Below are positions 1 to 64,000 of a stretch of 64,000 nucleotides of DNA, in pieces. Every line of letters begins with the position of its first letter. The stretch's first letter is position 1. A program made the position numbers and the translations under genes. The DNA is taken from positions 1,396,306-1,460,305 of the forward strand of contig NZ_CP085041.1 in the NCBI RefSeq assembly GCF_022026155.1. The letters are read 5' to 3'. The notes beneath the pieces were generated by a model that did no database searches, had not been told where the DNA came from, and saw only the letters and a list, made by a program, of their open reading frames with translations. Source of the DNA: Dissulfurimicrobium hydrothermale (GTDB taxonomy: Bacteria > Desulfobacterota > Dissulfuribacteria > Dissulfuribacterales > Sh68).

Positions 1-1
1 C

Positions 2-268
2 TATTCAAAGATTAAATTCATAAACTGGAAGCTTGGTATTTCCATCGGGATAGCCATGATGGCTGGTGGATTTATCGGTCCGAAACTTACTGAACTCATT
101 ACACTCTCTCAGTTTAAGTTCTTCTTTGGGTGGATACTCATAGTTCTTGCTGCTCTCATGTTCTGGCAAACTACACCTGGTTACATAGAAAAGAACAAGA
201 AGGAAAAGGCCATCCTCCAGGAATTTAAGAAAAAAGCGGCAGAGGCAGCTGCAAAGGCCGGAAAGTAA
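2..268 (+). CDS. TauE/SafE-type permease, C-terminal part (5' end outside window)
   Basis: The frame is open from the first bases of the window, so this is the end of a longer gene. The visible 88 residues have two hydrophobic segments and a Gly-rich turn (GGFIGPKL) followed by a charged Lys/Ala-rich tail. This matches the second part of a DUF81 repeat of the sulfite/organosulfonate exporter family TauE/SafE, inner-membrane anion permeases. The next gene, 20 bases downstream behind an AAGGAG ribosome site, encodes a single half-size repeat of the same fold, so this may be its partner half. It could equally be the tail of a full-length permease. Confidence 0.6.
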   Translation, partial: YSKIKFINWKLGISIGIAMMAGGFIGPKLTELITLSQFKFFFGWILIVLAALMFWQTTPGYIEKNKKEKAILQEFKKKAAEAAAKAGK

Positions 269-288
269 CTTAAAAAGGAGAATCAGAT

Positions 289-678
289 ATGAAAGTAGAA
301 TTTTGGGGACAGGAATTTGAGGCCAATCTCTTTATCGGTTGTATCGGCGGCTTTTTGATTGCCATTATGTCTTCCATGTTTGGTTTCGGCGGCGGGCCTT
401 TCATAGTGCCACTTATGACTGTCGGCATGGGACTTCCGATGTACATTGTTGTCGGGAGTTCGCTCCTTGCCATCTTTTTTAACACACTTATGGGTACTAT
501 AAGGCACTATCAGTTCGGAAATTTTGATCTCATACTCTTTTTATCGATGTTCCCTGCGGCATTACTTGGGGGTTATATAGGTCCACAGATAGCCAAAAGG
601 GTGAGCCCTTTAATGGTAAAAAGGATTGCGGTTGTAGGGCTTTTGCTCCTGGCGCTGAATCTTTTGAACATATTTTAG
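289..678 (+). CDS. Half-size TauE/SafE family permease
   Basis: This is a 129-residue protein with about four membrane segments and the motif GFGGGPFIVP at residues 33-42, the signature of one TauE/SafE (DUF81) repeat. Family members normally carry two such repeats in about 250 residues; this gene has one. The substrate cannot be read from sequence; sulfite, sulfonate or other anion export is known for the family. The start is set by AAGGAG eight bases upstream of the ATG. With the preceding gene it probably forms a two-subunit transporter equivalent to the usual fused protein. It ends before a strong inverted-repeat terminator shared with feoB. Confidence 0.75.
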   Translation: MKVEFWGQEFEANLFIGCIGGFLIAIMSSMFGFGGGPFIVPLMTVGMGLPMYIVVGSSLLAIFFNTLMGTIRHYQFGNFDLILFLSMFPAALLGGYIGPQIAKRVSPLMVKRIAVVGLLLLALNLLNIF

Positions 679-697
679 ATTTGTAAAAATTCATTTC

Positions 698-760
698 GAC
701 TACCCTTTCTTTTTGCCGCAGGCCCTCCTCCCTCCATTAAAGAAAGGGTAGTCTTTCTTC
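698..760. terminator. Bidirectional terminator between convergent genes
   Basis: A perfect 15-bp inverted repeat (arms 698-712 and 739-753, GACTACCCTTTCTTT and its complement) lies between the TauE-half gene and feoB, which converge here. A T-rich stretch follows on the plus strand and an A/T-rich run precedes it, so it can stop transcription from both sides. The 26-base loop is longer than usual. Confidence 0.75.
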
Positions 761-769
761 CGTTGGTTT

Positions 770-2965
770 TTAGAAATTTCCTGATGCGAGACATCTCATA
801 GCAAGGCAGCTCCATTTTATCAAAAAAGCCGCAATCCATGCAAGTATAAGTAGATAACTTACAGTAAATACAGTCCAGCCAACAGAGCCCGTCTCCCTCC
901 AGATGGTTATAATCGTCACTATGCAAGGCGTATAAATGAGCACGAAGACCATAAAGGCAAGGGCGGTGGCTGGAGTAAGACCGCTTTTTCGAAGGACATC
1001 TTTAAGGTCATGGGTATCTTCCCCCTGGTCATCGGCCTGAAACAGCACGCCCATGGTGCTCACCACCACCTCTTTCGCCACAAATCCTGTAAGAAGGCTC
1101 ACCCCTAGGCGCCAGTCAAAACCAAGCGGCCTGAGCACCGGTTCGATAGCCTTTCCTATGCGACCTATGTAGCTGTGCGCCATGCGTTCCTTGGCCATTT
1201 TCCTTTCTATAGTGCGTAGTCTTTCTTTTAGTTGACCCGTTAGCTGCATTTGTTTAGATGGATCGTTGCTCTGTGAAGCAGCCGCTATATCCTTTTCGAT
1301 AGATGATTTCTGGGTCGGATAGTCTTGACTATATGGCACATTTCTTGGGAATGCCCCGAGAAACCAGATCACTATGGAAAAGGCTAGGACTACCCCACCC
1401 ATCTTTTGAAGATATACTTTTGCCTTATCCCACATGTGTATAATGAGGCTCTTGATGGTCGGGAGCCTGTATGGAGGGAGCTCCAGTACAAAAGGTGCGG
1501 CTTCGCCTTTGAAAAGGAGGCGTTTAAATAACTGTCCCATTAGGATAGCAAGGACTATCCCGAGGATATAAACGAAGAAGATTATATTGCCTTCCCTGCC
1601 GGGGAAGAAGACGCTGGCAAGCAGCACATACACAGGAAGCCTGGCAGAGCAACTCATAAGCGGGTTTATGAGGATAGTGAGGATGCGGTCACGCCTGGTT
1701 TCAAGTGTGCGGGTGGCCATGATGGCCGGGACATTGCATCCGAAACCCATAAGGAGGGGAATGAACGACTTACCGTGTAGCCCTAGGGTGTGCATCACCC
1801 TGTCCATTATGAAGGCTGCTCTTGCCATATATCCTGTATCTTCAAAGAGGCTTATCCCCAGAAACAATAAGACTATATTGGGTAGGAATACAAGGACGCC
1901 ACCTACGCCTCCAATGATGCCATTTACTATCAATTCCTTGATCATGCCGTCGGGGAGGAGTCTTTCAGATACATGCGCTGCAATGTCAACAGCTGATTGT
2001 ATCCATGAAACTGGATATGATCCGATGGTGAATGTGCCCTGGAAAAGGAGATACATGAACAGAATGAAGACAGGAAAGCCGAATACCCTGTTGGTAAGTA
2101 CTTGGTCTATATGATCGCTCATGGTCTTTTTTGCTACAGCGGACAGGCGCATGGTTTCTTTGAGCGCCCCTGAGATAAAACCATATCTTGCTTCGGCAAT
2201 GAGGGTCTCGGGGTCGTCTTCAAATATGCCTTGCAGATGGTCTCTGCTGATGTCAGTCTGTTTAATAACAGCTTCTCCCTCTGGGGAGGCGGCAACAGCC
2301 TTTTTTACAAGCGGGTCATTCTCGATGAGTTTGACCGCGGTCCAACGCGGGTAATAGCGGTTGGCTATATCAGGGACCCCCTTCAGCCTTTGTCTGATCT
2401 TTTCAATTTCCTCTTCTATCTCCTGGCCGTAATGGATATGGACATGCCTAGAGATAGGATCTCTGTCAGCTGAAACCTCAAGGACGGTATCAAGGAGTTC
2501 TTTTATCCCTTCACCCCTTGTTCCAATGGTCTTTACGATAGGTACCCCTAAAAGTCTTGCTAAATTGTCATAGTCGGTGATTATCCCTCTCGCATGGGCC
2601 ACATCCACCATATTCATGGCAAAGACGAGGCGGATATTGAGTTCTATGAGTTGAGTTGCGAGGTACAGGTTTCTTTCAAGATTGGATGCGTCAAGCACAT
2701 CAACGACCACGTCGGGCTGTTCATCCAGGATGAAATTCCTTGAAACGACTTCCTCTACAGAATAGGCGGTGAGTGAATAGATACCAGGCAGATCAACTAT
2801 GCGTATTTTTGAGCCTCTGTGTAAAAGCACCCCTTCTTTTTTTTCAACCGTGACGCCTGCCCAGTTTCCAACCTTTTGATGGGCCCCAGTGAGCTGATTA
2901 AACAGCGTAGTCTTGCCGGCATTTGGATTTCCGGCCAATGCTATAACAATTTCTTTTTTATCCAT
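770..2965 (-). CDS. feoB: Ferrous iron transport protein B
   Basis: FeoB is the inner-membrane GTP-dependent Fe(II) transporter used under anoxic conditions. The 731-residue product has an N-terminal G domain with G1 GNPNAGKTT (residues 12-20), G3 DLPG and the G4-like NMVD, a helical GDI-like region, then the polytopic Gate/FeoB C domain with MGFGCNVPA and the late YTPC motif. Length is normal. No feoA or feoC is fused or adjacent; a FeoB-associated Cys-rich peptide lies 48 kb away at 51008. The gene follows cvpA by nine bases, so it is probably the last gene of an acyltransferase-cvpA-feoB operon, ending at the hairpin at 698-760. Confidence 0.97.
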   Translation of the reverse strand: MDKKEIVIALAGNPNAGKTTLFNQLTGAHQKVGNWAGVTVEKKEGVLLHRGSKIRIVDLPGIYSLTAYSVEEVVSRNFILDEQPDVVVDVLDASNLERNLYLATQLIELNIRLVFAMNMVDVAHARGIITDYDNLARLLGVPIVKTIGTRGEGIKELLDTVLEVSADRDPISRHVHIHYGQEIEEEIEKIRQRLKGVPDIANRYYPRWTAVKLIENDPLVKKAVAASPEGEAVIKQTDISRDHLQGIFEDDPETLIAEARYGFISGALKETMRLSAVAKKTMSDHIDQVLTNRVFGFPVFILFMYLLFQGTFTIGSYPVSWIQSAVDIAAHVSERLLPDGMIKELIVNGIIGGVGGVLVFLPNIVLLFLGISLFEDTGYMARAAFIMDRVMHTLGLHGKSFIPLLMGFGCNVPAIMATRTLETRRDRILTILINPLMSCSARLPVYVLLASVFFPGREGNIIFFVYILGIVLAILMGQLFKRLLFKGEAAPFVLELPPYRLPTIKSLIIHMWDKAKVYLQKMGGVVLAFSIVIWFLGAFPRNVPYSQDYPTQKSSIEKDIAAASQSNDPSKQMQLTGQLKERLRTIERKMAKERMAHSYIGRIGKAIEPVLRPLGFDWRLGVSLLTGFVAKEVVVSTMGVLFQADDQGEDTHDLKDVLRKSGLTPATALAFMVFVLIYTPCIVTIITIWRETGSVGWTVFTVSYLLILAWIAAFLIKWSCLAMRCLASGNF

Positions 2966-2974
2966 CTTTTGTCC

Positions 2975-3538
2975 CTATACCTCTATACCTGCTTCCGTAG
3001 CATCGTGATGGATTTGTTTCCATTTCCACATAAAGCGGCCTTTTATGTGATCAGGAACAAGGGCGCAGAGCGCCTGCGATATCTGACTTAACCTTGGATA
3101 AAGCAGAGAATCAGCAAGAAGAGGGCTCCTTGCAGGCAAAAAGACCGTAAGCAGAAATATTATCACGCCTGTCAGTATCAAACCCTTTGCAAGGCCTATA
3201 AGCCCCCCCATTATCCTGTCCACCAAAGTGAGATGGAGGGTCTTTAACAAACCCTTTATAATGATCCCAATTATTATAAAGGCCATGTAGACCAAGATAA
3301 ACAATAGAAAGAATGCGATCAAAGATCTGAATATTTCTTCTTTGATAAAAGGTGTAAGCCTGTCAGAAAGGATTGAGAAATGGGTCATGCCTACCCAAAA
3401 ACCCAGCAATATTCCAAGGAGTGAGGCTGCCGAGCGGCTGAAGCCCACAAAAAATCCTCTCAGCACGGTAATGGCGATGATGATTGTTATTATAAAGTCA
3501 AGTATATTAAAATGTATGTTGGCTGTATTAAACCACAT
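2975..3538 (-). CDS. CvpA family membrane protein
   Basis: The product has 187 residues with four or five hydrophobic segments and the conserved early pattern NILDFIITIIIAITVLRGFFVGF typical of CvpA (named in E. coli for colicin V production; its general role is envelope-related and not well defined). I place the start at the ATG at 3538 because GGAGGAG lies directly upstream of it; a longer reading would bury that ribosome site inside the gene. It sits between the DUF374 acyltransferase and feoB on the same strand. Confidence 0.85.
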   Translation of the reverse strand: MWFNTANIHFNILDFIITIIIAITVLRGFFVGFSRSAASLLGILLGFWVGMTHFSILSDRLTPFIKEEIFRSLIAFFLLFILVYMAFIIIGIIIKGLLKTLHLTLVDRIMGGLIGLAKGLILTGVIIFLLTVFLPARSPLLADSLLYPRLSQISQALCALVPDHIKGRFMWKWKQIHHDATEAGIEV

Positions 3539-3590
3539 ATCTCCTCCCAATCCATCCTCTTCCTTGGGAAGAGGGGGATTTTCTAGATAT

Positions 3591-4331
3591 TCATCGGTTG
3601 TTTTGCCCTGCTGTCAATACGTTTTCGGCCATCGTTGTAGCCTGATTTAATTCATCTTCTAGGAGTTTTCGATACGATTCAAGGGCCGGTCCCCTTGCAT
3701 CATTGGGTACGTAAAAAGGTTTTCCATATGTCAGTACAATTTTTGAGAATGGCCAAGGAAGGATCGTTTTGTCCCAACTGTTGAACATGATTGCTGGTTT
3801 TGCTGTAAATCCAATAGGTATGACCGGTGCTCCGGTATCCCTGGAAAGAATCAGGGCACCCTTTTGCGCAATGCGAGCAGGGCCCCGGGAGCCATCCGCC
3901 ACTATACCGGCTCCAATATTGTAACGCCTCATGGCCCCGGCCATATCTCTTAAGGCCTTTATACCTCCCTTGAGCCTTGAACCCCTTACAGGTATCTGTC
4001 CCCATCTTTTGATGCAGCGTGCCACCCAATCGCCATCTGAGCTGCCGCTAACCATGATGACCGCTTTGCGGTGTCTGAAATGAAACAAGATGTATATAAG
4101 GCTGAAATGCCACAGTGCGATTATAACAGGTATCTCCGATCCGAGGATAGATCTTGCCTCCGCGTTTCCGGCTGTAATAACCCTGCACGACGAAAGCCAT
4201 ATCTCGGCTACAGTAAGAAGGGGTCTTTCAATCCAGGTGGTCGGTCTCGTTCCAGCTGTTTTGTGAAATTCATCTGAAACCTCTCGCACTTCCATAGGGC
4301 ATGAGGTAACATAAAGTACCAAATGCTTCAA
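3591..4331 (-). CDS. DUF374 lysophospholipid acyltransferase family protein
   Basis: This is a roughly 235-246-residue protein of the LPLAT superfamily, DUF374 branch. Visible markers are an early hydrophobic segment, the WHFSLIYI box where the family has its catalytic histidine, SGSSDGDW, and the ADGSRGPA block that follows in these acyltransferases. Members act at the inner membrane on lipid A or phospholipid precursors; the acceptor here is not known. The start is uncertain: the longest frame begins at TTG 4331 and an internal ATG is at 4295, neither with a clear ribosome site. It is divergent from xseB with only 14 bases between the longest readings. Confidence 0.8.
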   Translation of the reverse strand: MKHLVLYVTSCPMEVREVSDEFHKTAGTRPTTWIERPLLTVAEIWLSSCRVITAGNAEARSILGSEIPVIIALWHFSLIYILFHFRHRKAVIMVSGSSDGDWVARCIKRWGQIPVRGSRLKGGIKALRDMAGAMRRYNIGAGIVADGSRGPARIAQKGALILSRDTGAPVIPIGFTAKPAIMFNSWDKTILPWPFSKIVLTYGKPFYVPNDARGPALESYRKLLEDELNQATTMAENVLTAGQNNR

Positions 4332-4345
4332 GTCTGAGGTCTGCT

Positions 4346-4591
4346 ATGTCTAGTAAAAAAATGCGTTTTGAGGCAGCCATGTCAAGGCTCGAAGGGATTG
4401 TCGGTGAGCTTGAATCAGAAAGGCTTTCTCTTGAAGACGCCTTGAAGCTCTACGAAGAAGGGATAAAACTTGCTAGGTACTGTGCGACATATCTCGATTC
4501 GATAGAAAGAAGGATAGATGAACTTGCAAAAGGGGATGACGGGATTGTTATAAGGCCCTCAGATATAGATAAAGAGGTGGACAAGTCTTGA
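4346..4591 (+). CDS. xseB: Exodeoxyribonuclease VII small subunit
   Basis: The 81-residue protein has the two-helix XseB pattern: RFEAAMSRLEGIVGELES, then LSLEDALKLYEEGIKLARYC. XseB pairs with XseA to degrade single-stranded DNA in the cytoplasm. The stop overlaps the ispA start by four bases, giving the xseB-ispA-dxs order that is common in proteobacteria. XseA is not in this window. Confidence 0.93.
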   Translation: MSSKKMRFEAAMSRLEGIVGELESERLSLEDALKLYEEGIKLARYCATYLDSIERRIDELAKGDDGIVIRPSDIDKEVDKS

Positions 4592-5484
4592 ACGCCAGCC
4601 TTGAAACTTATTTAAAGAAACAAATCTCAAAGATAGATTCCGCTTTGGAGAGATTGCTGCCCATAGAGACTGGCCTGTCCGGACCGGTCTTCGAGGCTAT
4701 GCGCTATAGTTTGATGGCAGGTGGAAAGAGGCTGCGCCCGATTCTGCTCCTCGCAGGTGCTGAAGCGGTCGGAGGCAATGCAGCGGATTTCATCCCTTTT
4801 GCCTGCGCAATTGAATGCATTCATACATATTCGCTCATTCATGATGATCTTCCCTCTATGGATGATGACGATCTCAGAAGGGGCCGACCTACCTGTCATA
4901 AGGTATTCGGAGAGGCGGTGGCTATACTTGCCGGAGACGGTTTATTGACCTTTGCCTTTGAACTCATGAGCAATAAAGATTTGATAGGTCATATACCGCC
5001 AGAGCGTGCAAATAGGGCCATCTTTATCATTGCCAAGGCTGCTGGGCCATTCGGCATGGTAGGCGGGCAGACGGCCGATATACTCCTTGAGGGCAGGGAC
5101 GCTGATCCAGGTATGTTGTCCTTTATTCATAGCCATAAGACAGGGGCCATGATCCAGGCGTCTGTTGAGGCTGGCGGGATCTTGGGTGAAGGGACCCGGG
5201 AGGAGGTGGAGTGGCTAAGTAGATATGGGGCGGCCTTGGGCCTTGCCTTTCAAATTGTAGACGATATCCTTGATATTGAAGGCGAGAGGGCTATTATAGG
5301 AAAGCCTGTAGGTTCCGATGCAAAAAAGAAAAAGATCACATATCCTGCCGTATTTGGAATGGCCGAGGCAAAGAGAAAGGCTGCCATCCTGCTCGACGAG
5401 GCGTTGTCAGCCATCGCCCATTTTGATGAAAAGGCCGAACCGCTTCGGGCCTTAGCCCGCTATGTGGTCGAGAGGGATAGATGA
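4588..5484 (+). CDS. ispA: Polyprenyl diphosphate synthase (farnesyl/geranyl type)
   Basis: This 298-residue trans-prenyltransferase condenses IPP with allylic diphosphates to make geranyl and farnesyl diphosphate for quinone and undecaprenol synthesis. The first Asp-rich motif is [10 protein letters not shown] (residues 86-95), with GGKRLRP at 45-51, and the second Asp-rich motif is DDILD. The two-residue insert in the first motif is the bacterial FPP synthase form. It is translationally coupled to xseB and ends one base before the dxs start codon. Confidence 0.93.
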
Positions 5485-5485
5485 T

Positions 5486-7378
5486 ATGCCCGGGTTTCTT
5501 GACACCATCCATTCACCAAAAGATATAAAAGGGCTCAAACCAAAAGAATTGAATGAACTTGCCCTCGAGATCCGCAAGAAGATCGTAGAGACTGTCTCTA
5601 ATACAGGCGGGCACTTGGCGCCAAGCCTTGGCGTTGTAGAGCTCGCTATAGCTATACACTATGTTTTTAACGCACCCGAAGACAGAGTTATATGGGATGT
5701 CGGACATCAGGCCTATGCCCACAAGCTTCTGACCGGGAGGGTTTGTAAATTTCATACACTTCGACAGTTCAAAGGCATAAGTGGTTTTCCAAAACGCAGT
5801 GAGAGCCCTTATGACTCCCTTGATACAGGACACAGCAGCACATCCATCTCGGCAGGACTTGGAATGACCACCGCCCTAAGGCTCAAAGGTGAGCCCGGTA
5901 AGGTGATAGCCGTCATCGGAGATGGCTCAATGACCGCCGGCCTTGCGTTCGAGGCCTTGAACAATGCAGGTCACCTGAGGAGGGACATAATCGTCATATT
6001 AAATGACAATGAGATGTCCATATCTCCGAACGTGGGTGCGCTTTCCTCTTTTTTGAGTAGAAAACTCACAGGCAAGCTGATATCTAGGCTCAAGATGGAG
6101 ATAGAGTCCTTTTTGAAACGCTCCGGCACTGGTGAACAGATATGGACGTTATTGAAAAAAAGCGAGGATTCCCTCAAGAGTCTTTTTACCCCAGGTATGC
6201 TTTTTGAGGCCCTTCAGTTTGAATATGTCGGCCCTTTGCCCGGCCATAACCTTGAAATATTGATAGAGACGCTCCAGAATGTAAGTAAGATCCCCGGCCC
6301 AATCCTTCTGCACGTGCTTACCAAGAAAGGTAAGGGTTATCCACCGGCCGAAAGGCGCCCAGAGGACTTTCATGGCGTCGGTCCGTTTGAGATATCAACG
6401 GGTGAACCAAAGACGACCAAAAAATCAGTACCTCCTACCTATACCTCTGTCTTTGGCCAGACACTGATCAAGTTGGCCAAAGATGATAAACGTATAGTCG
6501 CCATAACTGCAGCTATGCCGTCAGGCACCGGACTCAGCGCCTTTGCAAGGGAGTTCCCGGAGCGCTTTTTTGACGTTGGCATTGCAGAGCAACATGCCGT
6601 GACCTTTGCAGCAGGCCTTGCTATTGAGGGATTAAGGCCGATTGTCGCTATCTATTCGACCTTTTTACAAAGGGCCTACGATCAGGTCATTCATGATGTG
6701 TGCCTCACCGCCCAGCCAGTTGTATTTGCAATAGACAGAGGTGGGCTCGTAGGAGACGACGGTCCAACACACCATGGTGCATTTGATATAAGTTTTTTGA
6801 GGGTGGTTCCGAATCTCATCATCATGTCACCGAAGGATGAAAACGAACTTCAGCACATGTTGTTTACCGCATTCAAACACAATGGGCCTGCTGCTATTCG
6901 GTACCCGAGGGGGGAAGGCGTTGGGGTAAGCATGGATTGGGAGTTAAAAGAAATACCCATCGGCAGTTGGGAAATGCTTTCAGAAGGCCCTGACGTCGCT
7001 ATTCTTGCCGTAGGACAGCATGTCAAAACCGCCCTTCTTGCCGCGGAGAAGCTTGCATTGAATGGATTTAATGCAACTATAGTAAACGCCCGTTTCATAA
7101 AACCTCTAGACAAAGAACTGTTGGCCAGGGTTTCATCCTTTACAAATGGCAGACTTATCACGGTTGAGGAGAATGCACTTATGGGGGGGTTCGGTTCTGC
7201 CGTTCTCGAAGGATTGAGCGACCTTGGCTGTTTGCCTAAAAAAGTGGTGAGGCTCGGCCTGCCTGATAGATTCATTGAGCATGGAACACAGGCGATACTT
7301 AGAGAGGTGCTTGGACTCGATGTGGAGACAATAGCCGGTGAGGCCTTGGCCCTCATCAGGGGTGCTGATGGACCTTAA
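5486..7378 (+). CDS. dxs: 1-deoxy-D-xylulose-5-phosphate synthase
   Basis: This thiamine-diphosphate enzyme makes DXP from pyruvate and glyceraldehyde 3-phosphate, the first step of the MEP pathway. The 630-residue product shows the transketolase-like layout: GDGSMTAG with downstream NDNEMSIS for ThDP/Mg binding, the pyrimidine domain with [10 protein letters not shown], and a C-terminal transketolase domain. The ATG at 5486 is chosen over an upstream in-frame ATG at 5462 because GAGAGG is correctly spaced before it and the upstream reading would overlap ispA. Neighbouring ispA uses the product's downstream prenyl units. Confidence 0.96.
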
Positions 7379-8207
7379 AAAACCCCTCTGGCCCCTTTTT
7401 GAGTTTGTAACACAATTATATCTGATTAGCCCTCATGGCGGGCTGGAAGATCTAATTCAAGAACTTCCTGACGATCTCAAACTGTTGGATATAATATACA
7501 AACAGCCATCTATGCTCATTAGACCGATTGCCAGCGTCTTTGACAATCTGGCCTTGATCAAGAAGGGGCGAGACATAACCCTACCTGACATAAGAGATGA
7601 AGATGGTAAAGAGCTTCCTTTGTTCGATGCGATGATTTCTTTGACAAAACAGAGGGTGCTTGAGTATGAACTCGAGGCCATAAATTCCGCCTTGTGCGGT
7701 CCCTGTAGCTGTGTTTTGTGCTGTACTGGGCCTGATTTATCGGCAAGACAGGAATTTTTTGAGATACCACTTCTTGACGAGGAGATTTCGCTCTTCAGCA
7801 GGTTTCCGATTGTTGATTCCATGAAGTCGCGTGCAAAAACGGCTTATTCAGAGCCTGAACTTGAAATAGATGGCGCCCCATTTTATAAAAGACCTTCGGC
7901 CATCTATCATTGGGCCACAGGGTATAGTTTAATATTGGTAAGAGGTGCGGCATGTCCACATCTCAATGCTTCAGGCAGTTGCAATATATATTCTAGCAGA
8001 CCGGTTGCCTGCAGAAAGCCGCAGATATTTCCGTTCGTAATAGAGAGGCTCTCGGGCCGTCACCAGGATGCTGCAGAGAGATATTTAAGGCGCGATGCGC
8101 TCCTTGCGATATGGGATTGCCCGTACGTTAAGGAGTTCAAGGCCGAGATCATCACATATGCCAGACTCTGTAATTTGACTTGCATTTTTAAAGAAAACAA
8201 GGCATAA
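7368..8207 (+). CDS. YkgJ-like cysteine-cluster protein
   Basis: This is a 279-residue protein with a Cys cluster [10 protein letters not shown] in its middle and further cysteines (CPHL, CNIY, ACRKP) in the pattern of the YkgJ / zinc-or-iron-chelating domain family, whose function is not established. The ATG at 7368 has AGGGG just upstream and overlaps the dxs stop by 11 bases, so it is probably co-translated with dxs. It may be an Fe-S or Zn protein; no catalytic domain is recognisable outside the Cys region. There is no clear hydrophobic targeting signal. Confidence 0.7.
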
Positions 8208-8247
8208 GATGATGTTATTTTCTATAAAGTGAATTCATGTTTTATGG

Positions 8248-8277
8248 TTGACAAGAATATCTTTAATTGACTACAAT
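8248..8277 (+). promoter_or_regulatory. Sigma70-type promoter of ppsA
   Basis: A perfect -35 box TTGACA (8248-8253) and a -10 box TACAAT (8272-8277), 18 bases apart, lie in the 149-base gap before ppsA. The gene also has AAAGGAGA ahead of its ATG. Confidence 0.7.
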
Positions 8278-8356
8278 TTTTATGAATTAAAATTCAGGAT
8301 AATCATAAAGACAACTTTAGATATAAAAGAGACTTGCTTAAAGGAGAGTACATTTT

Positions 8357-10792
8357 ATGGGTAACGGGCCTTTGATATTGTGGTTTGATCAAATAGGGAT
8401 AAAAGATGTTCCCCTGGTTGGCGGCAAGAACGCATCTCTTGGCGAGATGTACCAGAGACTTAGTTCAAAAGGTGTAAATGTCCCCAATGGTTTTGCCATC
8501 ACCGCTGATGCCTATAAGTATCTTCTTAAAGACGCTGGCATCGAACAGACCATACGCAATGCCTTGGATGGGCTGGATACGCATAATATAGCTGATCTCA
8601 GAAAGAAAGGCAGGGCGGTTAGAGAAATTGTGCTGGGCGCTAAATTCCCTGCCGCCTTGGAGACGGAGATCGTAAAGGCCTATCGTGCCCTTGAAAAGGC
8701 ATACAATCAACCGAACGTGGATGTCGCTGTGCGGTCTTCAGCTACAGCCGAAGATCTTCCCGATGCCTCTTTTGCCGGTCAGCAGGAGACATATCTCAAT
8801 ATAAGAGGGCCTGAACGTTTGATCGAGGCCTGCCATAAATGTTTTGCAAGTCTTTTTACTGATAGGGCTATTTCATATCGGCACGACAAAGGTTTTGGAC
8901 ATTTTGATGTATATCTCTCTATAGCTGTCCAAAAGATGATTAGAAGCGATAGCGCAAGTTCAGGCGTTATGTTTACTATGGATACAGAAAGTGGTTTTGA
9001 TAAGGTTGTTTATATAACTGGCGCCTTTGGGCTTGGCGAAAATGTCGTTCAGGGGGCGGTGAATCCTGACGAATTTTACGTCTTCAAACCTACGCTTAAA
9101 GCAGGCTATCGGCCTATAATCCATAAAAAGCTTGGGCTCAAACATAAAAAGATGGTCTATACGGATGATCCAAAAGCACCTGTTCGTAACCTACCGACAA
9201 CCAAAAGTGAGAGGAATAGTTTTGTGTTGTCGGATGACGAGCTCCTAACGCTTGCCAGGTGGGCATGCACCATAGAAGAACACTATGGTAAGGCTATGGA
9301 TATAGAATGGGCAAAAGACGGCGACGGTTCATCCGTAGGCACAGGAAAGCTCTTTATAGTTCAGGCAAGACCGGAGACCGTGCATTCTCAGAGAAAAACC
9401 GAATTTATAGAGACTTATGTGCTTAAAGAAAAAGGGAAATTGCTTGTGACTGGAAACGCTATAGGTTCAAAGATAGGCAAGGGTGAGATAACCGTCATTA
9501 AAAGCGTAAATGATATTACAAAATTCAAGGCCGGGCAGATACTGGTTACGGATATGACCGACCCTGACTGGGAGCCGATCATGAAGATAGCGTCTGCAAT
9601 TGTCACAAATAGAGGGGGGCGCACATGTCATGCCGCCATTATTTCACGTGAACTCGGCATACCCTGTGTAGTTGGCACAGAAAATGGGACTGAGATATTG
9701 AAAGATGTAAAACTTGCGACGGTTTCATGTGCAGAAGGCGAACAAGGCAAGGTATATGAAGGCATCCTTGATTTTGAGATCCAGCGGTTTGATTTGACGG
9801 AACTCCCGAAGACCAAGACAAAGATCATGATGAATGTCGGCATCCCTGAGCAGGCATTTGATCAGGGACAGATGCCGAATGACGGTGTAGGGCTCGCACG
9901 GCTTGAATTCATTATCAATTCCCATATCGGGATACATCCGCTCGCTCTTTTAAACTATAACGAATTAAAGAAGAAAAGCAGGAAAGACGAAAAAATAAAG
10001 GAAATAATCAAGTCTATTGATGCAAAGACAATCGGATATGAAGATAAAACCAGGTTTTTTATAGATACCCTTGCCCAGGGGACCGCAAAGATTGCGGCTG
10101 GTTTCTGGCCAAACGACGTCATAGTCCGCTTGTCCGATTTCAAAAGCAACGAATATGCAAACCTGATTGGCGGTTCTCTGTTTGAGCCTACCGAACATAA
10201 TCCGATGATAGGATGGAGAGGGGCATCGCGCTACTATTCACCGGCATTTGAGCCCGCCTTTGCCCTTGAATGCAAGGCCCTTGCGATGGTCCGCGATGAA
10301 ATGGGGCTTACAAACGTAAAGGTCATGATACCATTCTGTCGGACTGTCGAAGAAGGTAAAAGGGTCATAGAAGTAATGAAAAAATATGGACTTTGCCAGG
10401 GAGAAAATGGACTTGAGGTATATGTTATGTGCGAAATCCCCAGCAATGTCATACTTGCAGACCAGTTTGCCGAGGTATTTGATGGATTCTCGATTGGTTC
10501 AAACGATTTGACTCAGCTTACCCTTGGACTGGACCGCGATTCAGAGTTGGTTTCGCATATATATGATGAAAGAAATGAGGCGGTAAAGAGATTGGTAAGA
10601 CAGGTCATTCAAACAGCTAAAAAGGCGAAGAGGAAGATTGGAATCTGCGGCCAGGCGCCAAGCGACTTTCCTGATTTTGCAGAATTTCTTGTGGAGTGCG
10701 GCATAGATTCCATGAGCCTCACTCCTGATACTGCCTTAAAAACCAGGCTCATGGTCGCCAAAAAGGAAAAAGATCTTGGGATGATGCCATAA
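8357..10792 (+). CDS. ppsA: Phosphoenolpyruvate synthase
   Basis: PpsA converts pyruvate, ATP and water to PEP, AMP and phosphate, the gluconeogenic entry from pyruvate. The 811-residue product has the N-terminal ATP-binding domain (GGKNASLGEM, then VAVRSSATAEDLPDASFAGQ), the swivelling phosphohistidine domain with GGRTCHAAIISRELGIP (catalytic His near residue 424), and the C-terminal PEP-binding barrel ending with GSNDLTQLTLGLDRDS and the CGQAPSD active-site segment. Length is normal. It stands alone behind its own promoter. Confidence 0.97.
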   Translation: MGNGPLILWFDQIGIKDVPLVGGKNASLGEMYQRLSSKGVNVPNGFAITADAYKYLLKDAGIEQTIRNALDGLDTHNIADLRKKGRAVREIVLGAKFPAALETEIVKAYRALEKAYNQPNVDVAVRSSATAEDLPDASFAGQQETYLNIRGPERLIEACHKCFASLFTDRAISYRHDKGFGHFDVYLSIAVQKMIRSDSASSGVMFTMDTESGFDKVVYITGAFGLGENVVQGAVNPDEFYVFKPTLKAGYRPIIHKKLGLKHKKMVYTDDPKAPVRNLPTTKSERNSFVLSDDELLTLARWACTIEEHYGKAMDIEWAKDGDGSSVGTGKLFIVQARPETVHSQRKTEFIETYVLKEKGKLLVTGNAIGSKIGKGEITVIKSVNDITKFKAGQILVTDMTDPDWEPIMKIASAIVTNRGGRTCHAAIISRELGIPCVVGTENGTEILKDVKLATVSCAEGEQGKVYEGILDFEIQRFDLTELPKTKTKIMMNVGIPEQAFDQGQMPNDGVGLARLEFIINSHIGIHPLALLNYNELKKKSRKDEKIKEIIKSIDAKTIGYEDKTRFFIDTLAQGTAKIAAGFWPNDVIVRLSDFKSNEYANLIGGSLFEPTEHNPMIGWRGASRYYSPAFEPAFALECKALAMVRDEMGLTNVKVMIPFCRTVEEGKRVIEVMKKYGLCQGENGLEVYVMCEIPSNVILADQFAEVFDGFSIGSNDLTQLTLGLDRDSELVSHIYDERNEAVKRLVRQVIQTAKKAKRKIGICGQAPSDFPDFAEFLVECGIDSMSLTPDTALKTRLMVAKKEKDLGMMP

Positions 10793-11179
10793 ACAATACA
10801 AACGATATAAACAAAAAATACTAGCGACGACGTCTGTTCGTTTATTAATTGGCGGACTTTCTCGTAGTTCACCTACCTAAGAGATATCAAGCAAGGCAAG
10901 AGGGCGCAGCGGGCGATTTAAAACTCCATCACATCTTTTTGATTTGGTAGGGTATGATCTCAATAGATCCCTTGTCAGGATAGTAGAAAAAAGTCTTAAT
11001 ATATTTAATGTCGTATAAGATATATTATGTTAAATAAAATTTATAATAAAATCAGCATAGTATATTATTCATTTGTTATAAAGCTAAAGCTTATGAGTGT
11101 CTTACTGGACATGGTTGATCTGATTAGGTAATATTAAATAATATATTCAATTAATTATTAAAAATAATATTTCAATAAA
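10793..11179. other. AT-rich intergenic region
   Basis: This 387-base gap holds no convincing ORF. Its right half is very AT-rich and probably carries the promoter of the following small membrane protein-archease-rtcB group. I see no tRNA, riboswitch-like structure or long repeat. Confidence 0.5.
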
Positions 11180-11410
11180 ATGAAAAATTTTATCACTTGG
11201 GGATTGGCTAGTTTAAGTATATTGGGTGCAGTTTTAAATATAAAAAAAAGGCGATCCGGTTTCGCCGTATATACCGCCGCAAATATAGGATGGGTATTTG
11301 TTGATCTATATTATGGGATATATGCACAGGCAGTACTCTTTCTTGTATTTACCGCTCTTTCAACATGGGGTTGGATAGAATGGGGAAATAAAAAGTGGCA
11401 TAGAATATAG
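11180..11410 (+). CDS. Small PnuC-like membrane protein
   Basis: The 76-residue protein has three hydrophobic segments. It has an Asn-Ile-Gly-Trp in the second and ends with STWGWIEW, a pattern like the 'YGWxxW' membrane ends of nicotinamide mononucleotide transporters (PnuC). It is far shorter than PnuC (about 200-240 residues). Such small SWEET/PnuC-like proteins may work as oligomers; the substrate is unknown. It precedes archease by only ten bases, which suggests co-transcription with the RNA-repair genes. Confidence 0.55.
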   Translation: MKNFITWGLASLSILGAVLNIKKRRSGFAVYTAANIGWVFVDLYYGIYAQAVLFLVFTALSTWGWIEWGNKKWHRI

Positions 11411-11420
11411 TGGGAAATTG

Positions 11421-11855
11421 ATGGAAAGGACCTCCCTCTTCGAGACATTTGAGCACGGTGCCGACATTGGAATAAGAGGTATTGGGCCTACGCTAGAACA
11501 GGCTTTTGAAAATGGGGCAAAGGCCCTTTTTTCAATCATAGTAATTAATTTTAGTTCGATTAAACCAGTAAATATATATCAAATTTCATGTTTTTCTTTT
11601 GATCTTGAGCCGCTTTTCACCTCGTGGATTAATCAACTTTTAGCTGAGGCCGACATAAATCGGTGTATCTTTTCGGACTTTAAGATCAACCATCTCGACC
11701 TAGATAATTTCAGACTGTCTGCCCTCGCCTTTGGAGAATTTTTTGATACTAATAGGTTTGAAAGGGGTGTGGATGTCAAGGGGGCAACCTTTACTGAACT
11801 TAAAGTTTATAAGCGTGACGGGTTTTGGATAGCCCAGTGTGTGGTGGATGTATAA
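11421..11855 (+). CDS. Archease, RtcB activator
   Basis: The product is a 144-residue archease: FEHGADIGIRGIGPTLEQAFENGAKAL at the N-terminus matches the conserved 'xxHTADxgixa.g.tleeaf..aa' block. Archease speeds RtcB guanylylation and multiple turnover. I use the ATG at 11421; the longest reading adds one codon (TTG 11418). It is directly followed by rtcB, the classical arrangement. Confidence 0.92.
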   Translation: MERTSLFETFEHGADIGIRGIGPTLEQAFENGAKALFSIIVINFSSIKPVNIYQISCFSFDLEPLFTSWINQLLAEADINRCIFSDFKINHLDLDNFRLSALAFGEFFDTNRFERGVDVKGATFTELKVYKRDGFWIAQCVVDV

Positions 11856-11873
11856 AGTTGTTGGAGGCCTATC

Positions 11874-13304
11874 GTGAATATCAATAGACTGAAGCGGTTG
11901 GATGAATGCCAGTGGGAGATACCTATCTTTGATGATATGCATGTACCGGCCATAATCTATGCTGACCGTGCCCTAATCGAAGAAATGGATGAGAAGGTGT
12001 ATGACCAAATCGCCAATGTCGCCAGTCTCCCTGGCATTGTTAAGGCTGCGATAGCGATGCCTGATGCCCATTGGGGTTACGGTTTCCCGATAGGCGGTGT
12101 GGCTGCATTTGATCCTGATCAAGATGGGATCATCTCGGTAGGTGGCGTTGGTTATGATATATCCTGCGGTGTGCGAACTATGATCACTGGTCTTACACGG
12201 CAAGAGATTGCCCCTAAGATCAAGACCTTGGTAGATAAACTCTTTGAAACAGTGCCTTCCGGGGTTGGTTCGGAGGGAAAGATACGACTTTCTCCTGCTA
12301 AATTGGATGACGTACTTATCGGCGGTGCAAGGTGGGCGATAGAGCTGGGATATGGCGTGCCCGAAGATCTCGATTATATCGAGGAGCATGGGTGCATTAC
12401 AGGGGCCGATCCATCGTGCGTGTCTGAAACCGCAAAAAAACGACAATACAGGCAGGTTGGAACCTTGGGTTCCGGCAATCATTATCTTGAGATTCAATAT
12501 ATAGAGGAGATATTTCATCAACCTTCAGCGGATGCTATGGGTCTTAAAAAGAACGATGTTGTGGTGGCTATCCACTGCGGTTCCAGGGCGCTCGGTCATC
12601 AAATCGGGACTGACTACATCCAAATACTCGGCCAGGCGTCTAGAAAATATAATATACCGATAAAAGAAAGGGAGCTTGTATGCGCGCCCATAAGATCTTC
12701 TGAGGGCGAGGCATATTACAAAGCAATGGCTTGCGGGGTGAATTGCGCCCTTGCCAATCGCCAGGTCATCGGCCATCTGGTACGCCAGGTCTTTAATGAT
12801 ATCTTTTCAGGGCCTGAGGTAAAGATTCTCTATGATGTCAGCCACAACACCTGCAAGATCGAAAATCATTATGTGGACGGGGAAATAAAGCGGCTATATG
12901 TGCATAGAAAGGGTGCGACAAGGGCATTTGGACCGGGGAGAACGGAGTTGCCCGAGAAATTTAGGGGGATCGGACAGCCTGTGTTTATTGGCGGGACGAT
13001 GGGGACACATTCATATATATTGGTTGGCCAAGAAAAAGGCGAGGCCCTTGTTTGGGGTTCGGCATGCCATGGCGCTGGCCGTGCTATGAGTAGAAATGCC
13101 GCCTTAAAAAGGTGGAAAGGCAAAGATGTGATTCAACGTCTTGCGGACAAAGGCATAATAGTCCGTACAGCAAGCTATAGAGGTGCAGCGGAAGAGGCCC
13201 CTGACGCCTATAAAGACGTTTCGGCGGTTGTAGACGCCATAGACAGGGCTGGGCTTGCAAGGAAAGTTGCACGGGTGAAACCGATGGCGTGCATCAAGGG
13301 TTGA
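11874..13304 (+). CDS. rtcB: RNA-splicing ligase RtcB
   Basis: RtcB is the GTP- and Mn-dependent ligase that joins 2',3'-cyclic phosphate and 5'-OH RNA ends. The 476-residue product shows the family's metal and active-site blocks: DAHWGYGFPIGG, ISCGVRTM, GSGNHYLEIQ, HCGSRALGHQ, DVSHNTCK, and HRKGATRAFGPG containing the histidine that is guanylylated. The start is GTG with GGAGG nine bases upstream. It is paired with archease upstream. Its last 11 bases overlap the end of the convergent CobD-like gene. An rtcA gene lies at 61.5 kb in the same window. Confidence 0.97.
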   Translation: MNINRLKRLDECQWEIPIFDDMHVPAIIYADRALIEEMDEKVYDQIANVASLPGIVKAAIAMPDAHWGYGFPIGGVAAFDPDQDGIISVGGVGYDISCGVRTMITGLTRQEIAPKIKTLVDKLFETVPSGVGSEGKIRLSPAKLDDVLIGGARWAIELGYGVPEDLDYIEEHGCITGADPSCVSETAKKRQYRQVGTLGSGNHYLEIQYIEEIFHQPSADAMGLKKNDVVVAIHCGSRALGHQIGTDYIQILGQASRKYNIPIKERELVCAPIRSSEGEAYYKAMACGVNCALANRQVIGHLVRQVFNDIFSGPEVKILYDVSHNTCKIENHYVDGEIKRLYVHRKGATRAFGPGRTELPEKFRGIGQPVFIGGTMGTHSYILVGQEKGEALVWGSACHGAGRAMSRNAALKRWKGKDVIQRLADKGIIVRTASYRGAAEEAPDAYKDVSAVVDAIDRAGLARKVARVKPMACIKG

Positions 13305-14376
13305 GCTCTTTCAGTTGGTTTATCAGGTAGTCATTGTCTTCCATTGATCTAAGGCTTATCCTTAGATATTCATCGGAGAGACCCATAAAATTACTGCAAT
13401 CCCTTACGAGAATTTGTTTGTTTTTTAATGTCGCCGTAATAGTTGCGGCCATCCATGGTGGTGTAATCTTAAAGAGAATAAAATGGGTACTACCTTCCAG
13501 CGGTTTTAAAAACGGGATCTCCGCCTTTATTCTGGATAGAAACCGGCGTTTTTCAACCTTACAGTATTCGCGTACATCCTCTTCATAATGAAAAGACATC
13601 TTTACCAGATATTCTCCTGCTATTTGAGCAAGTCTGTTTACCGCCCATGGTTTTGACATGGAATCTAATTTTTTTATAAGATTTGAGGCCCCAAGCACAT
13701 ATCCAAGTCTCAAACCAGGGATTCCATATAGTTTTGAAAAAGAACGGAGAATAAGTAAGTTAGATGGTAGATTTAATGAAATAAGTGATGTTTCTTGATC
13801 CCTTCCTATAAATGGTGCATATGATTCGTCAATGACCCATAAAGTATCCTGGGCGATTTTTATTGCATCCATTAGAATATTTGTAGGAATGAAACGTCCA
13901 GTTGGGTTGTTGGGATTGCAGATAAAGACGATGTCGCCATATTTGGCCTTATTGGTGATGGAGTTCAGTATAGCGACGTTTGCGTTTTGGTCGCCATCTG
14001 GCCATGGCCCAAGGGTTTCTACTTCACAACCCGCCGCTCTTGCCGCATCAGCGTAGTCTGAATACGTAGGGAGCGGGATTAGCGCCCGCCGTGCCCCCGA
14101 TACCCTTGGAAGACTGTATATCCACTCAGTGGTGCCGCTACCGATGAGGAAATTTTGGGATGGGAGGCCATAGCGTCTGGCAAGGGCCTCGCGTAAAGTA
14201 AAACTATCAACCTCCGGCAGCGCCCTTATCTCTTCAAGACCTGTAATCAGCCGTTGCTTCAGGCCGGCCGGTATGGGTAATGGGCTCACATTGCTGCTGA
14301 AGTCCTTGATATCTTTTGGTGATACACCAAGTGACCTTGCAAGCCCGTAGATATCACCTCCATGTCCGTAAAGCAT
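13294..14376 (-). CDS. CobD-like threonine-phosphate decarboxylase / aminotransferase class I-II
   Basis: This 360-residue PLP enzyme begins with MLYGHGGDIYGLAR, the 'HGGD' opening typical of CobD, which decarboxylates L-threonine O-3-phosphate to make the aminopropanol linker of cobalamin. Other landmarks are NPNNPTG, IDESYAPF and the PLP lysine in RSFSKLYGIPGLRLGY. The histidinol-phosphate aminotransferase HisC is the close alternative; the HGGD start favours CobD. No other cobalamin gene is in the window. It is the last gene of the 17.2-13.3 kb minus-strand group. Confidence 0.8.
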   Translation of the reverse strand: MLYGHGGDIYGLARSLGVSPKDIKDFSSNVSPLPIPAGLKQRLITGLEEIRALPEVDSFTLREALARRYGLPSQNFLIGSGTTEWIYSLPRVSGARRALIPLPTYSDYADAARAAGCEVETLGPWPDGDQNANVAILNSITNKAKYGDIVFICNPNNPTGRFIPTNILMDAIKIAQDTLWVIDESYAPFIGRDQETSLISLNLPSNLLILRSFSKLYGIPGLRLGYVLGASNLIKKLDSMSKPWAVNRLAQIAGEYLVKMSFHYEEDVREYCKVEKRRFLSRIKAEIPFLKPLEGSTHFILFKITPPWMAATITATLKNKQILVRDCSNFMGLSDEYLRISLRSMEDNDYLINQLKELNP

Positions 14377-14413
14377 TTGTCAATTTAAACCCTTATTAAA
14401 CCTAAACTGTTTC

Positions 14414-14974
14414 TTATTTTTGGTTTCCGGCAAATGAGCGTTCAAAGAGCTGCCGGATGGCCTCGCGTCCTTTGTCGGTCAAAAACCTTGTGCCAGTCCC
14501 AGCCAATTCTTTATAAGATATTATCGGTAAGTCAGGCACCCATTCAGAGCCGTTCCAGGTAAACCAGCTGTTTTTGTCCTGATCAAATACACTTACTGGC
14601 TTATTGAAGAATTTTGCAAGCTCGACTGCCCATCCTGTCCCACCCTTGACTGTATTGTCTGGTTGTATCCAACCTACAGCGAATATCTGTTGTCCTTTAT
14701 TTACTATATGAAAGATCGACTGGATGACCTTACGGATCTTTTCCGCCTCTGCATATGTGCGGTTCATATGTCTGGATACGATTGCCATGCTTATATCGCC
14801 CTGTTTAAGCTCCTCGTCCGTAAGGATACATACGTCTTTGACCCTGTCCATGTGGTGGCCTTTGTATGAAAAATTGATCTCCCTGAGCCCCCATTTTTCG
14901 GCGTTTATCCCAAATTCAGTCTCAGCACCTTTGAGCCCTCCGCTGTATAGGATGTATTTAGATGTATCTATCAT
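14414..14974 (-). CDS. SLOG/Rossmann-like nucleotide-binding protein, function unknown
   Basis: The 186-residue soluble protein starts with YILYSGGLKGAETEFG and later has GGTGWAVELAKFFNKPVSVFD, the Gly-rich and 'GGTG.A.E.A....KPV.vfd' pattern of SLOG-type nucleotide or NAD-derivative binding proteins. I do not recognise a named family. It follows a 63-residue gene and rdgB on the same strand with short gaps, so a role in nucleotide housekeeping is possible but is inference only. Confidence 0.5.
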   Translation of the reverse strand: MIDTSKYILYSGGLKGAETEFGINAEKWGLREINFSYKGHHMDRVKDVCILTDEELKQGDISMAIVSRHMNRTYAEAEKIRKVIQSIFHIVNKGQQIFAVGWIQPDNTVKGGTGWAVELAKFFNKPVSVFDQDKNSWFTWNGSEWVPDLPIISYKELAGTGTRFLTDKGREAIRQLFERSFAGNQK

Positions 14975-14992
14975 TCAGGTCTCCCCTCTTTT

Positions 14993-15184
14993 TTATTGAA
15001 TTTCATCTTTTAATACGTCTGCCTTAAGCTCCAAGAGTTTTTTATATACATTTTCCAAGAATTCGGCCACCGGGCCATGTTTATTTTCCCCCGATTGGGC
15101 ATAATTCTTTGTAATCTCAACAGCCTGACGGAGACATTCTTCTTTGTCATATGTATTCAGTTTTATCTTCCCATCCTTTCCCAT
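14993..15184 (-). CDS. Small hypothetical protein, 63 aa
   Basis: I place the start at the ATG at 15184, which has AAGGA correctly spaced; longer readings run into rdgB. The charged, helical product (LRQAVEITKNY, then HGPVAEFLENVYKKLLELK) has no membrane segment and no family that I recognise. It lies 18 bases before the SLOG-like gene and 40 after rdgB, all on the minus strand. Confidence 0.6.
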   Translation of the reverse strand: MGKDGKIKLNTYDKEECLRQAVEITKNYAQSGENKHGPVAEFLENVYKKLLELKADVLKDEIQ

Positions 15185-15224
15185 CTTTATTGTCCTTTGC
15201 CGTCGGCAAGATGACATCCCACAT

Positions 15225-15848
15225 CTATGATGGGGGTGTGGTGCCGATAAATTGCGGAACATCATTTAGTTTCTTTATGAGGTCCCGCAAGGCCTTTGCC
15301 CTGTGACTCAGGGCATTCTTTTCTTTGTCTGCGATCTCCGCCATGGTGCGGTTGCCGCCGCCATAGGGGATAAAGAGCGGATCATAGCCGAATCCGTTGG
15401 CCCCTCTTAGGGTTTCAGCTATGACGCCTTCACATACACCTTCGCCTGTCATCCAGGCGCCTGATGGATGGTACAACACCACGACACACCTGAAGCGCGC
15501 CGTGCGTTTGTGGTCTCCTATGGCCTTCAGTTCCTCAAGGAGCCTTCTGTTATTCTCTTCATCGCCAGCCCCTTCTCCTGCAAACCTTGCGGAATATATC
15601 CCTGGAGCACCTCCCAGCGAATCCACTTCAAGGCCCGAGTCGTCGGCAAGCGCCGGGAGGCAGGTGGCTAACGCAACGGTTTGCGCCTTAATGAAGGCAT
15701 TCTCTTCGAAGGTTGATCCGTTTTCCACAATATCGGGGATGTCGGGAAAATCATCAAGACAAAGAAACTTGATGTCGGGTCTAGAGAATATAGCCGTGAT
15801 TTCCCGGATCTTGCCTTTATTTCTAGATGCAATGACAAGCTTTTTCAT
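15225..15848 (-). CDS. rdgB: dITP/XTP pyrophosphatase (RdgB/HAM1 family)
   Basis: The 207-residue enzyme hydrolyses non-canonical purine NTPs (dITP, XTP) to monophosphates, keeping them out of nucleic acids. It starts LVIASRNKGKIREI (the family's SxNxxK substrate loop), has TFEENAFIKA, LADDSGLEVDSLGGAPGIYSARFAGEGA with the catalytic Asp pair, and GYDPLFIP and SHRAKAL near the end. Its start overlaps the stop of the polyferredoxin gene by four bases. Confidence 0.96.
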   Translation of the reverse strand: MKKLVIASRNKGKIREITAIFSRPDIKFLCLDDFPDIPDIVENGSTFEENAFIKAQTVALATCLPALADDSGLEVDSLGGAPGIYSARFAGEGAGDEENNRRLLEELKAIGDHKRTARFRCVVVLYHPSGAWMTGEGVCEGVIAETLRGANGFGYDPLFIPYGGGNRTMAEIADKEKNALSHRAKALRDLIKKLNDVPQFIGTTPPS

Positions 15849-16750
15849 GGAGCCTTTATATCAATACCAGCCTGCTCCTTGTCCGGAGTTTTGAGGCATG
15901 GGCCAAAACTTAGCGACACTGCATTTACAGGACAGATAGAATGGCATCTCATACACCTTATACATGCGGTGGAATTTATACTGTCTTCGCCATTATAAAA
16001 CGAAATATCGCTAGGACATGCAGTTTTACATGCCCTGCAGCCCACGCATCGGCTAGGATCAAAATTGAGTTGCAGCCAGCTGATCCTGTTAAAAAGCCCA
16101 TAGATAGCGCCGAGCGGGCATATCGCCCTACAAAATGCCCGCATGGTAACCATACACCAAACCGATATTGCAATAAGGACAACGAGTTTGTTTACAAAAA
16201 GCCAGCCAGCGGCACGCCTGAGATTTGAATTGAGGGTCAGGAGCGGGATTCCGGCCTCAAGGGTGCCTGCTGGACAGACATATTTACAAAACCATGTTGA
16301 ACCATAACCCGTTGCATCGACCACAAGGATTGGAAGGACGATTACAAAGAGACCTAAAAATATATATGGTCCGGCCCTGAACCATTTCTTCATAGAGATT
16401 TTTGGAACAGGCATACGATATAAGAGTTCTTGAATAAGGCCGAAAGGGCAAAGCCAGCTACATGGTAATCTACCCATTATGCTGCCTATTAGGGCAAGGG
16501 TCCCTAATACATAGGCGCCGAAACGCATTCCTACAGGGGTTATGTTTATACGTATGCTGGCAAGAAAATTCTGAAGCCCCCCGATCGGACAAGCTGTGAT
16601 TGCTGCAGGGCATGAATAGCAGTTAAGGCCTGGTGAACATATCCTTTTTGACCACCCTTGAAATATAGGGGGCCCTTTCCACAAAAAGGTCCAGTTGGAA
16701 TTGATTATTAACGTAGATATTATTTGCGAGACCTTTCTTCGCCGTTCCAT
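15845..16750 (-). CDS. NapH/polyferredoxin-like 4Fe-4S membrane protein
   Basis: This is a 301-residue inner-membrane protein with about four membrane helices. It has the Cys-Pro pairs CPIGG, CSWLCPFG, CKYVCPAG and CRAICPLG of the NapH/NosR/RnfE-like family, followed by a C-terminal ferredoxin domain with two clusters, CVGCRACKTACP and CIRCMRCHSICP. Such proteins move electrons between quinone or ferredoxin and periplasmic partners. Its start codon overlaps the stop of a 45-residue CXXC protein, so the two are coupled and probably partners. Confidence 0.85.
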   Translation of the reverse strand: MERRRKVSQIISTLIINSNWTFLWKGPPIFQGWSKRICSPGLNCYSCPAAITACPIGGLQNFLASIRINITPVGMRFGAYVLGTLALIGSIMGRLPCSWLCPFGLIQELLYRMPVPKISMKKWFRAGPYIFLGLFVIVLPILVVDATGYGSTWFCKYVCPAGTLEAGIPLLTLNSNLRRAAGWLFVNKLVVLIAISVWCMVTMRAFCRAICPLGAIYGLFNRISWLQLNFDPSRCVGCRACKTACPSDISFYNGEDSINSTACIRCMRCHSICPVNAVSLSFGPCLKTPDKEQAGIDIKAP

Positions 16751-16887
16751 TATCCAATGCCTATGCAGCTAAGACAGACGGTCACAGCCTTTTGCCAGAG
16801 AATCTGGGCCTCGCCGGACCATAAACCTAGGGCGATCAGGCCAAGCGAACTTATAAGCGCGATTAACGGTGTATATCTAAATATCAT
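16750..16887 (-). CDS. CD1871A family CXXC-motif protein, 45 aa
   Basis: I read this by hand because it is short. One hydrophobic helix (about residues 8-21) is followed by GLWSGEAQILWQKAVTVCLS and ends CIGIG, giving the C-x2-C end that marks the CD1871A family. The ATG is preceded by AGGGGGG with good spacing. It overlaps the thiamine-binding gene upstream by 11 bases and the polyferredoxin gene downstream as TAATG. Members are known next to 4Fe-4S membrane proteins, which is what is seen here. A role as a small membrane thiol or electron carrier is inferred. Confidence 0.8.
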   Translation of the reverse strand: MIFRYTPLIALISSLGLIALGLWSGEAQILWQKAVTVCLSCIGIG

Positions 16888-17209
16888 ATTTTAGTCCCCC
16901 CTTGTCCTCTTCGGCAAGATACTGCCTGACGGTGCTGGTCTTTTGACCAAGATGGACTTCCTTATCGCGCCGGTCGTCTATTTTAATTGCGGTATATACC
17001 CGCTTTTCCCCCATGGAAAACGGTACATTGTGCAGTATCTTTGCAGTTGACATAAGGGTGTCGATGTCGCCTTCCACAAGTGTCCCCATGTCGGTAAGTT
17101 TATATGGAAGCCCGAGACCTGCAAGGACTTCCTGCATCTTGACTACAAAGCGGTGAAAGCTTGTGGAACCTGTCCCGAGAGGGACTACACTTATCTCCAT
17201 TATAGCCAT
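16877..17209 (-). CDS. MTH1187/YkoF-like thiamine-binding protein
   Basis: The 110-residue protein starts MAIMEISVVPLGTGSTSFHRFV and has KLTDMGTLVEGDIDTLM and the late DRRDKEVHLGQKTSTVRQYL, the pattern of the MTH1187 (DUF77) family of small ferredoxin-fold proteins, some of which bind thiamine. The start at 17209 has GGGGGTGG just before it. It is the first gene of the tightly overlapping set leading to the CXXC protein and polyferredoxin. Binding of thiamine here is from family knowledge only. Confidence 0.82.
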   Translation of the reverse strand: MAIMEISVVPLGTGSTSFHRFVVKMQEVLAGLGLPYKLTDMGTLVEGDIDTLMSTAKILHNVPFSMGEKRVYTAIKIDDRRDKEVHLGQKTSTVRQYLAEEDKGGLKYDI

Positions 17210-17288
17210 ATGCCACCCCCAAATAATGAACAAATAAAAAAGGATCGCAGTCGGCCGCTGCAATCCAAATATTATATTTTAATATTGT

Positions 17289-17364
17289 TGGAGGCGGCGC
17301 CCGGACTTGAACCGGGGAATAACGGTTTTGCAGACCGTCGCCTTAGCCACTTGGCTACGCCGCC
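17289..17364 (-). tRNA. tRNA-Cys (GCA)
   Basis: On the minus strand a complete cloverleaf is seen with the acceptor GGCGGCG/CGCCGCC, anticodon loop CTGCAAA (anticodon GCA), GGTTCAAGTCC T arm and an encoded CCA end at 17291-17289. Confidence 0.95.
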
Positions 17365-17378
17365 CAAAAGCAGGTTGT

Positions 17379-17407
17379 TTTTTAACATAAGGGGCTTCCT
17401 TTGACAA
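17379..17407 (-). promoter_or_regulatory. Probable promoter of tRNA-Cys
   Basis: On the minus strand TTGTCA (17407-17402) and TAAAAA (17384-17379) are 17 bases apart, ending 14 bases before the tRNA. The -10 box is imperfect. Confidence 0.4.
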
Positions 17408-17472
17408 GGGTCGGCAAGGTGCCATTGCTTTTAAGACCCTTTGTTTTTTAAGTAAGGATGTTCTTGAGGGCA

Positions 17473-18390
17473 TTAATCCCTTGGGACATCCATCATACGG
17501 TGGACGGCTTGAAGCGCCTTGATCCTGATCTCTTCGGGTACTGTTATCTGGTGTATTTCGTCTTCAAGCGCCTTGATTATATCCTTCAGATTTATCTTTT
17601 TCATGTCTTGGCAAATCAGATCAGGTGATGCAGGATAAAATTCCTTTTGTGGATTTTGTTTCTTTAGTGTATAGAGGAGCCCTATCTCGGTAGCTATAAT
17701 AAACTCCCTTTCCTTCGATTCTCTGGCATAGTCGATCATGCCTGTCGTGCTTCTTACCACATCGGCCATGTCAATGACTTCTGGTGGACATTCAGGATGC
17801 GCTATAAGTACGGCGTCAGGATGCTCGGAACGTGCCTTTTTGACCGCTGAAACACTAAGGTTGTTGTGAATAGGGCAATATCCAGGCCAGTAATGAATTT
17901 TTTGATCGGTATGTCTTTGCACCCATCGGGCCAGGTTCATGTCGGGCGTCATAATAACTTCCGGCGTCCCTAAAGACCTTACTACCTGGACCGCATTTGC
18001 AGAGGTGCAGCAGATGTAACTCTCGGCCTTGACCTCTGCGGTGGAATTTACATATGTCACAACCGGTACATCCGGATATTGTTTTTTAAAGTCCCTTAGC
18101 TCTGCGGCAGTGAGCATGTCAGCCATGGCACAACCTGCATCTATTACAGGCAACAGCACCTTTTTGTCAGGACATACGATGGCAGCTGTCTCGGCCATAA
18201 AATGTACGCCACAAAACAAGATGATATCTGCATTCGTCTTTGAGGCCTCGATACTAAGTGCCAGAGAATCTCCAGTTATGTCTGCTAGGTCTTGTATCTC
18301 AGGAGGCTGATAGTTGTGAGCAAGGATTATTGCATTTTTATCCGTTGCAAGCCTTTTGATTTTTAGAGCCAATTCATCCTGGCGCGTCAT
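17473..18390 (-). CDS. nadA: Quinolinate synthase A
   Basis: NadA is the [4Fe-4S] enzyme that condenses iminoaspartate with DHAP to quinolinate in de novo NAD synthesis. The 305-residue product shows ILAHNYQPPEIQDLAD, the three cluster cysteines in FCGVHFMAETA, CCTSANAV and HPECPPEV, and SHM-type substrate blocks. Length is normal for the bacterial short form. nadB and nadC are not in the window. The gene is separate from lolA by 30 bases and read in the same direction. Confidence 0.96.
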   Translation of the reverse strand: MTRQDELALKIKRLATDKNAIILAHNYQPPEIQDLADITGDSLALSIEASKTNADIILFCGVHFMAETAAIVCPDKKVLLPVIDAGCAMADMLTAAELRDFKKQYPDVPVVTYVNSTAEVKAESYICCTSANAVQVVRSLGTPEVIMTPDMNLARWVQRHTDQKIHYWPGYCPIHNNLSVSAVKKARSEHPDAVLIAHPECPPEVIDMADVVRSTTGMIDYARESKEREFIIATEIGLLYTLKKQNPQKEFYPASPDLICQDMKKINLKDIIKALEDEIHQITVPEEIRIKALQAVHRMMDVPRD

Positions 18391-18420
18391 ATCTTGATCC
18401 TTATTAAATTAATCGCTGTG

Positions 18421-19104
18421 CTAGTTATCGTCCGTTCTATATATATCAATTCCTTTTGGTGGAACGAATTTAAAGAGAGAGTCTTTAATGGCCGTATTCA
18501 CCTCAATGTTTTTAAACATCAAGTGGATCTTTCCACCAGTTTGATCTTCAAGCCACATCTCCTTTATTAGATGGGTCTTAGGATCAAGGCCTACCCAAAT
18601 CGTCTGGACCTGCCCGGCGTCATCAAGCGGTATGAGCTTTAAAGACCAGTTTGGATCAAGGCCGTTTTGTCCCCCTGGACCTACCAGAAAATATTTATTG
18701 ATATCTCCTTTGCCAAAGAAAAAGGCTCTGCTTACCTCAGAAGATAAAAACTGCTCCCTTGCCAACACTGTTACCTGTTTTGCCTCCGGTTCATATACAT
18801 AAACCTCGCTGCCAGAGGTTACGATCAATTGAGGCTCAGGTTGTTTGTATTCCCAGCGCATTAGGTACGGTCTTTTGAAATAGACCGTGCCTGTAGCTGT
18901 TATACTTTCATTTACGCTGGCTGGTTTGGTTTCCTGCACAAAATCAGCCTTGATGTCATTTGTTTTTTCATAACGTCTTTGGAGCATATTTGCCAGCTCG
19001 GTGACATGTCTCGCTTGGTCCTGTGCAAAAGATAAAGTGGAATTAAAAAATATTGCATAAAAAATAAATAAAATGTAGCAAAATAAATAAAACTTATTTG
19101 ACAT
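18421..19104 (-). CDS. lolA: Outer-membrane lipoprotein carrier protein LolA
   Basis: LolA is the periplasmic chaperone that carries lipoproteins from LolCDE to the outer membrane. The 227-residue product has a signal peptide ending near SLSFAQ, then ADFVQE, GTVYFKRPYLMRWEYKQPEPQLIVTSG and the Y-x-P-E pattern of the family. Its presence fits the Lol-type permease at 48.9 kb. It is the first gene before nadA on the minus strand. Confidence 0.9.
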   Translation of the reverse strand: MSNKFYLFCYILFIFYAIFFNSTLSFAQDQARHVTELANMLQRRYEKTNDIKADFVQETKPASVNESITATGTVYFKRPYLMRWEYKQPEPQLIVTSGSEVYVYEPEAKQVTVLAREQFLSSEVSRAFFFGKGDINKYFLVGPGGQNGLDPNWSLKLIPLDDAGQVQTIWVGLDPKTHLIKEMWLEDQTGGKIHLMFKNIEVNTAIKDSLFKFVPPKGIDIYRTDDN

Positions 19105-19492
19105 TTTTATAAAATTCCTTAAATAATAATTGATCTTTCATTTATATAATTATACCCTAACGGCCAATAAATCAATGCGGCGTCCCATTTGGCAATCCTA
19201 TAGCATAAAAAATATTTAGAAATACCAGTTGTAAGGTAGATAAATTAATCATGAGAACGATATGTTCCATTAATGCGTCTATCTTGTTTGCCGTGGCGGT
19301 CTCTTTGGATTGCATGGGTATATATAAGGTGTTATTTATATAATTGGCCTTAACTAAAATATCTTTTCAGGATTGGAAAGTGGGTCGCGATACCGACCTT
19401 CCCCCTATTCTTTTTAGTAAGACATTGTAATAATATCGCAAAGGGTGATTGTCAGAAATGCGGCCGAACAAGGTGGTATCGAGGTTTTTGTG
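19105..19492. other. Divergent intergenic region between lolA and the menaquinone operon
   Basis: This 388-base gap separates two divergent units and must hold both promoters. On the minus strand a TATAAT box is at 19154-19149 with a TTGATT 15 bases upstream, a poor spacing. A small hairpin (GGTCG/CGACC) lies near 19385-19400. I see no gene or recognised riboswitch. Confidence 0.45.
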
Positions 19493-19987
19493 ATGGCTCG
19501 AGTAGAATATGGAAGCATAGTCGTAATTGAATACCGTGTAAGGCTTGCCACTGGTCAGATAGTCGATTCTTCTGAAAAATCAGGCGGACCTGTAAAGTTT
19601 TTATGTGGACAGAGTGATTTTCCAAGGCCTGTGGAAGAAGGATTGATCGGCCTTGCACCTGGTGAGGATAAAGTAATAGCTGTGGCGCCTTTGTTCGGCT
19701 ATGGTTATTATGACCCAAAAAAGGTATATCTAGTCGCAACCGAACGTATTTTTGAAGAGATTGAGACAGGCAAGGTTATAAAGGTCCCTGACGAGTTCGG
19801 TATTAGAAGGGCTGCATTGGTGCGGTCTGTCTTGCAAGGGGCTGTGCTTGTGGATTTTAATCATCCACTTGCTGGGAAAACCCTCTATTTTGAGGTTAAA
19901 GTAAAGGATGTCTTTTATCCTGACCCGCAAAATAACAATAAAGGGGTATTCGCCAATGGAAACGGCATTGAAGAAGGCAGGGCTTAG
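19493..19987 (+). CDS. FKBP-type (SlyD-like) peptidyl-prolyl isomerase
   Basis: The 164-residue protein has the FKBP/SlyD arrangement: YRVRLATGQIVDSSEKSGGP, the inserted flap region, EEGLIGLAPGEDKVIAVAP, and the closing FNHPLAGKTLYFEVKVKDV. It lacks the His-rich metal-binding tail of E. coli SlyD. The ATG at 19493 with upstream GAGG is preferred over a GTG at 19445. Its last 32 bases overlap mqnE, so it is translated as part of the menaquinone operon; why a folding catalyst heads this operon is not known. Confidence 0.88.
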   Translation: MARVEYGSIVVIEYRVRLATGQIVDSSEKSGGPVKFLCGQSDFPRPVEEGLIGLAPGEDKVIAVAPLFGYGYYDPKKVYLVATERIFEEIETGKVIKVPDEFGIRRAALVRSVLQGAVLVDFNHPLAGKTLYFEVKVKDVFYPDPQNNNKGVFANGNGIEEGRA

Positions 19988-21041
19988 TGCGATATATGAA
20001 AAAATTATTTCAAATCAACGTCTTGATGCCTATGATGCCAAAAGGCTTTACGAGATCAATAATCTGCCGCTTCTTGGTTATTTGGCAAATATCGTCCGAG
20101 AGAGACTGAACGGCGATAAAACCTATTATATCTATAATCAGCATATAAATTACTCAAATATTTGTATAAATCTGTGTAAATTCTGCGCCTTTGGCAAGAA
20201 AAAGGGGGCACACGCAGCCTATGAGATGACCATTGGCGAGATAGTATCCAAGATTGAGGAACGGTTGAGCGAACCTGTCAGAGAGGTCCATATCGTCGGC
20301 GGAGTTCATCCTGATCTCCCTTATGAATATTATATTGATATGCTAAAGGCCATAAAGGCCGTTCGTCCAGATATACATATACAGGCATTCACCTGCGTAG
20401 AGATTGCCCATATTGCAAGGATGGGCGGAAAGTCTATAGAAGACGCCATCTCTGATCTTATTGCGGCAGGACTTGGCTCTATGCCCGGCGGAGGGGCTGA
20501 GATATTTAGCCCCAGGATACGTGAGCGTCTCTGTCCAAACAAGCTCTCCGGCGAGAGCTGGCTTGAGGTTGCAAAGACAGCGCATAGGCTCGGGCTGAAG
20601 ACTAATGCAACCATGCTTTACGGGCACATTGAGACCCTGGATGAGCGTATAGACCACCTGATGGCGCTGAGAGACGCCCAAGACGAGACAGGCGGATTCA
20701 TGTGCTTTATACCCCTTGCCTTTCATCCAAAAAATACTGAGCTCAACGGTGTTTCCATAACTGGCGGGGTCGAGGATTTGAAGATGATAGCCCTTTCAAG
20801 GCTCATGCTTGACAATTTTCCTCATATAAAGGCCTATTGGGTGATGTTAGGGCCGAAGATAGCGCAGATAGCCCTTTCCTTTGGGGCTGATGACTTAGAT
20901 GGTACGGTGATGGAGGAGAAGATCGCCCATATGGCAGGTGGTGAGACCTCTCAAGCCATGACAAGAAAAGAGATTGAAGACTTGATAAAACAAGCAGGCC
21001 GTATACCTATCGAAAGGGATACACTCTACCGACCTGTATGA
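19956..21041 (+). CDS. mqnE: Aminofutalosine synthase
   Basis: MqnE is a radical-SAM enzyme that joins the MqnA product 3-(1-carboxyvinyl)oxybenzoate with SAM to make 6-amino-6-deoxyfutalosine. The 361-residue product has the cluster motif CINLCKFC (C-x3-C-x2-C) in NYSNICINLCKFCAFGKKKG, GGVHPDLPYEYY and GGGAEIFSPRIRE. The shift from MqnC is shown by the 'AFGKKKG' context after the cluster. The start at 19956 follows AAAGGGG. Its stop overlaps mqnC by four bases. Confidence 0.93.
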   Translation: METALKKAGLSAIYEKIISNQRLDAYDAKRLYEINNLPLLGYLANIVRERLNGDKTYYIYNQHINYSNICINLCKFCAFGKKKGAHAAYEMTIGEIVSKIEERLSEPVREVHIVGGVHPDLPYEYYIDMLKAIKAVRPDIHIQAFTCVEIAHIARMGGKSIEDAISDLIAAGLGSMPGGGAEIFSPRIRERLCPNKLSGESWLEVAKTAHRLGLKTNATMLYGHIETLDERIDHLMALRDAQDETGGFMCFIPLAFHPKNTELNGVSITGGVEDLKMIALSRLMLDNFPHIKAYWVMLGPKIAQIALSFGADDLDGTVMEEKIAHMAGGETSQAMTRKEIEDLIKQAGRIPIERDTLYRPV

Positions 21042-22108
21042 AGGCGACCATACAAGACATCTTTCGAAAAGTTAGGGATCGGCAGAGGATAACTGGTGAC
21101 GAAGCCGTTTTTCTTTATGAAAATGCCGATCTCCTGACCCTAGGTATGTTTGCGGACGAAATAAGGCACTTTCTGCACCCCGAACCTGTCGTAACATATG
21201 TGATAGATAGAAACATTAACTATACGAATGTCTGCATATCGGGCTGCAAGTTCTGTGCTTACTTTCGGGCGCCAGGGGATAGTGCCGGCTATGTGCTCTC
21301 AAAAAGAGAACTGGGCCAAAAGATAGAAGAGACTAAGGCCCTGGGTGGCACCCAGATACTTCTTCAGGGTGGACTTCACCCTGATTTGCCGTTGTCTTTC
21401 TATGAAGACATGCTCTCTTTCATAAAAGGTTTCGATATACACTGCCATGCATTTTCGCCGCCAGAGATCATCCATCTTGCCAGGCTTTCGGGTCTTTCTG
21501 TAGCCGAGGTACTTCTTAGACTCAAAGCAGCAGGTCTTGATTCCATACCTGGTGGAGGCGCAGAGATACTTTCTGACAGGGTAAGGAATATTGTATCTCC
21601 AAAAAAGGCTGGCACAGACGAGTGGCTGGGTGTAATGGAGACGGCTCATAGGCTCGGGATTAGAACCACCGCAACTATGATGTTCGGTCACATCGAGACT
21701 ATAGAGGAGCGGATTGTCCACCTTATGCGTCTTCGTGAACTTCAGGACCGCACCGGTGGATTTACTGCCTTTATTCCATGGCCATTTCAGCCAAAAAACA
21801 CCGCCCTCAGTGTTAAGGCCGCAACAGCCCATGAATATTTAAAGCTCCTTGCCATCTCACGGATAGTCCTGGACAATTTTGCAAACCTTCAGGCCTCTTG
21901 GGTGACTCAGGGGCCAAAGGTAGCACAGATAGCCCTATCCTTCGGTGCCAATGATTTTGGTAGCACGATGATAGAAGAAAACGTAGTGGCCGCAACAGGG
22001 GTAACTCATAAGCTGTCTGAAGATGAGATAAGGAGACTCATCGTAGAAGCTGGGTTTTTGCCCAAACAGCGTCTTATGGATTATAGATTTGCGGAAAAAT
22101 CCAGATAG
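21038..22108 (+). CDS. mqnC: Cyclic dehypoxanthinyl futalosine synthase
   Basis: MqnC is the radical-SAM enzyme that cyclises dehypoxanthine futalosine in the alternative menaquinone pathway. The 356-residue product carries CISGCKFC in IDRNINYTNVCISGCKFCAYFRAPG, QGGLHPDLPLSFYEDML, SIPGGGAEIL and a GHIETIEERIVHL block. It is a paralog of the preceding mqnE, with which it overlaps by ATGA. The downstream deaminase gene starts 19 bases after its stop when read from the ATG at 22128. Confidence 0.94.
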   Translation: MKATIQDIFRKVRDRQRITGDEAVFLYENADLLTLGMFADEIRHFLHPEPVVTYVIDRNINYTNVCISGCKFCAYFRAPGDSAGYVLSKRELGQKIEETKALGGTQILLQGGLHPDLPLSFYEDMLSFIKGFDIHCHAFSPPEIIHLARLSGLSVAEVLLRLKAAGLDSIPGGGAEILSDRVRNIVSPKKAGTDEWLGVMETAHRLGIRTTATMMFGHIETIEERIVHLMRLRELQDRTGGFTAFIPWPFQPKNTALSVKAATAHEYLKLLAISRIVLDNFANLQASWVTQGPKVAQIALSFGANDFGSTMIEENVVAATGVTHKLSEDEIRRLIVEAGFLPKQRLMDYRFAEKSR

Positions 22109-22127
22109 ATATCCTTTAAATGAAGAT

Positions 22128-23381
22128 ATGAGCCGAATGAAGAGATTGGATAATAGAGAGACCTTACGCATCCATAGAGCCAGATGGGTGGTACCGGTAT
22201 CGTGTCCGCCTATTTCAAACGGCGCGGTTGTGACCTTTGGCGGGAAGATAATCGAGGTAGGCGAGATAAATAAAATAGCCCTTCGCTTTCACGGTACGAT
22301 CTTGGATCATGGGGATGTGATACTCTGTCCTAGGCTCATAAATGTGCACTCGCACATGGAGCTTGCTCCTTTGAAATATCGCCTTGAGCCCAGTGGTTCT
22401 TTCACTGGTTGGATACGGGCTGTTATCAAGGCGCGCAGCAATATCAATGCCGATGAGTTTAGGCCAGCGGTCGAGGCAGCCATAAATGAGATGACCTCAG
22501 GCGGGATAGTGGCGGTTGGAGATATCGGCAATACAGAGCTTATCCCTGAAATCGTCCTGCAGAACATGGGGCCAGGCATAAGGGGTATCTTTTTTAAAGA
22601 GATAATATGTCAGCAAAACGATCCAAGACCATTGGTAAATGACTGGATCAGTTTTACGGCTATGACGTCCGGCTGCTTTCATTTTACAGTTGCGGCGCAT
22701 GCACCTTATACAGTGTCTCCGCAGGCGATAAAGGTCATAAAGTCGATAAGTCGATTGAGAAAAAGGCCTTTTTCTATACATGTCGCAGAATCGTCAGATG
22801 AGATAGAGTTTTTGGCTGGCGGCAATGGTCCATTGAGAGAGCTACTTGAAGAAAGGGGGTGCTGGCTGCCTTTTTATGACATTCCCAAGGCTAGCCCTGT
22901 ATCATATCTTTCATCTCTAAATGTGCTTGACAAGGATACGATATGTGTTCACTGCGTACATTTGAGTGATGACGATATAGACATATTGGCAAGGGGTGGT
23001 GCTACTGCCTGTCTGTGTCCTAGAAGCAATTTTTTTTTAGGTGTAGGCATTCCGCCTGCCGAAAAACTGGTAAAGGCCGGCGTACCGATCGTCCTTGGAA
23101 CGGATAGCCTTGCAAGTAATGACAGGCTGTCCATATTTTCAGAAATGGCAAGCCTTGCGCGCATTGCGCCAGGACTTTCGACCGAGATAATTTTTAAGGC
23201 CGCAACCCATGGCGGCGCAAGGGCGCTTGGCATTGGTGAGGACCTGGGTGCACTTTCAGAGGGAAAGATTGCAGCATTTCTTGCCGTCAATGCCCCAAAT
23301 ATAATAGAAAGTGATATATATGATTTTCTGACAATGGGTTGTGAAGGTCCTGAAGTGAGGTGTCATCTGATCAATGGCTGA
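22128..23381 (+). CDS. Aminodeoxyfutalosine deaminase (amidohydrolase)
   Basis: This 417-residue metal-dependent amidohydrolase shows HSHMELAP (first metal HxH), HVAE, CVHCVHLSDDDID and GTDSLASNDRLS, as in the deaminases that turn aminodeoxyfutalosine into futalosine. The longest frame begins at TTG 22089 inside mqnC; I prefer the ATG at 22128, though its ribosome site is weak. Its position between mqnC and mqnA supports this role over other amidohydrolases. In this branch MqnB is still needed to remove hypoxanthine, but it is not seen here. Confidence 0.85.
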   Translation: MSRMKRLDNRETLRIHRARWVVPVSCPPISNGAVVTFGGKIIEVGEINKIALRFHGTILDHGDVILCPRLINVHSHMELAPLKYRLEPSGSFTGWIRAVIKARSNINADEFRPAVEAAINEMTSGGIVAVGDIGNTELIPEIVLQNMGPGIRGIFFKEIICQQNDPRPLVNDWISFTAMTSGCFHFTVAAHAPYTVSPQAIKVIKSISRLRKRPFSIHVAESSDEIEFLAGGNGPLRELLEERGCWLPFYDIPKASPVSYLSSLNVLDKDTICVHCVHLSDDDIDILARGGATACLCPRSNFFLGVGIPPAEKLVKAGVPIVLGTDSLASNDRLSIFSEMASLARIAPGLSTEIIFKAATHGGARALGIGEDLGALSEGKIAAFLAVNAPNIIESDIYDFLTMGCEGPEVRCHLING

Positions 23382-24246
23382 CGTCTTATCTAAATCGAGC
23401 CCCAAACCAAGGGTAGGGTTTGTAAATTTTATAAATACCTCACAAATATATATACCATGGAAGGAATCTGGCGGGGCGCCGGGCTGGGAGATAGTGGAAG
23501 GCCCACCTGTCTTATTGAACAGGCTTCTTGATGCAGGTAAAATTGAGGTGGGTATAGTATCGTCGTATTTTTACGGACTTAATTTTAAAAAATACCTCAT
23601 CTTTCCTGGGTTGTCGATCAGCGCAACCGGCACGGTCGGAAGCGTAACGCTCTTCAGCAAGGTGCCCCTTAAAAGGCTTCAGGGCAGGATTGTGATTGTA
23701 ACCCAATATTCTGCTACATCGGCAAATCTTGTGAAGATTGTGCTTGAAGACTTTTTGGGTGTAAAACCTATCTATATGACCGGAGACTTCAGCCTTTTGA
23801 ACAAAAAAGACGTGGGGGCATCTGCCTACCTTGCCATAGGCGACGAGGCATTACGGCTGAGGGAGAGGATCGATTTTGATCAGATCGACCTTTCCGTTGA
23901 TCTCGCCGAGATATGGCTCAACAATACAGGACTCCCTTTTGTCTTTGCAGTGTGGGCGATAAGGAAGGAGTGTATTAAAGATACATCTGACGCATTGACG
24001 ATACTTTATAGAAAGCTGAATCACTGTCGACTTCAAGGCCAACAGGAGCTTGAAAGGATAAGTGACATTGCCGCAATCGTAATACCTATGGACAAGACCA
24101 AGTGCCTTGATTATTTAAGGGGTATTGAGCTTGATTTGACAGAGGAAAAACAAAAAGGGCTTTTGCACTTTTTTGATCTACTTAACAGACGTGGTGATTT
24201 CCCAAAGATCTCTTCATTATCTTTTTTTGAGGCCTTTGCGACATGA
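23374..24246 (+). CDS. mqnA: Chorismate dehydratase
   Basis: MqnA removes water from chorismate to give 3-(1-carboxyvinyl)oxybenzoate, the first step of the futalosine pathway. The 290-residue periplasmic-binding-protein fold shows RVGFVNFINTSQIY, GIVSSYFYG, GTVGSVTLFSKVP, TSANLVKI and the late LPFVFAVWAIRKE. It has no signal peptide. It overlaps the deaminase by eight bases and menG by four. MqnD is not in the window. Confidence 0.92.
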   Translation: MADVLSKSSPKPRVGFVNFINTSQIYIPWKESGGAPGWEIVEGPPVLLNRLLDAGKIEVGIVSSYFYGLNFKKYLIFPGLSISATGTVGSVTLFSKVPLKRLQGRIVIVTQYSATSANLVKIVLEDFLGVKPIYMTGDFSLLNKKDVGASAYLAIGDEALRLRERIDFDQIDLSVDLAEIWLNNTGLPFVFAVWAIRKECIKDTSDALTILYRKLNHCRLQGQQELERISDIAAIVIPMDKTKCLDYLRGIELDLTEEKQKGLLHFFDLLNRRGDFPKISSLSFFEAFAT

Positions 24247-24953
24247 TGTACTCAGAAAATGAAAAAAAACATTTCGTAAGGAAGAAATTTGCATCTGTCG
24301 CCGGCAGCTATGACCTTTTGAACTCGATCCTCAGCTTGAAAATAGATTCGTATTGGCGTTTAGTAACGGCCCGTGAGCTGGACGGATGTGAAGAGGGTCC
24401 GATTCTCGATCTGTGCGCAGGAACCTTGCCGCTCTCTCGCGAACTTGCAAAGAGAAGAAACAACACAATAGTCGCGATGGATTTTTGCTATGAAATGCTC
24501 AAATGTGGTGTTTTTAAGCTCAATGGCGATAAAAAGATGGGTTTTATTGTGCCTGTATGCGGGGATGGCGAGGAATTGCCTATATCGAATTCAAGATTTT
24601 CTGGGGCAACGGTGGCCTTTGGTGTTAGGAATTTGAGCCGTCTTGAAAAGGGTCTCAGAGAGATGTTGCGGGTGTTGAAACCGGGCGGAAAGCTTGTGAT
24701 TCTTGAATTCTCGCGTCCAAAGAACCATGCCTTCTCTAAGATATATAACGTTTATCTCCATAGGTTTCTTCCAGCACTGGGAAGTCTTATTTCAAAAGAC
24801 CGCGAGGCCTACAGATATCTGGCAGACTCAATTCAGGCATTTTATGAGCCCCATGTCCTTGCATCCATGATGCGAGGGGCAGGTTTTGTAAATATTAACT
24901 ATAGGCCGCTCACTTTTGGTATTGTGACCCTTTATACAGGTTTAAAGCCCTAA
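24243..24953 (+). CDS. menG: Demethylmenaquinone methyltransferase (UbiE/MenG family)
   Basis: The 236-residue class I methyltransferase carries the last step of menaquinone synthesis, C-methylation of demethylmenaquinone. Motif I is ILDLCAGTLPLS, followed by AMDFCYEML, AFGVRNL, LREMLRVLKPGGKLVILEFSRP and the closing FGIVTLYTGLKP typical of UbiE. It is the last gene of the operon (stop 24953) and converges with hpt. Confidence 0.94.
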   Translation: MMYSENEKKHFVRKKFASVAGSYDLLNSILSLKIDSYWRLVTARELDGCEEGPILDLCAGTLPLSRELAKRRNNTIVAMDFCYEMLKCGVFKLNGDKKMGFIVPVCGDGEELPISNSRFSGATVAFGVRNLSRLEKGLREMLRVLKPGGKLVILEFSRPKNHAFSKIYNVYLHRFLPALGSLISKDREAYRYLADSIQAFYEPHVLASMMRGAGFVNINYRPLTFGIVTLYTGLKP

Positions 24954-24964
24954 GGATGCGTTAT

Positions 24965-25525
24965 CTATCTGTCGGATGGCACAAAACCTATCGGTTTATA
25001 ACCAGGGTTCAATTTATATATACCTGGCAGATACCTGTATTGTTCGTTATAGTCAAGACCATATCCAACCAAAAAGCCATGTCTGATTTCGAAACCTACA
25101 TAATCGGCTTCTATCTCTACCTTGCGTCTTTCCTTTTTGTCGATCAGGCAGCAGATACGCACAGAAGCGGGTTCATGTAGCTTTAGCACCTCTTTGAGGT
25201 ACTTGATGGTATAGCCGGTATCTATGATATCTTCTACGACAAGCACGTCAAGACCTGTGATATCCAACTCTATATCCTTGCTGAAGGATATGCCGCCGGA
25301 TGATTCAGTCCCTGCATAGCTTGAAAGCCTTACGAAATCCAATTTGATTGGCAATTTTATGGCGCGGACCAAGTCGGCCATAAAAATAAAAGCGCCTTTT
25401 AATATACCGATCAATATCAATGGGTTATTCTGATAATCTTTTGTAATCTTTTCACCGAGCTCAAAGACCCGCTTTGCTATTGTTGAAGGTGAAAGCACTT
25501 CTTTTAATTCATCTTCCGTCTTCAA
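24965..25525 (-). CDS. hpt: Hypoxanthine phosphoribosyltransferase
   Basis: This purine-salvage enzyme makes IMP or GMP from hypoxanthine or guanine and PRPP. The 186-residue product shows ILIGILKGAFIFMADL, the PRPP loop VLVVEDIIDTGYTIKYL, and the C-terminal YVGFEIRHGFLVGYGLDYNEQYRYLPGIY. The start is TTG at 25525, supported by AGGAGG five bases upstream; no in-frame ATG fits. It could recycle hypoxanthine released by the futalosine pathway upstream. Confidence 0.95.
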   Translation of the reverse strand: MKTEDELKEVLSPSTIAKRVFELGEKITKDYQNNPLILIGILKGAFIFMADLVRAIKLPIKLDFVRLSSYAGTESSGGISFSKDIELDITGLDVLVVEDIIDTGYTIKYLKEVLKLHEPASVRICCLIDKKERRKVEIEADYVGFEIRHGFLVGYGLDYNEQYRYLPGIYKLNPGYKPIGFVPSDR

Positions 25526-25629
25526 AGTTTCCTCCTATTCCGATTGACAATATATTTAAAAAGATTAATTTATATAATTGTAATAAAATTTTACAATCTT
25601 ATCAAAATCATACAGGAAAAGGAGAGATT

Positions 25630-25857
25630 ATGCCGATTTTTGATTTCTTTTGCAACAACTGCAAAAAGACATTTGAACGTTTTGTCTCTTCCTTTAAAGA
25701 TGCAAACGATGTCCACTGCCCTTATTGCGGCGCAAGAGAAACGAAAAAGATGCCGTCGGGTTTCAACTACAGCTCGACCAGCCTGTCCAGCGGAAAAAGC
25801 GGCTTAAGTTCATCTTGCAGCGGAGGCGCCGGACATTTCGGCAGGCGTTTTGGTTGA
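25630..25857 (+). CDS. FmdB family zinc-ribbon protein
   Basis: The 75-residue protein starts MPIFDFFCNNC and has a second CPYCG pair, the FmdB zinc ribbon, followed by a Ser/Gly-rich tail (SSTSLSSGKSGLSSSC). The ATG at 25630 has AAAAGGAG upstream; longer frames are spurious. FmdB proteins are put forward as regulators, but no target is known here. Confidence 0.88.
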   Translation: MPIFDFFCNNCKKTFERFVSSFKDANDVHCPYCGARETKKMPSGFNYSSTSLSSGKSGLSSSCSGGAGHFGRRFG

Positions 25858-25903
25858 GCTTAACAAAAGAGCTCAGGCCGTGTGCCTGCATGACGCATGA
25901 CAC

Positions 25904-25940
25904 AAGAGGTCGGGCATGTTCATCGCCTGGCCTCTTTATT
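25904..25940. terminator. Terminator between convergent FmdB and mlaA genes
   Basis: A 12-bp stem (with two or three G-T pairs), AAGAGGTCGGGC against GCCTGGCCTCTT, closes a 9-base loop and is followed by TATTTATT. It lies just before the mlaA stop, so it can serve both strands. Confidence 0.7.
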
Positions 25941-25942
25941 TA

Positions 25943-26722
25943 TTACTGCCTTATCAGACCTGCCCTATATTGTGCATATGCATCTCTTGTAAAAAGATAT
26001 GGATCAATGGCCTCTCTTTTGATCTTTTCATATTCTCCCATATGAAGAGATATGTAATTAACCCTGACAACCCCTTCCGTCCCCCAATATTCAGCCGTAG
26101 TGAGGAGATATGTCATCGGATCGGGCAAAAAATCCACCACAATCCCGATCCCATCCCTTAGGCTTGACGGCCCAAAAAACGGCAGCACCAGATAAAAACC
26201 TGGACCTGCACCATAGCGTCCGAGCGTTTGGCCGAAATCTTCCTGTTTTTTTGGGATGTCCCAAAAATTTCTTGCCGGATCAAACAAACCCCCTACTCCA
26301 TAGATACTGTTTATGCAGAAGCGGGTAAACTCATTGGAGGCATCGCTTATCCTTCCCTGGAGGAGACAGTTGCTAAGCCTTATAGGCGTAGCAAGATTTG
26401 AAAAGAAGTTAGAGACCGATATCCTGGCCGTCTCAGGTATTACAAAAGAATATCCCTTTGCTATAGGTTTAAAAAAATAAAAATAAAGTTTATCATTTAG
26501 CTGAAACATGATGCGATTGAATGGCTCTATAGGGTCTGGCATCGATGCGATGGCCTTCTCATATTCTTCATCTTGGTTGTTCGATTCAGAATCGAATGGT
26601 TTGGCGATGGAAGTTGCACCTTGTGCGTCATTTGCGGATACATCGTTTACAACGAACAGAGCCTGGTTTATGCACAGCAAAGATACGACTATTGGCAAAA
26701 CGGCAGCGTGCGACAGTTTCAT
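25943..26722 (-). CDS. mlaA: Outer-membrane phospholipid-removing protein MlaA (VacJ)
   Basis: MlaA sits in the outer membrane and extracts misplaced phospholipids for transfer to MlaC. The 259-residue product has a signal-like N-terminus, PDPIEPFNRIMFQLNDKLYFYF, the RFCINSIYGVGGLFDPA block and FGQTLGRYGAGPGFYLVLPFFGPSSLRDGIG, all signatures of MlaA. GGAGGG precedes the ATG. The lipobox is not canonical at the Cys near residue 17, so lipidation is uncertain. It ends the operon mlaE-F-D-C-CNB-mlaA. Confidence 0.92.
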   Translation of the reverse strand: MKLSHAAVLPIVVSLLCINQALFVVNDVSANDAQGATSIAKPFDSESNNQDEEYEKAIASMPDPIEPFNRIMFQLNDKLYFYFFKPIAKGYSFVIPETARISVSNFFSNLATPIRLSNCLLQGRISDASNEFTRFCINSIYGVGGLFDPARNFWDIPKKQEDFGQTLGRYGAGPGFYLVLPFFGPSSLRDGIGIVVDFLPDPMTYLLTTAEYWGTEGVVRVNYISLHMGEYEKIKREAIDPYLFTRDAYAQYRAGLIRQ

Positions 26723-26737
26723 AGTCCCTCCGGTAAA

Positions 26738-27205
26738 TTAAAAAACCGATGCCATGCGATTGTTGGCACCAATCAATCTTAAAGATACTTCATTTAATAA
26801 TACCCTTAGCAATTTCGCCGCAATATCAGGGAATTTCTCAAGGAGTTCCTCAAAGGAATCCCATTTCATAACGGCAAGACATGTCTCTTCAAGGGCCGTT
26901 GCAGTGGCTGATCGTGGAAGTTCGCCTTTATTTAGTATGGCCCTTTCTCCGATAAATGAACCACTTCCCAAGATAGACAATACAAAATATTTGTCATGGA
27001 ACTCAGTCTGCTTTTTAATTTCAAGCTTTCCAGAGACAATAAAGGCCATCCAATCAGCCCTGTCTCCTTCTTTAAAAAGAATCTCGCCAGCCAGCGATTT
27101 TTTTAGTGCAAAAAAAGAGGAAAGGTTGTCAATGGCTATACCTTTCAGGCAGCTGAGCCCAGCAAGAGATATTTTTATATCTAAGCATGGATCTCTTTTA
27201 TCCAT
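26738..27205 (-). CDS. Cyclic nucleotide-binding domain protein
   Basis: The 155-residue protein is one CNB (CRP-like) domain without a DNA-binding helix-turn-helix or enzyme domain. It shows GEILFKEGDRADWMAFIVSGKLEI, GSGSFIGERAIL and PRSATATALEETCLAVMKWDSFEELL. The phosphate-binding position reads GERAILNKGELPRSATA, close to the GExALL..xPRxATA consensus, so ligand binding looks possible. Its place inside the Mla operon between mlaC and mlaA is unusual and suggests control of lipid transport by a nucleotide; this is inference. Confidence 0.82.
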   Translation of the reverse strand: MDKRDPCLDIKISLAGLSCLKGIAIDNLSSFFALKKSLAGEILFKEGDRADWMAFIVSGKLEIKKQTEFHDKYFVLSILGSGSFIGERAILNKGELPRSATATALEETCLAVMKWDSFEELLEKFPDIAAKLLRVLLNEVSLRLIGANNRMASVF

Positions 27206-27211
27206 TTAATA

Positions 27212-27853
27212 TCATATGCCTTTATTGTGATTATTTCTTGATGCATTTAATTCATCTATTTTTTTATTCATTTCTTGAATCAAATCAGCAAAACCTTTTT
27301 GTCTTATAATTTGATTATATGTTCCTCTATATGTACTTACAAGACTTACATTTTCAATTATAACATCATATATATACCAGCTTTTACCATTAAAAAACAT
27401 ATAATAAATAAGTGGTATATCATTTGTTTTTGTTCGGACAAGTGTATTTACTCTTGCAGTATCACCTTGTAGAATTTCATTCTGGAAAATAACTTTTTCA
27501 TCTGAGTAGCTTTCAATTTTTCCTATATAAGACGCCTCAAGGAGTTTTGAAAACAAATCTGCAAAGGTCTCCCGCTGTTCAGGCGTAAGTCCTCTCCAAT
27601 TAGTGCCTAAGACTCTTTTAGACATTTCATTAAAATCAAAGCGTTCAAAAACTAATGCTCTGATTTTTTGTGTTTTCTCATCTTTGTTTAAATTTTTATT
27701 TTTAAGTAGATCGATTATTGAATTAACAGTAGTACTTATTAAGGCCATAGGATCTTGTTTATTATTTGCTATAGCTGGTCTGAAAGAAGAAGCGATAAAG
27801 ATTGCTATTAACAGTAAAGTAGCTATAAATTTTAATTGTGAAATAGTTTTCAT
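27212..27853 (-). CDS. mlaC: Periplasmic phospholipid-binding protein MlaC
   Basis: The 213-residue product has a signal peptide (residues 1-29) and the MlaC/Ttg2D core: ARVNTLVRTKTNDIPLIYYMFFNGKSWYIYDVIIENVSLVSTYR and ERFDFNEMSKRVLG. MlaC ferries phospholipid between MlaA and the inner-membrane MlaFED complex. It lies 15 bases after mlaD in the operon. Confidence 0.9.
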   Translation of the reverse strand: MKTISQLKFIATLLLIAIFIASSFRPAIANNKQDPMALISTTVNSIIDLLKNKNLNKDEKTQKIRALVFERFDFNEMSKRVLGTNWRGLTPEQRETFADLFSKLLEASYIGKIESYSDEKVIFQNEILQGDTARVNTLVRTKTNDIPLIYYMFFNGKSWYIYDVIIENVSLVSTYRGTYNQIIRQKGFADLIQEMNKKIDELNASRNNHNKGI

Positions 27854-27868
27854 ATCTATTCTTCCTTC

Positions 27869-28315
27869 CTATTGTTTTTCAAATATATATTTACTAATAA
27901 GTCCTTCTATATCTATAGCAGCTTCAGTATCTGTTATCTTACTTCCATCTTTTAGATATTTTTCTGATGCTCCTGGCTTGAGACTTATGTATTTGTCACC
28001 TATTATGCCAGAAGTTTTTATACTTGCAATTGTGTCGCTTGGTATCTTGACGCCATTTTTAATAGCAAGGATTACTTTTGCTTCATATGTATTTTGATCA
28101 AGTGTTATTTTTTTTACTTTACCAACCTTGACTCCTCCTATATCCACGTCGGCTCCTTCTTTGAGGCCTGAAATAGAGGTAAAGTAGGCGGTTACATTAT
28201 AGGAGTTTTCGCCCAGAAGCGGGACATCTCCAAGTTTTATTGCAAGATATGCAAAACAGATAAAACCTCCGATCAAAAACAAACCGACTATTGTATCAAT
28301 TTTGATCCGATTCAT
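27869..28315 (-). CDS. mlaD: MCE-domain lipid transport protein MlaD
   Basis: The 148-residue protein has one N-terminal membrane anchor and one MCE domain (VTAYFTSISGLKEGADVDIGGVKVGKVKKITLD and IKTSGIIGDKYISLKPG). MlaD forms the hexameric ring on the periplasmic side of the MlaFE transporter. Its start overlaps the end of mlaF by 20 bases. Confidence 0.93.
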   Translation of the reverse strand: MNRIKIDTIVGLFLIGGFICFAYLAIKLGDVPLLGENSYNVTAYFTSISGLKEGADVDIGGVKVGKVKKITLDQNTYEAKVILAIKNGVKIPSDTIASIKTSGIIGDKYISLKPGASEKYLKDGSKITDTEAAIDIEGLISKYIFEKQ

Positions 28316-29093
28316 AAAAGGAATCCCCTGAAGAATAAATATTGCCCATCGTCTCCTCTACAAAACCCTTTATATAACTGTTCCGAGACAGCTGAAAGCC
28401 CTCAGGCGGCAAGCATCCCTGTATCTTTCCCTCTGCAATCAAGGCGATATAGTCTGCCAGCTTGAATATCTTGGGTGCATCATGGCTTACAATGATGGCG
28501 GTGAAGCCAAGCCTTGCCTGCGTGCTCTGTATGAGTCGGTATATCTCTTTGCTCCTTTTGACATCAAGACCGGTTGTAGGTTCATCAAGAAACATAATTT
28601 TTGGATCGAGAATCAGGGCGCGCGCCAGTCCTACTCTCTTTTTCATCCCGCCGCTTAACTGGGCCGGGAATTTCATGTCCATCCCCTCGAGATCCATAAG
28701 TGCCAATTTTTCATGCACTTTGTCTTTGATATGTCTTTCAGAGAGCTTGGTCCGTTCGCGAAGCGGCAATGCGACGTTGTCATAAACGGTCATGGAGTCG
28801 AAGAGCGCGGCACCTTGAAATAGTACACCAAAATTTGCGCGCGTCTCCTTTAGCTCTTTTTGTTTCATTTTGCCAATATCTTTCCCATATATGAGAACTT
28901 CACCGACATCGGCGCGCAAAAGCCCTAGCATATGTTTAATTATCACGGACTTGCCTTGGCCACTTGCACCGACGATAACGGTTGTCTTTCCTTCAACTAT
29001 CGAAAGATTTACTCCATTCAGTACCGTCTGATTGCCGAATGTCTTTCTGACATCCCTAAGTTCTATTACAATCCGTCTTGATTCTTTCGCCAT
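28296..29093 (-). CDS. mlaF: ABC transporter ATP-binding protein MlaF
   Basis: The 265-residue ATPase shows Walker A GASGQGKS, Q-loop VLFQGA, signature LSGGMKKR and Walker B IMFLDEPTTGLD. It drives phospholipid transport with MlaE and MlaD. It lies five bases after mlaE. Confidence 0.94.
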   Translation of the reverse strand: MAKESRRIVIELRDVRKTFGNQTVLNGVNLSIVEGKTTVIVGASGQGKSVIIKHMLGLLRADVGEVLIYGKDIGKMKQKELKETRANFGVLFQGAALFDSMTVYDNVALPLRERTKLSERHIKDKVHEKLALMDLEGMDMKFPAQLSGGMKKRVGLARALILDPKIMFLDEPTTGLDVKRSKEIYRLIQSTQARLGFTAIIVSHDAPKIFKLADYIALIAEGKIQGCLPPEGFQLSRNSYIKGFVEETMGNIYSSGDSFYESDQN

Positions 29094-29098
29094 ATCGT

Positions 29099-29923
29099 TT
29101 AAAGCAGAATAGCCGTAATTAGATAGTCAAAGACAAGGATGGCTACGGATGAAAGTACTACGGCTTGTGTGGTGGCTCGGCTTACGCCTTCTGCGCCAAA
29201 GCCCAGGCGATCAAGATGGAGATAAAAACCCTTTGCGGCGCATATCCAGATGATGATTACGGCAAAGGCCAAGGACTTTATAATGCCCATATGTACATCC
29301 TGCCATACAACGCTTTTGTATAAACCATAAAAATAAGCACCCTCGTTTACCCCCAAGAGATCCACCCCTACCGCAAAACCACCTATTATGCCTATGCAAT
29401 CAAAAAGACTTGTAAGAAGGGGTATACAGATAATTGCAGCAACAAGCTTAGGGGCAATGATGAATTTATACGGATCGATCGCCATGCATTCAAGGGCGTC
29501 GATCTGTTCGGAATTACGCATGATTCCGATCTCGGCGCAAATCGCCGAACCAGCCCTGCCTGTAACCATCAGGGCCGTCAATACAGGACCAAGCTCCCTG
29601 ACCAAGCTCAATCCGACGGCTGATCCGAGGGCGCCTTCTGAACCAAACTGACGCAGGCTATAATAACCTTGAAGTCCAAGCACCATGCCTGTGAACGCCC
29701 CTGTGAACAGTATGACGAATACTGAGCTTGCTCCGATAAAATATATTTGTTGTATTATGGGGCGTATTTTATATGGAGGCACAATTACGCTTATAAGGCA
29801 GTAAAAGAGAAAAATTCCCATCCTGCCTGCATAATCAAGAAAGCCTATAATCGAGCTACCCAGCTTTGAAAAAATCGTCATACAATAGGCCGTTGAATAA
29901 ATAATTTTTTTAATTTTTATCAC
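29099..29923 (-). CDS. mlaE: ABC transporter permease MlaE
   Basis: The 274-residue inner-membrane permease has five or six helices and the MlaE core GYYSLRQFGSEGALGSAVGLSLVRELGPVLTALMVTGRAGSAICAEIGIMRNSEQIDALECM, with the conserved 'AElGtM..seqidAL' box. It is the first gene of the Mla operon. The promoter should lie in the AT-rich 29924-30218 gap, shared divergently with the lysine-rich protein gene. Confidence 0.94.
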   Translation of the reverse strand: MIKIKKIIYSTAYCMTIFSKLGSSIIGFLDYAGRMGIFLFYCLISVIVPPYKIRPIIQQIYFIGASSVFVILFTGAFTGMVLGLQGYYSLRQFGSEGALGSAVGLSLVRELGPVLTALMVTGRAGSAICAEIGIMRNSEQIDALECMAIDPYKFIIAPKLVAAIICIPLLTSLFDCIGIIGGFAVGVDLLGVNEGAYFYGLYKSVVWQDVHMGIIKSLAFAVIIIWICAAKGFYLHLDRLGFGAEGVSRATTQAVVLSSVAILVFDYLITAILL

Positions 29924-30218
29924 CTTAAGCGCATTGTTTCAACCTCAAAAAAAGTTATTATAGTCTTATTATCTATTGAATGCCAGTTTCTTCTGGATAT
30001 TATAAAAATATTTATACATAGAGTTAATATAACGATATAATTTTTAATATGGCCTTGGCAGAAGCCGCCGACATAAAAAATAAATAAAGATATAGGTACT
30101 GGATTCAGCATCAAGAAAAGTGAGTATTATTAACTTATGTAATTTTCTTGTAATAAATTTGTAATTTTTCAGAATTATAATTAATTTAATTTAAATTCGT
30201 AGAGGAGGTATTTTCTAA

Positions 30219-30488
30219 ATGAAAAAGTTTTTAACACTAGCCGTTGCATTGTCAGTGATGGGCCTATCTTTTGCTGCCCTTGCAGAAGATATGCAGACGC
30301 AAGATCAGCAGCCTGCCGCGCAAGAGCAAGTTGAAAAAGCGCCTGCAAAAAAGGAGGTTGTAAAGAAGGCAAGGAAAGTAAAGAAGGCAAAGAAGGCAAA
30401 GAAGGCAAAAGCTAAGGCGGCAAAGAAGGCAAAAGCGACAGAAGAAAGCCCGGCCGCGCAGCCTGAGACACAGCCTGAGACAAAGTAA
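30219..30488 (+). CDS. Exported lysine/alanine-rich protein
   Basis: The 89-residue protein begins with a clear signal peptide (MKKFLTLAVALSVMGLSFAALA, cleavage near residue 22) and then an acidic Gln/Glu stretch, a KKAKKAKKAKAKAAKKAKA Lys-Ala repeat (about residues 48-70) and a Pro/Gln/Glu tail. AGAGGAGG precedes the ATG by ten bases, and a large hairpin terminator follows, so it is a real and probably well expressed single-gene unit. The Lys-Ala core looks like histone H1 or tip-link adhesin tails; with an export signal it is more likely to bind anionic surface polymers. No family is recognised. Confidence 0.75.
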   Translation: MKKFLTLAVALSVMGLSFAALAEDMQTQDQQPAAQEQVEKAPAKKEVVKKARKVKKAKKAKKAKAKAAKKAKATEESPAAQPETQPETK

Positions 30489-30506
30489 TTAATAGCATCT
30501 AATTTA

Positions 30507-30550
30507 TTTTACATCAAAAAGGGCCTTCCAAGGCCCTTTTTGATGTAAAA
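30507..30550. terminator. Very long bidirectional terminator hairpin
   Basis: A perfect 21-bp stem (arms 30507-30527 and 30530-30550) with only two loop bases lies between the Lys-rich gene and the convergent polysaccharide gene. It begins with TTTT and ends with AAAA, so U-tracts are present for both directions. Confidence 0.88.
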
Positions 30551-30551
30551 A

Positions 30552-32477
30552 TCAATTAATTTTTCTTGGTTTGGCCTTTTCTTTATATTTGGCTAGATCT
30601 TTGATTTTATCGGTTAGATAATTTAATTTTGGTGGAATGATATTCTCTGCGAATTGATATTCATTGATAATGGATTTTAGATAAATTTTTATTTCAAGTG
30701 GGTCTTTTATGACCTTAAGACCATTAAGTTTTGCTTTCAACCATTGCCAATCTACTTCGGCGCCTTTTGCCAACAAAAGTTTGGGATGAGCAGTGGGAGT
30801 AAGCCTTTCTTCTCTATAAAAGAGCTCTTCATATAATTTTTCACCCGGTCTGAGACCTGTAAAGACAATTGGTATGTCGGTATAAGGGGTAAAGCCTGCT
30901 AGGCGGATGATTTGTTCAGCCATGTCCAGGATCTTGACAGGTTCTCCCATATCGAGCACAAAAATTTCGCCGCCGCAACCCAGTGCTGATGCCTGCAATA
31001 CAAGTTGACATGCCTCAGAAGTGGTCATGAAATAACGCCTTATCTCCGGATGGGTGACGGTAAGGGGCCCTCCATTTGCCATCTGCCTTTTAAAGAGCGG
31101 GACTACCGAACCGGAGGATTCAAGTACATTTCCAAATCTAGTTATTATAAAGGCCGTATTGGAATCATAGGTCATGTTTTGACAGTAAAGTTCAGCAATG
31201 CGCTTGGTTGCACCCATAACACTCGTCGGATTTACTGCCTTATCAGTGGAGATTAAAATAAATTTCTCTACGCCTGACTCAGATGAGACATCGGCTATAT
31301 TCTTTGTACCGAATATATTTGTCTTGATGCCAGCCAATGGATTTTTTTCGACCATCGGGACATGCTTGTACGCTGCCGTATGAAACACCAGGGACGGCCT
31401 TTCTTCTTTAAAGATCTTTAATAGACTGTCTCTGTCTCTTATGTCGGCCAAAATCGCCTTTATTTCCCTGTTTGGATATTGCTCTTTGAGTGTCATCTCT
31501 ATCTGATAGAGCCCGAATTCGCTGATTTCGAGAAGGATTATTTTTTTGGGGTCAAGAGATGCTATTTGACAACATAGTTCACTCCCTATAGATCCACCAG
31601 CGCCGCTTACCAATATGGTTTTATCTTCTATTTGGCTTCTTATGCCATCCCAGTCCAGACTGACTGGTGCTCTACCTAGGAGATTTTCAGTAGTGATATC
31701 ATGTAATGTACTAATATCAGCTTTACTTGTTAAAAGTTTTTGTATGGATGGTAGGGTGCGGCATGGAATGTTGGCTTCATGGCATAGTTTTGTAATGCGT
31801 CTTACTGTCTTGGGGGCGGCAGATGGTATGGCGAGCAGCGCCATTTCTATATCCAACCTACGGACTATTTGGGCCAGATCTCTGGTGCGCCCGACGACCC
31901 GGACCCCGAGTATTTCTTTCCCAGCCTTCAGGCGGTCGTCATCCAAAAAACCTACAGGAAGATAAATCTTTTGATCTTTCCGAAGCAGTTCTCTTGCCAG
32001 CGCCTCCCCTGCCCTGCCAGCTCCAATGATCAATGTCCTGAGACCCGTCTTGCCATAGATTGTGCCTTCTATATAAAGTCGATATAAAGTCCTTCCTCCT
32101 GCCAAGAGGATGGTAAGTATTAATGGGTCCAGTACAAATACGGCTTTTTGTTGGATGTTTTGAAATTCAAATATTGCGGTGATGAAACATGCAAAGAATA
32201 CGGATTTTAATATACGTATAAGATCGGGGAGTGAAATGAACCTTGCCACTATCCGATCTAAGCGAAAATACATGATCGATATAACCTGAATGATAAATGC
32301 GGCAGGCAAAGACTTAAATATGACCACATAAGATGGGTTGAAATTCGAGATGATCACGAAAGACAACAGCCATGATATGGCGACGGAGGACATGTCATAA
32401 AAAAATATAATGGTGCGGACCCATACCCAACGGTGATTGAGCAGATACAGATTGAGGCGTTTAAGGAGATATCTCAT
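30552..32477 (-). CDS. Membrane nucleotide-sugar 4,6-dehydratase (WbpM/CapD family)
   Basis: This 641-residue protein has four N-terminal membrane helices, a CoA-binding-like Rossmann domain (LIIGAGRAGEAL), and a C-terminal SDR dehydratase domain with GAGGSIGSEL, DKAVNPTSVMGATKR and GEKLYEELF. Such enzymes turn UDP-GlcNAc into its 4-keto-6-deoxy form for O-antigen or capsule sugars. The exact product is not known. It is read together with the GlcNAc-phosphate transferase-like gene and epimerase upstream on the minus strand. Confidence 0.9.
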   Translation of the reverse strand: MRYLLKRLNLYLLNHRWVWVRTIIFFYDMSSVAISWLLSFVIISNFNPSYVVIFKSLPAAFIIQVISIMYFRLDRIVARFISLPDLIRILKSVFFACFITAIFEFQNIQQKAVFVLDPLILTILLAGGRTLYRLYIEGTIYGKTGLRTLIIGAGRAGEALARELLRKDQKIYLPVGFLDDDRLKAGKEILGVRVVGRTRDLAQIVRRLDIEMALLAIPSAAPKTVRRITKLCHEANIPCRTLPSIQKLLTSKADISTLHDITTENLLGRAPVSLDWDGIRSQIEDKTILVSGAGGSIGSELCCQIASLDPKKIILLEISEFGLYQIEMTLKEQYPNREIKAILADIRDRDSLLKIFKEERPSLVFHTAAYKHVPMVEKNPLAGIKTNIFGTKNIADVSSESGVEKFILISTDKAVNPTSVMGATKRIAELYCQNMTYDSNTAFIITRFGNVLESSGSVVPLFKRQMANGGPLTVTHPEIRRYFMTTSEACQLVLQASALGCGGEIFVLDMGEPVKILDMAEQIIRLAGFTPYTDIPIVFTGLRPGEKLYEELFYREERLTPTAHPKLLLAKGAEVDWQWLKAKLNGLKVIKDPLEIKIYLKSIINEYQFAENIIPPKLNYLTDKIKDLAKYKEKAKPRKIN

Positions 32478-32496
32478 GAATGAATAAGACCTCTTT

Positions 32497-33480
32497 TTAT
32501 TGACCAGGACATTTTTTAGTTATAAATTTTTTCCAAGATATATCAATTATTAAAATAAAGGCCAGATAACTGCAGGCTACAAATAAAATTACGGCCCATT
32601 TTGCCGCACCGTTAGGCAAAAAGCAACCCGCCGCCCCGGAAGAGATCATAAAGCAATATTCTATAAGGGCGGTATTCTTGTGGCCGTATCCCATTTTAAT
32701 AAGGCGTTGATAATAGTGCTCACAATGGGCGCGCCAGATCTTTTCCCTCCTTGTCAATCTTTTTAACAAAGTCAGCGTTGAATCTATTATGAATGGTGAA
32801 AATATGAGCATGGGGGACCACAGCGACCACAATCCCTTTTGCCATCCGATCAGTCCGATGGCCCCGGACAAGAACCCCAGAAATGTGGAGCCTGCATCAC
32901 CCATAAATATGCGTGCAGGGTGAAAGTTATATATTAAAAATGCCGATGCGGCCGCTGAAATCGCGAGGTTGGCAAGGGAGAAGGTGATATCTCCTGCTAA
33001 GAGACTCGCTAGGCCATAGAATCCAAAACCCAATGCAGCCATACCCCCAGCGAGTCCGTCAGAGCCGTCCATAAAATTAAAGAGATTTGTCATCCAGGCG
33101 AGGGCCAAGACCGCGGCAACGATAATTCCTGTTTGCAGTCGGAGAAAGACGCCTACAAGCACATATGCCGCAACTAAGTGAATGGACAAACGATAACCTG
33201 CATGAATGTCTTTTACATCATCCAAAAACGAGACGGCTGCAATGGCGCATGACAGTATCAGGAGCGGAAATATCCAGCCTTCATCCAATATAGCAAGGCC
33301 TGCTACCGTCCCAGCTATAATTCCAAGTCCGCCAGTCCTGGGTATGGGCCTTTTGTGGAGCGAGCGGGCGTTAGGTGCATCTATGGCCAGCATCGCGGCC
33401 CCGCTCCGGAGCATCCATTTTATAAACAAATATGTAGTTAAAAATGACGCAGGGATTGACAGCAACAAGTTGGCCTTCAT
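32497..33480 (-). CDS. Glycosyltransferase family 4 (WecA/WbpL-like) undecaprenyl-phosphate sugar transferase
   Basis: The 327-residue membrane protein shows the family motifs DDVKDI (second-Asp region), NLFNFMDGSDGLAG and FMGDAGSTFLG, with ten or so membrane segments. It likely transfers a HexNAc-1-phosphate to undecaprenyl phosphate to start O-antigen synthesis. It overlaps the start of the epimerase gene by four bases and precedes the dehydratase, giving the WbpV-WbpL-WbpM-type trio. Confidence 0.88.
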   Translation of the reverse strand: MKANLLLSIPASFLTTYLFIKWMLRSGAAMLAIDAPNARSLHKRPIPRTGGLGIIAGTVAGLAILDEGWIFPLLILSCAIAAVSFLDDVKDIHAGYRLSIHLVAAYVLVGVFLRLQTGIIVAAVLALAWMTNLFNFMDGSDGLAGGMAALGFGFYGLASLLAGDITFSLANLAISAAASAFLIYNFHPARIFMGDAGSTFLGFLSGAIGLIGWQKGLWSLWSPMLIFSPFIIDSTLTLLKRLTRREKIWRAHCEHYYQRLIKMGYGHKNTALIEYCFMISSGAAGCFLPNGAAKWAVILFVACSYLAFILIIDISWKKFITKKCPGQ

Positions 33481-34433
33481 AAATTTTTTTGAGTTTTATA
33501 CCAATTCGCTACATCTTTAAATCCTGACCAAATTGAATGGGGCGGCATCCATTTCAAGTGCTTTTGTATCAAAGAGCTGTCGATCATCAAGGGATTTACG
33601 ATACGTTCAGCATCATCTCTTTTCCCAAGGAGGCAGGCTACGACCTTGATTATGTTTACAGGGCACGGGATCAGCCGAGGTTTTTTGCCGAGCGCTTTAG
33701 CGAGGAGCCTAATTATTTCTCCTACTGAGAGGTCAATCCCGTCGCTCACCAAAAATGTGGCGGATTCCTGAATGGGATATCTTATTAAAGACAACAAGAT
33801 ATCAATTAGGTTTGCGACGTTCAAAAGACTGCGCTTGTTATTTATGGATGAAAAGGGCAATGGAATGCCTGCATCAATGAGCCGCAATAGGCGCAACAGG
33901 TTTCCTTTCATTTTAGGGCCATAGACCATTGGAGGTCTCAGGATGACGGCCTTCATATTTGAGCCCGCAGCCGTTGCATTCACTACCTGTTCGGCCTGCC
34001 ATTTGGACATCGCATAGTCATCTGAAGGGGCCGGAATATCTTTTTCGCTGAATGGTCTATCCAGGCTGATCTCTCCGTGCACCTTGGCTGTGCTGAGATA
34101 TATAAACTGTTTGACCCCGGCGTGCGCAGCCATTTTGCACAGCCTTTCAGTTCCATATGTATTGATTGTATAAAATTCCTTTTTTTGATCCTTGCCGCCT
34201 TGTATGACATGCGTCTTGCCAGCAAGGTGTATAACTATATCTATTCCATCCAAGGCGCAAGACCACTCTGTGTCGGGACCTATCTCGCCCACGACCAATA
34301 ATTCATTTATTCCTTCTATATGCGGCCCGATCCTTCTTACAGCTCCACGCGCAAATATATTCAAGCCGGACAGGCTCTTGCAGAGGTTTTGGCCTATGAA
34401 ACCATTGGCGCCAGTGATTAAAACATGGATCAT
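33477..34433 (-). CDS. NAD-dependent epimerase/reductase (WbpV/Fnl-like)
   Basis: The 318-residue extended SDR starts VLITGANGFIGQNL and has the catalytic YAMSKWQAE with upstream STAKVHGE. The order epimerase-GT4-dehydratase resembles WbpV-WbpL-WbpM of Pseudomonas O-antigen loci, which make and load QuiNAc- or FucNAc-type sugars. Substrate is not fixed by sequence alone. Confidence 0.87.
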   Translation of the reverse strand: MIHVLITGANGFIGQNLCKSLSGLNIFARGAVRRIGPHIEGINELLVVGEIGPDTEWSCALDGIDIVIHLAGKTHVIQGGKDQKKEFYTINTYGTERLCKMAAHAGVKQFIYLSTAKVHGEISLDRPFSEKDIPAPSDDYAMSKWQAEQVVNATAAGSNMKAVILRPPMVYGPKMKGNLLRLLRLIDAGIPLPFSSINNKRSLLNVANLIDILLSLIRYPIQESATFLVSDGIDLSVGEIIRLLAKALGKKPRLIPCPVNIIKVVACLLGKRDDAERIVNPLMIDSSLIQKHLKWMPPHSIWSGFKDVANWYKTQKNL

Positions 34434-34492
34434 TTTAAAGGGATGAGATATTTTTTGATTATTATAATATAAAATTATCGAAATCGACAGCT

Positions 34493-35278
34493 ATGCCTAA
34501 ATTCATCATACCAAAGACGTCAAGGCAGATTATAGGCCGGATATTGCTGCATCTCGATGAGATAGATTCAACAAATACCTTTCTCCTAAAAAATGAGGCC
34601 TTGTTGAGTGAAGATGGATTGACGGTCTATGCCGACAGACAAACTGGTGGCCGCGGCAGGATGGAGCGGAGTTGGTCAGGCGGTGCAGCTGATAAAAGGC
34701 ATCTTTTTTGCTCTGTTGTCGTACATATCAGAGGATTTTTATGCTATATCCATCCATCTATTACTATCTTAATAGGGCTTGCCACATTTAGAGCCCTAAG
34801 CCTTCTCGGGGTTAAAGGACACATGATCAAATGGCCCAACGATATCCTTATCGCAGGCAGGAAACTTTGTGGTATACTTTGTGAAGTGAGATCTGTAGGG
34901 GATATGAAGGTCATGGTGGCCGGAATAGGGATAAATCTTGAGGGTGGTCCTGAGCAATTCGGGCCGTCATTGCGTGACAAGGCGACCACACTTGAAGCTA
35001 GCGTAGGCATCAAGGTAAAAAGAGATCATATGCTTAATGTCTTGCTTGACGAGATAGACAAGATACTGATTGAGGCCCGGGATGGCCTTGAATCGATATT
35101 TCGTGAATGGGAGACATCGTCAGGCATGATCGGCAAGGCCGTTTTGTTTGAGTATCAGGAGGAAGAGATGTCAGGGATTGTGACAGGGCTGGACAGTTCG
35201 GGACACCTTATCATAGATACCGACATGGGCTCGATCACCCTTGCTTCTGGTGGGATAAGCCTTAGATGCCCAATTTGA
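34493..35278 (+). CDS. birA: Biotin--[acetyl-CoA-carboxylase] ligase
   Basis: The 261-residue protein attaches biotin to the carboxylase carrier protein. It has HLDEIDSTNTFL, GGRGRMERSW (biotin-AMP loop), KWPNDILIAGRKLCGIL and VAGIGINL, with a C-terminal SH3-like domain. It lacks the N-terminal DNA-binding domain of E. coli BirA, so it is not a repressor of the same type. It is transcribed divergently from the polysaccharide genes. Confidence 0.93.
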   Translation: MPKFIIPKTSRQIIGRILLHLDEIDSTNTFLLKNEALLSEDGLTVYADRQTGGRGRMERSWSGGAADKRHLFCSVVVHIRGFLCYIHPSITILIGLATFRALSLLGVKGHMIKWPNDILIAGRKLCGILCEVRSVGDMKVMVAGIGINLEGGPEQFGPSLRDKATTLEASVGIKVKRDHMLNVLLDEIDKILIEARDGLESIFREWETSSGMIGKAVLFEYQEEEMSGIVTGLDSSGHLIIDTDMGSITLASGGISLRCPI

Positions 35279-35318
35279 TCTCTATTTTCATATGTTTTTA
35301 TATACTGACAACAATCGC

Positions 35319-35347
35319 TTGACAAATCAGGGATGGCCAATAATAAT
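35319..35347 (+). promoter_or_regulatory. Promoter of tRNA-Phe
   Basis: A consensus TTGACA (35319-35324) and AATAAT (35342-35347) are separated by 17 bases and end 13 bases before the tRNA gene. Confidence 0.7.
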
Positions 35348-35360
35348 GATTGCACTTTTT

Positions 35361-35436
35361 GCCGAGGTAGCTCAGTCGGTAGAGCAGTGGACTGAAAATC
35401 CACGTGTCGGCGGTTCGATTCCGTCCCTCGGCACCA
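35361..35436 (+). tRNA. tRNA-Phe (GAA)
   Basis: A full cloverleaf is present: acceptor GCCGAGG/CCCTCGGC, D arm GCTCAGTCGGTAGAGC, anticodon loop CTGAAAA (GAA), T arm GGTTCGATTCC and an encoded CCA end. Confidence 0.96.
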
Positions 35437-35480
35437 AATGAATATCCATTAACATCCAAAAAATCCTTGTAAAGTTCATA

Positions 35481-35505
35481 AGCCTGCGTAGAGGCAGGCT
35501 TTTTT
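35481..35505 (+). terminator. Terminator after tRNA-Phe
   Basis: The 7-bp stem AGCCTGC/GCAGGCT with a 6-base loop is followed directly by TTTTTT. Confidence 0.85.
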
Positions 35506-35564
35506 AGTTGGCGGGAATCAAACCCGGTCATTTACGTATTTGAAAAAAAGTCTTTTCTTTTTAA

Positions 35565-36990
35565 TTTAATGCATCCAAATGGTTTAAAATAATAAGCCGA
35601 ATTCCCTGGTGTTATGAAACAAGATATCTGGGAAAAGCTCTTTTGTATGCGAGAACCTCCACTCGCCGGCAGCCAAAAATACGAGATGGCCCTCGGCATC
35701 CACGGCCAGATTGACCTGATTTTTTCTCTTGAACTCATCAAGTTTTTTCTGTCGCTACGACTCACCCATCTGGCAGCAGTATAATCAACCCCTTCGCAGA
35801 TCGCATCCACTCCGTATTCCGCCTTGAGCTGCGCCATAGTCACTTCAAACTGCAATAATCCTACTGCGCCCAGGATGTAACTACTGCCAAGGATGGGCTG
35901 AAACAGCTGTACCGCGCCCTTCTCACTCAACTGTAGCAATCCCTTGTGAAGTTGTTTGATCTTGACTGGATTTTTGAGCAGTACCTTGCGAAAATGTTCG
36001 GGTGCAAAACTTGGGATGCCGGTGAATTTGAGCTTTTCTTTGTTTGTAAAGGTGTCGCCTATCTTGATAGTGCCATGATTATTGATGCCAAGTTTTTTCT
36101 GTCCTGGGCCATGAAGACAATAGCATTGGCCAAGTTATTTCCTTGCCGAGTCTGTGATGGATGACTTCATGCCTTTGATGAATTTCCCTGAGCAGATACG
36201 GAAAAATGCGATCCTGTCGCGATGCACCTGGTTCATGTTGGCCTGGATCTTAAAGACAAAACCTGAAAAGTTCTCTTCCTCAGGCAAAACCATTCGGCTG
36301 ACAGTGGCCCTTGGGCCGGATGCAGGTGCAAGCTCAACAAAGGCATCAAGTAACTCCTTGACCCCAAAATTGTTGATTGCGCTGCCGAAAAACACAGGGA
36401 TCTGGTTTGCCTTTAGATATTCCATATAATTAAAGGCGCTACCGCTCCGTCCAACAGGGCAACGTCCTTACGTAGTTGTTCCGCTTGACTTCCAAGCAAA
36501 CGATCCAGCATCGGATCTTTAAGGCTGTTTATCACGATGCCTTCCCGAGATCTGGTGTCAAGACCAGGGGTTAATAGATGCAGCTCCCTTCGATATAGGT
36601 TATAGACGCCTTTGAAGCCCTTGCCCATATCTATGGCCAAGAAAGCGGCACGCATTCGATCTGGAGTTTATCCTCGATATCGGCTATATATTTAACGGAT
36701 CGATCCCTTCCCTGTCCAGCTTATTGATAAAGGTCATGACCGGGATATTTCTCATCCGGCAGACCTCCATAAGCTTTTCGGTTTGAGACCCTATGCCTTT
36801 GGCATTGTCAATCACTATGAGGGTGCTATCAACAGCAGTCAGCACACGGTATGTGTCTTCAGAAAATCCTGATGCCCCGGGGTGTCTAGGAGGTTGATCT
36901 CAAAGCCCCTGTAATTGAACTTCATCACAGAAGTGATGACAGAAAGGTACGACGACTTCGCTCTCTTTTTGGAGCTTGTTCATTTTTCGA
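35565..36990 (-). pseudogene. prfC: Decayed peptide chain release factor 3 (RF3)
   Basis: Pieces of RF3 can be read on the minus strand, but in shifting frames. In gene order, visible blocks are SVITSVM then [99 protein letters not shown] and the C-terminal [12 protein letters not shown] with [10 protein letters not shown]. At least five frame breaks separate them: near 36870, 36655, 36430, 36135 and 36085, several looking like one-base deletions. The N-terminal P-loop segment is missing. RF3 is about 528 residues and needs about 1.59 kb, so the 1.4 kb relic is also shortened. RF3 helps recycle RF1/RF2 and is dispensable in many bacteria. Confidence 0.88.
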
Positions 36991-37129
36991 TCCTTTTTTT
37001 CTGCCGGTCCTGGGTGCGGATTGACCAACTGTGATATTTGATTCATAATCAAAATATCCGGACATCTTGTGGTTGTCCATGATCAAACCATAGGGACGTC
37101 TGCAGACAATTTTGTAAAAAGGATATAAA

Positions 37130-37570
37130 ATGACAATAATCCAAGACCGAGACAAGATATTGCAACTCATAAAAACAGCAAGAACTATTGCTGTAGTGGG
37201 TATATCGCCTGACACCCAAAGGGCGAGTTATCTGGTAACACAGCGGGTCATCGGACAGGGCATCTTCAAGGTCTATCTGGTGAATCCAGTCCATGCCGGG
37301 GCAGAAATATTAGGGAGGAAGGTGCTCGCTTTTCTCAAAGATGTCCCTGAACCCATTGATATTGTGGACGTCTTCAGAAGACCTGACGCCACTGCGCCGA
37401 TATTTGAAGATGCGATCAAGACTGGAGCAAAAATTATTTGGCTCCAGCCAGGCACAGAAAACGACGAGATAATCAGTCGCTATCAAGACAGGATCATGAT
37501 TGTAAAAGACGCATGTCTTGGCGTCATGACCGGTCAGGCCTTTGCCAGCAGTAAAGAACATGTGGGTTAG
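37130..37570 (+). CDS. CoA-binding domain protein (YccU family)
   Basis: The 146-residue single Rossmann-fold protein shows TIAVVGISPDTQRASY, GFKVYLVNP-like IFKVYLVNPVHAGAEILGRKV and IIWLQPGTENDEI, the pattern of stand-alone CoA-binding proteins related to succinyl-CoA ligase alpha. Its role is not known. AAAGGATA precedes the ATG by a fitting distance. Confidence 0.88.
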   Translation: MTIIQDRDKILQLIKTARTIAVVGISPDTQRASYLVTQRVIGQGIFKVYLVNPVHAGAEILGRKVLAFLKDVPEPIDIVDVFRRPDATAPIFEDAIKTGAKIIWLQPGTENDEIISRYQDRIMIVKDACLGVMTGQAFASSKEHVG

Positions 37571-37610
37571 GTCTTGAGAAAGGTCGCTATCTATCTAGGC
37601 TAGGTCCTAG

Positions 37611-38819
37611 CTATACCTCAATTTCATAAAACCATCTCCTGGTAAGCGGTAGGTCGTCCCTCCTTCCCAGAGAATAAAGAAACTGAAAGACGTGCATCGG
37701 CCCGTAACGAAATGCTGTTTGTGAGCCGGTCAGGTACAGCCGCCACATCCTTACGAATTGTTCGCCCATCATATCTTTTACGGTCTGAACATTTGCCTCA
37801 AAACGTCTGAGCCAGTGTCCGAGGGTCATATCGTAGTGTGGGCGCAGGTCCTCCATGTCTATAAAGTCAAAACCATGTGCCTCGGCCGCCTCCAATATCT
37901 CTCCGGCAGCCGGTATATAACCGCCTGGGAATATATATGTGGTTATCCATGAATCCATTTCCTTTGGGCTTGTTCTTGAGATAGTGTGGAGCAACATCAG
38001 GCCGCCAGGACGTAGGAGGTTCGAGGCCTTTTTGAAAAACAGATGGATATTTTCCTTTCCTACATGTTCGAACATACCAACCGATACGATACGGTCAAAA
38101 GGAGACGTCTCCAGTTCCCTGTAATCCTCAAGCCTGATATTCACCTGCCCGGAAAGCCCTTGCTCCTCAACCTTTTTTTTTGCAAGGGCATATTGCTGTT
38201 CAGATAAGGTGATGCCAACTACCGAACAACCGTATATCTTCGCCGCATAGATCGCAAGACTTCCCCAGCCGCAGCCGATATCAAGAAGACGTTGGCCAGT
38301 GCTGAGTCTCAACTTGTGCAGGGTATAGGCGATCTTTCTGCGCTGAGCCTCTTCAAGGGTATCGCCTGGGGAAGAGAAAATAGCGCATGAATAGTTGAGT
38401 CCGTCGTCAAGCCATAATTTGTAGAAGTCATTTCCCTTGTCATAATGGGCCTGAACGTCTATTTTTGATTGCCTGATGCCGCCTCTTGCCTTGTTTTTGA
38501 TGCCTGCCCAACAGATACGCGCCTTTTGGCTGAAGGATAATTTAGATTGAATGCCGGTCCTGTATACCAGGCTCAACAGCGCGCCCAGATCCCCTTCTAT
38601 ATCTATATCGCCATTGACATATGCATTACCAAATGCCAGAGATGGATCACCCGTAAAAATGGAATCAATGATATCGGGCTGTTTGATATGTAGGACAAAC
38701 TGATGTGATCCCTCGCCAAACGAGAGTTCGGTTCCATCCCAAAGACGAACCTTACACGCAAAAGGTGGACTTTCCTTCAATATACAATCTAAAAATCCGA
38801 CAGCACGTCTTGTGTCCAT
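37611..38819 (-). CDS. cfa: Cyclopropane-fatty-acyl-phospholipid synthase family
   Basis: The 402-residue SAM enzyme adds a methylene bridge to unsaturated acyl chains of membrane lipids. It shows the N-terminal lipid-binding domain, HYDKGNDFYKLWLDDGLNYSCA, motif I LLDIGCGWGSLAIYAA, GITLSEQQYALA, and VSVGMFEHVGKENIHLFF with the catalytic region. GGAGG precedes the ATG by seven bases. The next gene upstream is the zinc-ribbon protein on the same strand, 17 bases away. Confidence 0.94.
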   Translation of the reverse strand: MDTRRAVGFLDCILKESPPFACKVRLWDGTELSFGEGSHQFVLHIKQPDIIDSIFTGDPSLAFGNAYVNGDIDIEGDLGALLSLVYRTGIQSKLSFSQKARICWAGIKNKARGGIRQSKIDVQAHYDKGNDFYKLWLDDGLNYSCAIFSSPGDTLEEAQRRKIAYTLHKLRLSTGQRLLDIGCGWGSLAIYAAKIYGCSVVGITLSEQQYALAKKKVEEQGLSGQVNIRLEDYRELETSPFDRIVSVGMFEHVGKENIHLFFKKASNLLRPGGLMLLHTISRTSPKEMDSWITTYIFPGGYIPAAGEILEAAEAHGFDFIDMEDLRPHYDMTLGHWLRRFEANVQTVKDMMGEQFVRMWRLYLTGSQTAFRYGPMHVFQFLYSLGRRDDLPLTRRWFYEIEV

Positions 38820-38835
38820 TTTGATGCCTCCATCG

Positions 38836-39189
38836 TTAATTTTCTTCTATAATATCATTCAATCTCCTCTGAAATTCCTCATTGGCAGCCGCCCTTTTAA
38901 GGAGATCAGGATCCAGTCCTACAGCTTCATCTTTTTTAGGTTTAAATTCGTCGCTTACGAGGTCAGAGACATCGATATCCACAAGTCTGGTCTGTCCTTT
39001 TATCTGGTTAGCACCGCCATTTTCAATTATGGCACGCTTGGCGCTGTAGGTCAACTCAAACCAATTTATAGATTCATCAGCCGAGACCCCCTCCCAAAGC
39101 AACCCCTTCAGACCTCTGAGATCGGTCCCGCATCTTTTGCAGACCTCATGATGATCAAAACTAATTGTCCCACAGCCTGGACATCTCAT
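38836..39189 (-). CDS. Zinc-ribbon protein of unknown function
   Basis: The 117-residue product starts MRCPGCGTISFDHHEVCKRCG, a four-cysteine zinc ribbon, followed by a charged region with DVSDLVSDEFKP and a helical end. The ATG at 39189 is chosen because TAAGGAGG lies just upstream. I do not recognise a named family. It is co-directional with cfa. Confidence 0.7.
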   Translation of the reverse strand: MRCPGCGTISFDHHEVCKRCGTDLRGLKGLLWEGVSADESINWFELTYSAKRAIIENGGANQIKGQTRLVDIDVSDLVSDEFKPKKDEAVGLDPDLLKRAAANEEFQRRLNDIIEEN

Positions 39190-39297
39190 TTTATTTGCCT
39201 CCTTATTACGATAATTTGGCGTCGACCATTTACAATTCATTTAAAATATATCATATAGCCATTAGATTTTTCAAAAAAAATAGGGTAAGAAAATATT

Positions 39298-39651
39298 ATG
39301 GCATCCTTTTGCAGTCAAAAATCATCTCTTATTATTATGTTGGGTCTTTTAACTGTATTTCTTTCATCCTGCACTGGCCCCCCGAAGACCCATTTGGTAT
39401 CAGATGCATCTATCTTGAAGGTGGGTCAGAGCCAGACAGATGTGCTCAAACTGTTCGGACCGCCCTATGCCAGCCAGACTAACGCCAAGGGCCAGGAAGA
39501 GTGGTATTATTATGAAGTCAACAAACATTTTTGGCAGCGCATACCTCTGCTTGGGAAATATCTGGGGGGAGAAAAGATTGAGGCCCTGCAGATCATTTTC
39601 GAGTCGAGGAAGGTCATAAAAGTGCGGTATTATGTCGTCCCCGGCAGCTGA
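39298..39651 (+). CDS. SmpA/OmlA (BamE-like) lipoprotein
   Basis: The 117-residue protein has a lipoprotein signal (hydrophobic stretch then LSSC at residues 22-25) and the small BamE-like fold pattern [19 protein letters not shown]...EEWYYYEV. It may be an outer-membrane lipoprotein of the BAM type or a relative. Its 3' end overlaps pcm by 20 bases. A second lipoprotein with the same VGxxxxxxLxxFGxP pattern occurs at 54.9 kb. Confidence 0.78.
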
Positions 39652-40306
39652 TAGATCCGGCAGCGACCGATTCAAAATAGCTAGAGAGAGGATGGTTGGG
39701 CTGCAACTTGCGTCCAACGGGATAACGGACGAAAGGGTGCTGGCGGCTATGCGCAAGGTGCCAAGACATCTTTTTGTCGATGAGGCCTTGTGGGACCAGG
39801 CATATGGCGATTTTCCTTTGCCTATAGGCTATGCCCAGACTATTTCTCAGCCCTATATCGTGGCCTTGATGACGCAGGAACTCGGGCTGAAGGGTATTGA
39901 GAAGGTGCTTGAGGTAGGCACTGGTTCAGGTTATCAAGCCGCCATACTTGGTGAGCTTGCAAGGTCGGTCTTCAGTGTTGAGAGGGTGCCAGCCCTGCTC
40001 ATAAGGGCAAGAAAGACCCTGGATAGTCTAGGTTATTCCAATGTTTATCTGAAACTTGATGACGGGACATGGGGATGGCGAGACGAGGCACCGTTTGACG
40101 CCATAATTGTTACCGCAGGATCCCCGATGGTACCCAAACCGCTTGTTGACCAGCTTGGAGATCCTGGCGTATTGATCATCCCTGTCGGTGATGAATATTC
40201 CCAAGTATTGGTGAAGATAACAAAAAGCGACGGTAGGTTGGAACAGAAGAACATAACAGGGGTGCGTTTTGTAAGGTTGATCGGTGAGCATGGATGGAAG
40301 GAGTAG
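39632..40306 (+). CDS. pcm: Protein-L-isoaspartate O-methyltransferase
   Basis: The 224-residue SAM enzyme repairs isoaspartyl residues in aged proteins. It shows [38 protein letters not shown], motif [16 protein letters not shown] and [16 protein letters not shown], the standard Pcm blocks. Length is normal. Confidence 0.95.
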
Positions 40307-40333
40307 GTTTAATTAAGGGGTCTGATTAAAGAT

Positions 40334-40786
40334 ATGATGCGAAGGATTGGGGTGATAGGCGCGGGTCTGTGCGATCCTGAGATTGCCGCAATGGCTGAAC
40401 AGGCAGGGCGCATGATAGCGGAACGGGGCGCCATTTTATATTGCGGCGGTCTAGGAGGAGTGATGGAGGCCGCGGCAAAAGGGGCGTTTAATGCAGGAGG
40501 CATTACGGTTGGCATACTTCCTGGGCCGAAAGCGGCAGATGCTAATCCTTACATAAAAATACCTGTAATGACGGACATGGGATACGCAAGAAATGTAATA
40601 CTTGTCAGGTCATGTGAGGTGCTTATAGCCATTGCTGGCTCGTACGGCACGCTCGCAGAGGCATCCATCGCCTTAAAGATGTGGAAACCGGTCATCGGCC
40701 TGAAGACATGGGAAAATCTCAAAGGCGTTTATTATGTCGATTCCCCTAAAGAGGCCGTAGACAAGGCATTCGAAATGTTGCTTTAA
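40334..40786 (+). CDS. TIGR00725-type LOG-like protein
   Basis: The 150-residue Rossmann protein starts MRRIGVIGAGLCDPE and has YCGGLGGVMEAAAKGAFNAGGITVGILPG, TDMGYARNVILVRSCEVLIAIAGSYGTLAE, as in the TIGR00725 relatives of LOG (cytokinin riboside phosphoribohydrolase) proteins. It lacks the full PGGxGTxxE catalytic motif (here GSYGTLAE), so its activity is unclear. The next gene starts on its stop codon (TAATG). Confidence 0.85.
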   Translation: MMRRIGVIGAGLCDPEIAAMAEQAGRMIAERGAILYCGGLGGVMEAAAKGAFNAGGITVGILPGPKAADANPYIKIPVMTDMGYARNVILVRSCEVLIAIAGSYGTLAEASIALKMWKPVIGLKTWENLKGVYYVDSPKEAVDKAFEMLL

Positions 40787-41451
40787 TGGCAATAAAAGGG
40801 GGCATGGAAATTTTAGATTCAGCCATTCAACTCTTGCTTCATCTTGACAATTACTTGGATTTGTTTGTCCGGGGTTACGGTCCGTTTATCTATCTGATAT
40901 TGTTTTTGATAGTATTCGCAGAAACGGGATTGGTCATAGCCCCATTTCTCCCGGGCGATTCACTCCTTTTTGTAACAGGTACATTGGCCGCTTCAGGCGC
41001 AATGGACATTAGGCTTCTGATGGTTTTGCTGATAATTTCAGCGGTCCTTGGGGATACGGTAAATTACTGGGCTGGTTATTGCGTCGGACCTATGGTGTTT
41101 CGCATGGAAAGCTCACGTCTTCTAAATAAAAAACACCTGGAAAGAACGCATTTATTCTATGAAAAATATGGCGGTAAGACTATAATAATCGCACGTTTCA
41201 TTCCTATAATCCGTACTTTTGCGCCGTTTGTTGCAGGGATCGGCAGAATGACTTATAGGCGCTTTGTTGCCTACAATATAATAGGTGGCTCCTTGTGGGT
41301 GACGCTCTTTCTGTTGGGCGGTTTCTTTTTCGGCAATATATCATTCGTCAAAAAAAACCTGACCTCTTTTATCTTTTTTATCATCATTTTTTCCATCATG
41401 CCTGGGGTAATTGAATATACAAGGGCCAGATACGGTAAAGCCAGGGCCTAG
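40786..41451 (+). CDS. DedA family membrane protein
   Basis: The 221-residue inner-membrane protein has GPFIYLILFLIVFAETGLVIAPFLPGDSLLF, LGDTVNYWAGYCVG, FIPIIRTFAPFVAGIGRM and GGSLWV, the DedA (VTT-fold) motifs. Family members are linked to undecaprenyl phosphate or phospholipid flipping and to membrane potential. It is coupled to the LOG-like gene by overlapping stop and start codons. Confidence 0.93.
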   Translation: MAIKGGMEILDSAIQLLLHLDNYLDLFVRGYGPFIYLILFLIVFAETGLVIAPFLPGDSLLFVTGTLAASGAMDIRLLMVLLIISAVLGDTVNYWAGYCVGPMVFRMESSRLLNKKHLERTHLFYEKYGGKTIIIARFIPIIRTFAPFVAGIGRMTYRRFVAYNIIGGSLWVTLFLLGGFFFGNISFVKKNLTSFIFFIIIFSIMPGVIEYTRARYGKARA

Positions 41452-42290
41452 CCCTGTTTGTATTCATGTTGAAGCATCTGAAGATCTTTCCAGACATCGA
41501 GCTTTACAGACTTTTGCCTGTCACCGGCAAGACGTAGAATATAGGCCGGATGATAAGTGACAACCACCTTTATGTCCAATATATCATTTGGTCGATCGAT
41601 CCGCATTGACGACACCGGCAGATCTGGCAGGGAATAAAGGACGCCCCTTAGTTCATGTAACGGCTTTCTGACATTCAAGAGCCATTGCGCGGCAATCTGG
41701 CCTAGCGCCAAGATGAGCTTCGGGGAAACTGCGCATATCTGTAAGGCCAAAAATGGTATACATGAAGCGATCTCGCCTGGTTTCGGCGTCCGGTTAGCCG
41801 GGGGTCGGCACTTTATGACGCTTGTTATATATGTATCACTTCTTTCAATATCTATAGCCTTTAGCATCTTTGCCAAGAGTTTTCCTGAAGGTCCTACAAA
41901 AGGACGTCCCTCTATATCTTCTTCTCTCCCTGGGGCTTCGCCTACAATAAGAAGACGCGCATCACCAGGGCCCTCTCCAAAGACTATGCCTTTTCTCGTT
42001 TTGTGGAGTCCACACCTTTTGCAATCTCCAAGCAGATCCTTCACCTCAAGGAGCCCTGCTTCCCCTTTGGGCAAAGATATTTTTGTCGCCGGCACTGTAG
42101 CATCCCATTTGCCGTTCTGAAAATTATGTAAGCAGTCAGCGGACCCTCCAAGAAAGGCATTGATATGGCGCGTCCTCTCCACGACCTCTGTGCCGAGTTC
42201 CCTTTGAAATCTGATCCAATTGATGATATCGTGTATAAAATCAGTAAATTTGTCGAAGGTCATAGATGGTCGCTGCATGAATGGTCGCAA
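41448..42290 (-). CDS. Type-4 (Fe-S) uracil-DNA glycosylase
   Basis: The 280-residue enzyme removes uracil from DNA. It shows the family-4 pattern: GDCKRCGLHKTR (cluster cysteines), VFGEGPGDARLLIVGEAPGREEDIEGRPFVGPSG, CRPPANRTPKPGEIASC and VVVTYHPAYILR. It has an N-terminal extension of about 75 residues without known motif. The TTG at 42290 is taken as start because AGAGGA lies six bases upstream; ATGs at 42278 and 42263 have no such site. It converges with dedA, overlapping by four bases. Confidence 0.9.
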   Translation of the reverse strand: MRPFMQRPSMTFDKFTDFIHDIINWIRFQRELGTEVVERTRHINAFLGGSADCLHNFQNGKWDATVPATKISLPKGEAGLLEVKDLLGDCKRCGLHKTRKGIVFGEGPGDARLLIVGEAPGREEDIEGRPFVGPSGKLLAKMLKAIDIERSDTYITSVIKCRPPANRTPKPGEIASCIPFLALQICAVSPKLILALGQIAAQWLLNVRKPLHELRGVLYSLPDLPVSSMRIDRPNDILDIKVVVTYHPAYILRLAGDRQKSVKLDVWKDLQMLQHEYKQG

Positions 42291-42357
42291 ATATCATCCT
42301 CTGCCCCTATAAATAAATGAATCGATAAAATTATGAAAGAGGCATAAAAGATAAAAG

Positions 42358-42630
42358 GTGATAAAAACAGCGATTTTGTTGATAGTCTGTTATGTCGCAT
42401 CCATGTCGTGTTGCCTGAAACAGGTATGTGCCGATGAGCCAAAAGACGCAAAGAGACTCTTTGAGAAAAAATGCGGAATCTGCCACTCGATAGAAAGGCC
42501 AAAGTCGATGAGGATGAGTAGGAACGAATGGAAAAAGACGGTCATTAGGATGCGGGAACATGCAAGGGTTTTTACGGATGCCGAGGCCGAGATCATCATT
42601 GATTATCTTGCCGAGCACTATGGCCGTTAA
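42358..42630 (+). CDS. Small periplasmic mono-haem cytochrome c-like protein
   Basis: The 90-residue protein has a signal sequence (to about residue 25) and one haem-c site CGICH (39-43), then a helical end ARVFTDAEAEIIIDYLAEHYG as in cytochrome c domains that carry a late Met ligand. MRMSRNEW offers possible Met ligands. It starts with GTG at 42358 and has no near-perfect ribosome site. The redox partner is unknown. Confidence 0.75.
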   Translation: MIKTAILLIVCYVASMSCCLKQVCADEPKDAKRLFEKKCGICHSIERPKSMRMSRNEWKKTVIRMREHARVFTDAEAEIIIDYLAEHYGR

Positions 42631-42642
42631 ACATCTTTCCGA

Positions 42643-43869
42643 TCATTCATGCCTCAAGGCCTCAATTGGATTTAAGAGTGAGGCCTTATAAGCAGGATAA
42701 AAACCGAAGAATACCCCGGTAACAACCGAAAAGCCAAAGGCTAGGACTATAGAGATAGGCGAGATAAGCGTTGGCCATCCGGTTGTTGCCACGGCCAAGG
42801 TCACCCCCATGCCCATAATTATCCCGATAATACCCCCCGATACTGAAAGCGTGACGGCCTCAATAAGAAACTGGAGTCTTATATCCCATGTCTTAGCACC
42901 AACCGCCATCCTTATCCCGATCTCTCTTGTCCTTTCTGTTACTGAAACGAGCATGATGTTCATTATCCCGATGCCGCCTACCACCAATGATATGGACGCT
43001 ATTGCGCCAAGCAAGAGGGACATGATCTTTGCAGTCTTTTCAGCGGCCTTGAGTATTTGGGTGAGGTTTTTTACAGTAAAGTCATTCTCTTGTTTAGGCC
43101 CGATGTGGTGTCTCTGCTTCAAAAGCTCTGTTATTTGTTCTTCGGCAGGGCCTAGTTCATTAGCCCCTTTGGCGCTTACAAGGATGATCTTTACCACACC
43201 TGGAAATGGGACGCCGAAGAGCTTCTTTTGCGCCGTTGTGACAGGTACATATATGGCGTCGTCCTGATCCTGCCCGTTCGGCGACTGACCTTTTTCGGCA
43301 AGCACGCCGATTACGGTGAACGGGACGTTTTTAATCCTTATGATCTGCCCGATCGGATTGATAGCACCAAATAAGTTGTCTACTACGGTCTTGCCTAGGA
43401 GGCATACCTTTGCAGCAGCCTTTACGTCATCTTGTGTAAAATATCTGCCTGACGCAATGGGCCAATCTCTTAGATCGAACATGCTGGGCGTTGTGCCAGT
43501 AACCAATGTTGACCAGTTCTGATTACCATACATTACCTGTGCCACACCGCTGTCTACAGGGGCTACATACAAGACAGCCGGACATTGTTTCTTGATGGCC
43601 TCAGCATCTGAAAGCGTGAGCGTCAGCTGGGTGCCGCTTCCCATTCTTACGCCGCTGGCAGTGCTTGCACCTGGCAATACTATCAGGAGATTGCTGCCTA
43701 TGCTCTTTATTTGCTCGTCGAGCATCATCCTTGCGCCGTTTCCCAGGGCGAGCATTACAATGACAGCGGCGACGCCTATGATGATGCCAAGCATAGTAAG
43801 GACAGAGCGCATCTTGTTTGTCATCAAGGCGTCGAAAGCTATCTTGAGAGATGGGACGACCCCGATCAC
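42643..43869 (-). CDS. MacB-like ABC transporter permease
   Basis: The 408-residue permease has an N-terminal membrane helix (VLTMLGIIIGVAAVIVML), a large periplasmic MacB_PCD domain and three C-terminal helices with GGIGIMNIMLVSVTERTREIGIRMAVGA. In E. coli MacB permease and ATPase are one chain; here they are two genes overlapping by four bases. Together with MacA- and TolC-like genes upstream in the operon it makes a tripartite efflux system (substrate unknown). Confidence 0.9.
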   Translation of the reverse strand: MIGVVPSLKIAFDALMTNKMRSVLTMLGIIIGVAAVIVMLALGNGARMMLDEQIKSIGSNLLIVLPGASTASGVRMGSGTQLTLTLSDAEAIKKQCPAVLYVAPVDSGVAQVMYGNQNWSTLVTGTTPSMFDLRDWPIASGRYFTQDDVKAAAKVCLLGKTVVDNLFGAINPIGQIIRIKNVPFTVIGVLAEKGQSPNGQDQDDAIYVPVTTAQKKLFGVPFPGVVKIILVSAKGANELGPAEEQITELLKQRHHIGPKQENDFTVKNLTQILKAAEKTAKIMSLLLGAIASISLVVGGIGIMNIMLVSVTERTREIGIRMAVGAKTWDIRLQFLIEAVTLSVSGGIIGIIMGMGVTLAVATTGWPTLISPISIVLAFGFSVVTGVFFGFYPAYKASLLNPIEALRHE

Positions 43870-44555
43870 TTTTTGACCTCCTCGTCACTGACGACCGCTC
43901 CATCTGAGAATTTTATAATGCGTCTTGCAAAAGATGCTATATCAGGTTCATGGGTGACAAGAATGAGTGTAACCCTAAGCCCATTATTCAGTTTCGTAAA
44001 AAGATCCATAATCTCATAACTCGTCTTTGTGTCGAGGTTTCCTGTTGGCTCATCTGCAAGTATGATCGAGGCGTTATTCACAAGGGCCCTGGCAATGGCT
44101 ATCCTTTGCTGTTGACCGCCGGAGAGTTGAGTCGGATAATTGAACGCCTTCTGCTCGAGGCCTACAGATCTCAGGGCCTCAAGCGCCAGCTCTCTGCGCT
44201 TCTTGGCCGCAAGCCCTGCATACAGCATAGGGAGCTCGACATTTTCAATCACCTTGGTCCGTTGGAGGAGATTAAAACCTTGGAATATAAATCCGATCTT
44301 TTTGTTCCTTATCTCAGAAAGTTCATCACTGCTCAAATTGTTTACATCCACACCGTCCAGACGATACTCTCCACTCGTAGGCTTGTCGAGGCAGCCTATT
44401 AAGTTCATGAAGGTTGATTTGCCTGAACCAGATGCGCCCATGACTGCTACAAACTCACCTGAATCGATGGAAAGCGAGACGTCCTTTAATGCATATATTT
44501 CGACATCGCCGAATCTGTATACCTTTCCCAATCCCTTGGTTTCTATGAGAGCCAT
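43866..44555 (-). CDS. MacB/LolD-type ABC ATP-binding protein
   Basis: The 229-residue ATPase shows Walker A GASGSGKS, LSGGQQQR and ILADEPTGNLD. The start at 44555 (MALIETKGLGKVYRFG) lies 10 bases past the MacA stop; a longer reading to 44618 would overlap the MacA gene. It powers the permease encoded right after it. Confidence 0.92.
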   Translation of the reverse strand: MALIETKGLGKVYRFGDVEIYALKDVSLSIDSGEFVAVMGASGSGKSTFMNLIGCLDKPTSGEYRLDGVDVNNLSSDELSEIRNKKIGFIFQGFNLLQRTKVIENVELPMLYAGLAAKKRRELALEALRSVGLEQKAFNYPTQLSGGQQQRIAIARALVNNASIILADEPTGNLDTKTSYEIMDLFTKLNNGLRVTLILVTHEPDIASFARRIIKFSDGAVVSDEEVKK

Positions 44556-44565
44556 GGCGTTAATC

Positions 44566-45741
44566 TTAAAAATGCATATGCGTAGCAAATTGCGTCTTTT
44601 GTTCTTCCGATCTGTCAATGGCCTCGGTAATGACCATATCCCCTTCCTTAAGCCTCCCTGAAGTTACCTCGGTATAAGTGCCGTCGGTTATCCCTGTTGT
44701 TATTGCAATGCGCACAGGTCGTCCATTGCCATCGAGCACCCATACACCTGGCCCTTTTGGAACAGCTTGCCCGCCCGCTTTTTTCCCTGAAAGGCCCGGG
44801 GGCTTGAAGCGCAGGGCTGTATTTGGGACCATAAGTACGTCTTTTCTGGACTTCGTAATTATTGAGACATTCGCCGTCATGCCTGGCTTAAGTTTTAGCT
44901 CAGGATTGTCCACTTTTATTACTACATCATAAGTCACTACATTTTGTATGGTGGTCGGAGCAATCCTGACCTCGGAGACCTTGCCCTTAAAAGGCAGTTC
45001 AGGATAGGCATCAACAGTGAATTCGGCGTCCTGACCGACGGCGATACTACCTATGTCGGCCTCGTCTATATTTGTATCTATCTGCATCTTGGTTAGGTCT
45101 TCGGCTATAGTAAAGAGCGTAGGGGTCTGGAAACTGGCGGCGACCGTCTGCCCGACATCGACCTTTCTCGAAACGACGACGCCGTTTACGGGTGAGAGTA
45201 TCTTTGTATATTTGAGATTTGTCTTTGCATATTTGAGATCTGCCTCAAGTTGACCTATCTGAGCCTCATATGCCGCTACCTGGGCCTTTGCCGTTTCATA
45301 GTTTGTCTCTGCTGTATCGAGATCACTTCTTGCAACCAGATCCTTTGAAAAGAGCTCCCTATATCTTTCCATGGTGCGTCTGGCATCGATCATGGTAGCT
45401 TTTGCCTTTTCAAGATTCGCCTTTCCGACATCAAGATTAGCCTTTGCCTTTTCGACCTGTGCCTCAAACAGAGTCGGGTCGATCATGGCTATCAATTCGC
45501 CTTTTTTTACAACTGAATTAAAATCGACATAGATATATTTAATAGTTCCGGAGACCTGTGTACCCACATCCACGGTGGTCACCGGATTTACAGTGCCGGT
45601 TGCCGTAACACTGGCCTTGATCTCGCCGCATTTTACAATTTCTGTTTTAAATTTCGGCACATCTTTGCTGTTTCTCATAAAGAAAAACAGAAATAGCCCC
45701 AAGATCGTAATGACCGTGATAGTGACGGCTATTTTTTTCAT
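44566..45741 (-). CDS. MacA-like periplasmic adaptor (HlyD/RND-MFP family)
   Basis: The 391-residue protein has an N-terminal anchor (VTITVITILGLFLFFFM), SVTATGTVNPVTTVDVGTQVSGTIKYIYVDFNSVVKKGELIAMIDP lipoyl half-motif, an alpha-hairpin of coiled coil, and LSPVNGVVVSRKVDVGQTVAASFQTPTLF. It bridges inner-membrane ABC transporter and TolC. The ATG at 45741 overlaps the end of the TolC-like gene region, where MGE-stop sits two bases away, with GGGTGAG as ribosome site. Longer frames would run into that gene. Confidence 0.93.
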   Translation of the reverse strand: MKKIAVTITVITILGLFLFFFMRNSKDVPKFKTEIVKCGEIKASVTATGTVNPVTTVDVGTQVSGTIKYIYVDFNSVVKKGELIAMIDPTLFEAQVEKAKANLDVGKANLEKAKATMIDARRTMERYRELFSKDLVARSDLDTAETNYETAKAQVAAYEAQIGQLEADLKYAKTNLKYTKILSPVNGVVVSRKVDVGQTVAASFQTPTLFTIAEDLTKMQIDTNIDEADIGSIAVGQDAEFTVDAYPELPFKGKVSEVRIAPTTIQNVVTYDVVIKVDNPELKLKPGMTANVSIITKSRKDVLMVPNTALRFKPPGLSGKKAGGQAVPKGPGVWVLDGNGRPVRIAITTGITDGTYTEVTSGRLKEGDMVITEAIDRSEEQKTQFATHMHF

Positions 45742-45742
45742 A

Positions 45743-47026
45743 TTACTCACCCATTGCCTTTTGAAGGGCTGCAAATGCCACCCTATAGTCATAAAGGGCC
45801 TGGATATAGGCCAACTTAGCGTTTTCAAGGGCGATTTCTGAATCCGTAACTTCGATTGGGTTTCCAATACCCGCCTTATATCTTCCCATCGCCAGATCAA
45901 GATTTTCCTGTGCCTGCGTTACCCCGAGCTCAGCCACAGGCACTCTTTCCCCAGCCTCGACAAGATTGAGATATGCCTGTTTTACATCAAGAAATATACT
46001 GTTCTTAAGGGATTCCTCTTTTGCCGAGATTGAATCTAGGTTTGCCCTGGCCTCTTCAACTTGATATTTTGTAAGAAATCCGCTGAAGATAGGAAATGTT
46101 ATATTTACTCCTACTGTCCATCCGTCTGAAAGTGGGAAGCCAGCACCATCAACATTATATGAGGCATTGCCGCTAACAGATGGATAGTATCCCTTTTTCG
46201 CAAGCTCTATGGAGGCGCTGGCCGCTTTTTTTTGTGCCAGAATTGAACTTAGATCCGGTCTTGCGGAATACGCCTTTTTGAGCGCCTCTTCAAAATCTAT
46301 TTTGATAGGTGAAAAATCAAGTATATCTTCGAGCTCATATCCATCTATGTCTGGGACGCCCATTGAGTTGTTTAATTCCGCCATGGCGATTTTTACTGAA
46401 TTCTGTGCATTTATAAGGTTGAGCTTTGCATTGCTCAGATCAACTCTTGCCTTGGTGACGTCGAATTTAGGTCTTATTCCAACCTTATAAAAGCCTTCGG
46501 CCTGTTTGAGATGAAGTTCGAATTGCGCTACCGCATCTTGTGCGACCTTAAGGTTTCTTTTTGCCCTTAATACTCCGAAATATGCCTGTTTGACATTGAA
46601 TATAACCTGATTTGTCGTTGTTTTAAGATCAGATTTGGACGAAAGAAGATTGAGGCGGCTTATTTTGACCTGTGTAGACGTCTTTCCGAAATCATAGAGA
46701 TTTTGTTTTAAAAGAAAGCCGCCAGAGTAGTCGTTAAATGATCTGTTTGTAAGTCCGTTATCGGGCGAATATTTGCTGTATCCGGCAGTCATGTCGATCT
46801 CAGGTAGATAACCTGATTTAGCCTGTCCCACCCTGCTCTCCTTTGCCTTTATATCGCCCAATCCGGCCAATATGTCCGGCTGATGTTTGAGTGCGATGTC
46901 TATGCAATCTTTAAGGGTCAATGTCTTGGTCTTGGGCTCGTTCTCCCCTGAGGCATTAACAAGGGCAGGGAAAAACAAAAAATACATAGCAAGAAGGGCC
47001 AGTATAGGCAGTTTAAAAGGACTCAT
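45743..47026 (-). CDS. TolC family outer-membrane efflux protein
   Basis: The roughly 427-residue mature-length protein has a signal peptide (MSPFKLPILALLAMYFLFFP...NASG) and two homologous halves of long helices with LTLKDCIDIALKHQPDILAGLGDIKAKESRVGQAKSGYLPEIDM and the repeat VKQAYLNLVEAGERVPVAELGVTQAQENLDLAMGRYKAG. It is the outer-membrane channel of the MacAB-like pump. I prefer the ATG at 47026; the longer frame to 47095 would include the palindromic operator. It is first in the operon. Confidence 0.92.
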   Translation of the reverse strand: MSPFKLPILALLAMYFLFFPALVNASGENEPKTKTLTLKDCIDIALKHQPDILAGLGDIKAKESRVGQAKSGYLPEIDMTAGYSKYSPDNGLTNRSFNDYSGGFLLKQNLYDFGKTSTQVKISRLNLLSSKSDLKTTTNQVIFNVKQAYFGVLRAKRNLKVAQDAVAQFELHLKQAEGFYKVGIRPKFDVTKARVDLSNAKLNLINAQNSVKIAMAELNNSMGVPDIDGYELEDILDFSPIKIDFEEALKKAYSARPDLSSILAQKKAASASIELAKKGYYPSVSGNASYNVDGAGFPLSDGWTVGVNITFPIFSGFLTKYQVEEARANLDSISAKEESLKNSIFLDVKQAYLNLVEAGERVPVAELGVTQAQENLDLAMGRYKAGIGNPIEVTDSEIALENAKLAYIQALYDYRVAFAALQKAMGE

Positions 47027-47073
47027 CGTGTCTGATCGACCTCTTCTTTTTAATAGAGGTTTGTCGAATATAG

Positions 47074-47087
47074 TGAGTGGCCACTCA
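47074..47087. promoter_or_regulatory. Palindromic operator upstream of efflux operon
   Basis: A perfect 14-bp palindrome TGAGTGGCCACTCA, with flanking TA at symmetric positions (47071-47072 and 47089-47090), lies 48 bases before the TolC start. Palindromes of this size and base pattern are typical TetR-family sites of efflux operons. No regulator gene is adjacent. Confidence 0.6.
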
Positions 47088-47095
47088 ATAGTCAA

Positions 47096-47381
47096 GTTTA
47101 TTATGGAGATGATTGATTTTCTTGACTCCTATGTCATGGTGAATTATGAATAGAAGCCTGCTTGAAACAGTGGCTTATTTATCTACCAAATAAAAGAGGA
47201 AAAAATATGGAAGTAATAAGAAATTTTTTCAAAACGAGGCTATTGCACAATTAGTTAGTCATCTGCTAGGCGCCTGGTATTTTTGTAGATGGCGGACACC
47301 CTCAAGCAGAGTATGAATTTCAACGAAATTATGTCGGGCTTCAAAAGCCGTACTGTAATGAAGTAGATAAGGAGCAAAAGA
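47096..47381. other. Gap before lysS
   Basis: This 286-base region holds no convincing gene. A tiny frame at 47206-47253 (ATG preceded by AAGAGG, 15 codons) and another at 47312 (17 codons) may be remnants of something larger or chance. I recognise neither. Confidence 0.4.
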
Positions 47382-48875
47382 TTGGATCAAGACAATCCGA
47401 TAGTAAAACAACGTCTTAAAAAGGCCGAAGAGCTCGAGGCTATAAATCTGAAACTCTATCCAAACGACATCAAGACGCCAGACAAGATCGCCGATTTGAT
47501 AGGGGCATATGGCGGGTATGATGCAGAGGCCTTGAAGTCTATTTCTCAGACATTCAGACCTGTTGGCCGCATTATGGGGCTGAGACGTTTCGGAAAGGCT
47601 GCCTTCCTGCATATCCAGGACTCATCAGGGCGTATCCAGGTCCATATTTCAAGGGATATGGTAGGGGATGAGTCCTACAGTATTTTCAAGAAATTTGATA
47701 TAGGCGACATCATCGAGGTAAGTGGATATCTTTTTCGTACCCAGACAGGAGAGCTTACCATATCGGCAAGGTCTATAAGGCTTGTTACCAAATCCCTGCG
47801 CCCATTGCCTGAAAAATTCCACGGTTTAAAAGATAAGGAGATCCGCTATCGTCAGCGCTATGTAGACCTAATCATCAATGAAGATGTGCGCCGCGTATTT
47901 ATTCTTCGCTCCAAAATAATACAGATCGTCAGGAATTATCTTAATGAGTCGGGCTTTTTGGAGGTCGAGACCCCAATGATGCAACCTATAGTGGGTGGTG
48001 CGACAGCTAGGCCCTTTGTAACCCATCACAATGCCCTTGGGATTGATCTATATCTGAGGATCGCGCCCGAGCTCTATCTGAAGCGGCTTCTTGTAGGTGG
48101 TTTCGAAAGGGTCTTTGAGCTGAACCGTAATTTTAGAAATGAAGGCATTTCTCTCCAGCATAACCCCGAATTCACCATGGTCGAATTTTATGAGGCCTAT
48201 GCAACCTATGAAGACCTCATAAAAAGGACCGAAGAACTCTTTGTAAGGATAGCGCATGAACTATATGGAAAAGACAAGATCTCTTATCAGGGTCAATCCA
48301 TCGACCTTTCAAGGCCTTGGCGCAGGCTCACTCTTAAAGACTCGCTTATAGAAATAGGGGGAATACCTGAACGAGAACTTTCAGACAGATATATGATGAC
48401 AGCGAGATTGAAATCCCTTGGAGCTCCGATAAAGGGGGATGAGCTGCAGGGGAAACTCTGGACAAAGTTATTTGATATCTTGGTAGAGCCACGGCTTATT
48501 CAACCGACCTTTATCACGGATTATCCTGTGGATGTTTCTCCTCTTGCCCGTAAAAATGAACAAAACCCAGAAGTCACAGATCGGTTTGAGTTGTTTATAA
48601 GCGGGAAGGAGATCGCGAATGCATTTTCCGAGTTAAACGACCCAAGGGATCAATATAGGCGTTTTGAGGAGCAGATCAAGGAGCGAAAGGGCGATGAAGA
48701 GATACCGCCCGTGCTGGATGAAGACTATGTAACAGCACTTGAATATGGCATGCCGCCGGCGGCAGGCGAAGGCATAGGAATAGACCGCCTTGTCATGTTA
48801 TTTTCCGACTCCCCTTCCATCAGGGATGTTATTCTTTTTCCACAACTTAAACCAGAGGCACAGCCAGATGTCTAA
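47382..48875 (+). CDS. lysS: Lysyl-tRNA synthetase (class II)
   Basis: The 497-residue enzyme charges tRNA-Lys. It has an N-terminal OB fold (GRIMGLRRFGKAAFLHIQDSSGRIQVHI), motif 2 FERVFELNRNFRNEGISLQHNPEFTMVEFYEAYATYEDL and motif 3 GEGIGIDRLVMLFSDSPSIRDVILFPQLKPE. The start is TTG at 47382, supported by AAGGAG eight bases upstream. Its end overlaps the LolC/E-like gene by eight bases, a common deltaproteobacterial pairing. Confidence 0.96.
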   Translation: MDQDNPIVKQRLKKAEELEAINLKLYPNDIKTPDKIADLIGAYGGYDAEALKSISQTFRPVGRIMGLRRFGKAAFLHIQDSSGRIQVHISRDMVGDESYSIFKKFDIGDIIEVSGYLFRTQTGELTISARSIRLVTKSLRPLPEKFHGLKDKEIRYRQRYVDLIINEDVRRVFILRSKIIQIVRNYLNESGFLEVETPMMQPIVGGATARPFVTHHNALGIDLYLRIAPELYLKRLLVGGFERVFELNRNFRNEGISLQHNPEFTMVEFYEAYATYEDLIKRTEELFVRIAHELYGKDKISYQGQSIDLSRPWRRLTLKDSLIEIGGIPERELSDRYMMTARLKSLGAPIKGDELQGKLWTKLFDILVEPRLIQPTFITDYPVDVSPLARKNEQNPEVTDRFELFISGKEIANAFSELNDPRDQYRRFEEQIKERKGDEEIPPVLDEDYVTALEYGMPPAAGEGIGIDRLVMLFSDSPSIRDVILFPQLKPEAQPDV

Positions 48876-50157
48876 ATTGCCCTTTGAGTGGTTTATGGCG
48901 TTTAGATATCTGAAGGCTAAACGCAAACAGGCGTTTATTTCTCTTATTACCTTTATATCAATCGCAGGTGTGGCTATAGGGGTCATGGCCCTGATAGTGG
49001 TCATATCGGTGATGGGTGGCTTTGAAGACCACCTAAGAACCAAAATACTGGGAGTAAGTTCACATATAGTTGTAAGAAGCTACAAAGGGCCTATTTTTGA
49101 TTATAAAGAAGTTGAAAAAAAGATACTTTCTGTATCGGTTTCAAGAGGCAATTTGCTGGAAAGAATCTTTGGTGTGAACGATAAGGCCAGAGTCGTAGCA
49201 GCTACGCCGCTTATCTATATACAAGCCCTTTTGAGCTCAGGTCATGGGGTAAGTGGTGCCATCATCCGGGGAGTCGATCCACGTAGTCTTACAAGGGTGA
49301 TGGATACTGGCAAGATAATTTCAGGTAAAGGTCTTGTCGCATTGAATCATAGACAGCAAAACGGTCCGCCGCCTATCATCCTCGGCAAGGAATTAGCAAG
49401 GACCCTCGGGGTCTCGGTCGGCCAGACCATACAAATAATACTCCCTAGCGGGATGATAACCCCTATTGGAATGCTGCCTAAGATCAGGAGCTTTGTGGTG
49501 GTAGGTATAGATACTACTGGCATGTTTGACTATGACTCCTCTCTTGCCTTTATAGGTCTTGAGGATGCACAGAGGCTGCTTCAAATCCGAGGCCAGGTGC
49601 ACAGCATCGAACTCAAGGTCTCTGACATATATGCCTCGGACAGGCTTGCGCTGGCCATTGATAAAAGGTTAGGTCCGCCTTTCTGGGCTATGGACTGGCA
49701 GCAGATGAGCAGAAATCTCTTTTCGGCCTTGAAGCTCGAAAAGCTGGCTATGTTCATCGTGCTTACGTTGATAGTGCTGGTCGCAGCCTTCAATATCGTC
49801 AGCACGCTGATCATGATGGTGATGGAAAAGCATCAGGATATAGCGATTTTAAAGGCCATAGGGACAACCGATAGGCAGATACTGAAAATATTTGTCTACA
49901 ACGGCCTTGCAGTCGGCCTTATCGGCACAGCCATCGGCGTCATGGGAGGGGTAAGTCTCTGTGAGCTGCTTTCAAGATATAAGTTTATAAAGATCCCAAG
50001 AGACGTCTATTACACCGACTCACTGCCGATCCTCTTAAGATCATCCGACGTGATTACAATAGCGGCCTGCGCCGTAATTATCTGTTTTATTGCGACTATC
50101 TATCCTGCCCGGCAGGCAGCAAAGGTGAATCCGTCCGAGGCATTGAGAAATGGATGA
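48868..50157 (+). CDS. Lipoprotein-releasing system permease (LolC/LolE family)
   Basis: The 429-residue protein has the Lol layout: N-terminal helix (FISIAGVAIGVMALIVVISVMGGFEDHLRTKILG), a periplasmic domain, then three helices (IVLTLIVLVAAFNIVSTLIMMVMEKHQDIAILKAIG). It releases lipoproteins from the inner membrane to LolA (lolA is at 18.4 kb). The ATG at 48868 is inside the lysS end and is preceded by AGAGG. The LolD ATPase is not next to it. Confidence 0.9.
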   Translation: MSKLPFEWFMAFRYLKAKRKQAFISLITFISIAGVAIGVMALIVVISVMGGFEDHLRTKILGVSSHIVVRSYKGPIFDYKEVEKKILSVSVSRGNLLERIFGVNDKARVVAATPLIYIQALLSSGHGVSGAIIRGVDPRSLTRVMDTGKIISGKGLVALNHRQQNGPPPIILGKELARTLGVSVGQTIQIILPSGMITPIGMLPKIRSFVVVGIDTTGMFDYDSSLAFIGLEDAQRLLQIRGQVHSIELKVSDIYASDRLALAIDKRLGPPFWAMDWQQMSRNLFSALKLEKLAMFIVLTLIVLVAAFNIVSTLIMMVMEKHQDIAILKAIGTTDRQILKIFVYNGLAVGLIGTAIGVMGGVSLCELLSRYKFIKIPRDVYYTDSLPILLRSSDVITIAACAVIICFIATIYPARQAAKVNPSEALRNG

Positions 50158-50224
50158 TTGATTCGTCTCATATCCTTATGTCCGCGATATACCCTGGGCT
50201 GTGGGTTGTTACCCGTCTAAAAAT

Positions 50225-50857
50225 ATGTCTGGATTATTTAAATTAAATATGAACAGGGAACAAGAAGAGGTATTTTGCGTTAGAAGGGATGATCTTGAGG
50301 CGTTGTTCGGCTCCCCCCTGCCGAATGGGGCGTTAAAAGGCCCTACGATTGAAGACGTGTTGGACCTCAAGACCTTTTTTTTGCCAAGAAGTAAGGCCGA
50401 GCACGACCCTTCATATAAACAAATTATTCCATATCAACTTTTTCGCTCAGACAGGGTTTTTTTTGTATATCGACGCGGGGAAAAGATAGGCGAAGACCGC
50501 CTTATCGGCCGTTTATCCATTGGCATCGGCGGGCATGTAAATATATTGGATACCTGTAGGCCTCATGATCACACCCTCTCGTTTTATCGAGACGCCCTTA
50601 TAAGGGAACGGATGGAGGAGTTAAGCAATCCAGAGGTTGTGCGCGAGGTATTTTTGGGCTGGATAAACGACGAAAGCAATACAGTAGGCCAGGTACATCT
50701 AGGGGCGGTGCATTTATGCGATGTGATTAGGCCCGAGGAGATTAGGACAAAGACCGATGAAGATATCTATTTTGTCGGTTGGTGGACAAAAGAAGAGATA
50801 AAGGCGAATAAAGACCTGTTCGAAAGTTGGTCAGTCTTTGCCGTTGAGTTCATCTAA
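50225..50857 (+). CDS. Nudix-like protein with degenerate Nudix box
   Basis: The roughly 210-residue protein shows VFFVYRRGEKIGEDRLIGRLSIGIGGHVN, the 'sxGxGGHin' entrance of a Nudix domain. The box after it is not the full GX5EX7REUXEEXGU; only RERMEEL is visible. Activity on nucleoside phosphates is therefore doubtful. The start is unclear: GTG 50201, ATG 50225 or ATG 50249, none with a strong ribosome site. No neighbours point to a pathway. Confidence 0.55.
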   Translation: MSGLFKLNMNREQEEVFCVRRDDLEALFGSPLPNGALKGPTIEDVLDLKTFFLPRSKAEHDPSYKQIIPYQLFRSDRVFFVYRRGEKIGEDRLIGRLSIGIGGHVNILDTCRPHDHTLSFYRDALIRERMEELSNPEVVREVFLGWINDESNTVGQVHLGAVHLCDVIRPEEIRTKTDEDIYFVGWWTKEEIKANKDLFESWSVFAVEFI

Positions 50858-51007
50858 AATCCCAAATAAATGGGCTGTTTTTCCTTTTTTATGACGTACT
50901 TAAACAATACTTTATTAAAGCCAGGACCTTCAATGCACTATCTTTTGACTTTACTGAAAACATAAAATATTTATTATAATATAAATTCAAGACGAGGTCC
51001 GAATCAG

Positions 51008-51169
51008 ATGTTTGACTACCTGATTTTAATGATTGTTTTGTTCGGCGCCCTGTTTTTTATAGGGCGCACTATATTCAGACAGATAAAAGGTAAAAGTTCA
51101 AGTTGTCATATCTGCAGCTGCGGTTGCGAAGGCTGCGGAGATCAGCCGTCAGATGAAAAGAGGATTTGA
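51008..51169 (+). CDS. FeoB-associated Cys-rich membrane protein, 53 aa
   Basis: I read this short gene by hand. One membrane helix (LILMIVLFGALFFIG, residues 5-19) is followed by basic residues and CHICSCGCEGCG, a five-Cys cluster, as in FeoB-associated Cys-rich membrane proteins (FeoC-like partner role proposed). These normally lie by feoB; here feoB is 48 kb away at 0.8-3.0 kb. A GAGG is about 11 bases before the ATG, a weak site. Confidence 0.75.
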   Translation: MFDYLILMIVLFGALFFIGRTIFRQIKGKSSSCHICSCGCEGCGDQPSDEKRI

Positions 51170-51233
51170 TAGATCAATCTGGCGTATAGGATAGAACCGT
51201 CATCTCAATTGCAACACATTTTATGTCTAAATA

Positions 51234-52118
51234 ATGACGATTGTCCCTTTTGATGCAAGCGATCGTATACTTGTCCAGGCAAAGACATGTCTGGCATCTC
51301 CTGAACGCGTGATTAAGGAAAGGGAGAGATATGTGCCCCTGCTTCTTAAGGCCTTGAGGCTCTCGAGAGACCTCAACCTGAGACGCGACATACTCCTCCT
51401 GCTCGGCAGTTTCGCCAAGGAAGATTTATATTGGCCGCTTTATGAAATCATGTCGGACCCACAGGAGCCTGACGAATTCAGAGACCAGGCCGCAATACAC
51501 CTAAGCGTTATGGGTGCCTTTTTGGACGATCCACAGGCCCTTATTAGGAGGCTTATAAATGATATAGAAACAGGTGGGCACGATTCTAGAGTGCGCGCAA
51601 TAATCGCCATAGGTTGGGAGGGAAACTTGGCAGCAGTACTTCCTTTGATTGAGTGTCTATACGATGCAGATCAAGAGATACAGGAGGTCGCAGTAAACGC
51701 CCTGTGCAATCTCAAAGATAGCAGGGTGGTAAGTCTCCTTGCAGAGAGACTTAAAAATGGTTCTATTGATCAAAAAAGGGCGATTCTATTCAATCTGTGG
51801 CGTTTTAAAGACAGACAAGATGAAGTGGCTGCCATTTATAAAAAAGAAATTGAATCAGGCGATCCCGATTTGCGGCTCGAGATCCTCGCCCTCCTAGACA
51901 GGATAGATGGTCAGAATGACCATGCCGATCTCTACAGGTCACTCCTCTTGGATCCTGATGATAAGGTAAGAAATATTGCGCTTGAACGCCTTGGCGCGCT
52001 TAAAAAAATTACGCCCGGAGACGCATTGCAATTTCTTAGCGATCCGTCAATGATGGTCAAACGTACCGCCACGAAGATACTTCAACTTTACGGAAAGCCG
52101 CCCTGTAACATTCATTGA
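51234..52118 (+). CDS. HEAT-repeat protein
   Basis: The 294-residue soluble protein is made of about six helical HEAT/PBS-lyase-type repeats, for example RVRAIIAIGWEGNLAAVLPLIECLYDADQEIQEVAVNALCNLKDSRVVSLL and DPDDKVRNIALERLGALKKITPGDALQFLSDPSMMVKRTATKIL. It has no enzyme motif. A scaffold or protein-binding role is likely; partner unknown. Confidence 0.75.
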   Translation: MTIVPFDASDRILVQAKTCLASPERVIKERERYVPLLLKALRLSRDLNLRRDILLLLGSFAKEDLYWPLYEIMSDPQEPDEFRDQAAIHLSVMGAFLDDPQALIRRLINDIETGGHDSRVRAIIAIGWEGNLAAVLPLIECLYDADQEIQEVAVNALCNLKDSRVVSLLAERLKNGSIDQKRAILFNLWRFKDRQDEVAAIYKKEIESGDPDLRLEILALLDRIDGQNDHADLYRSLLLDPDDKVRNIALERLGALKKITPGDALQFLSDPSMMVKRTATKILQLYGKPPCNIH

Positions 52119-52146
52119 GTACGATAAGATAATGACTTAAAAGCCT

Positions 52147-52254
52147 CGGTACCGTCGATTTTTGTGTGAAATTTCGCACAGTATTCCTTGAAGCAGGCAA
52201 GGTGCGACCCGATTCGTCCATTTTTAAATTCACACAAAATAGTTGACAGTATCG
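52147..52254. repeat. Imperfect ~29-bp inverted repeats bounding 108 bp (MITE-like)
   Basis: Arms 52147-52174 and 52226-52254 are inverted copies (core TTTTGTGTGAA, flanked by CGRTACYGTCRA). Such long imperfect ends around a short, gene-free core look like a miniature transposable element or a strong hairpin. I do not recognise the element. Confidence 0.5.
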
Positions 52255-52310
52255 GTGATCGTGGATAAACGAACCGGCAGGATAAGGTCGATCTATTAAG
52301 GAGGCACAGG

Positions 52311-52433
52311 ATGTGGGGACCAGGTTGTTGATTGGGTCAAGGGATGTTTTTGGGAATGCCGTTTGCAATGATAATGGGAACCGCCTTCTGGCTGCTGACG
52401 ATCTATGTTCTTTCGTTTTTATTTCTAAGATAA
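52311..52433 (+). other. Mini-ORF with in-frame TGA (possible recoding or pseudogene)
   Basis: An excellent ribosome site (TTAAGGAGG, seven bases before ATG) leads a 41-codon frame reading MWGPGC-TGA-LGQGMFLGMPFAMIM... to a TAA at 52431. The in-frame TGA is at 52329-52331, next to a Cys. After it comes one hydrophobic helix (about residues 16-38). Either the TGA is a selenocysteine or readthrough codon, or a GGA glycine has mutated to TGA. A second start at the ATG 52344 would give a 29-residue membrane peptide. No selenocysteine machinery gene is in the window. Confidence 0.45.
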
Positions 52434-52452
52434 TAAAAAAGGCGAGATTGAT

Positions 52453-52754
52453 GCAATAGTGGGCACAAAAACCCCTCATCATGCTGCCATTTTCTCAAGG
52501 AACCGCCATTCATATCATTCATATACAGCAGGAGATAGGTAGCCAGCCTTACCTGCCGTCTTATTGATTATATATTCGGTGATCTCATTCATAGCCTCCC
52601 TCCTAGTTGCAAATTGACAATGATGGACAAGCTCGTTTTTAAGGGTACCCCAGAAACTCTTCATAGGGACGTTATCATAACAATCGCCCTTTTCACTCAT
52701 CGATCCTTACTTTGGTGTCAACTAAAACCATCATAGATCTTGGTGCACTATTGC
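52453..52754 (-). mobile_element. Internally deleted IS3-family insertion sequence relic
   Basis: On the minus strand a frame from 52700 down to the TGA at 52479 encodes the C-terminal integrase part MSEKGDCYDNVPMKSFWGTLKNELVHH...GYLSPAVYE, followed in the same frame after one stop by YEWRFLEKMAA, which is the usual end of IS3-group OrfB. The preceding DDE core is missing and one segment before GYLSPAV is deleted. Perfect 9-bp inverted ends GCAATAGTG (52453-52461) and CACTATTGC (52746-52754) bracket the relic. It cannot transpose by itself. Confidence 0.8.
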
Positions 52755-52755
52755 C

Positions 52756-53020
52756 TATAAGGCGGTTCCAATCCGTTAAACATAGGACAATGCTTTACAT
52801 TCAAGATTTTTAGTTCGGCTTTTTCCGCATAAGCTGTTGCAGCTAAAACGGCATTCGCAAGTCCAACCCCATGCGATTTGCCGAAATCGCGCTTGAAGAG
52901 CCCGCCTATTTTGGCAATCTCGCCGGTTATTGGAACAACGCGAGATAGAGAGATAAAATTTTCCAATACAGTTAGTTCGGTATTTCCTTTTACACCGGCA
53001 CACAATTCAGCAGCTACGAT
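52756..53020 (-). pseudogene. PIN-domain (VapC-like) toxin fragment
   Basis: Residues VAAELCAGVKGNTELTVLENFISLSRVVPITGEIAKIGGLF...HGVGLANAVLAATAYAEKAELKILNVKHCPMF are the C-terminal half of a PIN-domain RNase such as VapC. The N-terminal DxxxL-type part is missing. The frame runs upstream into unrelated sequence at about 53020, where the phage-derived frame begins. It is a broken toxin gene; no antitoxin gene is seen. Confidence 0.65.
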
Positions 53021-53030
53021 CTTTCTTTTT

Positions 53031-53564
53031 TTACGGGCGTCGGTTGTTCGGCATGATGGATTTTTCCTCCCAATGACTTGATGTAGGCCGTAATATCAGC
53101 CATGTCAGCGTCTTTGGGATCAATGCCTTTCCTTTGAGCGCCATTTCAATGGGGTGTTTCACCATCATCACCGGATGCCTCGCCCCTGGCCATGAGAGGG
53201 CCTTCTTGTTCTTGGGCCTGATGATAGTGGGCTTGGTCCTGCCGCCGAACTGATGTATGGCCGCATACTCGACATTTGTCCCCACCTCGGCGCTGGTGGC
53301 GTCGGAACGTGATGTGAGGGAGTTTTTGAGCCTGCCTGTATCCATGAGGGTCTGGCCGTTCTGTCTTAGAGCGCGCTTGCTGGGCTTCCATTTATCCGGC
53401 CTTCCGCCCTCGGCGAAGTTCCTCTGAACCGCCGATTCCATCATCCTGGCCACTGTCCGCATGACGGGCGTAAGGTCTCCAAGCCTGGCCTGGAGACCCT
53501 TCAGGGCATCCATTACCTCCCTGTCGTCTATAGTGATGGTTACGTTAGGCATAAGTTGAGCCAT
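53031..53564 (-). CDS. Phage virion morphogenesis protein, Mu gpG-like (end probably altered)
   Basis: The 177-residue frame matches the phage virion morphogenesis family: ITIDDREVMDALKGLQARLGDLTPVMRTVARMMESAVQRNFAEGGRP, then WKPSKRALRQNGQTLMDTGRLKNSLTSRSDATSAEVGTNVEYAAIHQFGG. After PTIIRPKNKKALSWPGARHPVMMVKHP the expected ending is not seen and odd residues follow, so the C-terminus is likely frameshifted. It is next to a Mu gpF-like relic, as in Mu-type head operons. Confidence 0.7.
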   Translation of the reverse strand: MAQLMPNVTITIDDREVMDALKGLQARLGDLTPVMRTVARMMESAVQRNFAEGGRPDKWKPSKRALRQNGQTLMDTGRLKNSLTSRSDATSAEVGTNVEYAAIHQFGGRTKPTIIRPKNKKALSWPGARHPVMMVKHPIEMALKGKALIPKTLTWLILRPTSSHWEEKSIMPNNRRP

Positions 53565-53666
53565 GGAAGATAAAAAATAAAATATTCATCTGGTGGCATA
53601 CTCTAGCCGGTATTGGGATACACATATTATTGACTCCTTTTCAAACAGTGTTTAAGCTATGATTAA

Positions 53667-53762
53667 CAGGTGCATGACAACCGGAAAACCGCTCAGGCCG
53701 GTTGGACTTGCCGATTCTTCGGCCAGCCCCATGATGGAGTTGAGCGACCATCCATGCACCTG
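53667..53762. ncRNA. Strongly self-complementary ~96-nt segment (candidate structured RNA)
   Basis: A perfect 10-bp closing stem (53667-53676 with 53753-53762), a 7-bp inner hairpin (CAACCGG 53678-53684 with 53698-53704) and a GCCGA/TCGGC hairpin with a 4-base loop (53710-53723) can form together as a multibranch fold. Another 4-bp pairing is possible near 53734-53750. The fold sits between the two Mu-like genes. A 37-codon frame also crosses it on the minus strand (53765-53652), so it may be coding instead. I do not recognise an RNA family. Confidence 0.35.
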
Positions 53763-53766
53763 CATT

Positions 53767-54675
53767 TTAGATTGGTTCATATCTGTTGGGGTCATTCAGG
53801 TTTGATCCTTGGACCACCCCCGCTGTTATAATCATATTTGCCCTTCCTTTTCCGATCTTCTTGTCAAATTTAATTACAAACTTGATAATCTTATTGCTTC
53901 CCACCCGTGCAAACGTCACCAGCGCCGCCGGGTCCTCTTTATCTATGTACCACTGAGCCTCTTTCCATTTTTCAGGAAGGTCAAGCAGTTCCTTGAAGGT
54001 TATCCCCGCGCCCCTGGTGTTCTTGGCGTCATCCAGAATGTGCGTGACGCCTGTATCCGTCAGCATTACCAACGATATTACAGGTTGCTTCTCAAGCCTG
54101 TCCAGCACCGCCGTGGGTATAACCCCTATCGGCCACACCTCGCCCTTGGGTGTTCCCCTGTCGTCCATGACCTGTTTTACCCAGCCATCGAATGTCGTGC
54201 TGGATTGCAGCCGATCCGCCTCGACCAGGGACTGAAGCGCTTCTAAATCCTCCTGCCTCAGCCTGTTTTTAAGCTGCGGGCATATCAGTTCCCCGTCCGC
54301 AAACTCACTGAACCGTGTCCCACATATATCATCTATCAGCCCCTGCAGGACGGCCTCCCTTAAATCCGCCCTGACGCCGGTGAAATCAGGTTTCCATGCC
54401 ACCTCGCCTGGGTTGGACGCAAAGCCTGGGTCGGGGATGAGCGGGCGGGCCGGAAGCCGGTTGCCTGTTACAGGATCAATCGGTTCTATCAGGTCGCCCG
54501 TCGGGTCTTCCGTCTCAACATGAAGGCCTCTGGCCTCCATCTCGGCATTGGACAGGGCCCGCACGGAGCAACGGCAGTTATAGCCGTTCGGCGGATACCA
54601 GGTCTTCCAGAACGGAGGGATGAGGCCTAGCAGGAAACAGGCCGTTTTATCTTCTACAGAAGGCCCTGCGATGAC
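53767..54675 (-). pseudogene. Truncated Mu gpF-like phage head protein with C-terminal extension
   Basis: The frame is open from 54675. It shows FWKTWYPPNGYNCRCSVRALSNAEMEARG, the C-terminal block of Mu gpF/SPP1 gp7-type head morphogenesis proteins, but lacks the preceding domain, so the gene is cut. A 170-residue tail follows (LREAVLQGLIDD, WPIGVIPTAVLDRL, ISLVMLTDTGVTHILDD, KIIKFVIKFDKKIGKGRANMIITAGVVQ). This layout recalls phage head proteins with added PBECR-like toxin domains, but I cannot confirm that fold. Confidence 0.65.
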
Positions 54676-54807
54676 CTACAGGGATAAAACTTAAGAGGGC
54701 CATATAGATACATGTTCAAAAGAGTCTGACCAAGGAAAAGGCACTATACAGGGCTGTAGTGTCTTTTCTTTGCCGAAAAGGCTTGGTTACCCAAAGAGCA
54801 GGGGCAC

Positions 54808-54826
54808 GGCAGGAAAGGAAGGGATA
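54808..54826 (+). repeat. 19-bp direct repeat, copy 1
   Basis: GGCAGGAAAGGAAGGGATA occurs here and again at 55380-55398, each followed by a GRCGGGCTACC segment. The two copies flank the lipoprotein gene at 54898-55305. Confidence 0.75.
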
Positions 54827-54897
54827 GGAAGTGAAACGGCTAGGAACTATGAGGCGGGCTACCCTGAGGTTTACTATTAAGTGAAGCGACTGGTTTA

Positions 54898-55305
54898 CTA
54901 TTTTTTCAATGCTATAACCTGATCGATCCTATCGTTCTGGTCATAGGTGACATCAAATGCCATCTCATCTCCGTTGAAAATGCCCTCGGTAGGCGTGCCG
55001 ATGACTTCCCATATGCCACAGGTCAATACGTCAGCAGCGCCATGGAATACGGCTCTGCCCGCTTTTGCCCCAACGCTGTAGCCTTGTACGAATTGGAATA
55101 TCTCATGTCTCTTGCCATTCCTTATTTCACTTACGATAGGTAAACCAAACTCAGCTAAGAGCATGTTTCTTGGTACACCAACCCTGAAAAGATCAATGTT
55201 TTTGACATCAGGCTGTTTTGCTGCCATAAACACAGAACATCCCGAGGCACAAATCAATAATGCAATCAGCGGCACAAATAGAACAAACTTCCTTACTGAA
55301 GTCAT
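54898..55305 (-). CDS. Small lipoprotein, BamE-like pattern
   Basis: The 135-residue protein has a signal ending in LLICASGC (lipobox; Cys at residue 23), then RVGVPRNMLLAEFGLPIVSEIRNGKRHEIFQFVQGY, a pattern close to the SmpA/OmlA fold, and a Gly-rich region ending in YDQNDRIDQVIALKK. The family is not certain. It is a lone gene between direct repeat copies inside the accessory region. Confidence 0.7.
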   Translation of the reverse strand: MTSVRKFVLFVPLIALLICASGCSVFMAAKQPDVKNIDLFRVGVPRNMLLAEFGLPIVSEIRNGKRHEIFQFVQGYSVGAKAGRAVFHGAADVLTCGIWEVIGTPTEGIFNGDEMAFDVTYDQNDRIDQVIALKK

Positions 55306-55379
55306 TTCTCATCCTCGTAATTTTAAAAGAACTTGATAGATTTAGAATATACACTAAGATACCATAAGAGTAAAGGCCC

Positions 55380-55398
55380 GGCAGGAAAGGAAGGGATA
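55380..55398 (+). repeat. 19-bp direct repeat, copy 2
   Basis: This is identical to 54808-54826 and lies upstream of the lipoprotein gene on the other side. Confidence 0.75.
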
Positions 55399-55408
55399 TG
55401 AGACGGGC

Positions 55409-55463
55409 TACCATTAAGTGTAACGACTGGTTTACCATTAAGTGTAACGACTGGTTTACCATT
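55409..55463 (+). repeat. 24-bp tandem repeat, 2.3 copies
   Basis: The unit TACCATTAAGTGTAACGACTGGTT occurs twice in full (55409-55432, 55433-55456) and then seven more bases. Its core AAGTGWARCGACTGG recurs in single form at about 54884 and 55513. Confidence 0.85.
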
Positions 55464-56091
55464 GGAAGGTATGCCTCTATTGAGCATGCAGTAATTGGGG
55501 CAAAGGTGACTAGAAGTGAAACGACTGCTACTGCATCGCATGGAAAAGGGTCATAGTGAGGTGCACCTTGCAAGACATATAAGCCTATGCCTTTTTCCTT
55601 TCAGAGGTCATGGTGAGGCGCTGGTGCGGTCGTCCTGGCAAGGTAAGGCTATCCAGCAGGGTAAAACAAGGAAAAAGAACAATAATAGTAAACTTTTTGT
55701 TTAGTATTTCCATACATCCCTGTATCATCCCATACCCATACAATAATAATATATAATATTATCCTGATCGTTTCCTTGAGAAGTGTAGCATGTAAATATG
55801 ATTCCCGGGGGGAAAAGGTGATACCCGCCACATTGCGGTAGCAATTTTCCCAGGAGACGGCTTCCTGCCAGCACAGTCATTCAATGATAAGCCATTCGTT
55901 TCACTTCATAGAAATTTCACAATCGCTTATCTTCGCTTATGACTATCAGCAAATGAAAGGCTAGAAGTAGCTTGCTTTCTGGTAGACTACCAGGGCCTTT
56001 TCAAGGGCAAATGGTACCCATACGGTACCCACGACAGACACAAGAAAAAAGAAGGGCATCAAAACTGCATCTAACTACTTGATTTTATTAA

Positions 56092-56164
56092 AGCCGACAA
56101 GGGGATTCGAACCCCTGACCTGCTGATTACGAATCAGCTGCTCTACCAACTGAGCTACGTCGGC
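56092..56164 (-). tRNA. tRNA-Thr (CGT)
   Basis: The minus strand gives acceptor GCCGACG/TGTCGGC (one G-T pair), D arm GCTCAGTTGGTAGAGC, anticodon loop TTCGTAA (CGT) and T arm GGTTCGAATCC. CCA is not encoded. The accessory stretch at 52.1-56.1 kb lies at its 3' side, where integrases of mobile elements usually insert. Confidence 0.95.
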
Positions 56165-56195
56165 TTCATTTCTATGAATTATCAATGTTTGTGCG

Positions 56196-56224
56196 GTATT
56201 AGCATAAAGTATCTTAAAAATCAA
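56196..56224 (-). promoter_or_regulatory. Promoter of tRNA-Thr
   Basis: On the minus strand TTGATT (56224-56219) and TAATAC (56201-56196) are 17 bases apart, about 30 bases before the tRNA. Confidence 0.5.
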
Positions 56225-56342
56225 GATAGGCCATCAAACGGCTTTTGTTAAGCCGGTCTTAAAGCCAGCCTGCATGGTGATAATCGGTCTTTTGATTAAA
56301 AAAAGAAGCTGAACGAGAAATGCCTGGGTAGCCAGGGTAGAT

Positions 56343-56386
56343 AGACAGGGCGGATACATTACTATTTGGGGCAATCCGCCCTGTCT
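56343..56386. terminator. 13-bp inverted repeat after Spy-like gene
   Basis: Arms 56343-56355 and 56374-56386 (AGACAGGGCGGAT and its complement) make a perfect hairpin just past the stop of the minus-strand gene at 56400. No clear T-tract follows, so it may need help or may serve RNA stability. Confidence 0.5.
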
Positions 56387-56399
56387 CGGCTCGGCTCAC

Positions 56400-56990
56400 T
56401 TACTGATTTTGTAACACCTTTTTTCGCTGTTCAGGATTTAAGATATTCCTTGCGTCTATAACTGTATTTACGACCATTTTTTGCATATCTCTTGACAGAC
56501 CGGATATTTCGTCTATCTGTCTGTTAACAGCCTGCTTGTCAGGATTGGCCTTATTCATCAGCGTTTGCAGTTTCAGGATTGCTATTCGGAGAGTGGCGCA
56601 TTTCTGAATAAGTGCTATCTCAAGCTCCTCCTTGATCTTCTGGATGTGATCCTTCTGATCCTGTGTCAGTCCTAACTGGGCACTGTTAGCAAGATAACCG
56701 TCAACTTCCTTTACATACTGCATTATCGCCATGTTGGGACAACCCATCATCCCCATCATGTCATGATGCTGGTCCATCATCATACAATGGCCCTTCATCA
56801 TGGACGGCCTCATCTTCATCATCCCCTGCCCCATCATTCCCATACCTTGGCCCATGCCTTGATCTTGAGCCTGCTGCTGTCCCTGGACATCCGTCTGCCC
56901 AGGCTGCCTAGTCATGTCCATCTGGGCGAATGCCGGGGTAACAATGAGCAGTGTGATAATGCCGATTCCTGCCAGATAAGACCTCTTCAT
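56400..56990 (-). CDS. Met-rich periplasmic Spy/CpxP-like protein
   Basis: The 196-residue protein has a signal peptide (cleavage after AFA, residue 22), a Gln/Met/Gly-rich part (residues 25-85) with MMKGHCMMMDQHHDMMGMMGCP, then a helical Spy/CpxP-like domain with LGLTQDQKDHIQKIKEEL and LNPEQRKKVLQ (the LTxxQ repeats). Spy/CpxP proteins are stress chaperones or metal sensors; the Met/His/Cys-rich part suggests copper or other soft-metal binding. It lies 36 bases after the next gene on the same strand. Confidence 0.7.
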   Translation of the reverse strand: MKRSYLAGIGIITLLIVTPAFAQMDMTRQPGQTDVQGQQQAQDQGMGQGMGMMGQGMMKMRPSMMKGHCMMMDQHHDMMGMMGCPNMAIMQYVKEVDGYLANSAQLGLTQDQKDHIQKIKEELEIALIQKCATLRIAILKLQTLMNKANPDKQAVNRQIDEISGLSRDMQKMVVNTVIDARNILNPEQRKKVLQNQ

Positions 56991-57026
56991 AGATAATTCC
57001 TCCTGTGTTTGATAGAAATTTAGGGG

Positions 57027-57986
57027 TTATTGGCCCAGCGTCGCCTCTATTCGAAAGCGCTGCATCAAGCCGTTTGCATAGGTGTACCACCATGAACCAT
57101 CCTGACTCTGGCTGAAACCAGGGGTTATATTTGTTGTGTCGGCATTGGAAACCACCATCGATGACATAAGAGTAAGTCTATACGAGACCTGCCCATCGGT
57201 CCAGGTGACGCTGATCGAACCGTCGGCGTTCATTTGAATATTTGACATCCCAGGCAACTTCCCCAGACCTGCCATTACTTCATCGGCATGGGCGAAGGCG
57301 GGACGGAAATTTTGCGAGAACCCGTCGGTATAGCGGAGACTGAATGGAGAAAAATCAGTCAACCCTGGGGGCAATTTGAGCCCTGCAGTATCCGTACCAT
57401 CTCCAAAAACAGCTTCAGGGTCCGGACGAAGAGAAAAGCCATACGGGAGACCAGGATAGTTTATTATAAATGAACCATCGGCCTGATATGTCATGGTCAT
57501 CTGCATGCCAAATGCACTGTCGACCAATGCTTCAAAATCATCGACATTATGAAAATAGGGCATAGCGGTAAAGGTGCCATGGGATGTGACCATTATGAGT
57601 GAACCGTCAGGTCCAAAATGGATGGATGGACCTTGAGTGCCTGCGGTCTGAGAGGCGTTGAAACCTGTTTCAGGCACCATATAGGCGAATACATGCCCTG
57701 GTTGTTTTGAATAAAGAAAGATGGTGCCATCAGGTCTCTGGGTTATGCCGGAAAACGTAGCTGTATTCGCCATGATTGTGTTCATCTCTGACATCGGGCC
57801 TGCCATATCAAAGGTATTGGGTCCTTTCATCCACGGCCTGTCAGGCATATGAAATATCGGCATGCCACCCGTGCCAATACCTGGATTACCTGGATTTGTC
57901 CCTGGCCCCATTGGGGCGGCATTGATCTGTGTCGCCGATGTCAACGTAAAAATGACAATAAAAAGAATGTGATACAATTGTTTCAT
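57027..57986 (-). CDS. Secreted protein with DG-S repeats, unknown function
   Basis: The 319-residue protein has a signal peptide (to about residue 23), a Gly/Pro/Met-rich start, then at least five short repeats of the form xxDGSxxxxxxxG: RPDGTIFLYSKQPG, GPDGSLIMVTSHG, QADGSFIINYPG, NADGSISVTWTDG and SQDGSWWYTYANG. The repeats look like beta-strand pairs of a beta-sheet or propeller fold. I know no family. It is followed by the Met-rich Spy-like gene, probably in one operon, so a joint role in the periplasm or at the cell surface is likely. Confidence 0.65.
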   Translation of the reverse strand: MKQLYHILFIVIFTLTSATQINAAPMGPGTNPGNPGIGTGGMPIFHMPDRPWMKGPNTFDMAGPMSEMNTIMANTATFSGITQRPDGTIFLYSKQPGHVFAYMVPETGFNASQTAGTQGPSIHFGPDGSLIMVTSHGTFTAMPYFHNVDDFEALVDSAFGMQMTMTYQADGSFIINYPGLPYGFSLRPDPEAVFGDGTDTAGLKLPPGLTDFSPFSLRYTDGFSQNFRPAFAHADEVMAGLGKLPGMSNIQMNADGSISVTWTDGQVSYRLTLMSSMVVSNADTTNITPGFSQSQDGSWWYTYANGLMQRFRIEATLGQ

Positions 57987-58046
57987 GTTTTAATCCTCTT
58001 TTAATTTTTAATTAAAAAACTCCCTTTGGGATTTAACCAGCCGGAT

Positions 58047-58727
58047 TTAAATATCTTTGAGCGGGCACGCTTCGCATCGAGGCGCATTTTTTTTACAATA
58101 CTGTTTTCCGAGGGCAACCCACAGCGCATGGTATTCGTTGAAAAACGATACATCCGCAGGAAGATGGTCCATAAAGAGCGCCCTGATATCGTCGTAAACG
58201 GCATCTTCATCAACCAGGCCGTGCCGCAGGAGCGCCCTGCAGGTATAGGCATCTACCACAAAAGTGGGAAGCCCGCCAGCATATAGAAGGATGCTATCGG
58301 CAGTTTCAGGCCCTATGCCCTTTATGTCCAGGAGCAGCGGCCTCAATTTGTCGAGGCCAATGGAAAACATATCATCCAGGTCGGCGTTGAAACGTTCGAC
58401 AAGAAAGGAGACAAAGGCCTTAAGCCTCTTGGTCTTTATATTGAAATAGCCTGCCGGACGTATAGCATCTGCGATCATCTCATAAGGGAGGGTGTAAAGA
58501 ACGATCGGGTCAAGTATGCCCTTGGCCTTCATATTTGAAATGGCCTTGCTGACGTTGTCCCAACTTGTATTTTGCGTAAGAATCGCCCCCACAGAGACTT
58601 CAAAAGGCGTCTCCCCTGGCCACCAGTGCTGGGCGCCGAATTCAGCAAAGAGCCGCTCATATATCGAAAGAAGCCTATCTACCACAGGGCCATAGTGATT
58701 TCTACTGCTCGAGACATCGCTTTTCAT
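58047..58727 (-). CDS. HhH-GPD DNA glycosylase (endonuclease III / MagIII-like)
   Basis: The 226-residue protein has the HhH-GPD core: VGAILTQNTSWDNVSKAI, LLDIKGIGPETADSILLYAGGLPTFVVDAYT. In Nth the hairpin carries a catalytic Lys in GxGxKTA; here the position is Glu (GPETA), as in MagIII-type 3-methyladenine glycosylases, while the conserved Asp in VDAYT remains. The cluster pattern CKKNAPRCEACPLKDI has three cysteines and stops where the fourth would be. A mono-functional glycosylase is likely. Confidence 0.82.
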   Translation of the reverse strand: MKSDVSSSRNHYGPVVDRLLSIYERLFAEFGAQHWWPGETPFEVSVGAILTQNTSWDNVSKAISNMKAKGILDPIVLYTLPYEMIADAIRPAGYFNIKTKRLKAFVSFLVERFNADLDDMFSIGLDKLRPLLLDIKGIGPETADSILLYAGGLPTFVVDAYTCRALLRHGLVDEDAVYDDIRALFMDHLPADVSFFNEYHALWVALGKQYCKKNAPRCEACPLKDI

Positions 58728-58747
58728 CCTAATGCCGCCTCATAATC

Positions 58748-59068
58748 CTAATCGGATCTTATCAAATAGACATAGATCAGAAAGGCGAGTATCATGATGC
58801 ATATACTTATAAATACCCCAAGATCTTTCAGCGAGAACCCCTCGCCTTTTGGGAGAGTATACACTACAGCGAACCATAATGCCGCCGCACTCACAACTGT
58901 AACCAGGGTGCGCACCATTTTTAAAAGAGCAAGTACGGCAAGGACGACCAGAAACGGAATGGCTATATGTGGATTGTGCGCAAGGCTTAAGGGGTCGGTA
59001 CCGGCCAGACGAGAAAATATGGCCTCAGTCCGCAGATTCTCTAGAATGAGTTGCCAGTTCATGGCCAT
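58748..59068 (-). CDS. Small membrane protein, unknown
   Basis: The 106-residue protein has an N-terminal soluble stretch with NPHIAIPFLVVLAVLALLKMVRTLVTVVSAAALWFAVVY and a final helix GVFISICIMILAFLIYVYLIR, so about three membrane segments. It lies 21 bases upstream of the glycosylase gene on the same strand. No family is recognised. Confidence 0.6.
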   Translation of the reverse strand: MAMNWQLILENLRTEAIFSRLAGTDPLSLAHNPHIAIPFLVVLAVLALLKMVRTLVTVVSAAALWFAVVYTLPKGEGFSLKDLGVFISICIMILAFLIYVYLIRSD

Positions 59069-59237
59069 CCTTTTATTTATTGTCTAATTTTGTTCATTTT
59101 GTTAATGATGTTAAGATGTTAATTTGAATGTTCGATTTTAACAACCCAAGATCTTTAATAAACACATTTATTGTAGGTGTCAATTATATAGCACCTCTAC
59201 AAGACTTTTATTGCAAGATGACGGGTGGTATTTAACA

Positions 59238-60617
59238 ATGCCCTATAGCCAAATCATCGCTTTGATGCTCGCATTGCTCATTGTGGTGGACGCGCCTGTA
59301 GATATAAATCCGTTCATGTCCGCCTGGTCTGTCGCTGCCTTCTGGTTATTGAAGGCCACAGCCTTTGCGTTGCTGGTTTTTCGACTCGCTGGAAACAAAA
59401 AGATTGGATCGATCGGTATGTTGCAGGAAAAACTGCAGTGGCTATCGCTTTTTGCACTTGCAATAGACTTTTATGTATTTGATTTAAAAATTTTTATAGC
59501 TCATCTCATCGCCTGGCCGACTCCTGGCCTGGTCAATATATGTTCTCTGGGCTTTTATCTAATATATCTCATTATGGCTTGGGCCGCCTGTTGGTTGGGC
59601 CTTAAAAAGCGCGGGCTTGCAACCATCTCCATCCAAGACGAAATAGATCTTAGATTGAGATTGGTGCTTCCCGCTATAATTCCCTATCTTGCTGTCACCT
59701 TGGCCGGCGACATTATCGGCAGAGTCCAGTGGCCTGGATTCAGCGATTTCATAAATAGCCCTGTCGGTGAGACCACTTCCATTGGGGTCGCTTTCATTGC
59801 CATAATCGTTTTTGTTCCCTTGATGATAAAATCTATATGGAGGTGCACCCCCCTTTCAAAAGGATATGTCAGGGACCTGATAGAGGATTTTCTAGCCGAT
59901 TCAGGGACCAGATATCGCGAAATACTCTTGTGGTCACTCGGAGGGCAAGGTCTGTGTACAGCAGCAGTTTTGGGCGTGGCACCGAGATTCCGCTACATAC
60001 TTCTGACACCATGTCTGATCCAAAATCTTACGCCTAATGAAATAAAGGCTGTACTTGCCCATGAAACGGCCCATGTCAAAAAGAAACACATCTTGTGGTA
60101 TTTTATTTTTATTGGCACCTTCGGTCTGATAATATATAATATATTTAATACCCTTTGGATGTGGCTCGTTTCACAGCGATATTTTCTAATGCCTCTTCTT
60201 TATCTAGACGATGCCGCCCCAGATATCTTTCCTCTTCTCTCGAGTCTTCCGTTAGGCCTTATGCTGGTCCTTTATTTCAGATTTTTTATAGGATATTTCA
60301 TGAGGAATTTTGAACGCGAGGCGGATCTCGCAGTATTTGATGTGCAAGGACATCCACAATATCTGATAAATGCACTTGAAAAGGTGGCATCCATCTCGGG
60401 CATAAATAAGGAGCAACCGAACTGGCATCATTACGGCATCGCTCAGCGCGTGGATTTTCTCCAGGCTGCAGCACAAAACCCTAAATTAAAGACGGTATTT
60501 TTGAAACAACTCAGACAAAAAAAGGCCCTGTTTTTACTTGTTGCCTTATTTTTGGCCGCAGCACCCGATATAAGCAAGGCCATTGCACAGTTGGTTATTC
60601 ATAATGCAGGTTTTTAA
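59238..60617 (+). CDS. M48 family membrane metalloprotease
   Basis: The 459-residue protein has several N-terminal membrane helices, then the zinc motif HETAH in AVLAHETAHVKKKHI and the third-ligand region FEREADLAVFD, as in M48 (HtpX/Ste24-like) proteases acting in the inner membrane. The ATG at 59238 with GGGTGGT upstream is preferred to TTG 59211. It stands alone. Confidence 0.88.
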   Translation: MPYSQIIALMLALLIVVDAPVDINPFMSAWSVAAFWLLKATAFALLVFRLAGNKKIGSIGMLQEKLQWLSLFALAIDFYVFDLKIFIAHLIAWPTPGLVNICSLGFYLIYLIMAWAACWLGLKKRGLATISIQDEIDLRLRLVLPAIIPYLAVTLAGDIIGRVQWPGFSDFINSPVGETTSIGVAFIAIIVFVPLMIKSIWRCTPLSKGYVRDLIEDFLADSGTRYREILLWSLGGQGLCTAAVLGVAPRFRYILLTPCLIQNLTPNEIKAVLAHETAHVKKKHILWYFIFIGTFGLIIYNIFNTLWMWLVSQRYFLMPLLYLDDAAPDIFPLLSSLPLGLMLVLYFRFFIGYFMRNFEREADLAVFDVQGHPQYLINALEKVASISGINKEQPNWHHYGIAQRVDFLQAAAQNPKLKTVFLKQLRQKKALFLLVALFLAAAPDISKAIAQLVIHNAGF

Positions 60618-60680
60618 AGCCTTTGAATTGATTCGGCCTTTATTAATTAGATCTAGATAAATAAACGGATTTAAGCAAAA

Positions 60681-61430
60681 TTATGATACATTTTTTAAGA
60701 TTTCCATGAGGTCAATGGCATTTTGTGGTGCGTAGGCGTTATAATCATTGTTAAAATATATAAATACCTTTATTTGTTGATTCAGGTAACTTCTAATCCT
60801 TGCGGCATCTGTTTCAAGTTTGCTTTTCGAATAAGAGGTGGCATAGGTACCGTTTTCGCCATGACGTCTCATATAGACAAAATCGGAGGTAACGGGCAAT
60901 CTGTCCAAAAAAAGGGGCCAATCGGCCATGGTAAGAGAGACGTTATATCGCCTGCATAGATCTAATATCTCTTCGCATATCCAACTTTCATGACGGAATT
61001 CAAAGGTATTTCTTGCTGGATAATCCTTCAGTAGATCCAAAAAGCTGCTGAATCGTTCAATATCCAGTTTAAATCTAGGGGGAAATTGCCAAAGCACGAC
61101 AAGAAGCTTTTCTTTCAACAAAAGGACCCTGGAAAAAAATAGTTCCAACGGCGCTTCGACATCGTTAAGTCTCTTGATATGGGTAATAAATCTGCTTCCT
61201 TTCACAGAAAAGCCAAAATCATCAGGGGTGCTGGAATGCCAATGCTCAAAGGTCGTTAAAAGAGGCAATCTGTAGAAAGTGACGTTCAATTCGACGGTGT
61301 TGAAAATGCTAGAGTAGTAATCAAGCCATTCCTTTTGTGGGGTATCTTTAGGATAGAATCTGCACCTCCAATCCCGATAATTAAAACCGCTACATCCGAC
61401 TCTCAAGAAAGCCATGGCCGCTGACCTCAA
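60681..61430 (-). CDS. DUF72 domain protein
   Basis: The 249-residue protein is a DUF72 TIM-barrel: VGCSGFNYRDWRCRFYPKDTPQKEWLDYYSSIFNTVELNVTFYRLP, FSVKGSRFITHIKRL, LWQFPPRF and FIYFNNDYNAYAPQNAIDL. Function is not established. ATG choices at 61430 and 61415 are both possible. It is divergent from rtcA by 86 bases. Confidence 0.9.
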   Translation of the reverse strand: MRSAAMAFLRVGCSGFNYRDWRCRFYPKDTPQKEWLDYYSSIFNTVELNVTFYRLPLLTTFEHWHSSTPDDFGFSVKGSRFITHIKRLNDVEAPLELFFSRVLLLKEKLLVVLWQFPPRFKLDIERFSSFLDLLKDYPARNTFEFRHESWICEEILDLCRRYNVSLTMADWPLFLDRLPVTSDFVYMRRHGENGTYATSYSKSKLETDAARIRSYLNQQIKVFIYFNNDYNAYAPQNAIDLMEILKNVS

Positions 61431-61516
61431 TTTTTAAATTATAAGGAAACAGATGTCTGCGACGGACGCAATATGGCCTCATTGACATCCCTTATTATGC
61501 AACCCATTTTAAGAAC

Positions 61517-62542
61517 ATGGGCGCAATGGTGGAGATAGACGGAAGCCGCGGGGAAGGCGGCGGCCAGATATTGAGGACATCCCTGGGCCTTTCATGCCTT
61601 TTCGCAAAACCATTCCATATGGTAAACATCAGAAAAAATCGCAGGAGACCAGGGCTCATGCCCCAACATCTAGCCTCTGTCAAGGCGGCACAGGCCGTGG
61701 CAAACGCATGGGTCGAGGGCGCCGATATTGGTTCCGTTGAACTTAAATTTCGTCCAGACAGTATCGGGTCAGGTCATTTTTTCTTCGATGTAGGGACAGC
61801 AGGTTCTACCTCTCTGGTCTTGCAGACGATCTTACCTGCCTTAGTATTGCATACGGATGCCATAAGCACGGTAACTATTGCAGGCGGCACTCATGTACCA
61901 TCGAGTCCATGTTTTCACTATCTGGCCATGGTCTTTGCTCCATTACTCAAGACAATGGGTGCGGCTATCGAATCGGATATAGAGGCCTATGGCTTTTATC
62001 CCCGCGGCTGCGGGAAAATCACCTGTCGGATCCATGGCACAGAGGATATAAGGCCACTGGATCTCATGACATCGTCCGGCTTAGAGGCTGTCTCTATTCT
62101 GTCTGGAGTCTGCAATCTTCCAGTGAGCATAGCGCAAAGGCAGGCAAGGGCAGCGGAGAGGGAGATCGAGGCCTTAGTCGATGAGATCGGGATAGTACCG
62201 ATAGAGTTGATAGACGCACGCAGACATGGGCCAGGCAAAGGTACTTTCTTATTTTTGAATTCAAGGAGAGGCGGTGTTGCAGCAGGTTTTACAGCGTTTG
62301 GCGCACCAGGCAAGAAGGCGGAAGATGTGGGTAGAGAGGCGGCAAGGGCATTTTTGAAATATTTTGCCGCAAATGCCGCCCTGGATCCATATATTACTGA
62401 TCAGATAGTTTTATATGCAGCCATCTGTAAGAAAAGATCTGTCTTTACGACATCTGAAATTACCAGTCACATGCTTACAAATCTCTGGGTCATAGAACAG
62501 TTTATCCCTATTCGTTATCAAGTGGATGGGGATATCGGATAG
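61517..62542 (+). CDS. rtcA: RNA 3'-terminal phosphate cyclase
   Basis: RtcA makes the 2',3'-cyclic phosphate at RNA ends using ATP. The 341-residue product shows EIDGSRGEGGGQILRTSLGLS, RPGLMPQHLASVKAA, GSTSLVLQTILPAL, AGGTHVPSSPCFHYL and SHMLTNLWVIEQFI with the adenylylated His. rtcB and archease are at 11.4-13.3 kb, so the RNA end-processing trio is in the same window but not one operon. No RtcR regulator is seen. Confidence 0.95.
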   Translation: MGAMVEIDGSRGEGGGQILRTSLGLSCLFAKPFHMVNIRKNRRRPGLMPQHLASVKAAQAVANAWVEGADIGSVELKFRPDSIGSGHFFFDVGTAGSTSLVLQTILPALVLHTDAISTVTIAGGTHVPSSPCFHYLAMVFAPLLKTMGAAIESDIEAYGFYPRGCGKITCRIHGTEDIRPLDLMTSSGLEAVSILSGVCNLPVSIAQRQARAAEREIEALVDEIGIVPIELIDARRHGPGKGTFLFLNSRRGGVAAGFTAFGAPGKKAEDVGREAARAFLKYFAANAALDPYITDQIVLYAAICKKRSVFTTSEITSHMLTNLWVIEQFIPIRYQVDGDIG

Positions 62543-62682
62543 TGTGAGCGATATAGGTAAATACTTTCAAGGCTGTCATTCAAAAAGTCTATTGTTTCAA
62601 CTTGATCGATTAGTTATTCCAATTTGCCATTTATACAGCCTATCTGTAATTTTATGTGAAACATTAAGAAGGCGTATACCAT

Positions 62683-62786
62683 TGGTCCGACCTGGCCCGA
62701 CGTTTAAACAAAAAGGGTGTAAATGGTCTCTCGGTCTGTTTCCAGAAATTAGGATGCCAACGCAGACTAGATATCTAGTCGGACCA
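62683..62786. promoter_or_regulatory. Inverted repeat and 16-bp palindrome upstream of the double-cubane gene
   Basis: A 9-bp inverted repeat (TGGTCCGAC 62683-62691 and GTCGGACCA 62778-62786) encloses a region ending with the perfect palindrome GACTAGATATCTAGTC (62765-62780), 35 bases before the ATG at 62815. A repressor site or leader hairpin is possible. No regulator is adjacent. Confidence 0.5.
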
Positions 62787-62814
62787 TAAACCTCTTTAAC
62801 GGATGGGCAGGGAC

Positions 62815-64000
62815 ATGTCAGAAATATACAATGGGATGTGGCAAAGACTAGGTCTTAACCTTGAGGCCCACCATGAGCTCTTGAAGACCCTGGGTGTTTT
62901 CTATAGCGATATTTATCTCAGCCAGAAAGACAGACCAAAGGCCATGGAGTACTTCGATTTCGTCATGAGCGAGGTGCACGGCCTGCGTATCCAGGAGTTA
63001 CAGGAGGCCAAGGCAAATGGCAGAAGGGTTATCGGCACTTTTTGCGTATTCGTCCCTGAAGAATTGATCCTGGCTGTAGATGGGGTATGTATCGGGCTTT
63101 GTGCAGGTGCTGAGGTCGGCATCTACCAGGCCGAACAATATCTTCCAAGAAACACCTGCAGCCTCATCAAGTCATTTTTTGGGTTCAAGCTGGCCGGCCT
63201 CTGTCCCTTCACCAACTCCTGCGACTTGGTGATTGGAGAAACCACCTGTGACGGCAAAAAAAAGGCGTATGAGATATTTGGTGGATTTCAGCCTGTTTAT
63301 GTAATGGAGGTCCCGCAGACCAAAAGCGAGGCGGCTCACAGACTCTATGAATCAGAGGTCGTTCGGCTCAAAGATCACCTGGAGGCCGTATCTGGCAAAA
63401 AGATCACGGTGAAAGCCTTGAATCAGGCTATTCGGCTTGTCAACCGCAGGCGCCGCGGCCTTCAGAGGTTGAATCGATTGCGTTTTGCATCCCCTGCCCC
63501 TGTCAGCGGCCTGGATGCCCTGCTCGTAAATCAAGTGGCTTTTTATGATGATCCTGTTCGAGTGACAGAGGCCATAGAACGCCTATGCGACGAGATTGAA
63601 GACCGAATCAAGGCCAACCAGGGTGTCAAACCAGTCGGTGCGAAGCGCATATTGGTGTCGGGTTGCCCTATGGCCATACCCAACTGGAAGATTCCAATGA
63701 TAGTGGAACAGGCTGGTGCCGTGATAGTAGGCGAAGAAAGTTGTGTTGGCGAAAGGCATACGAAAAATACCGTAAAAGAAGACCTAACTGATCTGAACGA
63801 TATACTTCATGCCATAGCCCGACGCTATATGCAGATCGACTGTGCCACCTTCACCCCCAATGAAGAACGCATGGATCACATAATAGAATTGGTTCGCAAG
63901 ACAGAGGCGCAGGGCGTAATTCACTATGCCATCCAATTCTGCCAGCCCTATACCATAGAGGCCAAACGGGTTGAAGAACGTTTACGGTTGGAAGGTATTC
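62815..64000 (+). CDS. Double-cubane-cluster anaerobic reductase (HgdB/YjiM family), 3' end outside window
   Basis: The frame is open from the ATG at 62815 (GCAGGGAC upstream) to the window end, 395 codons. It shows MWQRLGLNLEAHHELL, DIYLSQKDRPKAMEYFDFVMSEVHGLRI, GTFCVFVPEELILAVDGVCIGLCAGAE, PRNTCSLIKSFFGFKLAGLCPF and DLVIGETTCDGKKKAYE, the pattern of double-cubane-cluster reductases related to 2-hydroxyacyl-CoA dehydratase component B. These hold an unusual [8Fe9S]-type cluster and need an ATP-driven reductase, which should be encoded just beyond the window. The natural substrate is not known. Confidence 0.85.
   Translation, partial: MSEIYNGMWQRLGLNLEAHHELLKTLGVFYSDIYLSQKDRPKAMEYFDFVMSEVHGLRIQELQEAKANGRRVIGTFCVFVPEELILAVDGVCIGLCAGAEVGIYQAEQYLPRNTCSLIKSFFGFKLAGLCPFTNSCDLVIGETTCDGKKKAYEIFGGFQPVYVMEVPQTKSEAAHRLYESEVVRLKDHLEAVSGKKITVKALNQAIRLVNRRRRGLQRLNRLRFASPAPVSGLDALLVNQVAFYDDPVRVTEAIERLCDEIEDRIKANQGVKPVGAKRILVSGCPMAIPNWKIPMIVEQAGAVIVGEESCVGERHTKNTVKEDLTDLNDILHAIARRYMQIDCATFTPNEERMDHIIELVRKTEAQGVIHYAIQFCQPYTIEAKRVEERLRLEGI

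Follow-up and report, generated by a model that had tools for sequence, protein, structure and literature searches.

What could a membrane peptide of 45 residues, ending in a CXXC motif and encoded between an MTH1187-family protein and a membrane polyferredoxin, be doing in Dissulfurimicrobium hydrothermale? The original prediction had read these three overlapping genes as a compact redox cassette with a thiamine-binding protein as one of its parts. Our analysis of the window (the whole stretch of 64,000 nucleotides presented above) and of related loci leads to another reading, to which we assign a probability of roughly 0.6: the peptide and the polyferredoxin would together act as an Fe-S wire across the membrane, and the CXXC tail of the peptide would pass the electrons on to, and so reduce, an extracytoplasmic thioredoxin of the TlpA/ResA type.

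The genes concerned and their upstream neighbor are the following:

16877..17209, minus strand: MTH1187-family protein (PF01910, TIGR00106)
16750..16887, minus strand: CD1871A-family peptide of 45 aa, 45 codons (NF040920)
15845..16750, minus strand: NapH-like membrane polyferredoxin of 301 aa, hereafter FER (Pfam Fer4_5 in three stretches, plus Fer4)
15225..15848, minus strand: RdgB/HAM1 XTP/dITP diphosphatase (NF011397, 247 bits)
17289..17364, minus strand: tRNA-Cys, just upstream of the operon

The three frames first described are indeed present and overlap as claimed, all of them on the minus strand: the MTH1187 frame runs to 16877, past the start of the peptide at 16887 (an 11-base overlap), and the stop codon of the peptide (16752-16750) has one base in common with the ATG of FER at 16750, forming a TAATG junction. 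A further overlap of 4 bases (15848-15845), absent from the original prediction, was found between the FER stop and the rdgB ATG; each gene of the chain MTH1187, peptide, FER, rdgB overlaps the next. The peptide is a genuine CD1871A protein, as it scored 49.2 bits against NF040920, the curated NCBI model for this family (cut-off 32), and ends at its stop codon in CLSCIGIG, with the C-terminal CXXC by which the family is recognized. The MTH1187 protein also passed the cut-offs of its models (82.9 bits against 54.7 for TIGR00106, and 97.8 against 24.9 for PF01910). Judged by sequence motifs, FER carries an N-terminal four-Cys motif, three CX3CP pairs and two [4Fe-4S] ferredoxin motifs; its predicted transmembrane helices, CX3CP and two C-terminal [4Fe-4S] motifs agree with the description of the NapH/MauN proteins, with a score against TIGR02163 (59.3 bits) below the cut-off of 213.05. 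No Pfam match to the DsbD transmembrane domain (PF02683, PF13386) was found in FER or in the peptide up to an E-value of 1. The host genome, a single contig of 2,025,450 bases estimated to be 99.95% complete, contains one NF040920 match over the cut-off, and its second-best FER-like match reached 59 bits versus 493. The Rfam search of the window at gathering thresholds returned three tRNAs and nothing else, and therefore no TPP riboswitch.

Other genes were noted in the window. Downstream of rdgB, the minus strand encodes a 186-aa protein (14414-14974) with no Pfam match, relatives of which (70–81% identical) lie near FER in five of the 80 wider loci introduced below (the best 80 of 556 candidates), and a 90-aa frame (14993-15265) of no confident family. 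On the plus strand, positions 19908-23381 hold a run of menaquinone genes of the futalosine pathway: MqnE (TIGR03700, 502 bits), MqnC (TIGR03699, 500 bits), and an aminofutalosine-deaminase-like amidohydrolase below its model cut-off. Also on the plus strand (11418-13304), a match to PRK00407 (109.8 bits, cut-off 126), which we take to be the archease model, directly precedes an RtcB-like protein of 476 aa; the best model for the latter, an intein-containing RtcB family of 961 positions, scored below its cut-off.

The peptide proved to be widespread in the order of the window. NF040920 was matched over the cut-off in 40 of 60 genomes, its own included, and at E <= 0.001 in 42, all except one from this order; in 14 control genomes, no match over the cut-off was found, with weak matches at E <= 10 in four of them. 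Compared with 19 relatives, the window peptide showed 38–67% identity and an almost invariant C-terminus, with G21, A34, C38, C41, and G43 invariant across the 20 aligned sequences and both cysteines kept in all 20, a set chosen by profile match. We then compared 30 order loci, each spanning at most ~3 kb and some cut by contig ends (L001, the window's own, and L004-L032). Profile searches found FER in 29 of them and MTH1187 in 24, and RdgB followed FER in 25 (tblastn). The locus lacking FER, L024, retains only about 190 bases past the peptide. FER without MTH1187 was found in five order loci (L005, L011, L014, L018, and L019), two of which, L014 and L018, have by eye an unrelated hydrophobic frame of about 490 aa upstream in its stead. 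The TlpA profile gave no match in any of the 30 loci within these lengths. Thus, when checked for a frame lacking conservation or for neighbors varying at random, the peptide turned out to be conserved at the protein level with FER beside it in nearly every locus, which upholds the claimed coupling of a CD1871A peptide to a 4Fe-4S membrane protein, apparently as a redox module.

Scanning genomes with the FER alignment extended the comparison to several phyla, including Thermodesulfobacteriota, Acidobacteriota, Aminicenantes, Clostridia, and treponemes, among others; of 556 confirmed candidates, the best 80 were taken as the wider loci to which all the following counts out of 80 refer. In 79 of these best 80 of 556, the peptide adjoins FER or is joined to it in one protein: it lies just upstream in 76 (in L050 as a mere fragment at a contig edge), downstream of FER in both L046 and L069, and within the same protein in L081, three loci from which it had wrongly been considered missing. 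The L111 locus begins at the FER gene, at a contig edge, and no NF040920 match was found in its genome. The usual third partner, overlooked in the original prediction, is a TlpA/ResA thioredoxin: 60 of the best 80 carry a TlpA frame within 337 bases of FER, in the same orientation, as counted with a profile derived from these same loci, and the eight TlpA-type proteins scanned with Pfam were all Redoxin/AhpC-TSA proteins. MTH1187 was detected in 10 of the 80, never together with TlpA, and neither of the two was nearby in the other 10, at least two of which are at contig edges. The conserved unit across several phyla is therefore the pair of peptide and polyferredoxin, and MTH1187 is a lineage add-on or local neighbor outside this conserved core. 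RdgB is a probable passenger of the operon, and we take both MTH1187 and RdgB to be passengers or lineage-specific helpers. In four clostridial loci (L053, L059, L078, and L112), the TlpA-peptide-FER genes appear amid two-component-system-like and ABC-transporter-like frames, as labeled by eye, surroundings that presumably resemble an antimicrobial-peptide-sensing cassette.

Where the cysteines lie with respect to the membrane bears on how the pair could work. The window peptide has one transmembrane helix (residues 7-25), with a net charge of +1 before it and 0 after it. In a set of 69 peptides, taken from L033-L112 and L139-L147 as frames of 50–199 codons, net charge averaged +2.4 before the helix and -0.2 after it, with 65 peptides more positive before it, four tied, and none reversed; given this N-in/C-out bias, the CXXC is predicted to be outside. 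For FER, hydropathy and charge predict an inner location for the ferredoxin domain and the pairs C97/C101 and C207/C211, and an outer one for C155/C159. The N-terminal four-Cys site (C38/44/47/54) is probably outside as well, depending on whether the first ~20 residues cross the membrane. Eighteen cysteines are invariant in the 82 aligned FER sequences of alignment A5, composed of the window FER and 81 of 88 FER stretches. Six of the seven omitted FERs (L061, L090, L092, L096, L099, and L107) keep all Cys motifs. The exception, L145, has its FER match in a frame of only 139 codons, the N-terminal motif being in a different frame, and as it is split over two frames, this gene looks broken or misassembled. 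Free peptides were left out of A5; alignment A4, combining them with the FER-peptide fusions, misplaced the peptides. A count of both cysteines in 68 of 68 peptide tails was discarded, as the tails had been selected by that very motif.

Proteins in which FER carries the peptide at its C-terminus through a transmembrane segment were found in four genomes (L081, L139, L140, and L141, the genome of the latter scoring slightly below the NF040920 cut-off), with the transmembrane segment checked in L081 and L140 and the C-terminus of the L140 protein passing the cut-off (32.4 against 32). The AlphaFold2 model of the L140 fusion reached a pLDDT of 91.3 and a pTM of 0.87, with a looser tail end (residues 311-320 at pLDDT 71, the last residue at 51); the model of the window FER, built from 16 rows, had a pLDDT of 57 and was discarded. 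Comparison with the PDB by Foldseek and VIA-align gave no confident match, the better-ranked rows being ferredoxin domains (E >= 0.27, Z <= 2.4), and no solved relative of the FER membrane part was among the matches. An alternative keeps the same module and the same direction of flow, but the CXXC of the peptide would be a cluster ligand, for instance in one site with C155/C159 at the outer face, and FER itself would reduce TlpA. The peptide CXXC and this FER cysteine pair are conserved and on the same predicted side, and FER has three CX3CP pairs, in contrast to the two of NapH, NosR, and RdhC in the passages available on them. However, the tail end is modeled with the lowest confidence, a free C-terminal CXXC suits thiol exchange as well, and any structural argument here is weak because AlphaFold2 holds no metals. 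We consider this alternative unlikely, and prefer the CXXC as a thiol relay.

The link to TlpA itself was also found within single proteins. In a second order, with NF040920 matches in 36 of 295 genomes, we inspected the five loci in which the peptide lies inside a frame of at least 255 residues (L189-L193). In all five, a hydrophobic helix connects FER to a TlpA domain that follows it in the same protein, and the two of these fusions scanned with Pfam matched Fer4_5 and Redoxin. The peptide of these loci forms the C-terminal tail (the last ~40 residues) of an upstream multi-TM protein of 255–320 residues, two of which were scanned without any Pfam match. Examples of this protein ending in a CD1871A peptide are

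L189:1144-2103
L192:1241-2032

FER is therefore tied by natural fusion both to the peptide and to TlpA. That the module serves another extracytoplasmic acceptor, such as a metal or a respiratory enzyme, with the TlpA neighborhood being secondary, is improbable in view of these FER-TlpA fusions in five genomes and of the closeness of TlpA in the wider loci of several phyla, even considering that 20 of the best 80 of 556 have no TlpA nearby and that diverse acceptors are served by NapH-like proteins according to the available passages of PMC8238504.

If the module reduces TlpA, its distribution relative to the DsbD/CcdA proteins is of interest. In the order around the L081 genome, NF040920 matches were found in 71 of 295 genomes, 67 of them over the cut-off, and PF02683 (E <= 0.001) was matched in 12 of these 71 peptide genomes versus 121 of the 224 without the peptide (odds ratio 0.17, Fisher p 2.3e-8, uncorrected for relatedness); the 12 include two of the four genomes with sub-cut-off peptide matches (G100 and G179). 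For the second order, the corresponding figures were 4 of 36 and 93 of 259 (odds ratio 0.22, p 0.0022, again uncorrected for relatedness). The exclusion is not strict, since 23 of 57 module genomes have a PF02683 match; the distribution of the module and DsbD/CcdA is thus complementary, though not strictly so, in the two orders sampled. In the window's order, the search for DsbD/CcdA covered module-bearing genomes. Of the 26 selected from the 60 (25 of the window's order, its own included, and G057 of the phylum), 15 lacked both PF02683 and PF13386 and 11 had one or the other; ResB was present in all 26 and TlpA at E <= 1.5e-29 in 23.

The genome of the window itself encodes a ResA-like TlpA, ResB, and CcsB, and has no PF02683 match. 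Neither of its two TlpA-profile matches lies in the window; they are at 579 kb and 1267 kb. The first is a 173-aa protein with the motif WATYCPPC, whose best NCBIfam model is ResA, below the ResA cut-off, and which lies ~3.6 kb from ccsB (TIGR03144, 260 bits, over the cut-off); a second CcsA-like frame adjoins ResB. To state that this genome lacks any CcdA would be too strong, as it has one PF13386 protein, its only DsbD-fold match, which is an ArsG-family equivalog. This protein adjoins an ACR3 arsenite exporter (L187:3388-6254, at about 2.00 Mb of the same genome).

The opposite direction of flow, from extracytoplasmic thiols to quinone or ferredoxin as in a DsbB-like oxidase, appears highly improbable to us: the module tends to occur where the reducing DsbD/CcdA is missing, and ResA/TlpA-type partners are reductants in the characterized systems. 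In its favor, the direction is not fixed by our results, and NapH-like proteins are linked to both reductases and oxidases in the available passages of PMC8238504. Finally, despite the tight overlap of MTH1187 with the peptide and its frequency in the order loci, we find it scarcely tenable that this protein contributes to the work of a redox cassette linked to thiamine. Thiamine was dropped from the core because Rfam detected only tRNAs, with no TPP riboswitch, and because no MTH1187 was detected in 70 of the 80 wider loci (the best of 556); in the order loci L014 and L018, the unrelated hydrophobic frame takes the place of MTH1187. From the redox cassette originally predicted, the coupling of the peptide to the 4Fe-4S protein thus survives, and the putative thiamine-binding protein, frequent in its own order (24/30) but not in the wider loci (10/80, best 80 of 556), falls out as a general part.

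From the fusions and the distribution, we infer that the module reduces an extracytoplasmic thioredoxin-fold protein. In the mechanism we propose for this transmembrane wire, whose cluster content, electron direction, donor, and use of the CXXC as a thiol relay are all putative, the peptide and FER would act as one membrane unit carrying electrons from the cytoplasmic side, from reduced ferredoxin or quinol, across the membrane. The electrons would pass first from the C-terminal ferredoxin clusters of FER, on the inside, to the CX3CP sites C97/C101 and C207/C211 at the inner face, then to C38/44/47/54 and C155/C159 at the outer face, from there to the free C-terminal CXXC of the peptide and on to TlpA, which would reduce oxidized thiols outside. 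For the organism of the window, the final acceptor would most plausibly be apocytochrome c for the System II machinery. The module would hence stand in for CcdA/DsbD, using iron-sulfur sites rather than a cysteine-pair shuttle. The extra clusters of FER are uncertain because the iron found in NosR accounts for no more than two clusters and disulfides are favored for its CX3CP pairs, a chemistry left open in the available passages of that work (PMC5928378).

Among known systems, the NapH/MauN, NosR, and RdhC proteins share with FER a membrane module with CX3CP, and NapH and NosR also the two C-terminal [4Fe-4S] motifs, as far as the passages available on them describe. FER differs from them in its third CX3CP and N-terminal four-Cys motif, in having no FMN-binding domain among its Pfam matches, and, with respect to NapH-type proteins, in its additional cysteines predicted at the outer face and in its CXXC peptide partner, found in 79 of the best 80 of 556 loci. 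The job proposed here is like that of CcdA/DsbD, the reduction of extracytoplasmic thioredoxin-fold proteins (TlpA/ResA), but the module has no DsbD-family match, relies on an iron-sulfur protein rather than on a cysteine-pair shuttle, and tends to occur in different genomes. The coupling of one-electron Fe-S chemistry to two-electron disulfide chemistry that it would need is that of ferredoxin:thioredoxin reductase (FTR), which is a soluble enzyme, whereas the module is membrane-bound and would face the outside.

Flavinylated NapH-like systems have been described (PMC8238504), and the available passages of that work and of PMC5928378 do not describe the combination of peptide and FER. In openly licensed PMC text, we found no mention of "CD1871A", nothing on polyferredoxin, TlpA, and thioredoxin together, and nothing on a CXXC motif-containing protein with a 4Fe-4S binding protein. 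The same three gene types were reported in a 2025 preprint as an operon of gut Clostridia, with the CxxC gene between TlpA and the 4Fe-4S gene in all instances except one, and with an abundance linked to immune-related adverse events (PMC12637426); its available passages give no mechanism, fusions, topology, or relation to DsbD. The window shares with that operon a CxxC peptide adjoining a 4Fe-4S membrane protein, and differs from it in having no TlpA in the locus and in belonging to another phylum. As this type of operon is a reported marker of immunotherapy toxicity, in the terms of the passages available, knowing its role would help to judge the marker (PMC12637426).

In conclusion, many of the genomes sampled have a TlpA/ResA protein without a recognized shuttle of the DsbD/CcdA type, and the peptide/FER pair with its outside thioredoxin suggests an unrecognized route by which reducing power is sent out of the cell. 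Extracytoplasmic thiol reduction is usually ascribed to shuttles of the DsbD/CcdA/ScsB type. Tentatively, and with slightly less than even confidence, we propose that the module represents a further class of transmembrane thiol-reductant carriers, with FTR-like chemistry in the membrane, that takes the place of CcdA/DsbD in many anaerobes and supplies System II cytochrome c maturation in the order of the window. If the module does serve the genomes lacking a recognized shuttle, electrons for thiols outside the membrane would come from the ferredoxin or quinol pool, and a testable job could be given to CD1871A, a curated family with a name that is silent on function.
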